A stretch of DNA of 33,085 nt from a virus: IMG/VR virus record IMGVR_UViG_3300013117_000131, positions 1 through 33,085 of that record. One strand, given 5' to 3'. Positions 1-33,085 of the stretch are shown one piece after another (the stretch's first letter is position 1; each line of letters begins with the position of its first letter). The position numbers and the translations under genes were made by a program. A model generated the notes under the pieces. The model saw only the letters and a list, made by a program, of their open reading frames with translations. It did no database searches and had not been told where the DNA came from.

Positions 1-119
1 GATAGTGGTTGTATGTATTTATTTAGCACTGGCACAATTTACCCAAATGAAGAGTTAATAACACCTTTTAAAGCATTTACTATCAAATATTACAACTCTA
101 ATTTTAGTAAGGCAGCTAG
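1..119. repeat. Terminal direct repeat, left copy
   Basis: These 119 bases are identical to 32967-33085. The reading frame of the primase-helicase gene continues exactly through the join, so the repeat marks a circular or terminally redundant genome of 32,966 bp, not an internal duplication. Confidence 0.95.
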
Positions 120-1521
120 TGAGTTGTACAGTAGGGGGTTTGGTGAAAGAAAAAGGGAAGTTGTGTATGATTTTAAGGAGTCAAAAGAAGAAATAAAAAA
201 AGAATATGTTGAGTTTCCTTTAGGGATATTCCCCGAATCTATTCAACACTATATTTCAACTTGCAATTCAACCTTGAACAGCTCTGTTGATTATTTGGGG
301 TGTTCTTTCATGTGGCTTGCATCCATGATAATAGGCAATAGCTTTAAAGTTGAGGTTAAAAACGGATGGTATGAAAGTGCTGTATTGTGGTTAATATTAG
401 TAGGCAAGGCAGGTATAGGAAAAACCCCATCTATAGATAATATTATCTTTCCCCTTAATAAGATTAATAGTTTTTTAATAAAAAAATATATCAAAGATGT
501 AGAAAAATATCAATATTACCAAGGATTAGATAAAAAAGAAAAAATGCAACATGAAGAGGTTCGTAAACCTATTAATGAGCAATTCTTAGTAAATGATATA
601 ACTATTGAAGCATTAATACAGTTACATTCCACGAATGATAACGGCATAGGTGTTTTTAAAGATGAACTAGCAGGCTGGATAAAAGACATGAACAAATATA
701 GAGCTGGTTCCGATTTAGAACATTGGCTATCCAGCTGGTCAGGTAAGAGTATATTTTTCAATAGAAAATCAGTAGAAAGTGATTTTGTACAAAAACCATT
801 CATGCCAGTATTGGGAGGTATACAGCCTACTATATTTGATAGTTTTTATACTAACGACAATAAAGATAGCGGGTTTATTGATAGAATGTTAATGAGTTAT
901 CCTGACTTAAAAGTTGATAAATACAACACTAATGAAATGCCTACAGGCTTACTTGATTGGTACGAAAACGAAGTGATTAGATTCTTTCACAATATAAAGA
1001 ACAATTTTTTAAACTATAGCAGAGAGGGTGATTTATTGCATAATGTGGTAAAATTCTCAGATGATTCAAAAATAGAGTGGGAGCGTATTTTTAATAAAAT
1101 AACTACAGCACAAAATAGCATGCACGAAAGTGAGTATTTAAAAAGTATGTACCCTAAGCAAAAAAGTTACATTCCCCGCTTTGCTTTAATATTAAATATG
1201 ATTTGGTTTCATTTTGAGGGTTCAGACCACACTATCATAACTAAAGAATCGATTTTAAGAGCTGAGAAGCTAAGTGATTATTTTGTGAACATGGCAAAAA
1301 AGGTAAAAATCGAAGGTGACGAATCAAAAGACATTGAGAAGAGCTTAAAAAACAACGATAATAAAAACTTACCTGAAAAGATAATACAGCTATACAATGA
1401 AAACACGAGTGTAAACAAGACCAAATTAGCTGAAAAACTTTCAGTATCAAGGCAGTACGTACATAATGTAATCAAAAAACATGAAGAAAGCAAGTGTAAA
1501 CAAAGTGTAAACAAAGTGTAA
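1..1521 (+). CDS. Primase-polymerase/helicase, C-terminal part (DUF3987-like helicase plus HTH)
   Basis: This is the continuation of the gene that starts at 32211. The frame is open from base 1 and, joined to the right end, gives 758 aa. The part here is a DUF3987-type phage helicase. The Walker A is LILVGKAGIGKTP (encoded about 390-430) and the Walker B-like motif is GVFKDELAGW (about 650-680). The last 50 residues hold a helix-turn-helix (NKTKLAEKLSVSRQYVHNVI). The 3' end and stop codon lie inside the GTGTAAAC iteron array, so the tail reads KQSVNKV from iteron DNA. By family knowledge such proteins prime and unwind DNA at phage and plasmid origins. Binding of the C-terminal HTH to the adjacent iterons is my inference. 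The ATG at 13 is internal, not the start. Confidence 0.88.
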   Translation, partial: DSGCMYLFSTGTIYPNEELITPFKAFTIKYYNSNFSKAASELYSRGFGERKREVVYDFKESKEEIKKEYVEFPLGIFPESIQHYISTCNSTLNSSVDYLGCSFMWLASMIIGNSFKVEVKNGWYESAVLWLILVGKAGIGKTPSIDNIIFPLNKINSFLIKKYIKDVEKYQYYQGLDKKEKMQHEEVRKPINEQFLVNDITIEALIQLHSTNDNGIGVFKDELAGWIKDMNKYRAGSDLEHWLSSWSGKSIFFNRKSVESDFVQKPFMPVLGGIQPTIFDSFYTNDNKDSGFIDRMLMSYPDLKVDKYNTNEMPTGLLDWYENEVIRFFHNIKNNFLNYSREGDLLHNVVKFSDDSKIEWERIFNKITTAQNSMHESEYLKSMYPKQKSYIPRFALILNMIWFHFEGSDHTIITKESILRAEKLSDYFVNMAKKVKIEGDESKDIEKSLKNNDNKNLPEKIIQLYNENTSVNKTKLAEKLSVSRQYVHNVIKKHEESKCKQSVNKV

Positions 1522-1548
1522 ACAAAAAAAGCCATTGTTTACACCTTA
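1492..1548 (+). repeat. 57-bp perfect inverted repeat, left arm
   Basis: This arm is the exact reverse complement of 1720-1776, including the run of seven A and the gcc between iteron blocks. It contains three direct iterons and one inverted iteron. It overlaps the last 30 bases of the primase-helicase gene. Confidence 0.93.
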
Positions 1549-1719
1549 TTTCACTATGTATCAATACTTTAAGCTAAAAAGTGTAAACTGTTTACACTAT
1601 TTTTAAAAATTACAAAAATCATGAAATTACAGACTAAAAAAATTAAAAAAACACCCCCACCCCCAACTTACTGTAAACAGTTTACACTTTTGGGGTTAAC
1701 TCTCTTAATATCAATAAAC

Positions 1720-1776
1720 TAAGGTGTAAACAATGGCTTTTTTTGTTTACACTTTGTTTACACTTTGTTTACACTT
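1720..1776 (-). repeat. 57-bp perfect inverted repeat, right arm
   Basis: This arm is the exact reverse complement of 1492-1548, with one inverted and three direct iterons in mirror order. It is separated from the left arm by 171 bp and lies 42 bp before the helicase start at 1819. Confidence 0.93.
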
Positions 1777-1818
1777 TTAAAATTTAGGTACTTTTAACGG
1801 ATTTAAAAAAAAACAAAT

Positions 1819-3048
1819 ATGGAACTACGAGATTATCAAATAAAAATTAGTAATAAAGCTGCATCTATTCTAAGCGACTTTAAGTTGGTTTATTTGGCTT
1901 TACAAGCAAGAACTGGTAAAACTATCACAGCAATGCAGATAGTACGTAAAAACGGTTTTAAAAACGTTCTATTCGTGTCTAAAAAGAAAGCTTTGGTTAG
2001 CATCGAGAAAGATTACCGTTTTTTTAGTGATTTTTTTAAAATGACAGTAGTTAATTTTGAAAGTGTGCATAAATGCACGGAGGATTACGATTTAGTTATA
2101 GTTGATGAAGCACACTCAATAGGAGCATTCCCAAAGCCTAGTAAAAGAGCGAAGGTTTTAAAAGAAATGTGTATTGATAAGCCTGTTATTTTTTTATCAG
2201 CAACACCAACACCAGAAAGTTTTAGTCAATTATTCCATCAATTTTGCATAAGTAGCTTTTCGCCTTGGAAAAATTATAAAAGTTTTTACAGGTGGGCAAA
2301 AGACTATGTAAAAGTTAAGAAAAAATACGTTTACAACCGTGAAATAAACGACTATTCGGACGCAAAAATAAATTTAATTGAGAATAAGGTTGACCATTTA
2401 TTTTTACGATTCACACAAGAGCAAGCAGGGTTTAATAATATAATTAAAGAGAAATTTTTAACGGTTCAAATGTCTGAAGCTCAAAAAAAAGCTATTCAAT
2501 TAATATTAAAAGATGGAATAATTGAAACAAAAGACGGCAATGTAATAATTGCAGACACAGCAGTTAAGAAGCAATCCAAAATCCATCAAATAAGCTCAGG
2601 CACTTGCAAGAATGAAGAGGGAGGCTACCATATTATTTCATTAAACAAAGCAAATGCAATTAAGGACTATTTCAAAGGTCGTAAAATTGCTATCTATTAT
2701 AAATTTAAAGCAGAATTAGAAGCTTTAAAGCACGTATTTGATAATTACACAGAAATTCCCGAACTTTTCCAAGAAACAACAGATTTAGTGTTTTTTGGTC
2801 AATTTGTGAGCGGTCGGGAGGGAGTTAGATTAGATACTGCTGAAGCAATTGTTTTTTATAATATTGACTTTAGTTTTTTGAGCTATGAGCAGGCTAAAAA
2901 TAGGATAGTGAGTAAAGAAAGAGAAAGCGAAGCGGTGTTGTATTGGGTTTTTAGTGAATGTAGTATTGAGGAAAAAATATATAAATCTGTATGCGACAAA
3001 AAAAATTATACTAATTATCACTTTAAAAAAGACTATTATGGAAAGTAA
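1819..3048 (+). CDS. DEAH/SNF2-type superfamily 2 helicase
   Basis: A 409-aa ATP-dependent DNA helicase or translocase. Visible motifs in order: N-terminal LRDYQ Q-motif-like start, Walker A in ALQARTGKT (about residue 32), Walker B VIVDEAHS (about 96), motif III FLSATPT (about 127), and a C-terminal helicase lobe ending in the motif VI-like QAKNRIVSKERES (about 360). This compact SNF2-like form followed by a VRR-NUC nuclease is common in phage replication modules. Its stop overlaps the nuclease start by 11 bp, so the two are probably translated together. It lies just downstream of the candidate origin. The exact role, fork remodelling or recombination, cannot be read from sequence. Confidence 0.87.
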   Translation: MELRDYQIKISNKAASILSDFKLVYLALQARTGKTITAMQIVRKNGFKNVLFVSKKKALVSIEKDYRFFSDFFKMTVVNFESVHKCTEDYDLVIVDEAHSIGAFPKPSKRAKVLKEMCIDKPVIFLSATPTPESFSQLFHQFCISSFSPWKNYKSFYRWAKDYVKVKKKYVYNREINDYSDAKINLIENKVDHLFLRFTQEQAGFNNIIKEKFLTVQMSEAQKKAIQLILKDGIIETKDGNVIIADTAVKKQSKIHQISSGTCKNEEGGYHIISLNKANAIKDYFKGRKIAIYYKFKAELEALKHVFDNYTEIPELFQETTDLVFFGQFVSGREGVRLDTAEAIVFYNIDFSFLSYEQAKNRIVSKERESEAVLYWVFSECSIEEKIYKSVCDKKNYTNYHFKKDYYGK

Positions 3049-3310
3049 AATTCAAAACGCTATTAAGCGTAAGTTACAAAAAGATGGTTGGTTAGTTTTA
3101 AAAATAATACAATTATCAGAGAATGGCTATCCTGATTTGATGTGTTTAAAGGACGGTCAGCAAGTATGGATAGAAGTAAAGCAAGCGGGTAAAGTGCCAA
3201 GGCCGCTGCAATTCTTTAGGATGAAACAATTAAACCAAATGGGTATTAAAGCTTTTTGGACAGCCGACCCAGAAGATAGAAGAATTCAAAACATGCTGTC
3301 CAACACATAA
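3038..3310 (+). CDS. VRR-NUC domain nuclease
   Basis: A 90-aa protein covering a minimal VRR-NUC fold of the PD-(D/E)xK superfamily. It shows the E-x(n)-GYPDLMCL and VWIEVKQAG motifs, whose Asp, Glu and Lys would be catalytic, and a C-terminal PRPLQFFRMKQL helix typical of the family. I chose ATG 3038, which overlaps the end of the helicase, because residues upstream of it do not belong to the domain. Stand-alone phage VRR-NUC proteins act on branched or nicked DNA. Pairing with the helicase suggests a repair or fork-processing job. Confidence 0.88.
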   Translation: MESKIQNAIKRKLQKDGWLVLKIIQLSENGYPDLMCLKDGQQVWIEVKQAGKVPRPLQFFRMKQLNQMGIKAFWTADPEDRRIQNMLSNT

Positions 3311-3317
3311 AAACCTA

Positions 3318-3347
3318 TTGCTACTTTAAAAAGTATAACTAATTTTG
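3318..3347 (+). promoter_or_regulatory. Bacteroidota-type promoter
   Basis: TTG (3318-3320), 19 bases, then TAATTTTG (3340-3347) match the TTG-N19-20-TAnnTTTG consensus. A second -7-like box, TACATTTG, lies at 3377-3384 but has no -33 at the right distance. Both precede the gene at 3412. Confidence 0.6.
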
Positions 3348-3411
3348 AAATACTAAAGCGTTACAGGATGGATTTGTACATTTGCCGCCAGCTTTGAGGA
3401 AAATAAATTAA

Positions 3412-3672
3412 ATGTACATTTTTAAAAAACTTAAATCAAACGCAATGAGAGTACTAGACGACATTTTAAAAATGAAAGACGACTTTAATATTGACGAAAT
3501 ACTAACACAAGACGCAATGGAGGACGCAAAAATGGAGGATTTTGTGCAAAGTCATAAAATAGGACAGGGAAACAGTATAGCTGAAGATGCTATAAGGCGT
3601 ATTATGTGGGCTTTAGAAGCTGATACATTAGAAAAGTGTAAAAAACAATTAAATACCTGCTTTAAAATATGA
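3412..3672 (+). CDS. Hypothetical protein, 86 aa
   Basis: I do not recognise this protein. It is charged and mostly helical by eye, with an acidic centre (DDILKMKDDFNIDEI). It heads a run of very small genes after a promoter-bearing gap and its stop overlaps the next start (ATGA at 3669). It has no membrane segment or cysteine pairs. It may be an early regulator, but the sequence does not show this. Confidence 0.6.
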   Translation: MYIFKKLKSNAMRVLDDILKMKDDFNIDEILTQDAMEDAKMEDFVQSHKIGQGNSIAEDAIRRIMWALEADTLEKCKKQLNTCFKI

Positions 3673-3839
3673 AAACAATATGCTCATATTGTAAGGATGG
3701 ATTAGATTTATCCTTACATAAAACATGCCCTGTTTGTGGATTGCGGGATTACAAAACATTAAATAAAACACTATTATTATTTTTAACTGTTTTTTTTATT
3801 TCGGCAATGTTATTGCTATCTTATTTTTATACATTATGA
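3669..3839 (+). CDS. Small zinc-ribbon membrane protein, 56 aa
   Basis: The N-terminal half carries two cysteine pairs (CSYC, then CPVC 15 residues later), a zinc ribbon. The C-terminal half is one long hydrophobic helix (LLLFLTVFFISAMLLLSYFY). It overlaps both neighbours by ATGA, so it is translationally coupled on both sides. The function is unknown; it could place a zinc ribbon at the inner membrane. Confidence 0.6.
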   Translation: MKTICSYCKDGLDLSLHKTCPVCGLRDYKTLNKTLLLFLTVFFISAMLLLSYFYTL

Positions 3840-4309
3840 AGTATTTAATTATTATTTTATCGGTGCATATTTTTAGTGTGCATGCTAAATTATTGTACTA
3901 TTTAAACCCTGAATTGGCAGACAAGACAAGTTTTAGCTTTGTGAATTTGTCAGAACCCAGTATTTTAGCTATGATTTTCGCACTCAGTTACTCATTAGCA
4001 ACGGCAGTAGTTATTTATAATACTGAGAATAAAAGAATAATTGCAACTTATGCCGTATTAGATGGTATTGCAGTGCTTTTATATTATTTCACAAAATTAC
4101 CGATGTTTTTAAGTGCATTTTATTTTGCAATTTACACTTTCATTTTAATAGGGTCAACAATAACGATTAAAAAGCCCGTTACTATGTTCGATATGCAGAA
4201 AGCAGGGGCAACACTTAAAGAGATAGCTGAGAGATTTAAGGTTAGCGAATCAACAATAAGCAGAAAATTAAATGGAAAGAACAGTAAGAGTAATAGTTTA
4301 CGAAAGTAA
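3836..4309 (+). CDS. Membrane protein with C-terminal helix-turn-helix
   Basis: A 157-aa protein with about four hydrophobic segments in residues 1-110 and a resolvase-like HTH at the C-terminus (AGATLKEIAERFKVSESTIS, about 125-144). It is coupled by ATGA to the zinc-ribbon membrane gene upstream. A membrane anchor plus DNA-binding domain could tether DNA or a regulator to the membrane. I know no named family that fits, and the role is inference only. Confidence 0.68.
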   Translation: MKYLIIILSVHIFSVHAKLLYYLNPELADKTSFSFVNLSEPSILAMIFALSYSLATAVVIYNTENKRIIATYAVLDGIAVLLYYFTKLPMFLSAFYFAIYTFILIGSTITIKKPVTMFDMQKAGATLKEIAERFKVSESTISRKLNGKNSKSNSLRK

Positions 4310-4349
4310 TATCAAATACAATCTATTAAAAAGCTTGAAACCTATTTAA
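4272..4349 (+). CDS. Possible 25-aa ORF
   Basis: It starts inside the end of the membrane-HTH gene and stops directly before the next ATG (TAAATG). Only the tight spacing supports it; coding potential cannot be judged at this length. Confidence 0.22.
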   Translation: MERTVRVIVYESNIKYNLLKSLKPI

Positions 4350-4517
4350 ATGCCTATAGAATTAAAAATAATGAATATATTATTAGACATACTAATACCT
4401 CTTTCTGGCGTAGTTATATTTTACTTTATAATTTTCCTATGGCTATTTTGTGGAGCTAAAGAAGATGACAACAATGAAGAGTGGAAGAAAATAAAAAGCA
4501 AACACAATTTATACTAA
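4350..4517 (+). CDS. Small single-pass membrane protein, 55 aa
   Basis: One hydrophobic segment (residues 9-34) is followed by a charged, acidic tail (GAKEDDNNEEWKK). Length and shape would allow a holin or a membrane effector, but there is no family motif. It lies in the tiny-gene cluster between the membrane-HTH gene and the DnaA-like gene. Confidence 0.5.
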   Translation: MPIELKIMNILLDILIPLSGVVIFYFIIFLWLFCGAKEDDNNEEWKKIKSKHNLY

Positions 4518-4616
4518 ATACGATTTGTCCAATAAATAAAACCGAAGTGTTTTATAGCATATTTTTTGAATTAAAAATGTTTTGTAAATTTACTTAACAT
4601 TTAAAAACAAAAAAAC

Positions 4617-4724
4617 ATGGAAGAATTATTTACAAAGTATGGCATTCTGGTTAATATCACCAGAAACGAAAACCAAGAGAGAGAATTTCAATTAGTCAAA
4701 AAACAATTACAAGAATTATTATGA
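4617..4724 (+). CDS. Hypothetical protein, 35 aa
   Basis: A short charged helical peptide (MEELFTKYGI...). It follows an A/T-rich gap of 99 bp with an A-rich leader and overlaps the next ORF by ATGA. Being the first of three ATGA-coupled tiny ORFs is the main evidence that it is real. Confidence 0.45.
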   Translation: MEELFTKYGILVNITRNENQEREFQLVKKQLQELL

Positions 4725-4828
4725 AACACGAGCTTATTATAAGAAAAAAAGAGATACTAAGGACTAGATTAACGCCTGAATTAGAGAAAGAGCTTCGAGT
4801 TATTAATATTACTCTCAATTGGTTATGA
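4721..4828 (+). CDS. Hypothetical protein, 35 aa
   Basis: A basic N-terminus and a probable amphipathic helix (LTPELEKELRVINITLNWL). It is coupled by ATGA to the ORFs on both sides. No function can be assigned. Confidence 0.42.
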   Translation: MKHELIIRKKEILRTRLTPELEKELRVINITLNWL

Positions 4829-4926
4829 TTTGGCTAAAAATAGTATTGCTTTTTATAGCTATAAGCCTCAGATCGATATTTGGTTGGGGTGAAAGTGAAA
4901 TTGACGATTATTATGAAAACTATTAA
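4825..4926 (+). CDS. Tiny membrane protein, 33 aa
   Basis: A hydrophobic N-terminal helix (IWLKIVLLFIAISL) is followed by an acidic, tyrosine-rich tail (ESEIDDYYENY). It is the last of three coupled ORFs, and its stop codon is also the first base of the terminator stem at 4926. Confidence 0.42.
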   Translation: MIWLKIVLLFIAISLRSIFGWGESEIDDYYENY

Positions 4927-4994
4927 AACCTTACCTATAATTTAATTATAAATCCGTCGCACGATTTACTCAATTAACAAAGGTAGGGTTTTTT
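4926..4994 (+). terminator. Long hairpin with T-run, terminator or attenuator
   Basis: AAACCTTACCT (4926-4936) pairs with AGGTAGGGTTT (4981-4991): 11 bp with one G-U, followed by T's to 4994. The 44-base loop holds further complementary segments (TTAATT/AATTAA and AAATC/GATTT). The next gene starts only 15 bases later, so it may act as an attenuator for it. Confidence 0.6.
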
Positions 4995-5008
4995 AAACTT
5001 AAATTATT

Positions 5009-5323
5009 ATGATTGAAGTAATAAGTGAATATTACAATATCCCTAAAAATGAGATATTAGGAAAGAAGCAAGATAGGCATATTGCAGACGCAAGACACAT
5101 GTTATGCTTTCTTGAAGATGAAATAGGTAACAAAACGCTATATCAAATCCGTGATATAATAGGGTATAAAGGACATGCGCAAGTAATACACGCAATAAAA
5201 AATATATCCAATTTAATTAAAACAGATAGCAAAATAAAAAAAGATTACGAAAATATAAAAGAATACATACTAACAAGTAAAACAACTTTAATTAGACGTA
5301 TTGAAGAATTAGTACCTTGTTAA
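5009..5323 (+). CDS. DnaA domain IV-like DNA-binding protein
   Basis: A 104-aa protein whose first 70 residues match the C-terminal DNA-binding domain of DnaA: a DARHMLCFL helix (the family has D-A-R-x-x-A-M-Y-L) and GHAQVIHAIKNI in the place of the DnaA signature G-R-D-H-T-T-V. There is no AAA+ domain. In DnaA this domain reads DnaA boxes; a stand-alone phage copy could compete for host boxes or recruit host replication proteins to the phage origin. The start follows a CTTAAATTATT leader and an upstream hairpin. Its stop overlaps that of the convergent connector gene within TTAA (5320-5323). Confidence 0.8.
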   Translation: MIEVISEYYNIPKNEILGKKQDRHIADARHMLCFLEDEIGNKTLYQIRDIIGYKGHAQVIHAIKNISNLIKTDSKIKKDYENIKEYILTSKTTLIRRIEELVPC

Positions 5324-5787
5324 ACAATAATAAAACTTATGCCTTCATTTTCCTCAGCTTGCTTTGGCCACAAAGTATAAGTTGAGGAATTTTCATCTAA
5401 AAAATTAATAATATCATTTCTATAATCAGCCTGTTCTTTCTGATAATTTCTACTAATCTGCTCTAGTTGCCATTTCTCAGCTTTCTCAGTTGTATTATTA
5501 TCAAATTGATAATTGCCCCTATTGGTATGGAACAAATTACCCTCAACTATGTATTTAGCTGCTAACGAAGCACTTAAAAAGTTATAAATATAAGGATCAA
5601 GCAAAGCGCTATAGTCAATAGTTGGTGTGTCTGCTGTTAAATCATTATATAGATCATCGCCAAGCAAAGGTTTTAAGCTATTTCTTTGCACTCTCAAAAC
5701 AAATTGATTGAATTGACTTTCATTAATATTATAATCAAAGTCGTATAGTTCTCTAGCTTTCTGTACTGTCAGCAATATTGTTTCCAT
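5320..5787 (-). CDS. Probable head-tail connector protein (DUF6712-like)
   Basis: 155 aa, starting inside the end of the portal gene (35-bp overlap) and ending the leftward virion operon. The N-terminal pattern (INESQFNQFVLRVQRNSLKP, then LLGDDLYNDL) resembles adaptor proteins that sit under the portal in phages of Bacteroidota. Family assignment is from memory of that pattern, not a search. Position next to portal supports a connector role. Confidence 0.55.
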   Translation of the reverse strand: METILLTVQKARELYDFDYNINESQFNQFVLRVQRNSLKPLLGDDLYNDLTADTPTIDYSALLDPYIYNFLSASLAAKYIVEGNLFHTNRGNYQFDNNTTEKAEKWQLEQISRNYQKEQADYRNDIINFLDENSSTYTLWPKQAEENEGISFIIV

Positions 5788-6928
5788 TGTTTTCTTCCGA
5801 TTTAATTAACATTTTAGGTTCTATTTCTAAATTCATATTGCCAAAAATGCTATAACTCATTAATTTATTTAGTGCTTTCTCAATTTCTTTCCTATCCTTC
5901 TCAACTATCGAATTATAAAAGACAAAAGCATCTTGCAAGCTCTGTTGATTAAACATTCCCGTTTCACTAATCGCATTTAGAATAGCAGGCTGTCTAAATA
6001 TACTAAATATTGCCTCTCTGCTCTCTTTATTTTGATTGGTATATAAATTATCTATATTTGAACGCTCAAAAGGTATGAACTGTACGATCTTATCTGTCCC
6101 CTCAACACCTGCCGGAACTGCTAAAACTGTAAACCTTCCGCTACTATTAGCTCCTGAGCCGTCACCCCTTAACGAATCAATAACACCATCGTTTTCTTTT
6201 TGATTCTCGGCTATTTTTGGGTAAGTAAAAACCCCAGACAAGGCAAAGCCGTTTTGTATATTCCTTAATTTAAATAGTTCTTCGTCTGCTTGATATTGCC
6301 CAGCCTCTAAAGCTGCATCGAAAGTAGCTAATGGGTATATTGAGTTTGTACCAGTCCAATAAAATACTTGCCCTGTGTAATTTTCCCAGCCTACCTCATT
6401 TGCTTGTTCAACAGATTTTTCAGGATCAAATAAATTATAAACAACCTCACGACCATAATTATCAGTAGCATATCTATTTGACCAATCAGGATTATAAACT
6501 AATAAACCTTTTTCATTGTATCTGAGCGCATCAAAATCAACATGCTGCATCTCAATTATTTTTCCCAAAGCATTGTAATTCACATGTACAGCAAAACCTA
6601 AAGTACTTTTATCTTTTGCTATAAATGTTAATAAATCAAATAATGTTTGGCCTTTACTATTAATTACAACCTCGTCAGATTCACCAAAACCATCGCCAAT
6701 AGTAAAATCCTTAAACGTAGCTAAAGCAGTACTTAATGCCCAGCTTTTTTGAGCTACCTCAATTATTTTTTGAGGGTAAAGATTATCATAATTACCGTAA
6801 GGCTTTATATCTTGATAATTATTGGTGTGTTTTGCTAGTCTTGGGGTGTATATTACTTGATCAATACTATTAGCAGTGGTATAATATCTTTGTGTTGCTC
6901 TTCTGCTCTCCTGTGTGAATGTTGACAT
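5753..6928 (-). CDS. Portal protein
   Basis: 391 aa. Portal-like features: an N-terminal stem region with YGNYDNLYPQKIIEVAQKS, a middle wing with STLGFAVHVNYNALGKI, and a C-terminal clip with IFSIFRQPAILNAI and GMFNQQSLQDAFVFYN, the loop and helix pattern seen in siphophage portals. It would form the dodecameric DNA gate at the capsid vertex. It lies downstream of capsid and tail-tube genes and about 15 kb from terminase, an unusual place. A hairpin terminator at 6943-6975 separates it from the gene upstream. Confidence 0.75.
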   Translation of the reverse strand: MSTFTQESRRATQRYYTTANSIDQVIYTPRLAKHTNNYQDIKPYGNYDNLYPQKIIEVAQKSWALSTALATFKDFTIGDGFGESDEVVINSKGQTLFDLLTFIAKDKSTLGFAVHVNYNALGKIIEMQHVDFDALRYNEKGLLVYNPDWSNRYATDNYGREVVYNLFDPEKSVEQANEVGWENYTGQVFYWTGTNSIYPLATFDAALEAGQYQADEELFKLRNIQNGFALSGVFTYPKIAENQKENDGVIDSLRGDGSGANSSGRFTVLAVPAGVEGTDKIVQFIPFERSNIDNLYTNQNKESREAIFSIFRQPAILNAISETGMFNQQSLQDAFVFYNSIVEKDRKEIEKALNKLMSYSIFGNMNLEIEPKMLIKSEENNGNNIADSTES

Positions 6929-6942
6929 CTAAAAAAGTTTTA

Positions 6943-6975
6943 AAAAAAGGGTAGTTATATTAACCACCCTTTTAG
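6943..6975 (-). terminator. Intrinsic terminator in the virion operon
   Basis: Read leftward, AAAAGGGTGGTTA pairs with TAACTACCCTTTT (13 positions, one G-U), followed by a T-run. It lies between the 108-aa gene and portal, so it could lower portal expression relative to capsid and tail tube. Confidence 0.7.
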
Positions 6976-6993
6976 TTGTAAAAACCTAAATTA

Positions 6994-7320
6994 TTATTTA
7001 AAATACTGAGCTTGTTGCTCTTTGGAAAACTTAGCCACAATCAACTTAGGGTTGGGAACATCTTGAGAAATGAAAAACTTGTCACCTTTCAATGATATTT
7101 TTGCAATCCCTTGTTCTTTCTTAGTAGCTGCATATTTACCCTCATAACCTCTTAAAGCTTTTTCTAACTCTTGCATCCTGTCAAGCTTAGAGAATTTCTT
7201 TTTTGCTTCTTTGCGCAAATTTTCATAATCTAATTTCAACTTGCAATACTCTTGATGGTCAGCTAAATAGGCTTTCTCATCAATTTTTGGTTTCTTTGTA
7301 CTTGTTTTTTTCTCAGTCAT
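6994..7320 (-). CDS. Hypothetical virion-operon protein, 108 aa
   Basis: A lysine-rich start (TEKKTSTKKPK), a central coiled-coil-like helix (about 30-65), and a C-terminal part ending KEQQAQYFK. Between the probable tail tube gene and portal. It could be a tail-assembly, head-decoration or host-takeover protein; no family is recognised. Confidence 0.6.
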   Translation of the reverse strand: MTEKKTSTKKPKIDEKAYLADHQEYCKLKLDYENLRKEAKKKFSKLDRMQELEKALRGYEGKYAATKKEQGIAKISLKGDKFFISQDVPNPKLIVAKFSKEQQAQYFK

Positions 7321-7353
7321 AATAAAATAATTTTAAAACAAATATACAAAAAA

Positions 7354-7926
7354 TTATACTCCTGGAGTAGTTAAGCTCTGAATTAATGTTAACGTGCTCG
7401 CTGCGTCGCCCGCGTCAATCACTTGTGGCAATGCCGTTTCAGGACTATCGCTATCGGGGGTTTTTAATACAAACTGCGCCATATTACCCATTGCTGGGTC
7501 ATTAGGGTTATATTGGAAGTCCGAAAATCTTAATCCTACATCTCCACCGTAAACTTCGCCTATGCCGCTATTTTTATAGATAATAACAACAACTTTTTGA
7601 AAACGCATCTTTGCAGCGTTATTTCTACTCGCCTGTGTTAAATCGTACAATTTAGCATCGATTTGATGGTCGAAACCATCTTGACCACCATCAACAGCCC
7701 TTAGGGCTGAATTTGGTAGTACATTTGAGTTATTCGCAAAACTAAACTCATAAGCTTGCTTTGTTGAGGCGTTGGTAATATTTGTAATATAACCGTCTGT
7801 GCCATCCTCAGTTTTTGTTGCATTGATCCAGTCCTCAAAATTGTAAGCCATCATAAAAGGGTGAATACCACCTACTTCTAAGTTACTACAATCAAAGGCC
7901 GAACCTGCTGTAATTGGACATGCCAT
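7354..7926 (-). CDS. Probable major tail (tube) protein
   Basis: 190 aa with no charged tails, beta-rich by composition, and no enzymatic motifs. It is one of only two genes here with a strong Shine-Dalgarno (AGGAGG at 7933-7938), the other being the major capsid gene next to it. This suggests very high expression, as for a tube subunit. It begins MACPITAGSAFDCSNLEVGG; the cysteines near the start recur in other phages of Bacteroidota as far as I recall. A head-decoration protein is the main alternative. Confidence 0.5.
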   Translation of the reverse strand: MACPITAGSAFDCSNLEVGGIHPFMMAYNFEDWINATKTEDGTDGYITNITNASTKQAYEFSFANNSNVLPNSALRAVDGGQDGFDHQIDAKLYDLTQASRNNAAKMRFQKVVVIIYKNSGIGEVYGGDVGLRFSDFQYNPNDPAMGNMAQFVLKTPDSDSPETALPQVIDAGDAASTLTLIQSLTTPGV

Positions 7927-7932
7927 AATCTA

Positions 7933-7938
7933 CCTCCT
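7933..7938 (-). promoter_or_regulatory. Strong Shine-Dalgarno of the 190-aa virion gene
   Basis: AAGGAGGTAGATTATG read leftward: AGGAGG six bases before the ATG at 7926. Such full-length sites are rare in this genome. Confidence 0.75.
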
Positions 7939-7941
7939 TAT

Positions 7942-8862
7942 TTATGAACCTTGATATAAAACAATCTCTTCACCTGCTCTGTAGTTAGCATCGATTTTAA
8001 AATCAACACGAACAAACATATCTCTTGAATTGTTTGCAACCTTATTAATAATCGGTGCGCCTAACTCAGCATCAGGAGTAGCATAAAAACCAAATATTAA
8101 ATTTGAATCTTGACCGCTTGTTCCTTTTGCAGCTATTACGCTATTAGCAGGGATTCCAGACATATGCACCAACCGCTTGCTTAAAAATAAATCAGCAATA
8201 TCTGACTCTAAATAGCCATCAGTTGTCTTTTTAGCATCTAAATGAGCAGCTTGTGCCATACGCCAATTAGTTGTAGACATGAAAATTTTATAATTATCAT
8301 CATCAATAAACTGATCAGGTATTGCATCCCATACGTCTTGTAACACAGCAAAAACATTTGCTTGGGTAATAACGCCAATATTTGTAACGTCTACCACATT
8401 TCCGTCTGCTACGGCTAAAGGTATAATACCAGTAATGAAATTAGTACCTTGCCAAAATTCTTCACTCATTTGGCGACCTACAGCATTTTTATACAAGTCC
8501 ATAACTGCACTCATAACTTCTGTATTTAGCGCTAAGTTAGTAAATGTACCACCTTTTGACTTGAATTCTTCCCATATGTCGTGCCATACTACCGGGTTAA
8601 TTGTTTCGTACAACATAGTTTTAACCATAGTCATCGTACGCTCTGCATAGTCAGTGTCAGCCGTCTCGCCTGTTGGGGTTGTTTCATACGCTCCCATTGG
8701 ATTGTCAGCAATACTGATACGTGGAATATGAGCCTTAGTACTAATCCCTGTCTCTAAATAAGCGGCCTGCTTCTCAATTACTTGATTGCCTGTGCCTAAT
8801 ACTTTGTAAAGTAATTTAATTACTTCACCTGCATAATTCGTGTTTGTTATTGTAACAGCCAT
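7942..8862 (-). CDS. Major capsid protein
   Basis: 306 aa, directly downstream (3 bp) of the protease-scaffold gene, with a strong Shine-Dalgarno (AGGAGG, 8871-8876) inside the end of that gene. It has an N-terminal helix-rich arm (AGEVIKLLYKVLGTGNQV), a central domain with ISIADNPMGAYETTPTGE, and a C-terminal part ending DANYRAGEEIVLYQGS. The order protease, scaffold, capsid and the expression signal are the best evidence; fold assignment to HK97 type is expected but not shown by any single motif. Confidence 0.75.
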   Translation of the reverse strand: MAVTITNTNYAGEVIKLLYKVLGTGNQVIEKQAAYLETGISTKAHIPRISIADNPMGAYETTPTGETADTDYAERTMTMVKTMLYETINPVVWHDIWEEFKSKGGTFTNLALNTEVMSAVMDLYKNAVGRQMSEEFWQGTNFITGIIPLAVADGNVVDVTNIGVITQANVFAVLQDVWDAIPDQFIDDDNYKIFMSTTNWRMAQAAHLDAKKTTDGYLESDIADLFLSKRLVHMSGIPANSVIAAKGTSGQDSNLIFGFYATPDAELGAPIINKVANNSRDMFVRVDFKIDANYRAGEEIVLYQGS

Positions 8863-8865
8863 TTT

Positions 8866-9936
8866 TTATTCCTCCTTTTTATTTTGAATTTCTTCTCTTA
8901 CTGCTTTTTTGATTTGTAAAGCTAAAGGCAATTCGTTTTTAGTTTCTTTTACTTCGTCCTTAGTGTTGACTACATGTGTACTCTTAGTCTCAGCTAACTT
9001 ATTCTCAATAACAGAGAATTTCTCATTAAGAGCTTCAACGTCTGCATTGTACTTCTCGTCAAGACTTTTTACTTGAGCTTTTAAAGCTTCAATCTCTTCG
9101 TCTTTTTTCTCCATTTCCTCAGCTACTGCCTCTGGTTCTGGTTCTTGCACATCTTCCACAACAGAGCTTTTAATGATAATGGTTTTGCCTCCTAATGTAT
9201 ACTCACCATCTTCTAACTCTGCGGCATTAAGCGGCATTAGTTTAATACCTGCTTTTAAATCGCCTTGGTATACAGCCTCAGCTTCGCCAAGTTGTATTTT
9301 ATTTAAAGGCAATTCTTCTTCCTTTTTTTTGAAAATATTCATATTTATCTGATTTAATTTATTTTCTGGAATTTCTGGTAAATCATATTTTGAAACGTCT
9401 ACAATCGCAGCGGCTTGCATAGGCTCAAAAACCTCATCAATAAAACCTAGTTCTTTAGCTTCGCTCGCTGTCAACCACTCACCTTCGCCATTATTTTTTG
9501 CCATTACAGCTAACATTTCTTCTTTACTTTTGCCTGTTTTCTCAACATACATGTCGGCTATAATATCATTAGTCTTCTCTAACCAATCGCCATATGCCTT
9601 AATATCCGCTGTTACTCCCCTAACTGCACCTCTTGATTCATGCGGCAATATCATTATATTAGCAGCTGCCTTAACATGCCCCGCTGTACCTATAATAGTA
9701 GCTGCACTAGCTGACCAACCTACATACTCAATAAATATCTTAGCTGAGTGTGATGTTAAGGCATTTCGAATAGCTATAGCATGGTTCACATCGCCACCGA
9801 AAGAATTAATTTTAACATTAATTTCTTTATCAGTGCAATTGACAATATCTTTAAGTTGATTTTCTCTAAATTGGTCAATGTCCTGTGTGGTATCTACAGG
9901 GTATCCAATATCTCCACATATATCAATAGTTTTCAT
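8866..9936 (-). CDS. ClpP-like head maturation protease fused to scaffold
   Basis: 356 aa. Residues 1-180 are a ClpP/S49-like serine protease: INSFGGDVNHAIAIRNAL, then YVGWSASAATIIGTAG with the nucleophile serine, then IMILPHESRG with the histidine. Residues 200-356 are acidic and coiled-coil rich (VAEEMEKKDEEIEALKAQV) and end in a lysine-rich helix, as in scaffold domains that bind capsid protein. The fusion would build the procapsid and then cut itself out. It is preceded by an intrinsic terminator, so it probably has its own promoter in 9937-10007. Confidence 0.83.
   Translation of the reverse strand: MKTIDICGDIGYPVDTTQDIDQFRENQLKDIVNCTDKEINVKINSFGGDVNHAIAIRNALTSHSAKIFIEYVGWSASAATIIGTAGHVKAAANIMILPHESRGAVRGVTADIKAYGDWLEKTNDIIADMYVEKTGKSKEEMLAVMAKNNGEGEWLTASEAKELGFIDEVFEPMQAAAIVDVSKYDLPEIPENKLNQINMNIFKKKEEELPLNKIQLGEAEAVYQGDLKAGIKLMPLNAAELEDGEYTLGGKTIIIKSSVVEDVQEPEPEAVAEEMEKKDEEIEALKAQVKSLDEKYNADVEALNEKFSVIENKLAETKSTHVVNTKDEVKETKNELPLALQIKKAVREEIQNKKEE
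8871..8876 (-). promoter_or_regulatory. Strong Shine-Dalgarno of the major capsid gene
   Basis: AAGGAGGAATAAAAAATG read leftward. The site lies in the last codons of the protease-scaffold gene. Confidence 0.75.
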
Positions 9937-10015
9937 AATGTAAAAATACTATATGTTTTTAAACATATAAAATCATACATTAATAGCTAATATTTGATTT
10001 TTTTATTCAAAATAA

Positions 10016-10062
10016 AAAGCATATATTAGTAAGTTCATGGAAACTATACTATTATATGCTTT
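10016..10062 (-). terminator. Intrinsic terminator upstream of the protease gene
   Basis: Read leftward, AAAGCATATA (10062-10053) pairs perfectly with TATATGCTTT (10025-10016) and is followed by TTATTTT. It would end transcripts from the tape-measure side. A second palindrome, ATATGTTTTTAAACATAT (9951-9968), lies just before the protease start. Confidence 0.6.
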
Positions 10063-10088
10063 AGGATTATTGTGTTATGCTTACCTTA

Positions 10089-10283
10089 TTAGGCTAAGTA
10101 ATCATTCAAAATAGTCTGTTCAGATAGGTGAAGTAATTCACTAGCTATTCTGAATTTTTCGTCAGTTTTTCTGGTGTTCTTTAAACTTATTGCAAGCATT
10201 TCTAAATACTCGGCTGTAGCTTCTGAGTTGTCAATAATATCTTTTATAAATTTTCTCCTTACATCTAGCTTTGATTTAATCAT
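10089..10283 (-). CDS. Hypothetical protein, 64 aa
   Basis: A small, wholly helical, charged protein. It overlaps the tape-measure stop by ATGA-type coupling (10280-10283) and ends before a terminator. It might be a small tail-assembly factor; no family is recognised. Confidence 0.6.
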   Translation of the reverse strand: MIKSKLDVRRKFIKDIIDNSEATAEYLEMLAISLKNTRKTDEKFRIASELLHLSEQTILNDYLA

Positions 10284-12532
10284 ACAGTCCCATTATTTAT
10301 TACATTAACATAATTACCTTGACCTTCATTAATATCTGTTACAGCTACATAAATAGGGGCTGACTGTATAGCTTCGCTAACTTGCTGAGCAGATATTGCG
10401 CCCTTCTCAATTTCTCCTCCATCTTGTGCAAATCGTATAGGAGTGCTAAAAGCATTTCCGTGTTGTGAGTTTATTGCGCTTAACGCTGCAATTGCCTGCG
10501 GGTTATCTTGCTTATTAACAACATAAAAACCCTCATTTCCTTCAACCTCTGCAATAGGTACACCATTAGCAGATAATTCTATACCACCGCTTGCATGGCT
10601 TGCACCCCTAAAAACTCCGCTTGTTACTTCTCCACCGTCGGCAAACTTTTGGTTTTTAATTGTTGCTACTTGAAAGCCTACCGCTGTTGTAGCTGCTGCA
10701 CCTGCTGCCACTCCTAAAGGAATAAAAGGTTGAGTAGCTAAAGCACTAATAATCGCTAATGATCCATTTATCAGAGCTTGCGTTATTGCGAGTCGTTGTT
10801 GCTTTTTCTTGTATTTTTTCTCAATAGCTTCACGTTCTTTTCCTGTTAAGTTTTCGTTATCTAACTCCGCTTGTTTTTTTTGCTCTAAATTTGATTGAAA
10901 AAAGTTAAGTGCTGCGTTTGCTGCGTCAGCTGCTGCAAAAGCTACCCCGAAAGCTATTTGTTTTCTTTCTTCCGCTGCAATTCTATCTTGTTCATTTATA
11001 GTATCGTTTTTCTCTTTATTTATTGCTGCTAAAGTTATAGCTTTTTCAGTCTCTGCGTTTATTTCGTCTTCTATGGATTGCGCCAGTTCTTCCGTTTCTT
11101 TATCTGTTTCGCCTAGTATTTTTGCTTCCTCTGCTGTTCTGGCTTTTAATTGTGCAAATATCTTTCTATCTAATTCATTTTCCCTATTCTTTAATTCTCT
11201 TAATTGAGCTGCATTTTGCGCCTGTATGTTGAATAATTCTTTTTCAGCTTCTGCTTCATTATTTAGGTCTTCAATAGTGCTTTTTGATAATGAATTTTGT
11301 ATTTTAATTAAGCTTAAATTCTCTTTGGCTAACTTTGCATTAATTGCCAGCTCTTCAGCTTTAACTTTATTTGCCTGCCTTATCAAATCCCTTCTTTCTT
11401 CTGCGCTTCTGCTTTCATCTCGGTACGCCAATAATAAATCTTGGATTATTTTTCTATTCTTAGCTACTTGAATGCTATGTAGCCGCCTTGCTTTTATTAG
11501 TGCGTTTTCCCTATCTGCTAAGTTTTTTGCTATATCTATTTCTTTGCTTGTTTCTGCAATCAAATCTTGCATGCTTGATGTCATACCATCAATGCTTTTT
11601 TTTGCTTTGTCTGTAAAATCCTCAACACCTAGCACTACTTTCGCTACTGCGTCGCCTGCCTCTTTTGCCGCTGCTTTAAAATCGCCTGAAAATGCTTTCT
11701 TTATCGCTCTGCCTAATGCCGGGAATAATTCCAACATTCCTTTTACTCGGTTAACAATATTTGTTTTAATAGATTCACCTAAGCTCTTAAGAGTTTCTTT
11801 TGGATTAGAAAAAGCTTCAAATATTTTCTTTCCAAAGTCGCTAATTTTATCAGACAAATTACCAATAATAACCTGAAATACTTTTGTAACCTTATTTAAT
11901 GCCTCTTGTCCTTCTTCCGAACTTTTAAAAAAGTGAGTTAGCGCCTTTAATCCTAACACTATAGCCGCTATAATTGCACCTAATGGGGTAGCTATAAATT
12001 TAATAGCCGCCCTTGTCATTGTAGCAATGCCATTCGTAGCGCCACCCAATGCTGGAGAAAGTGCGCTTAATTTATCTCCGTAATTACCGACATTTCTACC
12101 ATGCACATTGACTGCTGCGTCAGCTCTTTTTAATGTCGTATTATTTTTATTTATCTGCTTTTCAAGTTCCGCATATCTTTTTACCCCTTGCTTAGTCGAT
12201 ACATCTAAATTTTTCTGCTCTTTTCTTAATTTAGCGGTTTGCTGACTTAGGGCTTCATAACTATTCTTGTTTGATTTAACTACTTTTAAAAGCCTATTCC
12301 TTTCGCTTCTCTCATCTTTTAGCTGATCGTTATTAGCGGCTATCTGTTTGCCTAGTCGCTTTCTTTCTTCTAAACCTTCTTTCGTAGAACTATCAACCTT
12401 TTTTTGTTCTTTACGTAGTCTTTCGTTAGCTGCCGTAAGTTCTGTTATCTTATCGGTTTGAGCATCAACCGCCTTTAAAGCCTCCTCATTGTCAACCTCA
12501 ACACTAAATATTATTTTTTCCTCTTCTGCCAT
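10280..12532 (-). CDS. Tail tape measure protein
   Basis: 750 aa. The first 130 residues are heptad-like with repeats of the type LRKEQKKVDSSTKEGLEERK. A hydrophobic segment follows (IKFIATPLGAIIAAIVLGLK, about 173-192), then long coiled coils (340-530), a second hydrophobic, Ala-rich region (about 585-625), and a C-terminal globular part with GGEVTSGVFRGASHASGG. This layout is typical of tape measures, which set tail length and line the tube. If the usual 0.15 nm per residue applies, the tail would be about 110 nm. It follows the baseplate-like gene. Confidence 0.85.
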   Translation of the reverse strand: MAEEEKIIFSVEVDNEEALKAVDAQTDKITELTAANERLRKEQKKVDSSTKEGLEERKRLGKQIAANNDQLKDERSERNRLLKVVKSNKNSYEALSQQTAKLRKEQKNLDVSTKQGVKRYAELEKQINKNNTTLKRADAAVNVHGRNVGNYGDKLSALSPALGGATNGIATMTRAAIKFIATPLGAIIAAIVLGLKALTHFFKSSEEGQEALNKVTKVFQVIIGNLSDKISDFGKKIFEAFSNPKETLKSLGESIKTNIVNRVKGMLELFPALGRAIKKAFSGDFKAAAKEAGDAVAKVVLGVEDFTDKAKKSIDGMTSSMQDLIAETSKEIDIAKNLADRENALIKARRLHSIQVAKNRKIIQDLLLAYRDESRSAEERRDLIRQANKVKAEELAINAKLAKENLSLIKIQNSLSKSTIEDLNNEAEAEKELFNIQAQNAAQLRELKNRENELDRKIFAQLKARTAEEAKILGETDKETEELAQSIEDEINAETEKAITLAAINKEKNDTINEQDRIAAEERKQIAFGVAFAAADAANAALNFFQSNLEQKKQAELDNENLTGKEREAIEKKYKKKQQRLAITQALINGSLAIISALATQPFIPLGVAAGAAATTAVGFQVATIKNQKFADGGEVTSGVFRGASHASGGIELSANGVPIAEVEGNEGFYVVNKQDNPQAIAALSAINSQHGNAFSTPIRFAQDGGEIEKGAISAQQVSEAIQSAPIYVAVTDINEGQGNYVNVINNGTV

Positions 12533-12534
12533 TT

Positions 12535-14289
12535 TTACTCTAATTTTAATAAATTACATTTGGTCGGTTGACCTTCCACATAATCGGCTATATTTAAAAC
12601 TAAATAGTGACCTTCTAATTTTTTTATATAAACACATTTCTCAAAATCAAAACCTATAACATCAAGTTTGTTTAGATCAAAACTAGCCTCTATAAATCTT
12701 GCTCTCTGTAAGCTTGGTATTATCCTACTATAATATTTTGAGCTCAATTCGCTCCATTTTAAAGGGGTGAAATTAACATACGTAGAACCTCCGCTATCAT
12801 AATAATAACCAATTCTAGGACTTGCAGAACCTACGCGCTCATCATCATTGTAAACAGCCATATCTAAAAGTTGGAAGCCTGCTATAGTTACTTGCGTACT
12901 AGCTGAAAAAGCAAGATTTGTTAATACCTCTTCTTTGCTTATATTGTCATTATTAATAATAAATTGATCTCTTCCAATAGACTCAAAGGTTAAATCGTCG
13001 TTTTCATATTGTAAAAAATTAGTTTGACCGTAATTACTTTTTATTGGCTTAATCGTCTCGCTATCCTCAATAAATTTTTTCGACCAATCGTAAGAATTAA
13101 ATTTATTAAATTTATCGAAACTGAAAACTTTTAGTTTTTTATTAAATGAATCGGTATTGAATGCTGCTCCAAACATAACCATTATATTAGTTACAATTAA
13201 ATCGTATTGGTCAATATTTGGCAAATTGTCGAATACTTTCACCTTGTAACCTTGTAAATTATCGAACTTAAAGCCTCCTAAATCCGATTCCTCAATCTTA
13301 GTGTAAAGCAGAGTGTTATCAAAAGTAACAGTACCTGTGCCTACTAATATTATTTGAATAACATTAGAGTTTTCATCAGTGCTAATAGGGGCTGTTTCAA
13401 AGTCAATATAAGTGTCATTTTCACCTATAACAAAAAGCTCATCTACTTGGTCAGTACCACTAGGTGAACTAAGAGCCTGTACTCTTAATGTCATATCTGA
13501 AGTAGTAGTTACATTGCCTCTTATTCGAACACTTGTTGTAGTATCCCCTACATCTATAGTAGTGCTTGTTGTTGTTACGTTTTTTTCAAAATCATTCGAA
13601 TCTAAGCCTGTTATATTGCCTGCAACATACGATGTATTTAATGTTTTCTGATAGCTTGTTACATAAAAAGCTTCATGATTACTACTTAAAATCCCTTGAT
13701 TAAATTCGTCAAACTCGCTCAGCTTGTCAAAGCTCCAACCATGCTTATCGAATATTTTTTGAGTAATAACCGCTAAATTAAACCACGGTCTAGTAAATGC
13801 TAAATTCCCACTTATAGCAGTATTGGTAGCTTTTTTATTTGTGTGTGCTGAATGAATACCCCACAACCAAACACTTGAAGTCGGATTGTTTAATACGGCA
13901 AAAGTTGCAGCATTATAAACAATGTCTTCGGAATCAAAGTCTAATTGGTTTAAATTCTCTTTTGCTGCTTCAAAAAATATTTTGCTATCCTCGATTACTT
14001 GTACTTTAAATTCACCGTTTGATTCCTCAATAATAGCAATGCCAGTCAATAAAATATATCCATCTTCAATTCTAGCTATATGCTTGCGCTCAAATGGTCT
14101 ATTTGTAGAACCTAAAGCGGAAGGATTGCCCAAAATCATTATATTAGTTTGTGTTTTTGGTAAAGTGAATTGATTCGAGCGTCCTATATAACGTTTTTGC
14201 AAGTCAGTAAAATCATAAGCTTGCTTAGTTATTCTTATACTGCCTTGAAAAATATCACACTCTTGATTATTGATAAAAAGCTTTTGCAT
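12535..14289 (-). CDS. Probable distal tail or baseplate protein, 584 aa
   Basis: The N-terminus (MQKLFINNQECDIFQGSIRI) and a following domain with QFTLPKTQTN resemble tail proteins found next to tape measures in phages of Bacteroidota. No enzymatic motif is seen. The middle holds a Thr/Ser-rich beta region (about 225-310). It overlaps the upstream gene's stop by one base. Its place between tape measure and fibre genes supports a distal tail role. Confidence 0.55.
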   Translation of the reverse strand: MQKLFINNQECDIFQGSIRITKQAYDFTDLQKRYIGRSNQFTLPKTQTNIMILGNPSALGSTNRPFERKHIARIEDGYILLTGIAIIEESNGEFKVQVIEDSKIFFEAAKENLNQLDFDSEDIVYNAATFAVLNNPTSSVWLWGIHSAHTNKKATNTAISGNLAFTRPWFNLAVITQKIFDKHGWSFDKLSEFDEFNQGILSSNHEAFYVTSYQKTLNTSYVAGNITGLDSNDFEKNVTTTSTTIDVGDTTTSVRIRGNVTTTSDMTLRVQALSSPSGTDQVDELFVIGENDTYIDFETAPISTDENSNVIQIILVGTGTVTFDNTLLYTKIEESDLGGFKFDNLQGYKVKVFDNLPNIDQYDLIVTNIMVMFGAAFNTDSFNKKLKVFSFDKFNKFNSYDWSKKFIEDSETIKPIKSNYGQTNFLQYENDDLTFESIGRDQFIINNDNISKEEVLTNLAFSASTQVTIAGFQLLDMAVYNDDERVGSASPRIGYYYDSGGSTYVNFTPLKWSELSSKYYSRIIPSLQRARFIEASFDLNKLDVIGFDFEKCVYIKKLEGHYLVLNIADYVEGQPTKCNLLKLE

Positions 14290-14699
14290 TATATTATTAA
14301 ATCACTTTGTCTGCGTTGTAAGGTTATTTCAAAAACATATCTCTGTTTACTTTGTACGTGTGTTAATGTACTATTTAAAATAGCTACTCGCTCCCTTGTT
14401 CCGTCAGTATTTAACCTAGCTATATTTTTCGCTTTTTGTAAGCTTCGAAAGCCTGCTATATTTTCCTTAGGTATATCCTCAGCTATTAAATTTACCGTTC
14501 TATCTTCACTATTAATAATCGTCTTAATACTATCAGAATTTTTATTAATAGCTGTAGTATTGACTTTTTCTCTGCTTTCCCAATCGGTAAATAAATAATA
14601 TGCGGGAGTACCAAAGTCTGAATACCACTCTAACAACCACTCATATTCTGCTAAGTCGCTATCTGTATAACTATCTGGCATCTCAACTTTTACAATCAT
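14289..14699 (-). CDS. Tail-region protein, 136 aa
   Basis: A mixed helix and strand protein of unknown family, rich in charged residues, with an N-terminal EYEWLLEWYSDFG. It is tightly coupled to both neighbours (overlap of 4 bp with the 245-aa gene, 1 bp with the 584-aa gene). Probably a virion or assembly protein by position. Confidence 0.55.
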   Translation of the reverse strand: MIVKVEMPDSYTDSDLAEYEWLLEWYSDFGTPAYYLFTDWESREKVNTTAINKNSDSIKTIINSEDRTVNLIAEDIPKENIAGFRSLQKAKNIARLNTDGTRERVAILNSTLTHVQSKQRYVFEITLQRRQSDLII

Positions 14700-15433
14700 A
14701 TTGCTATTACTCCGCTAATTATGTAATCACTATTATTGCCAACATCTAAGAAAAAATCACCAGAACCGCCAGCATAAAGTGCATAAGCACCTTCTGTTTG
14801 ATTTGTGCTTAATGGAAGCATTGATAAGCCTTGATTTACCTGTGTAATAGCTTTTGTTTCGCTATAAAACGGTAAGCTACCCCAACTATGCAGCCTTTGT
14901 ATTGTGAGTCCTGTGGTTGTTAAGCTTAAGTTTATGTGAGCTTGGCGCCCTATAATGAAATTTTTTTGAGAGTCTATAACTATGCCAGCAGCTGGAGTGC
15001 CTGAAAAATTAAAAGTTCTCATTTGTTCGTTTATCTGGGTTATAGTAATTTGACTATTTACAGAAGTTATATAATATTCCATCCTAGTTTGACCGTAACT
15101 AATGCCTGAATTAACAGTATCAACACCTACAAAACTAACCACATTAGTACTAGCCTTAATTACTGTAAGCTTTCCCACCTGACCGTCAACTAATCCTGTA
15201 ATTGTGATCGCTGTATCTACAGTCATGGTAATATTTACTTGGTCGTTTGTTGAAAAATCGGCTGTTGCGCTCCCTGTAGCTGCTGCATTTATATTGTCAA
15301 CCACATCTTTTTTAAATACTGCACTGTCATTTACATTATCATTTAATGCAACAAGGTGTTTTGCTACCGTGACGGTAGGCGTTATTTGTGTAGTGCAGGC
15401 ACTTTTTACATCTGTTCTATTTCCTACTGCCAT
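14696..15433 (-). CDS. Tail-region structural protein, 245 aa
   Basis: Rich in Thr, Val, Ile and Asn with few charges, alternating in a way that suggests beta structure. It contains AAATGSATADFSTNDQVNIT and a Gly-rich end (AGGSGDFFLDVG). Such composition fits a fibre or baseplate wedge component. No family is recognised. Confidence 0.55.
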   Translation of the reverse strand: MAVGNRTDVKSACTTQITPTVTVAKHLVALNDNVNDSAVFKKDVVDNINAAATGSATADFSTNDQVNITMTVDTAITITGLVDGQVGKLTVIKASTNVVSFVGVDTVNSGISYGQTRMEYYITSVNSQITITQINEQMRTFNFSGTPAAGIVIDSQKNFIIGRQAHINLSLTTTGLTIQRLHSWGSLPFYSETKAITQVNQGLSMLPLSTNQTEGAYALYAGGSGDFFLDVGNNSDYIISGVIAI

Positions 15434-15436
15434 AAC

Positions 15437-16399
15437 TTAATTTATTTTATATTCCGAACTATACTCTGTTGGCTCATACTCGGTTAAGCCTGTTAAATTA
15501 GTTTTTAATCTAATATATTTTGTATCTGAATCTAATGTTAAAGCTGTGTCCTCGGTCGTGCTTAATAAAATGCCGTAAGCTCCTAAATCAAATTCCTTCA
15601 AATCATTATCTGTTGTTATGTCATTTTTGTTAATATCAAGCTCATCAAAAGAAGTCTTTACTGATAGTCCTGAAAAATTACGATCCGAATGAATTAAACC
15701 TATTCCCATTGGATAGCCTAAATACAATATAGGCTCAGGGAATACATTATTAAATTCTTCAATACCATTATTCTCTGTGGCAAAAATAGCAATGATAGGG
15801 TTGTCAATCTCAGTGTATAATTGTGAATCATCTTCTCTCCACACCTCTCTATACTTAACATTAAACTTAATCCGTCCTTCCGTAATTTCTCTGCCTGTTA
15901 ATTGGTCAACAAAATCTTGACAATTCAAATCATTAATCAAATTAACATCAAAAATTATAGCTCCTGCATTTGTTCCTGTTTGTTGCAAATTAAATCCTAA
16001 TAAATTAATGGCAAAATTATCAGAATTAGTCAAAACCATATCTACATTGTAATTTTGCTTGTAATTGCTATAACCGCCTGTTGAAACTTCAATAAAATCT
16101 AAATCAATATCTATCTCAGTATTTGGAGAGTTAAATAAAACATTTGTTACTTCTGCTGTAGCATTGTATGTGTATGTTGCACCCTCCGAATAGATATAAA
16201 TAAAATCGCCAACCTGCAATTCGCTTGTAATATCGCTTGCAATATTCACTTGCACCTTATTGTCAGGTGCAGAAGCTATGCTTGCAATTGAAATATCTTG
16301 TCTTTCAAACTCTATCTCAATAGGCTTAAACCCTGCAAAGATGTTATTAATAACACCCTGCACTACCGTTACAGGATATGAAGTTAATGTTAAGCTCAT
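15437..16399 (-). CDS. Tail-region structural protein, 320 aa
   Basis: Beta-rich, acidic, no catalytic motif. The N-terminal IEFERQDISIASI and central INLLGFNLQQTGTNAGAIIF are the most distinctive parts. It starts immediately after the stop of a 37-aa ORF. Role in tail or baseplate is inferred from position. Confidence 0.52.
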   Translation of the reverse strand: MSLTLTSYPVTVVQGVINNIFAGFKPIEIEFERQDISIASIASAPDNKVQVNIASDITSELQVGDFIYIYSEGATYTYNATAEVTNVLFNSPNTEIDIDLDFIEVSTGGYSNYKQNYNVDMVLTNSDNFAINLLGFNLQQTGTNAGAIIFDVNLINDLNCQDFVDQLTGREITEGRIKFNVKYREVWREDDSQLYTEIDNPIIAIFATENNGIEEFNNVFPEPILYLGYPMGIGLIHSDRNFSGLSVKTSFDELDINKNDITTDNDLKEFDLGAYGILLSTTEDTALTLDSDTKYIRLKTNLTGLTEYEPTEYSSEYKIN

Positions 16400-16513
16400 T
16401 TATTTTATTTTTGCAATGCCTACTCTTACTGAACCATCCTGTGCAGCGATGTTATCTGCTCCTGTACCATTTCCTACTAAATCTAAATATCTGCTTATTG
16501 GTGTTTTTGCCAT
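16400..16513 (-). CDS. Small protein, 37 aa
   Basis: Starts MAKTPISRYLDLVGNGTGA and ends in VRVGIAKIK with its stop abutting the next start (TAAATG). The start lies inside the end of the 142-aa gene. Its sequence looks like a real short structural peptide rather than random translation, and without it a 95-bp gap would break an otherwise tightly packed operon. Confidence 0.55.
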   Translation of the reverse strand: MAKTPISRYLDLVGNGTGADNIAAQDGSVRVGIAKIK

Positions 16514-16923
16514 GACTTTTGTATTTGAGTTTTAACAAAATTAGGTATTTTTTCTTTAATTCTATTGCGTAAGTCAATTAATTTTTTATCAAGTTCAATT
16601 CCTTGTTTTCTCCCTTGGTATATTTGACTACCCTTATGTGCTATAACAAAAGCGGCTGCATAAGCATTTATATCATGTCTATCAGCCCACCCATTTTTTT
16701 CTAGCATATAGCCTAAAGAACGGTATTTCGAAGGGTCTGCCCAAGGCGCTGAGCCTCTATCTAAATATTCAATATAGCTACTCCCTACAGAGTTTATTTT
16801 ATTTCCAACTACCTCAACATGCAATGAGCTAGCTGCTGTACCTTCGTCTTTAGGCATAGCTTGGCGTAGCTGTTCATTAGTGCGCTCAACCTCATTTTTA
16901 ACCATGTTAAATAATTCGCTCAC
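16495..16923 (-). CDS. Possible HK97 gp10-like tail completion protein
   Basis: 142 aa. An N-terminal helix with several Glu and Gln, then HVEVVGNKINSVGSSYIEYL with DRGSAPW, which resembles the Y-x-x-x-h-E-x-G-T segment of gp10-like neck proteins, then a basic C-terminus. Those proteins join tail tube to head. The match is partial, so a plain virion protein of unknown role is possible. Confidence 0.42.
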   Translation of the reverse strand: MSELFNMVKNEVERTNEQLRQAMPKDEGTAASSLHVEVVGNKINSVGSSYIEYLDRGSAPWADPSKYRSLGYMLEKNGWADRHDINAYAAAFVIAHKGSQIYQGRKQGIELDKKLIDLRNRIKEKIPNFVKTQIQKSWQKHQ

Positions 16924-17204
16924 TTTCTATTTATTTCTAATTCGTACAAATATTTAACCATACTATACGTTTCGTCTGTTTTTTCTTTTATTGCAACATA
17001 TCTTACTAACTCAACTTCGGCATGTTTTTTTATTTCATCATCAGTATATGCAAAAGATTCTTTTTTCACTTCCTTCAAGTCGTCTTTCGTTGCACTTGCA
17101 TTTATTCTCTGATTCTGTGTAAATACTCCACTCACTGTCAATGTAACCAGAGCTGTAATAAGTGCCGTTATTATGACTTTCATGTAATCTTTCACCTGTG
17201 ACAT
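16920..17204 (-). CDS. Single-pass membrane protein with periplasmic helix, 94 aa
   Basis: A short cytoplasmic start (MSQVKDYMK) is followed by one membrane segment (VIITALITALVTLTVSGVF) and a long charged, probably coiled tail. This topology occurs in phage lysis accessory proteins and spanin-like proteins, and it lies next to another membrane protein. It is the best candidate for lysis in a genome where no endolysin was seen, but the evidence is topology only. Confidence 0.5.
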   Translation of the reverse strand: MSQVKDYMKVIITALITALVTLTVSGVFTQNQRINASATKDDLKEVKKESFAYTDDEIKKHAEVELVRYVAIKEKTDETYSMVKYLYELEINRK

Positions 17205-17545
17205 ATTTTTAAGCCTATTATTAGTGAGACAATAATATACAAATTTAACAATAAATTTGCATCTAAATTGTTAATACTCACCATATATTTTTCATAAGGC
17301 TGATTTATTAATAATAAATTCCTAATTACATGAAAGGCAAAACCGCTTGCTAGCATATAATAAGGAATTGATTTTTTAAAATTCTTTCCACGGGTGAGGT
17401 TTAACGATAATAATAAAAATGTAAAATGTTGAGCTGAGAAATAAAAAATAGTCCAATTAGTATTCCTTAGTGGTGCAAAGTTATCGTACGTAAATTGTGC
17501 GATAACAAACAAGGCAATTGGCAATATATTTCTCAGCTCTTTCAT
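17192..17545 (-). CDS. Multi-pass membrane protein, 117 aa (holin candidate)
   Basis: Three to four hydrophobic segments (about 8-22, 33-50, 60-80, 95-114) with positively charged loops. It overlaps the single-pass membrane gene downstream by 13 bp and is preceded by a 28-aa Pro-rich ORF with TAATG coupling. Size and topology would suit a holin or an immunity-type membrane protein. Confidence 0.48.
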   Translation of the reverse strand: MKELRNILPIALFVIAQFTYDNFAPLRNTNWTIFYFSAQHFTFLLLSLNLTRGKNFKKSIPYYMLASGFAFHVIRNLLLINQPYEKYMVSINNLDANLLLNLYIIVSLIIGLKICHR

Positions 17546-17631
17546 TAGTCTTCTTTTACTGGTTTTTCAGGTTGCGAATCTTCACTTACTTCTTTTTCTT
17601 TCGGCTTAACCGGTTTTTCAGGTTGTGACAT
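17545..17631 (-). CDS. Pro/Lys/Glu-rich peptide, 28 aa
   Basis: The sequence holds two copies of SQPEKPVK or a near variant around a charged KPKEKEVSED linker. It is coupled to the membrane gene by TAATG. At DNA level the two copies are an imperfect direct repeat (ggtttttcaggttg). Confidence 0.45.
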   Translation of the reverse strand: MSQPEKPVKPKEKEVSEDSQPEKPVKED

Positions 17632-17651
17632 AATTTATTATATTTAAATTG

Positions 17652-19067
17652 TTAATATTCTATTATTTCATTGTTTAAACTTCTTCTTCTTAATGGTTCA
17701 AATACTTTTTGCCCTATTGATTTTCCAGTTGGGTCAACAATTGCGTTTTTAGAAAAATAAATTTCATCGTAATATCCCCATAAAGTACCATTTATATTTG
17801 CCGCTCCTATAAGTAACCTTTGATCAGTGCCGATAAGCCCAAAATCGTAAGTATTAGTACCTGAATTTTTCAAGATACCATTATAGCCAACATAAACAAC
17901 TCCGTTTTTCCTAATAGCAAATAGACTACAATAGCCATTAGTAATAGGTTCAATATCTAAGCTTAACAATGCCCCTGCTAAGATTTGAAAACGCCAGTTT
18001 ACACCGTTGGAGAATAATTTAAGTATGTTTTGAATCCAAACACCTGTACTATTAATAGAAGTGTTAAGTGCATTTATTGAAGCCATTAATGTGAAGTCAC
18101 CTGTGCCAATTTGCGAAATATCAATAAAATCAGAATTAAGTTGTGTTGCTTGTGAACTTTCTAATAAAATTCCTTTATTAGTTAACTTTGCGTTACCTAT
18201 TGATTGCGAAAAACCAATGTTGTTTTGCTCATCTTCAATTCTGTTGATTTGATCGCTTGTGTTAATATCGCAATCCTTTAAATATCTACTATTCAGATAG
18301 CATAATATATTTGAATCAGGTTTAAACCTTTTGTAATAGAAATAAGGTTGTTTAGGGCTAAAGTTGCCAGATGCACCATTACTATATTTTACAGCAGAGT
18401 ATATTTGTATTGATTTTATTTGCCCGTCTAAAGGTGCAGAACCAACACGATACAATCTACCAATATTTAAAATTCCAGCGTTTGATAAATAACCGCTAAA
18501 TAAAGAACTACTAACATAAATACCATCTATAAAAAGGTAAGCGTTTGAGCCATCTAATACGATTGCGTAATGATGAAAATCGGTAGTCAAGTCAAAAGCT
18601 GATAAATCCCAACCCGCCGCTCCTAAACCATTCCTAATTAGCCTAAGCGTTTTTGCTGCATCTAAATAAAGCTCCCATATATAAGTTGTTTTACTGTCTC
18701 CAGATAATATTATTTGATTTGTTCCAGTACTATTAAATTTCAAACAAAACTCAATGGTTATATCTTGATTTGTATTAACATTTTGCTCTGAATAAATCAG
18801 ATCATCGACTCCGTTAAATTCAACATAATGAATTCCATCTGAACCATAAATAAATTGTGGCTCTTCGCCCGATTCAGAAAAAAAAGGAATATTCTTTAAC
18901 TTGTCAGTAACCTGTTTCAAAAGGTTTGAACCATCTTTAAAAACACGATTACGTTGCTGTAAATCAAAATCAATATGTAGTAGTTTTGAAGAATTACCAC
19001 CAATATCATCGACCAATTCGCCCGAAGCACTTCTAAGTATCTTATTATTTTGTTTTATTATGCTCAT
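17652..19067 (-). CDS. LamG/concanavalin-like domain protein, probable receptor-binding adhesin
   Basis: 471 aa. Residues about 80-225 look like a LamG-type jelly roll: YVEFNGVDDLIY, ITIEFCLKFNSTG, HHYAIVLDGSNAYLFIDG, then LNIGRLYRVG and IYSAVKYSNG. A second copy may lie at about 300-455 (DFTLMASINAL, then LLIGAANINGTLWGYYDEI). LamG domains bind glycans or proteins, so a role in host binding is likely. It shares operon and position with a fibre-like gene at 19422. The start overlaps the upstream gene by one base. Confidence 0.65.
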   Translation of the reverse strand: MSIIKQNNKILRSASGELVDDIGGNSSKLLHIDFDLQQRNRVFKDGSNLLKQVTDKLKNIPFFSESGEEPQFIYGSDGIHYVEFNGVDDLIYSEQNVNTNQDITIEFCLKFNSTGTNQIILSGDSKTTYIWELYLDAAKTLRLIRNGLGAAGWDLSAFDLTTDFHHYAIVLDGSNAYLFIDGIYVSSSLFSGYLSNAGILNIGRLYRVGSAPLDGQIKSIQIYSAVKYSNGASGNFSPKQPYFYYKRFKPDSNILCYLNSRYLKDCDINTSDQINRIEDEQNNIGFSQSIGNAKLTNKGILLESSQATQLNSDFIDISQIGTGDFTLMASINALNTSINSTGVWIQNILKLFSNGVNWRFQILAGALLSLDIEPITNGYCSLFAIRKNGVVYVGYNGILKNSGTNTYDFGLIGTDQRLLIGAANINGTLWGYYDEIYFSKNAIVDPTGKSIGQKVFEPLRRRSLNNEIIEY

Positions 19068-19420
19068 TACTCTGCATGTGGTGGCGCAAACTCTATATTA
19101 TCGCCATTAACACCATAGTTGTTAACTAAATCCTCTTTCATCTTAATATCAACAAATTCGTATTGATCGCCATCAGTTAATCTATTATAGTCAACTGTTA
19201 TGCTTTTTTTGTATAGTTTTTCTGTTTTTAATGAATTTTTTGATCTGTCAGCCGCAAAACTAGTAAGCCTGCTAAAAACCATATAAGGACAAACTAATCT
19301 TGTAATGCCACTACTTAATATTGTCACTTGTGGACTATCACATAATATTACTGGGTTTTCTTGAATTAGCTCTGAACCTGCAATCTGTAATCCTTCGTTA
19401 TTGATTAATTGTAAAGCCAT
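19067..19420 (-). CDS. Tail-fibre-region protein, 117 aa
   Basis: I placed the start at ATG 19420 (MALQLINNEGLQIAG) because an earlier ATG would overlap the end of the fibre gene by 65 bp and adds residues that mirror that gene in another frame. A beta-rich body without motifs is visible, ending EFAPPHAE. Function is unknown, probably virion or fibre accessory. Confidence 0.55.
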   Translation of the reverse strand: MALQLINNEGLQIAGSELIQENPVILCDSPQVTILSSGITRLVCPYMVFSRLTSFAADRSKNSLKTEKLYKKSITVDYNRLTDGDQYEFVDIKMKEDLVNNYGVNGDNIEFAPPHAE

Positions 19421-19421
19421 T

Positions 19422-20252
19422 TTATACTTTTTTAAATGTAAAATAAATCGTAATAACACCACTTCCCCAAGAACTAGAGCTGACATATAAGTCAGTATCA
19501 GTCGTTCTGCTTTGATATTGCCCGCTTGCTACTAGTGTCATTTCACTATCTTCATCAGCCGACACTGTATACGCATTAACTATTTGCGTAGCCAATGCTG
19601 CTGTGCCTATACTTATACTCCCTGCTGCATTACTACTCGTTTCACTTACTGTGATAGTATCTATTTTATATCCTGCGGGTAATATGGTCGATAATTGTCC
19701 GTTGGCTGATATATTAGCTTCGCTTGAATTTAATATATTATCAAATGGCGCAGTTGAAACAGGTTCAGTTTTGCCGCTTGTACTATTATATGCCCACGCA
19801 TCACCATCCTGTTTCCCTATTGGATCAAGGTCTGCGCATACTTCAAAATACCAAATTTCGTCCGTTTCGTCATTTGTGGGGTCGTCAACTAAAACATTTT
19901 TTGAGCCATTAGTGATAATATTTCTTGCTGCTCTTTGCGTAACAGCCACGCCGTTTTCCTGATATGTATGACCACCGCCGCCACCGCCGCTATTATCATC
20001 AACATATTTTTTTGTTGCTGGTTCATAATCAGCATCGGGAGTAAATGTCGCAGTATTATCTAGCTCTAATACATTTGTCTTTTCAGCATATACAGATAAA
20101 TCAGGAGTGTTTGTTAAATTATTATAATCAAACGGAGTCCCATCGTCACTGTAATTTAATACGCTATCTATAAAATCAGTGAATTGCGCCTGCGTAGGCG
20201 TATCGCCAGTTTCAAAGTAGCTTTTTAATACCGTTCTATTCTGTTGTGCCAT
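19422..20252 (-). CDS. Tail fibre protein
   Basis: 276 aa. It starts with MAQQNRTVLKSYFETGDTPT followed by QFTDFIDSVLN, an N-terminal module frequent in fibre proteins of phages of Bacteroidota. A linker follows with ATKKYVDDN and a run of six Gly (about 94-99), then a Ser/Thr/Ala-rich C-terminal domain ending in ITIYFTFKKV. Gly hinge and low-complexity tip domain fit a fibre. Confidence 0.65.
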   Translation of the reverse strand: MAQQNRTVLKSYFETGDTPTQAQFTDFIDSVLNYSDDGTPFDYNNLTNTPDLSVYAEKTNVLELDNTATFTPDADYEPATKKYVDDNSGGGGGGHTYQENGVAVTQRAARNIITNGSKNVLVDDPTNDETDEIWYFEVCADLDPIGKQDGDAWAYNSTSGKTEPVSTAPFDNILNSSEANISANGQLSTILPAGYKIDTITVSETSSNAAGSISIGTAALATQIVNAYTVSADEDSEMTLVASGQYQSRTTDTDLYVSSSSWGSGVITIYFTFKKV

Positions 20253-20255
20253 ATC

Positions 20256-20747
20256 TTAACTAATTACAAAAGTACTTCCTATTTGCCAGTAACCAATTCC
20301 TTGCAATGGTACAGGCTCATATGTATATAATTCTTCAAAGGTATTAACATTGCTTTGCATTTCAAAATTCCAAGTATGAGTTTCACTTGCATCAAGCTGA
20401 GAATCGTCTTGCAAGAATACAGGGGACTTGCAAAGCTTTTGCGTTAAATCAACATATTGAATTGAGAACAACCAACCGAATGCATTTGATAATGCTTGTA
20501 GTTGCGATAATCCTTCATTCAATCCAAACTCTAACCAAGATAAGCTGTAATTGTGCATTAATTTAAAATTACCACCTATCTCTTGGTTGTCTTCAAATAT
20601 TGGTCTATTAATATAAGGAATAGTTATTTCATTACCTGAATGATATACACCTGTAATAATATCCTCTGTATCATACAAAAAACTAACATCTCTATTCTCA
20701 TAGAATGTTATTGAGTATATTGTTTTATTTGAATAATCACAGGCCAT
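20256..20747 (-). CDS. Virion-region protein, 163 aa
   Basis: Rich in aromatic residues and beta-prone (SITFYENRDVSFLYDTEDI), with no known motif. It begins 2 bp after the next gene's end in the leftward operon, between tail chaperone and fibre genes. Structural role by position only. Confidence 0.5.
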   Translation of the reverse strand: MACDYSNKTIYSITFYENRDVSFLYDTEDIITGVYHSGNEITIPYINRPIFEDNQEIGGNFKLMHNYSLSWLEFGLNEGLSQLQALSNAFGWLFSIQYVDLTQKLCKSPVFLQDDSQLDASETHTWNFEMQSNVNTFEELYTYEPVPLQGIGYWQIGSTFVIS

Positions 20748-20749
20748 AA

Positions 20750-21211
20750 TTATTTATCACAAAGATTTAAAACTCGCATCTGTTTAGGTTGAAAAGTAAA
20801 CATTGTCCCGGCATGATTGCCGCTACCCCAGTTGTACGTATCTTGATGGTTTAAAGTATTATTTTCATCAACTTGGATAAGCTTAGGGAATTGATACATA
20901 ACCCTTGTTAACACTTGAAAACCTAACTGCCTCATAGGTTCAACGTGATCGACTTCTTTATCAATATATTTTTTATGATTGTCTCCTACGTAATCAAGGA
21001 AGAAAACATTTAACCTAAATCTATCCGTAAAATTACCGTTTTGTAGATTCCCTTCCCCCGTAACATTAGGGGCTATTAAACATAAAGGAGTGTTTGCGCC
21101 TTTATCTGAATACCTTTCGTTTTTATCCGCTTGTATTTCGTCAGTAAAGGCAAAAGTACCATTAGGCTTTTCGTCTAAAAAAATTTGTTCGATTGCTTCT
21201 ATTACTGTCAT
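20750..21211 (-). CDS. Virion-region protein, 153 aa (tail terminator-like position)
   Basis: A helix at the N-terminus (MTVIEAIEQIFLDEK), then strand-rich sequence with FRLNVFFLDYVG. The length and alternating pattern would fit a tail terminator or neck protein, but there is no decisive motif. Coupled to the preceding gene by a 4-bp overlap. Confidence 0.48.
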   Translation of the reverse strand: MTVIEAIEQIFLDEKPNGTFAFTDEIQADKNERYSDKGANTPLCLIAPNVTGEGNLQNGNFTDRFRLNVFFLDYVGDNHKKYIDKEVDHVEPMRQLGFQVLTRVMYQFPKLIQVDENNTLNHQDTYNWGSGNHAGTMFTFQPKQMRVLNLCDK

Positions 21212-21471
21212 ACTTCAAAAATATTAAACGAAAAAGTAAATTCACCATCAATTAATTCTATCTTTAAAAAATCTATATTGTGCCATGTTAATATGGGGTT
21301 ACTATCTACCAATAAATATACCCAACCATCTTTTTTTTTATGATTTAAAATAGAACATCTTTTGCATTGATCTTCAAATGACTCAAACTTAAAACCTTTT
21401 TTTTCTAAGGTATTTTTTAATAAATTATTAAATTCAATATCTACCTTGCCGATTAGTTGATGTGGCTTCAT
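21208..21471 (-). CDS. Hypothetical protein, 87 aa
   Basis: It contains a cysteine pair (CKRCSI) but no second pair, so it is not a clear zinc finger. The start overlaps, as ATGA, the stop of the -1 frame extension of the chaperone gene, which supports that the extension is translated. Confidence 0.52.
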   Translation of the reverse strand: MKPHQLIGKVDIEFNNLLKNTLEKKGFKFESFEDQCKRCSILNHKKKDGWVYLLVDSNPILTWHNIDFLKIELIDGEFTFSFNIFEV

Positions 21472-21749
21472 TTCTTCTTAATTAATACCTCATTAAACCT
21501 TTTTTCAAAATTACTATATTCTTTTCGATATAACAAAATAAATGTAGACATTTCATCATCTTGCTGCAATACTTCATTGAGATTGCAATTAAATTCTTTA
21601 GCTAAAGTTAACATCTCAGCTATTTGCGAATATTTATCTAAGTTGTTTATTCCCGCTTGAATACTTGCCGAATAGTTTTTATCAATATGCTCTTTAATGT
21701 TTTTAAATAAGTTCGAACGCTTCTCTCTCCATTGATTAAATTGGAGAAA
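21468..21749 (-). CDS. -1 frameshift extension of the chaperone gene (GT-like)
   Basis: After slipping at the T9 run, the -1 frame reads FLQFNQWREKRSNLFK, continues through EHIDKNYSASIQAGI and ends NEVLIKKK, 93 codons, stop at 21468-21470 within ATGA of the next gene. The fused product would be 266 aa. The extension fills what would otherwise be a 175-bp hole in the operon. A sequencing error in the homopolymer is the alternative, in which case the 266-aa form would be the only product. Confidence 0.6.
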   Translation of the reverse strand, partial: FLQFNQWREKRSNLFKNIKEHIDKNYSASIQAGINNLDKYSQIAEMLTLAKEFNCNLNEVLQQDDEMSTFILLYRKEYSNFEKRFNEVLIKKK

Positions 21750-22267
21750 AAAAAAGCCCCATTGCCTAAAATATCGTAAGCGTTGTAGTTTTTTAGATTC
21801 TCCTTTACTTGCAATATACTCTCATAATCAAAGCTTTTAGTTAGTTTCTCATTTAATACTGTCGCAAAAGTAAAAGTATACAAGTCTAAATAGTTGGGAT
21901 TATCTTGTAAGTATTGTTCAATAACTATCCTATAACCGACCTTGCTTTTCATATCCACATTGCTAAAATCAAATAGCTTTGCCTCGTATGCAAAGAATCT
22001 TTTTAAAGGTAATTTCTCTATTGCATCGGGTATCATTTCACCATCTGCACATATTATTTTTAATTGTCCTAATTGGTTATGAAGCTGCTCAATACCTTTA
22101 ACTTTTTGCAATTTAAAAACATCAAAATTCATTCCTGAAAGATAAGCTACATAGTCAAATAGTGAGAACTTTGTGTTGTCTTTCATTAGGTTGATAATAT
22201 CTTTATACTCTTGCAAAGATAGCTCCCTGTAATTTTTTACATTAAAATTCTTTCCGTTTATTTTCAT
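21647..22267 (-). CDS. Tail assembly chaperone, short (G-like) product
   Basis: 206 aa, ending LIKTIRQVFKRE. It starts ELSLQEYKDIINLM and contains a run of nine T (21755-21747) inside codons for AFFFS. At this run the -1 frame opens into a 93-codon extension that ends exactly at the start of the next gene. A short and a long frameshifted product is the hallmark of tail chaperones (lambda G/GT and analogues). They coat the tape measure during tail assembly. The gene lies directly after terminase rather than before the tape measure, so the assignment rests on the frameshift. Confidence 0.6.
   Translation of the reverse strand: MKINGKNFNVKNYRELSLQEYKDIINLMKDNTKFSLFDYVAYLSGMNFDVFKLQKVKGIEQLHNQLGQLKIICADGEMIPDAIEKLPLKRFFAYEAKLFDFSNVDMKSKVGYRIVIEQYLQDNPNYLDLYTFTFATVLNEKLTKSFDYESILQVKENLKNYNAYDILGNGAFFFSNLINGERSVRTYLKTLKSILIKTIRQVFKRE
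21747..21756 (-). promoter_or_regulatory. Slippery site for -1 frameshifting
   Basis: Read leftward the sequence is GGGGCTTTTTTTTTCTCC, with nine T. In frame 0 the codons are GGG GCT TTT TTT TTC; slipping back one base gives TTT then CTC. I see no strong pseudoknot downstream. Confidence 0.55.
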
Positions 22268-22268
22268 T

Positions 22269-23519
22269 TTACATATAATTTAGGTGGTAATATCTAAGGG
22301 CATAGGCTTCAGCATCTAACAAATGGTCGTTTTTATCCTCTGGTTTATTAAGAGGTTCTTTAGTGTGAGCGTTTACAGCCCACTTGTAGTGATTCTTTTC
22401 GTACTTTAAGTTATCACTATTGCAATGTACGTAATCTTTATAAGACTTAACTATCTGAACTAACACTCCTTTTTCTTTGTCTCCCGGCTTTTTCTTTGTT
22501 CTGAAAGCATTTATATCAGCATTAATTAATTCTGCTATTATTTCAGGTCTGGCACTCTCGCAAACGACCTCGTTATTATCTGGGTTAATCTCTTTTATTT
22601 TCTTAATTAGTTCGCTTGTACTTACCTCTGTTTGGTATAAATGCTCATATTTATATACTGCTTTTTCTTTCTTATTTATTTTCAGCTCTACTAAAGTGGT
22701 TGGGTCTGTATATCCAAAATCTATTCCAAATATAGTATAATAGTCTCCCTCTGGTAGCTCTTTAAACTCTTTCCAATCCTTATAGATTTGACCTTTCACA
22801 CCACCAGACACTAAACCAAGTATGTCAGACGCATAATGATCGGGGTTTGTTTCTTTGTAGCTTTCCCATAATCTAACTGTCGATTCATTTATATTATCGT
22901 AATTATCTAGGTAGGTTGCAAATACACCTAAATGATCGATATTGTTAGTTTTTGGCTTATATTTAAAAAACCCCTCATATTTAGGTACTGGATAAATATT
23001 ATAGTAGTTTTTTATCAGCCAATGATCCTTAGGTGGTGGATTCCAAATGCGGAATATTTGAATGCTTGCTAAGTTTGTACGTAAGCTATCTTGCAACTTG
23101 TTCCATTCATCTTCACCTATTTCCTCACATTCCTCAATAGCTACATGTGTAGCGCCTGCAATAGATTTTAAATTAGCAGTCTGCGCGCTAGAGCTTGCTC
23201 TAAAACCTTTAGCTAATATTATATTGTTATTGATATTGCATTTTATAGAGTAGTTTGTTTCGTTAAATGTGAATAAATGCTCAGTTTTATACTCCTTACA
23301 TCTGTCTTTGAAGTCTCTGAATAAACTTTCTTTGATTGTTTTATTAACAGCTCGCATAAAGTAGCCTCGAAAATAATCCTCTGAAAGCATTAGTTGATGA
23401 AAATGAGCCGTTACGAAATAAGAACCGCCACGGCCACGACCGCCTGAAATATCAACCACGCGTTCTGTTGAGTTTATTATATGTTCAAAGCAGGGGTTTA
23501 CAGGTACTTCAACTATCAT
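22269..23519 (-). CDS. terL: Terminase large subunit
   Basis: 416 aa, the packaging motor with ATPase and nuclease domains. The P-loop region reads SGGRGRGGSYF (25-35), with Gly where the usual lysine stands. Walker B and catalytic acids lie in THVAIEECEEI (124-134), a coupling motif at about 158-162, and the RNase H-like nuclease acids are D267 (FGIDFGY), E321 (VVCESARPE) and D402 (DHLLDAEAYALRYY). It overlaps the small subunit by 4 bp. The altered P-loop may use an arginine instead, as in some other phage terminases. Confidence 0.9.
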   Translation of the reverse strand: MIVEVPVNPCFEHIINSTERVVDISGGRGRGGSYFVTAHFHQLMLSEDYFRGYFMRAVNKTIKESLFRDFKDRCKEYKTEHLFTFNETNYSIKCNINNNIILAKGFRASSSAQTANLKSIAGATHVAIEECEEIGEDEWNKLQDSLRTNLASIQIFRIWNPPPKDHWLIKNYYNIYPVPKYEGFFKYKPKTNNIDHLGVFATYLDNYDNINESTVRLWESYKETNPDHYASDILGLVSGGVKGQIYKDWKEFKELPEGDYYTIFGIDFGYTDPTTLVELKINKKEKAVYKYEHLYQTEVSTSELIKKIKEINPDNNEVVCESARPEIIAELINADINAFRTKKKPGDKEKGVLVQIVKSYKDYVHCNSDNLKYEKNHYKWAVNAHTKEPLNKPEDKNDHLLDAEAYALRYYHLNYM

Positions 23520-23881
23520 TTTTTAGATTTATCTACTGTTCTATAAATAACCTTTTCAACCTTCATTTTTTCATTATCTGTAAGCTCATAAGCGTTATCT
23601 CTTTGCCCTAACAATTGTTTTCCTAACCATATCAGCATAGTCGCATTCCTATCTTCTGTAGCGCACTTTAATTGAGCCTCAGAAACCCTCATCTTTGCCC
23701 CTGCTAATCCTTTTTTATAAGCCCGACAGAATTCGCTTTCTTCATTTGCCATCTCTCGCTCAATAGTCCTTGTCGAGCAAGAAAAATAATCAGCAATCGT
23801 TTGATAAGTAGCTTTGAATTGTCCAAAAATAGCCACTTTATCATAATCAAATAATGTTTTTGGTCTACCCGCCATATTCAA
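23516..23881 (-). CDS. terS: Terminase small subunit
   Basis: 121 aa; translation may start at MAGRPKT (23875). It has an N-terminal helix-turn-helix (TYQTIADYFSCSTRTIEREM), then a helical oligomerisation part (RAYKKGLAGAKMRVSEAQLK) and ATMLIWLGKQLLGQ, the pattern of PBSX/HTH-type small terminases. It recognises packaging DNA and recruits the large subunit, whose gene it overlaps. Confidence 0.83.
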   Translation of the reverse strand: MNMAGRPKTLFDYDKVAIFGQFKATYQTIADYFSCSTRTIEREMANEESEFCRAYKKGLAGAKMRVSEAQLKCATEDRNATMLIWLGKQLLGQRDNAYELTDNEKMKVEKVIYRTVDKSKK

Positions 23882-24194
23882 TTGGTCTTTCAGTTTTTAA
23901 ATTAACGCTATAGGTATTTGAATTGGTTGAGTTAATAGAGCTAAGTTCTACATTTAACTGTCTATTTATCAGTAATATATCTCCATTATAAAAATGGACA
24001 GTAGCTCCTGTATTTCTTTTAATATCTGGTAATGTATCATAGATAAAAAAAGACAGGTCATAATTAACATGTACTTTTCTATTAACTATTTCAGTATTTA
24101 TATTAATATTAGGTTTTTGTGTGTTATCTACCTCATAATTAATACCTTCTATAGTTATTTTATATACTCCTGATTGTTTAGTATTCATAATCAA
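23865..24194 (-). CDS. Hypothetical protein, first gene of the virion operon, 109 aa
   Basis: A small beta-prone protein (VYKITIEGINYEVDN) with no motif. Its start (24194, or 24188 at the second Met) lies only 10-16 bp from the -7 box at 24204-24211, so its mRNA has an extremely short leader. It overlaps the terminase small subunit by 17 bp. Confidence 0.6.
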   Translation of the reverse strand: MIMNTKQSGVYKITIEGINYEVDNTQKPNININTEIVNRKVHVNYDLSFFIYDTLPDIKRNTGATVHFYNGDILLINRQLNVELSSINSTNSNTYSVNLKTERPIEYGG

Positions 24195-24203
24195 ACATTA
24201 TAT

Positions 24204-24234
24204 CAAATGTAAATATATTAAATATATTTTACAA
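24204..24234 (-). promoter_or_regulatory. Leftward (virion operon) promoter, Bacteroidota type
   Basis: Read leftward: TTG (24234-24232), 20 bases, then TACATTTG (24211-24204), a full match to TTG-N20-TAnnTTTG. It faces away from the rightward -7 box at 24277. Confidence 0.75.
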
Positions 24235-24276
24235 TGTTGTGTTTTTTAACATGTTTTTTACTAAATACATAAATTG

Positions 24277-24284
24277 TATCTTTG
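24277..24284 (+). promoter_or_regulatory. Rightward -7 promoter box for the cassette array
   Basis: TATCTTTG matches TAnnTTTG, 22 bp before the ATG at 24307. No good -33 TTG is seen at the proper distance. In function it would correspond to the Pc promoter of an integron. Confidence 0.5.
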
Positions 24285-24306
24285 AATAGTATTAATATAA
24301 CTTAAA

Positions 24307-24528
24307 ATGAACATGATAACAAACGAAATAATAATTAAACTAAAGGGGTGTAGCGCAGAAGAAATGGCTTCGGTAAAAGAAATACTACTTAACAGCTATA
24401 TTGAATTATTGGATTTAATAGAAAAAGAAGCAGACTACTGCACAGTTGATGCATATTGGAAAGATTTTACACCTATCAGTAAACCAATAATTAGTGCAAA
24501 AGATTTTATAAAGGCTAATGGGGCATAA
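24307..24528 (+). CDS. Hypothetical protein, first array gene, 73 aa
   Basis: A mostly helical acidic protein (SAEEMASVKEILLNSYIELL). Its stop codon lies inside the core GCATAAC of the first attC-like site, as also happens for genes at 27277 and 28454. It is preceded by a promoter and not by an attC core. Function unknown. Confidence 0.6.
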   Translation: MNMITNEIIIKLKGCSAEEMASVKEILLNSYIELLDLIEKEADYCTVDAYWKDFTPISKPIISAKDFIKANGA

Positions 24529-24660
24529 CGGTTCGCATAAGTTTTGAACGCTTTAACGGATTATTGAGAATTACAAAACTTTAAAATACAACAAAATGGA
24601 TATAAAAGGACACATGATGCAAAATGAAGATGCGCAATGCGCTATACAAAATGGTAGCAA
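24523..24660 (+). other. attC-like site 1 (degenerate, contains start of the Lar-like gene)
   Basis: Left core GCATAAC (24523-24529), left arm CGCATAAGTTTTGAACGC (24534-24551), then a leader and the first 19 codons of the gene at 24596, then right core GGTAGCAA (24653-24660). A local hairpin AAGTTTTG/CAAAACTT (24539/24574) is present. The long-range arm pairing is weak. Confidence 0.42.
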
Positions 24661-24817
24661 TCTTTTACCTTGCCCTTTTTGTGGCGGTAAAGTAGAAGAA
24701 GATGTGGTACAATGGAATATAGCACAAGCCAAATGTACAGAATGTGGTGAAACTTGGGGTACTTGCGGAAGTAAGTATGAAGGTAGATTTGAAAAGTGGA
24801 ACTTTAGGGCAAGGTAA
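24596..24817 (+). CDS. Lar-like restriction alleviation protein (zinc ribbon)
   Basis: 73 aa. The pattern LLPCPFCGGKVEEDV, then AKCTECGETWGTCG and KWNFRAR, matches the Lar-type restriction-alleviation family of phage and prophage small proteins (LKPCPFC, CxxCG, W-N-R). Lar proteins modulate type I restriction-modification in E. coli. The first 19 residues lie inside attC-like site 1 and the core GGTAGC encodes GS at residues 20-21, so residues 20-73 form the cassette module. Confidence 0.65.
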   Translation: MDIKGHMMQNEDAQCAIQNGSNLLPCPFCGGKVEEDVVQWNIAQAKCTECGETWGTCGSKYEGRFEKWNFRAR

Positions 24818-24820
24818 TTG

Positions 24821-24903
24821 TTGCTAACGACCACGCATAAGAACTGAATTACGCAGAAAAGGTAATACGATATATAAACTTCCACATTTACGAGCGTGGG
24901 CAA
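24821..24903 (+). other. attC-like site 2 (degenerate)
   Basis: Left core TTGCTAAC (24821-24828) is the complement of GTTAGCAA. TTGC and CCACGC (24831-24836) pair with GCGTGG-GCAA (24894-24903), leaving TAACGA bulged, as if the right core had lost its GTTA. The following leader holds a 13-codon ORF that overlaps the KH gene. Confidence 0.42.
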
Positions 24904-24952
24904 TACTTAGAATAATGACACAAATTGATGAAAAAGAATTGGAACAATTAAT

Positions 24953-25282
24953 ATGAAACAGAAAACTAACAAATTAGCACAATTTAAGCAATGGATTTTA
25001 TCTATTGTTAAGCCTCGTTTTTCACAAGATTTAGAACAGGCTAAAAAAGTTAAAAATTTATTCCTTATCTATTTTGATGGATGCTATGATATAGAATCAG
25101 GTGAAAACACCTCTAACACCTTTGCTATGGGAGTGTGTAAATTAGAATACAATGATAATACACTTACGGTACATTTGAGAAGACCAGGATTATTGATTGG
25201 CAAAGGTGGACGTATAATAGATGCACTTGCTAAACATTTGGAGTGCAAAATATATATTGTTGAAGTGAACCTTCTTAAATGA
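24953..25282 (+). CDS. KH-domain RNA-binding protein
   Basis: 109 aa. The C-terminal part carries a type II KH motif, RRPGLLIGKGGRIIDALAKH followed by LECKIYIVEV, like ribosomal protein S3 and related RNA binders, with an intact GKGG loop. The N-terminus is basic (LAQFKQWILSIVKPRF). It starts within ATGA of a 13-codon upstream ORF. As a phage cassette it might bind ribosomal or small RNA; this is inference. Confidence 0.72.
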   Translation: MKQKTNKLAQFKQWILSIVKPRFSQDLEQAKKVKNLFLIYFDGCYDIESGENTSNTFAMGVCKLEYNDNTLTVHLRRPGLLIGKGGRIIDALAKHLECKIYIVEVNLLK

Positions 25283-25283
25283 G

Positions 25284-25415
25284 GGTTAATGTTAAAATAA
25301 TATGAAACGTTGGGAATATACCGCTACACTGTACAGGCTTTGACCTATTGCGCAATATAGCAGCCTCGAAAGCCAATGGTGGTTGACCCAATGTTTTATA
25401 TTTAGTGTTATAAAC
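25284..25415 (+). other. attC-like site 3
   Basis: Left arm AATATGAAACGTTGGG (25299-25314) pairs with CCCAATGTTTTATATT (25387-25402): 14 standard pairs and two G-T. The right core is GTTATAA (25407-25413) after TTTAGT, resembling the end of Vibrio repeats. The 72-base loop contains a further hairpin (GGCTT ... AAAGCC) around ATTGCGCAAT. Confidence 0.58.
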
Positions 25416-25446
25416 TTTTAAAACGGAAAAGCTTTTTATGTATTGT

Positions 25447-25519
25447 GGCTAATGTGATGTGCCTGAATAAGCAGAGAATTTTTAAACGTGAATTATAAAC
25501 TAACAATTTAGATGCGATG
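25447..25519 (+). repeat. Leader repeat, copy 1
   Basis: From GGCTAATGTGATGTG to GCGATGG this leader matches 26309-26391 closely, the second copy having about 10 extra bases (AAGGGTAGTG). Each ends at the ATG of a different gene (25517 and 26389). Confidence 0.75.
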
Positions 25520-25674
25520 GCTAAAATAATATGTGATTATTGCGAATATGGAACAAAAAGTAAACTTTGCTATAAAGGAGGATATGAAAAGTGTAGAGGT
25601 GAATTATTTTTAGCTAGGCAAACAAAGCAACCTAGCGTGATTGATAGCGTTTTAAATTTATGTGATGTTAGCAA
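25447..25674 (+). other. attC-like site 4 (opened by a gene, weak arms)
   Basis: Left core GGCTAAT (25447-25453) and a leader shared with site 6, then 50 codons of the gene at 25517, then right core GTTAGCAA (25667-25674) in frame. Possible right arm GCGTTTTAAATTTATG just before the core pairs only loosely with the leader. Confidence 0.42.
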
Positions 25675-25786
25675 TAATAAAGTGGCGGTCAAAAGCTGCA
25701 ATGGTTGTGATTGGCAAAATGTTCATGACAGAAATGAACTTTGTCCAATTTGCAGAAACTATCAATACAATAAAGCTTTTGACTGA
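25517..25786 (+). CDS. Two-module cysteine-rich (zinc-binding) protein
   Basis: 89 aa. N-terminal module: CDYCEYGTKSKLC, with a later C (residues 5-30). At codon 51 the core GTTAGCAAT encodes VSN and begins a second module, NNKVAVKSCNGCDW, then NELCPICRNYQ, with two CxxC pairs. The second module shares its first 23 bp with the module in the gene at 27778 (codon 49) and ends at the same core, but the middle differs. Probable zinc ribbon; binding partner unknown. Confidence 0.65.
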   Translation: MAKIICDYCEYGTKSKLCYKGGYEKCRGELFLARQTKQPSVIDSVLNLCDVSNNKVAVKSCNGCDWQNVHDRNELCPICRNYQYNKAFD

Positions 25787-26036
25787 TTGCTAACGATTAC
25801 ATAAGAATAGTACGTAAAATTTAGTAGAAATTATAAACGAGAGGAATTAAAATTATGAGCAAAATAGATGAAATAATACATAAAGCAAAAGAGTTAAAAA
25901 GCTTAATGGAAGAGTTAATGCTTTATTTAGCATTGGATAAATACATAAACACAGTAGAATAATTTTAATTGATTAATTAACCGCCTAAGCAACCACGAGG
26001 TACACAGCAGTATTATTTTTATGTGTTGTTAGGCAT
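25787..26036 (+). other. attC-like site 5 (contains a 35-aa ORF)
   Basis: Left core TTGCTAAC (25787-25794), left arm ACATAAGAATAGTAC (25799-25813), right arm GTATTATTTTTATGT (26010-26024; 13 standard pairs, two G-T), right core GTTAGGCAT (26028-26036). The ORF 25855-25962 lies in the loop. A local hairpin, GCCTAAgCAACcAC with GTGTTGTTAGGC (25983-25997/26023-26034), gives a competing short site with two bulged bases. Confidence 0.68.
25855..25962 (+). CDS. Small helical protein, 35 aa
   Basis: Starts MSKIDEIIHKAKELKSL; a single amphipathic helix with regular leucine spacing. A GAGGAATTAAAATT leader, with GAGG 10 bases upstream of the ATG, could act as a ribosome site. It sits inside the loop of attC-like site 5. 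Confidence 0.48.
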   Translation: MSKIDEIIHKAKELKSLMEELMLYLALDKYINTVE

Positions 26037-26049
26037 TTTTAAAGTGCGT

Positions 26050-26304
26050 ATGGTTTTAATGGATGATACAAATTGTACTAGTGTTACGGGTTGGGATGAA
26101 AGCAGCACCGCCACTAGCGTAACATATACAAACTATTATAAAGATGATTGGGAATATGAACCAGATTACATTGCAGAAGAAATTGAAGCGGTGCGTTTTG
26201 GATGGCACAACCCAAGGAAAGTTAATTTACCAGTAGTAAATTTTAAGCCTAGAATACAGTTACAGATACGTAACCAGTTGCCGTATAAAATGCGGGAGGG
26301 CTAA
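26050..26304 (+). CDS. Hypothetical cassette protein, 84 aa
   Basis: I chose ATG 26050 (or 26059), since the open frame upstream runs through the attC core from a GTG and has no leader. It is rich in Thr, Tyr and acidic residues at the N-terminus (TSVTYTNYYKDDWEYEPD) and basic at the end (RNQLPYKMREG). No family recognised. It follows core GTTAGGC and ends at left core GGGCTAAT. Confidence 0.58.
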   Translation: MVLMDDTNCTSVTGWDESSTATSVTYTNYYKDDWEYEPDYIAEEIEAVRFGWHNPRKVNLPVVNFKPRIQLQIRNQLPYKMREG

Positions 26305-26308
26305 TTAT

Positions 26309-26391
26309 GGCTAATGTGATGTGCAAGGGTAGTGCCCGAATAAGGAGAGAATTTTAAACGTGAAATATAAATTAACAAACTAGGAGCGATG
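26309..26391 (+). repeat. Leader repeat, copy 2
   Basis: Second copy of the leader at 25447-25519, from GGCTAATGTGATGTGC through GAATAAG and AGAGAATTTTAAACGTG to GCGATGG. Confidence 0.75.
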
Positions 26392-26604
26392 GGAAAAGAT
26401 ACAATAATACCTGTAAAGTTTGAAAAAGAACTGACTAATGAAGAAATAGAAGCCTTTATTGATGTTGTTTCAGAATTTGCGGAAGCAGCTAAAATGGAAA
26501 TGACAATTATAAGTATGAGTGCTATTGCAAAGCGTGTGGAGGCAAGAAAGCCAACAAGCGAGCTAAACACTAAGGCATTACCTTTGCATGGTGTTGTATT
26601 TAAC
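26309..26604 (+). other. attC-like site 6 (opened by a gene)
   Basis: Left core GGCTAAT (26309-26315), left arm TGCAAGGGTAGTGCC (26322-26336), right arm GGCATTACCTTTGCA (26574-26588; 13 standard pairs, two G-T), right core GTTGTATTTAAC (26593-26604). Between the arms lies the first 62 codons of the gene at 26389; the right arm itself codes for KALPLH. Confidence 0.68.
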
Positions 26605-26775
26605 GGAGCGTGTAAATGCGATAGACCAGACCCATATAAGCAAATGCCTTATAAATGCTTTAGATGCCACGGGAAAATAGAGGTAAGCGAAGTGGAGTTA
26701 ATTTGCTCATGCGGCACTTTGAAGGCAAAAACTAATAATGGTTACGAATGCTGTAATGCGAAATGCAATAAATAG
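26389..26775 (+). CDS. Two-module protein with C-terminal zinc ribbons
   Basis: 128 aa. Residues 1-68 are helical with no cysteines (KELTNEEIEAFIDVVSEFAE). At codon 69 the core GTTGTATTTAAC begins the second module, VVFNGACKCDRP, with CFRCHG, ICSCG and CCNAKC, up to three cysteine clusters. The reverse complement of the core, TTAAATACAAC, ends the cassette at 26794. A second nested complementary pair, TTAATTTGCT (26699) and AGCAAATTAA (26774), is also present. Function unknown; the ribbons suggest nucleic acid or protein binding. Confidence 0.65.
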   Translation: MGKDTIIPVKFEKELTNEEIEAFIDVVSEFAEAAKMEMTIISMSAIAKRVEARKPTSELNTKALPLHGVVFNGACKCDRPDPYKQMPYKCFRCHGKIEVSEVELICSCGTLKAKTNNGYECCNAKCNK

Positions 26776-26783
26776 CAAATTAA

Positions 26784-26888
26784 TTAAATACAACGACTAG
26801 TGTAAACGCTGAATTGGGCAGCACTAACCCAATATTAAACGAACAAATTAACACGCCCAATTTTGCGTTTGACACATTGTTATAGGGC
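26784..26888 (+). other. attC-like site 7 (compact)
   Basis: Left core TTAAATACAAC (26784-26794), left arm TGTAAACGCTGAATTGGGC (26801-26819), right arm GCCCAATTTTGCGTTTGACA (26855-26874; 17 standard pairs, one G-T, one mismatch, one bulged G), right core GTTATAGGGC (26879-26888). At about 105 bp with a bulged base it closely resembles a classical attC site. Confidence 0.8.
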
Positions 26889-26905
26889 GTTTTTATACAA
26901 ATATT

Positions 26906-27136
26906 ATGAAATGTAGCAATGAAATACCAAAACTACCAAATGACTGCGGATGTAGTAATAATTTGCAGCCAATTAAAAGCATAGGGATACAAGGTAACAA
27001 GTACTTTGTTGATGGTAAATACTGGGGTGAAATAATAGAGAGAACAGATAATTACTTTAAAGTTGAATGCAGCAACGGAAATAAATATATGAAGGGGCAA
27101 ATTATTACGGTCAATTTTAACCTAAATGCCCTATAA
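26906..27136 (+). CDS. Hypothetical cassette protein, 76 aa
   Basis: An N-terminal Cys-rich piece (KCSNEIPKLPNDCGCSNN) and a beta-rich body (IQGNKYFVDGKYWGEIIE) that looks like a small SH3-like or OB-like barrel. The stop lies within the cassette-end core GCCCTATAAT, complement of GTTATAGGGC (9 of 10). A complete cassette with its own start. Confidence 0.6.
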   Translation: MKCSNEIPKLPNDCGCSNNLQPIKSIGIQGNKYFVDGKYWGEIIERTDNYFKVECSNGNKYMKGQIITVNFNLNAL

Positions 27137-27265
27137 TGACCTGTATATGGCATGAAGCCGTAAAAAATTAACAAAATTACAAATACAAGATAATGTTAAA
27201 TAAAGCAAATAAAGCCCAAATAAGACCACATAGCAGGCTTTTTGCTATATACTTTGTTATGTGGC
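27128..27265 (+). other. attC-like site 8 (compact)
   Basis: Left core GCCCTATAAT (27128-27137), left arm GTATATGGCATGAAGCC (27143-27159), right arm GGCTTTTTGCTATATAC (27236-27252; 14 standard pairs, two G-T, one mismatch), right core GTTATGTGGC (27256-27265). A 25-codon ORF (27193-27270) crosses the right core in the same phase as in the fused genes. Confidence 0.78.
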
Positions 27266-27276
27266 GTTAATTAATT

Positions 27277-27516
27277 ATGATTACAGTATGGCAATTCGAT
27301 GATTTATGGGAAGAAGGTTACAGATTTGATGATGTGGTTACAAAGAGATACTGCTTTATTGAACGGAAATACGTTAAGAACGAAAAGGAAGCGTTAGAGT
27401 TTCTTATTGATGCTTACAAATGGATTCCGAAAATACAAGGAACAAGCAAACATTTAAAATATGCTGAACAGCTTTCAGAAACTCTAGTAGCGGTTATTGT
27501 GGATAATGCCACATAA
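27277..27516 (+). CDS. Hypothetical cassette protein, 79 aa
   Basis: A compact alpha/beta protein (MITVWQFDDLWEEGYRFDDV) of no known family. A clean cassette: core GTTATGTGGC upstream at 27256, exact complement GCCACATAAC at 27508-27517, with the stop TAA inside that core. Confidence 0.62.
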   Translation: MITVWQFDDLWEEGYRFDDVVTKRYCFIERKYVKNEKEALEFLIDAYKWIPKIQGTSKHLKYAEQLSETLVAVIVDNAT

Positions 27517-27720
27517 CGGAATACAGATAAGCGTAGATTATTTAACGATTAAAAAAAACTAAAAAAATGTATTATAACGAAAAATTAATAAATGGAATAT
27601 GGCACTATAAGACATCTCCAAGAATGGAATGGAAACCTATGAGTGTAGTACAGTTAACTAATAAGATTGCAGACCAAGAACGTGAGTTAAATAATTTACG
27701 TTTATCTGGTGTTGTAAAAT
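27508..27720 (+). other. attC-like site 9 (opened by a gene)
   Basis: Left core GCCACATAAC (27508-27517), left arm CAGATAAGCGTAGATTATT (27524-27542), right arm AATAATTTACGTTTATCTG (27690-27708; 17 standard pairs, two G-T), right core GTTGTAAAAT (27711-27720). The first 48 codons of the gene at 27567 lie between the cores; the right arm codes for NNLRLS. Confidence 0.72.
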
Positions 27721-27743
27721 CGTTTTATGTTTTACAACGTTGA
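27567..27743 (+). CDS. Hypothetical small protein, 58 aa
   Basis: Residues 1-48: a W/Y-rich start (NEKLINGIWHYKTSP) and a helix (QLTNKIADQERELNNL). At codon 49 the core GTTGTAAAAT opens a 28-bp mini-cassette (27711-27738, ending TTTTACAAC) that supplies the last residues VVKSFYVLQR. This looks like a gene whose usual C-terminal module has been replaced or lost. Confidence 0.5.
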   Translation: MYYNEKLINGIWHYKTSPRMEWKPMSVVQLTNKIADQERELNNLRLSGVVKSFYVLQR

Positions 27744-27929
27744 ATATAAGATTAGTAAGGGATTAAAAAAACGAATTATGACAAGATTAGATTTAATAGA
27801 ACAATTTGAAAATGAAACAGAACTGCCTGCAACATGGAGTAATGGCGGTATGGGAGGTTATACAGAGGAGTATACTAAATGGGTAGAGCAAAAGTTAGTT
27901 AAAAATTTAACTATACCTGTTGTTAGCAA
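27730..27929 (+). other. attC-like site 10 (opened by a gene, moderate arms)
   Basis: Left core TTTTACAAC (27730-27738), left arm about TATAAGATTAGTAA (27745-27758), right arm about TTAAAAATTTAACTATA (27899-27915), right core GTTAGCAA (27922-27929). The arms pair with three mismatches, so they are less certain. The left-arm pattern (AT)AAGATTAGTA recurs in sites 5, 12 and 13. Confidence 0.5.
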
Positions 27930-28026
27930 TAACGAAGTGGCGGTTTGCGAATATGAATCGCAGCACGGATTTATGCAACAAGCATTAGGTTTTAATAGAT
28001 GCCCATATTGCGGACAAAGCTGGTAG
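27778..28026 (+). CDS. Two-module protein with C-terminal zinc ribbon
   Basis: 82 aa. I chose ATG 27778, because the frame upstream of it lies in the attC left arm. Module 1 is MTRLDLIEQFENETELPATW and an EYTKWVEQKL helix. At codon 49 the core GTTAGCAA starts VSNNEVAVCEYESQHGF, ending FNRCPYCGQSW. The module start is nearly identical in DNA to that at 25667. The fold resembles the Ea22-type mosaic proteins of phages in being built from swapped parts. Function unknown. Confidence 0.62.
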   Translation: MTRLDLIEQFENETELPATWSNGGMGGYTEEYTKWVEQKLVKNLTIPVVSNNEVAVCEYESQHGFMQQALGFNRCPYCGQSW

Positions 28027-28034
28027 CAAACTGA

Positions 28035-28243
28035 TTGCTAACGGTTTGGGTATGGCAATGTAATTTTACGAATTTGAAACACAAAACATTATGAATACAA
28101 AGAAATTAGAAATAGCAATAGAGCAATTAGAGAAGGTGCATAGAGATATGAATGATTGTGCTAACCGATTTATTTTAAAAGATGCAATAGACCAACTACA
28201 TAGGCAAGTAAAATTATTTGCTATACCTGATGTTGTGGAGAGC
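28035..28243 (+). other. attC-like site 11 (opened by a gene)
   Basis: Left core TTGCTAAC (28035-28042), left arm 28049-28069, right arm 28208-28227, right core GTTGTGGAGAGC (28232-28243). The arms form 18 standard pairs and two G-T with one bulged base, the best pairing in the array. The first 47 codons of the gene at 28091 are inside. Confidence 0.75.
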
Positions 28244-28333
28244 GAAGCGGTCGTTTGCCCTAAATGCAAAAGTGAGCATACGCAAAAAAGAGGCTGCGGG
28301 TTTGAATGTATTGAATGTTGGCATAAGTTTTAG
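28091..28333 (+). CDS. Two-module protein with C-terminal zinc ribbon
   Basis: 80 aa. Module 1 is a helical hairpin (LEIAIEQLEKVHRDMNDCAN). At codon 48 core GTTGTGGAGAGC starts module 2, VVESEAVVCPKCKSEHTQ, with GFECIECWHKF: a classical CxxC-CxxC ribbon. The cassette ends are complementary over more than 20 bases (GTTTGCCCTAAA with TTTAGGGCAAA and GTTGTgGAG with CTCTACAAC). Confidence 0.65.
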   Translation: MNTKKLEIAIEQLEKVHRDMNDCANRFILKDAIDQLHRQVKLFAIPDVVESEAVVCPKCKSEHTQKRGCGFECIECWHKF

Positions 28334-28340
28334 GGCAAAT

Positions 28341-28438
28341 GCTCTACAACGGTTAGTATAAGATTAGTGCGCTAACCACAGACCAAGATAAAAGCACTAA
28401 CATAACATAGCGCATTAATTTTATACATTGTTATGCGC
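28341..28438 (+). other. attC-like site 12 (compact)
   Basis: Left core GCTCTACAAC (28341-28350), left arm GTATAAGATTAGTGCGCT (28356-28373), right arm AGCGCATTAATTTTATAC (28409-28426; 16 standard pairs, two G-T), right core GTTATGCGC (28430-28438). About 98 bp, standard attC layout. Confidence 0.8.
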
Positions 28439-28453
28439 AGTAAATATTTTAAT

Positions 28454-28597
28454 ATGAAATACATAATTTTTATAAGAAATAGAGCTGGGGGAGGTAGATA
28501 CATAGCTTACTTTGATAGTGGTTATTATCATATTCAAGATGAAAATGGAAGTAGAACGATACACCAACGAGATGTTAAGCGTGCTTATTGCGCATAA
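28454..28597 (+). CDS. Hypothetical cassette protein, 47 aa
   Basis: A small beta-rich protein (MKYIIFIRNRAGGGRYIAYF, then DSGYYHIQDENG). It is a clean cassette: core GTTATGCGC at 28430 and exact complement GCGCATAAC at 28590, with the stop TAA inside the latter. Confidence 0.58.
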   Translation: MKYIIFIRNRAGGGRYIAYFDSGYYHIQDENGSRTIHQRDVKRAYCA

Positions 28598-28646
28598 CGT
28601 TGAGTGTAAGAATAGTAGCGGATTATTAACCACTAAATTTGATTAA

Positions 28647-29645
28647 ATGAACGAATGTAAAAAAGAAAAAAAAGGGAGGGATTTAAACGTTGTATATTGC
28701 GAAAACTGGTTAAATAATAACCTACCTGATAAAAGCGTACAATTATTGATTTGTGACCCACCGTATTTTGAAGTAAAAGGAGAATTTGACTTTATATGGA
28801 AAACGTTTGAGGACTATTTGGCTGATGTTGAAAAATGGGCGATTGAATGTAAAAGGGTATTAGCTGATAATGGCACTTTATTTTGGTGGGGTATGGATAG
28901 AAAAATTGCTTACGCTCAAATAATTTTAGATAAATACTTTTATTTAATTGGCACACCTGTTTGGGAAAAACCAAGCAACCCGAACGAATGGGATACAAGA
29001 AGAACTTTCCCAGAACGTGGAGCAGAAAGATTATTGATGTATAGCAACGAAGAAGATGTAACAGGATTAGAACAGATAATAGAGCAATATATAAAACCGA
29101 AAAACCCTTTTAGCCTGTACTTACAAGATGAATTTAAAAAAGCTAAAGTAACCAGAAAAGAAATTGCTAAACTTTTTCCAAGCAGAACAGGTGGATTAAC
29201 TGGCTGTGTTAGTAATTGGCTTAATGGCGATAACGTAATAACCGAAGAACAATATTTGAAAGTACGAAAGTATTTGAACAATGAATATTTAAGAAAAGAG
29301 TACGAAGATTTAAGAAAAGAGTACGAAGATTTAAGGCAGGAATTTGAACATAAAAGGCGGTATTTCAAAAACGATTTAGGGTTAACGGATATACTTAGAT
29401 TTCCGAGAGAAATAAACAATTACGACCACCCAACAAAGAAGCCTGAACAACTTACAAGAGCTTTAATATTAACTTGTAGCCGAAAAGGTGATTTAGTTGG
29501 TGTGCCTTTTGCTGGCTCTGGTACTGAATGCGATATGGCAGCCAAAGAAGGACGTAATTTTATTGGCTTTGATATTGAACAGAAACATGTTGATACAAGT
29601 AACAGGCGTTGCCAATGGACACTACGCCAACCCCAACTGTTTTGA
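28647..29645 (+). CDS. DNA N4/N6 methyltransferase
   Basis: 332 aa. Motif IV is DPPYF (residues 37-41) and the SAM-binding motif I is VPFAGSG (286-292), followed by FIGFDIEQKHV. The order IV then I and KKPEQLTRALI before motif I fit the beta group of type II methyltransferases. An insertion at about 165-240 holds an HTH-like stretch (VTRKEIAKLFPSRTGGLTGC) and a tandem heptad EYEDLRK (perfect 21-bp repeat near 29290-29330). No partner endonuclease is visible, so it is an orphan that probably protects phage DNA from host restriction. Confidence 0.87.
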   Translation: MNECKKEKKGRDLNVVYCENWLNNNLPDKSVQLLICDPPYFEVKGEFDFIWKTFEDYLADVEKWAIECKRVLADNGTLFWWGMDRKIAYAQIILDKYFYLIGTPVWEKPSNPNEWDTRRTFPERGAERLLMYSNEEDVTGLEQIIEQYIKPKNPFSLYLQDEFKKAKVTRKEIAKLFPSRTGGLTGCVSNWLNGDNVITEEQYLKVRKYLNNEYLRKEYEDLRKEYEDLRQEFEHKRRYFKNDLGLTDILRFPREINNYDHPTKKPEQLTRALILTCSRKGDLVGVPFAGSGTECDMAAKEGRNFIGFDIEQKHVDTSNRRCQWTLRQPQLF

Positions 29646-29651
29646 AAAAAC

Positions 29652-29678
29652 AGAAGCGCGGTGGCTTTTTTCTTTTTG
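29652..29678 (+). terminator. Terminator after the methyltransferase gene
   Basis: AGAAGC-GCGGTG-GCTTTTTTC with a long T-rich tail; it overlaps a second small hairpin CTGTTTT/AAAACAG at 29637-29653 that covers the stop codon. Confidence 0.5.
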
Positions 29679-29736
29679 GTCAAATACGCACGAACCTAAA
29701 TTAAATGAGCCGAACCCGCTATTATTTTTACACATT

Positions 29737-29819
29737 GTTAGGCACTGTGCCTTTTTTGATAGATGCACAGACCTACCAATGACAGCGAATAAAGATAATA
29801 TATAGGCATTGTGCCTAAC
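29737..29819 (+). other. ORF-less mini-cassette or att site next to the recombinase
   Basis: Starts GTTAGGCACTGTGCC (29737-29751) and ends GGCATTGTGCCTAAC (29805-29819), complementary at 13 of 15 positions. No gene lies inside. No L'' arm follows the last core, so this is the end of the array. It may be the phage equivalent of attI or a landing site. Confidence 0.5.
29740..29757 (+). terminator. Possible terminator at the array end
   Basis: AGGCA-CTG-TGCCT followed by TTTTTT. The stem is only 5 bp, so it is weak. A similar hairpin (AGGCA-TTG-TGCCT) without T-run lies at 29804-29816. Confidence 0.4.
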
Positions 29820-29855
29820 TATTATATATAAAATCATAGACCTAAATTATTAAAT

Positions 29856-30662
29856 ATGAATGCGAAAGGAAGGTCAACTCTCAAAAAACTTGAATCAGAA
29901 TTGAAGTTTAAAAATTACGCAGAAAACACTATTAAAGTATACTTGTTTTATGCAGAGGTATTTTTAAATGAATTTGATTGTGATGTTTACCATATTGGAC
30001 AAAAGAAAACGATCGAATATTTAAAGAATAAAAAATTTAATTCTATTTCACAACAGAACCAATATATAAGCGCAGTAAAAACTTTATTTAAATATATTAT
30101 TGGGAGCAAATTAGAGCAATTTAAAATCGAAAGACCAAAGAAAAATAAAACCCTGCCGAAAATTATAGATAACGCACACCTTATAAATTCAATAAATAAT
30201 ATTGATAATTTAAAACATAGGGCAATATTAAGTTTGGCTTATTCTGTAGGGCTTAGAGTTTCGGAAGTTATTAATTTGAAAATATCTGATATTGATAGTA
30301 AGAGAATGTTAATATTAATAAAAAATGCTAAAGGACATAAAGATCGTTTAGTTCCGTTAAGCGAAAATATATTAATTTTACTTAGAAATTATTACAGAGA
30401 ATTTAAGCCATATAAATATTTATTTAACGGCCAATGTAAAATGCAATATACAGCAAATAGTTGCAATAAGTTAGTAAAAAAATATTTAGGTAATAATTAT
30501 CATTTTCATATGTTGAGACATTCAAGTTTTACTGCAATGTTAGAAAATGGAACGGATATAAGTTTAATTCAAAAAATTGCAGGGCATGCAAAAACTGATA
30601 CGACAAGAATTTATACACATGTAAGTAATCAATTATTAAGTAAAATTGCATTGCCATTATGA
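29856..30662 (+). CDS. Tyrosine recombinase (Xer/integrase type, not IntI)
   Basis: 268 aa with a complete active site: R134 (GLRVSEVINL), K159 or K162 (AKGHKDR), H218-x-x-R221 (FHMLRHS), H244 (IAGHAK) and nucleophile Y253 (RIYTHV). N-terminal SAM-like core-binding domain at 1-90. The roughly 20-aa extra segment between the K motif and the HxxR box that lets IntI bind folded attC is absent; the stretch 167-216 is short. It lies 37 bp after the last array core. Either it integrates the phage genome, or it works on the array, or both. The start follows CCTAAATTATTAAAT. Confidence 0.88.
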   Translation: MNAKGRSTLKKLESELKFKNYAENTIKVYLFYAEVFLNEFDCDVYHIGQKKTIEYLKNKKFNSISQQNQYISAVKTLFKYIIGSKLEQFKIERPKKNKTLPKIIDNAHLINSINNIDNLKHRAILSLAYSVGLRVSEVINLKISDIDSKRMLILIKNAKGHKDRLVPLSENILILLRNYYREFKPYKYLFNGQCKMQYTANSCNKLVKKYLGNNYHFHMLRHSSFTAMLENGTDISLIQKIAGHAKTDTTRIYTHVSNQLLSKIALPL

Positions 30663-31048
30663 AAAAATTAGGTGATAATATTTATTTAACAGAAGACAAC
30701 AGGATTTTTAATAGTAAAAAACAAACGTTGTCAACTGCCCCCAATTGTTTATTTGGAAAAACAACAAAGGGAGGCAACACTTTCGTAAAGGATTTTTATG
30801 AATTTTCACAATTGCAAAATGGTAAAACTGCATGCTTCCCTTTTCATTGTGACACTGTAGAGAAAAGAAGTAAAAGTTATTATGCAAAAAGCTTAGATAT
30901 TGAGCTGCTTATTAATGGCAAACGACCAATAAATAACATCTGGATAGCTTTTAATTTTAACATAAAAAAAGGGCTTAACTTTATTCTTGCAAAAAGAAAT
31001 GACAATTACCCGAACAGTATAGAGATTTTAAAAACACATGCTTTATAG
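30659..31048 (+). CDS. Recombinase-coupled hypothetical protein, 129 aa
   Basis: It starts within ATGA of the recombinase stop, so translation is coupled. A basic, beta-rich protein (FPFHCDTVEKRSKSYY and NNIWIAFNFNIKKG) with no known motif. Coupling suggests an accessory role in recombination, for example directionality or DNA bending, but nothing in the sequence shows this. Confidence 0.62.
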   Translation: MKKLGDNIYLTEDNRIFNSKKQTLSTAPNCLFGKTTKGGNTFVKDFYEFSQLQNGKTACFPFHCDTVEKRSKSYYAKSLDIELLINGKRPINNIWIAFNFNIKKGLNFILAKRNDNYPNSIEILKTHAL

Positions 31049-31087
31049 CATATTTTATTTAACTTAAATTATTATTATTTTTGAGTC

Positions 31088-31477
31088 ATGGAAAAATTAA
31101 AGCAATTAAAAAAGGATGCTATAATGGGTTACGATTGCCCGTTAAGAGTATTAGGAGAAATTAAAAAAGCAATTGACACTCTAACAAAGTATAAAGAAGA
31201 GTTGTTAGAGGATGCAATTACTGAGCGTGAGAAATACCCAGAAAAGGAATATGTATTGGGTGACTTTGGCATCTCATTTAACAATGGTGGGAAATACGAC
31301 TATTCAAGTAATGAAGATTGGAATGGGTTAAAAAAAGAAATGAAAGTGATTGAAAAAAATATGCAAATGGCATACAAATCAAATGCTACCATTTTAGACG
31401 AAAAAACAGGGGAAGTATATCAGCCAGCAGTTTTTGAAGCAAATAAAACTAGTTTAACATTTAAATATTTAAAATAA
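31088..31477 (+). CDS. Replication-module protein of unknown function, 129 aa
   Basis: Basic helical N-terminus (EKLKQLKKDAIMGYDCPLRV), a central helix with EELLEDAITEREKYPEKEY, and a C-terminal part (TGEVYQPAVFEANKTSLTFK). Similar small proteins precede single-strand binding or annealing proteins in phages as far as I recall. It overlaps the SSB-like start by one base (TAATG). Confidence 0.6.
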   Translation: MEKLKQLKKDAIMGYDCPLRVLGEIKKAIDTLTKYKEELLEDAITEREKYPEKEYVLGDFGISFNNGGKYDYSSNEDWNGLKKEMKVIEKNMQMAYKSNATILDEKTGEVYQPAVFEANKTSLTFKYLK

Positions 31478-32148
31478 TGAGCAGATCAGACGAGTTTAAA
31501 CAAGGTTCAAGCAACCCTTGTACAATGTTTTTGGAGTGGAAGAGTGATAATAAATGCTTTTCGTACTACGATAAAGAAAAGAAAGAAAATGTAATTGTTT
31601 CTTTACCTTTTAAGTTTTTAGTATTAAAAGAACTACACACAGTAAAAGGATTTAATGATGCTAATCAATGTGGGGTGCATTCCAATGAAGTAAAATACAT
31701 TGGTAAAGATGAATTAAATGTGAGGACTTTCAAGGGTGGCGTAAGTGTAAAAGGCATTTATAAAGAAATAAAGCCGCATATTGAAGCGATGGGCGGTGTA
31801 TATCACAAAAGTATCTACGCTGTAACTGAGGGTGGTAGGTTAATTAATATTAGTATTAAAGGCAGTAGTGTGCAGGTATGGGGCGATTTTACACAGAAAT
31901 GTAGAACACGACTAGCTGATGAATGGGTTCAGGTTGAGAGTGCTGAGGAAAAGACAAAAGGGAAAGTTAATTACAGTGTGCCTGTTTTTAAATTTGACGG
32001 TAGCCTAAACAAAGAACAATGCAATATGGCTGATGAACAATACAAAGTAATTAGTGATTATTTAAACGGTTATTTTGAGAAGTCAGAACGCGAGGAAGAT
32101 ATTGACGACCTAGATAAAACTTTTGGCGAAGATGAGCCAGTTTTTTAA
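31477..32148 (+). CDS. Probable single-stranded DNA-binding protein
   Basis: 223 aa. The body is beta-rich (VIVSLPFKFLVLKELHTVKG, IYAVTEGGRLINISIKG), compatible with an OB fold. The last 25 residues are strongly acidic and end in an aromatic tip (EEDIDDLDKTFGEDEPVF), the mark of phage and bacterial SSBs that use the tail to recruit replication proteins. It lies directly before the primase gene. The family is not certain without structure prediction. Confidence 0.58.
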   Translation: MSRSDEFKQGSSNPCTMFLEWKSDNKCFSYYDKEKKENVIVSLPFKFLVLKELHTVKGFNDANQCGVHSNEVKYIGKDELNVRTFKGGVSVKGIYKEIKPHIEAMGGVYHKSIYAVTEGGRLINISIKGSSVQVWGDFTQKCRTRLADEWVQVESAEEKTKGKVNYSVPVFKFDGSLNKEQCNMADEQYKVISDYLNGYFEKSEREEDIDDLDKTFGEDEPVF

Positions 32149-32170
32149 GTGTTAGTTTTTTCATGTTTTT

Positions 32171-32194
32171 AACCCTCTTCGTGAGGGTTTTTTT
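32171..32194 (+). terminator. Intrinsic terminator between SSB-like and primase genes
   Basis: AACCCTC-TTCGT-GAGGGTT with a run of T to 32194: a perfect 7-bp stem. It stands only 16 bases before the primase ATG, so it could also act as an attenuator. Confidence 0.8.
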
Positions 32195-32210
32195 ACCTAA
32201 ATTATTTTAT

Positions 32211-33085
32211 ATGAAGCAATTAAGTTTTTATAATAACCTATTAGATCACAACTTTTCTTTAATGCCGATAGGCGAAGAAAAAATTCCATGGATAAGATGG
32301 AAAGAATACCAAAGCAAAAAGATTGATAAAACCCAATTTGAAAAATACTATAATAACAACAAAACAAAAGGAATTGGCATAATAACAGGATTTGAAGGTT
32401 TGGAAGTTATTGATGTAGATTTAAAAGTACTGCCAACATTAAAAGAACAGGCTGATTTTTGGAATGATTTAAAAACTTTCCTTTCTGATAATATACCAGA
32501 GTTTGAGGAAAAGTTTGTAATATACAAAACCGTTAATAATGGGTATCATATTTTATACAGATGTTCAAAAATTGAAGGTAATAAAAAGCTTGCTAAATTA
32601 GAAGGTCACGAACAAGCTATAATTGAAACAAGAGGCTTGGGTGGATATGTGTTTATTTACGATAAAAAAGTAAGCGAGAAGGATTATTTACAAATACAAG
32701 AAATAAGCGAGCTTGAAAGGGATATTTTAATAAGCGTATGTAAAACATACAATTTTGAAGAAACAAAAAGCAAGCGGTCTGAAGAGTTTAAAACCGAACC
32801 AAAGGAGTATAGAGAAAGTAAATTAACACCTTGGGAGGATTACAACAATAAAACGTCTATATTTGACCTTATAAGCGACGATTTTAAAATTGTTAGACAA
32901 TTGTCCGATAAGTTTATTATCAAGCGAAATAACGCCAATTCCATGCATTCTGGGTACATTTACAAAGATAGTGGTTGTATGTATTTATTTAGCACTGGCA
33001 CAATTTACCCAAATGAAGAGTTAATAACACCTTTTAAAGCATTTACTATCAAATATTACAACTCTAATTTTAGTAAGGCAGCTAG
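32211..33085 (+). CDS. Primase-polymerase/helicase, N-terminal part (continues at base 1)
   Basis: The first 252 residues (32211-32966) form an archaeo-eukaryotic-type primase-polymerase domain: GLEVIDVDLKV with the catalytic DxD-like acids, NNGYHILYRC as the sxH motif, and AIIETRGLGGYVFIY as motif III. Together with the DUF3987 helicase encoded from base 1 the protein has 758 aa, like other bifunctional phage replication proteins. The start follows CCTAAATTATTTTAT, with no Shine-Dalgarno. The last 119 bases repeat the window start. Confidence 0.88.
   Translation, partial: MKQLSFYNNLLDHNFSLMPIGEEKIPWIRWKEYQSKKIDKTQFEKYYNNNKTKGIGIITGFEGLEVIDVDLKVLPTLKEQADFWNDLKTFLSDNIPEFEEKFVIYKTVNNGYHILYRCSKIEGNKKLAKLEGHEQAIIETRGLGGYVFIYDKKVSEKDYLQIQEISELERDILISVCKTYNFEETKSKRSEEFKTEPKEYRESKLTPWEDYNNKTSIFDLISDDFKIVRQLSDKFIIKRNNANSMHSGYIYKDSGCMYLFSTGTIYPNEELITPFKAFTIKYYNSNFSKAA
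32967..33085. repeat. Terminal direct repeat, right copy
   Basis: Identical to 1-119. See the left copy; only one copy belongs to the unit genome if it is circular. Confidence 0.95.

Follow-up and report, generated by a model that had tools for sequence, protein, structure and literature searches.

The window analysed here (IMGVR_UViG_3300013117_000131, all 33,085 nt) is the circular genome of a phage and carries an integron-like array of cassettes. The 33-kb circular virus contig, which has a terminal repeat of 119 bp, encodes tailed-phage structural and replication genes, and its cassette region occupies 24.3-29.85 kb, directly upstream of a tyrosine recombinase gene starting at 29856. In a large subclass of the cassettes, here and in related loci, the loop of an attC-like site contains the 5' end of the gene. 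The array very probably represents a phage-borne integron-like system of inverted polarity, in which whole genes are shuffled at one box of the site (R''), and N- and C-terminal modules of proteins are re-paired in frame at the other (R').

Anatomy of the cassettes and their sites

Each cassette body opens with the core GTTRNNNNN (R') and closes with its exact complement over 8-10 nt (R''), comparable to the 9-11 nt of R'/R'' complementarity in integron cassettes (PMC2727003). The sites are attC-like, with the order R''-L''...L'-R' and self-complementary R boxes in each cassette. Such complementary-ended bodies with flanking L-like boxes number 138 in the loci that we fetched with half-site-containing patterns, and whose counts are hence not a prevalence, whereas shuffled sequence gives 5-6. 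A left arm (GGTTTGNGTATG.. or similar) follows each closing box and a right arm (..TATACCTGTT) precedes each opening core. In the canonical form a short stem-loop lies between the arms and the gene is contained in the body. In the read-through form the inter-arm stretch is longer and holds a leader, the start codon and the N-terminal codons, and the reading frame passes through the right arm and the core to terminate beside the closing box. The two forms coexist in the same arrays, including those of isolated phages (L002-L004). The features of the window are as follows:

24596..24817, + strand: read-through gene with an N-module, degenerate core GGTAGCAAT (24653-24661) and Lar-like zinc-ribbon C-module, phase 0
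25517..25786, + strand: read-through gene, core GTTAGCAAT at 25667, zinc-ribbon C-module VSNNKVAV.., phase 0
26389..26775, + strand: read-through gene, core GTTGTATTT at 26593, cysteine-rich C-module, phase 0
27256..27517, + strand: canonical cassette body, core GTTATGTGG, internal gene 27277-27516, closing box CCACATAAC (27509-27517), ends complementary at 9/9
27567..27743, + strand: read-through gene, core GTTGTAAAA at 27711, 28-nt mini-body closing at 27738, phase 0
27778..28026, + strand: read-through gene, core GTTAGCAAT at 27922, zinc-ribbon C-module VSNNEVAVC.., phase 0
28034..28240, + strand: attC-like site with coding loop (predicted fold)
28091..28333, + strand: read-through gene, core GTTGTGGAG at 28232, C-module VVESEAVVCPKC.., phase 0
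28342..28438, + strand: canonical attC-like site, non-coding stem-loop with an L''/L' stem of ~19 bp in the predicted fold
28430..28598, + strand: canonical cassette body GTTATGCGC..GCGCATAAC, ORF 28433-28597, ends complementary at 9/9
28647..29645, + strand: DNA methyltransferase gene within the array (PF01555, 3e-34)
29737..29819, + strand: last cassette body, GTTAGGCAC..GTGCCTAAC, ends complementary at 9/9
29817..29855, + strand: attI-like half site (AACTATTATATAT..) preceding the integrase start, a position common to relatives
29856..30662, + strand: XerA/IntI-related tyrosine recombinase, 268 aa (PF00589, 1e-34)

The original prediction had named seven ORFs in which the core lies in frame with its first base at codon position 1, and all seven cores are indeed so placed. 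Six of these are real read-through genes. The seventh, ORF 27193-27270, is spurious as a fused gene: it ends four codons past the core, and its cassette holds the ordinary internal gene 27277-27516. As for the zinc ribbons attributed to the C-terminal parts, a cysteine-rich or zinc-ribbon tail follows five of the six real cores, and the product of the gene at 24596 is only weakly Lar-like (PF14354, E 3e-5, under the gathering score). The closing boxes complement their cores at 9/9 positions in the genes at 25517 (ATTGCTAAC, 25786-25794), 26389 (AAATACAAC, 26786-26794), 27567 (27730-27738, core at 27711) and 27778 (28034-28042, core at 27922), at 8/9 in that at 28091 (CTCTACAAC, 28342-28350) and at 7/9 in that at 24596 (GTTGCTAAC, 24820-24828, core at 24653). 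A 29-nt body nearly identical to the mini-body at 27711 is present in two other loci (L109 and L321). At the DNA level the methyltransferase is 75.6% identical to one from Flavobacterium phages.

Pairing of the arms and the probable folded strand

The site at 28034-28240 illustrates the read-through organization: R'' (28034-28042) is followed by the left arm, the start codon and N-module of ORF 28091, the right arm and R' at 28232, and the left and right arms pair in the folded site, with predicted energies of -13.3 kcal/mol for the sense and -9.6 kcal/mol for the antisense strand. At the site of the gene at 27567 the arms pair over 22 bp across a 193-nt loop (-16.8 kcal/mol), while at that of ORF 27778 the pairing is weak (-4.5), which counts against our preferred explanation. 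For 44 read-through sites whose upstream box was verified, the median pairing energy of the non-coding left arm with the coding right arm of that site is -14.0 kcal/mol, as opposed to -6.2 kcal/mol for swapped arms (p 6e-20); the own arm pairs fall within the best 5% in 86%, and the loops are mostly 107-280 nt. Canonical sites show arm pairing like that of the read-through sites. The sense-strand hairpin is the more stable one in 41/42 read-through and 41/45 canonical sites, whereas shuffled arms show no bias (50% sense-strand preference). By analogy with integrons, this suggests that the sense strand is the one folded as a single strand, and that the YAA^C of the left half would be the point of cleavage. 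The stems of the strand-asymmetric sites contain G-T pairs. Mini-hairpins resembling d(GCGAAGC) are not enriched after R' (15/89 versus 17/140 control positions). Bacteroidota chromosomes seldom carry the core-plus-linker pattern (1/296), and prophages accordingly yielded little.

The core is locked in frame within apparently translated genes

Among the non-seed cassettes of the fetched loci (~340), read-through ORFs cross the core in phases 0 (first core base at codon position 1), 1 and 2 in 56, 4 and 11 cases respectively, and at GTTA cores the split is 46 versus 9 (p 4e-7). A looser definition that includes the seeds gives 108, 10 and 21; some ten of the 108, being artefacts or near-duplicates, were later removed. 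Since GTTAG and GGTAG always contain a stop when read in phase 1, the window by itself would be weak evidence for this bias, its pattern having a chance value of only about 1/216. An alignment of 76 read-through proteins has a mean column identity of 6%, with the core Val as the sole near-invariant residue besides the start Met; the residue that follows it is S, V, I, T, K, R, G or N. Substitutions at the first, second and third codon positions number 81, 56 and 114 in the N parts and 131, 108 and 173 in the C parts, and given this third-position excess both parts of the read-through genes look translated. The read-through proteins are probably expressed.

Reassortment of N- and C-modules

The proposal that N-modules are joined to C-modules in frame at the core is borne out by their reassortment in related loci. 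In a set of 98 curated read-through proteins, counting families with at least two members, all 12 of the 12 N families carry different C families, with the switch at the Val codon as had been predicted, and all six of the six C families carry different N families; in none were N and C parts invariably found together. As a control, small ORFs of the same loci split mid-way kept both halves in 15/31 and 14/26 half-homologous pairs. One N-module ending (MKKEQNL..EQALTIPV) precedes seven different C-modules, with cores GTTAGC, GTTACC and GTTATG. Between the phages L114 and L329 a 190-nt N-module, from the left box to GTTGTTA, is 98% identical, with nothing in common outside it, and is followed by unrelated C-modules. 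Conversely, a search with 20 nt of the C-module start VSNRREL recovered 18 IMG/VR contigs, or 19 including phage Freya_8, in which this start stands behind 12 N families, always in frame and with the switch exactly at the core: identity is 0.48-0.58 before the core and 0.99-1.00 after it. Similarly, the start VSNN(E/K)VAV occurs behind six N-modules, namely two in the window, where the C-module start of the gene at 25517 recurs in ORF 27778 on an unrelated N-module, and one each in L210, L348, L349 and L350.

Two observations weigh against our preferred explanation. Some pairs within N families switch 2-6 nt before the core, and diverged homologues in the VSNRREL sample have inherited two or three N+C combinations together (L107/L353, L356/L359), the latter being expected if whole cassettes also travel. 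A tblastn search of isolated phages with one C-module and ORF 27778 gave no matches. Pfam, PHROGs and PADLOC name few of the modules (three Lar-like, and single DUF551, YunG-like and KH matches, those of PADLOC being weak). The proteins might serve as small host-takeover or anti-defence factors, the clues to function being limited to the few Lar-like, zinc-ribbon, KH and DUF551 matches.

Recent movement of whole cassettes and the integrase

The most recent events concern a different junction. L302 and L311, which represent the same phage (98-100% identity), differ in cassette order with junctions at the left-half AAC|, and between L008 and L099 one cassette is replaced with both ends at AAC; in both pairs, therefore, the cassettes changed at an R box. 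These R''-side junctions imply that recent events carry the whole gene, including the attC arm and N-module. The idea that the C-module is a unit of exchange thus holds in so far as N and C parts are reassorted at the core, but the recent events cut the left-hand core (..TAA^C, after the stop) and move the entire gene. The exchanges seen between near-identical phages are all at R'' and none at R', which counts against our explanation. Every cassette of the array points the same way, and the events seen are reorderings and replacements. Folding polarity and junctions together place attC 5' of the gene rather than at its 3' end, and whole-gene movement is consistent with this polarity and with the position of the integrase right after the last half site.

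In those fetched arrays that hold an integrase, the last half site leads directly to it. The half site lies immediately 5' of the integrase in seven loci, and its position is the same in L059, L072, L329 and the phages Leef_1, Freya_8 and Ingeline_1. The nearest annotated relatives of the integrase are those of the North Sea flavobacterial phages Ingeline (Duneviridae), Freya (Forsetiviridae) and Leef (Helgolandviridae); a single-sequence protein search of IMG/VR gave no matches. Its best profile is NF040815 (166 bits, cut-off 220), followed by TIGR02249 (130.5 bits in two stretches, cut-off 265), where the IntI insert region is unmatched, and the integron integrase profile NF011946 (76, cut-off 435). 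By profile match the IntI-specific insert is absent, and the cut-offs for both integron and Xer recombinases are missed, which again counts against the integron-like reading.

A proposed mechanism and its alternatives

We posit that the XerA/IntI-like tyrosine recombinase would act on attC-like hairpins of the sense strand. Two successive R'' boxes (..YAA^C, following the stop codon) would delimit the mobile cassette, which would begin with the left arm, the 5' leader and the start codon and continue with the N-terminal codons, the right arm, the R' core, the remainder of the gene and the closing R''. The leader and N-terminal codons would form the attC hairpin loop in many cassettes, and the translated right arm and R' would supply a fixed-frame linker (..hydrophobic-Ile-Pro-Val|Val-Ser..). 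In the most likely scenario, recombination by the integrase takes place at R'' of the folded sense strand, which would shuffle whole genes. More rarely, and on a longer time scale, the other R box might be cut, such that a cassette body (R'..R'') and an N-module loop are re-paired at R'; as the core in this scheme always stands in phase 0, the modules would be joined in frame. When the extrahelical bases of V. cholerae attC sites are inverted together with the spacer, the recombination point moves to the R'' box (PMC2727003), indicating that both R boxes can serve. Use of R' on the minor strand is a plausible route for the N/C exchange, with the adjacent integrase as its probable catalyst. A bolder version, that this is a programmed combinatorial protein diversifier whose integrase uses both R boxes and whose hairpin arm is a translated linker, appears to us as apt to be wrong as right.

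The N/C mosaicism could instead arise by ordinary homologous or annealase-driven recombination at the short, conserved right half (TATACC.GTTGTTAGC), with selection keeping the in-frame products and the integrase shuffling only whole genes at R''. The 10-20 nt that N families often have in common before the core and the location of the recent events at R'' both fit this; however, N identities of 0.48-0.58 up to the core behind the same C-module are too low for easy exchange by homology, and R' and R'' remain matched in each body. We therefore regard this alternative as rather unlikely, albeit the strongest of those considered. Far less credible is that the constant frame reflects a peptide constraint, with ..IPV|VS.. 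as the functional linker of one diverging family that undergoes no recombination at the core. The LTIPVVS peptide does recur, but each right arm is matched to the non-coding left arm of its site, the core Val is followed by any of eight residues, non-coding canonical cassettes are flanked by the same boxes, and N parts are not linked to C parts, this alternative being contradicted by the VSNRREL set and by the L114/L329 pair. Equally improbable is that the read-through ORFs are chance ORFs across non-coding attC sites. ORF 27193 is one such, and some phase 1 and 2 ORFs occur, but the 46:9 phase bias at GTTA cores, the third-position excess, the homology of C-modules to protein families and the stop codons adjoining R'' all speak against chance as the general explanation. 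The integron-like array with two levels of exchange hence remains our preferred reading.

Implications and comparison with known systems

Whereas known integrons shuffle whole genes, here the recombination site itself is coding and frame-locked, whereby the same chemistry can assemble new proteins from modules. The array also offers natural material for studying how new genes come to be coupled to attC sites. It further raises the prospect that a tyrosine recombinase outside the IntI subfamily acts on attC-like hairpins, and that such arrays account in part for how quickly small uncharacterized genes are replaced in Bacteroidota phages.

Shufflons (R64 pilV/Rci) and hsdS shuffling rely on a tyrosine recombinase that exchanges C-terminal segments in frame at a recurring core, by inverting segments from a small and fixed repertoire at double-stranded repeats. 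The phage arrays share this in-frame C-terminal switching at a repeated core, but have an open-ended set of cassettes with attC-like hairpins that are reassorted between phages. Among resistance integrons, Centron and Roy (cited in PMC12901181) reportedly described in 2002 two cassette genes fused in frame; such fusions are isolated events as opposed to the general in-frame site design seen here. A chromosomal array of Lutibacter oricola (L141, L143, L147, L158, L166) has the same half-site sequences and R'/R'' rule, but its genes lie within the bodies, its attC has a conserved middle of ~120 nt, and the longest ORF is on the opposite strand in 25/27 bodies, which is the classical polarity and implies that the gene polarity of the phage arrays is inverted.

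With integrons proper (class 1, the Vibrio superintegron), the array shares a cassette array beside a tyrosine recombinase, the R''-L''-L'-R' architecture, R'/R'' complementarity of 9-10 nt inside each cassette and junctions at the YAA^C/G^TT point. It differs in that the genes are inverted relative to attC, with their 5' ends in the attC loop and read in frame through R', that the integrase lacks the IntI insert, and that proteins are rebuilt from N- and C-modules. Carriage by phages is a further likeness to the phage integrons and CALINs of Qi et al. 2023 (PMC9892861), who found attC sites in phages and showed that attC2 of Polaribacter phage P12002L is recombined by IntI1; their text does not mention in-frame joining. 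More generally, the open-access literature that we searched yielded no account of integrons shuffling domains with the frame preserved, in agreement with the original prediction. In Treponema integrons (PMC3607928), for which we found no description of coding attC loops, the integrase points toward attI, whereas in the phage the attI-like half site precedes the integrase start and the cassette genes point toward the integrase. Taken strictly, then, the array departs from an integron in its integrase and gene polarity, and agrees with one in its site architecture and cassette shuffling.

Signs of exchange in the cassette region

The 46-nt leader at window 25480-25525 is 83% identical to that at 26352-26397, and the read-through genes to which these leaders belong (25517 and 26389, respectively) nevertheless have unrelated N-modules. 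A common leader combined with unrelated N-modules is a sign that exchange may also take place within the loop region. Some cassette bodies of the array and of the fetched comparison loci (L handles) are very short:

Window 27711-27738; loci L109, L321, L044, L060, L042, L085, L065 and L307: mini cassette bodies, 28-29 nt or 38 nt

Those of 28-29 nt consist of GTTGTANNNTCGTTTTAATGNNNTACAAC and its variants and are found repeatedly in unrelated contexts, as is the 38-nt form, which encodes VSKTK followed by a stop; across the mini bodies the loop TCGTTTTAATG is kept while the stems vary in a compensating manner.

Elsewhere, window 1492-1776 holds a 60-nt inverted repeat (98%) in which GTGTAAACA is the repeating unit. 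A second inverted pair (1569-1599/1669-1699) is nested within it, and the region looks like an operator or replication-origin iteron region.

Distribution and relationships of the arrays

The exact core-plus-linker pattern occurred in only 1 of 296 sampled Bacteroidota host genomes; hence, phage genomes seem to be the main home of these arrays. Contigs of Lutibacter oricola DSM 24956 (L141, L143, L147, L158, L166) carry a big chromosomal cassette array with a conserved attC middle of ~120 nt and bodies of about 0.4-1 kb; every TIGR02249 match in this genome scores under the cut-off.

The phage array also includes:

Window 28647-29645: a gene for a DNA methyltransferase, lying within the cassette array

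In this it is like the methyltransferases reported from phage attC clusters (PMC9892861).
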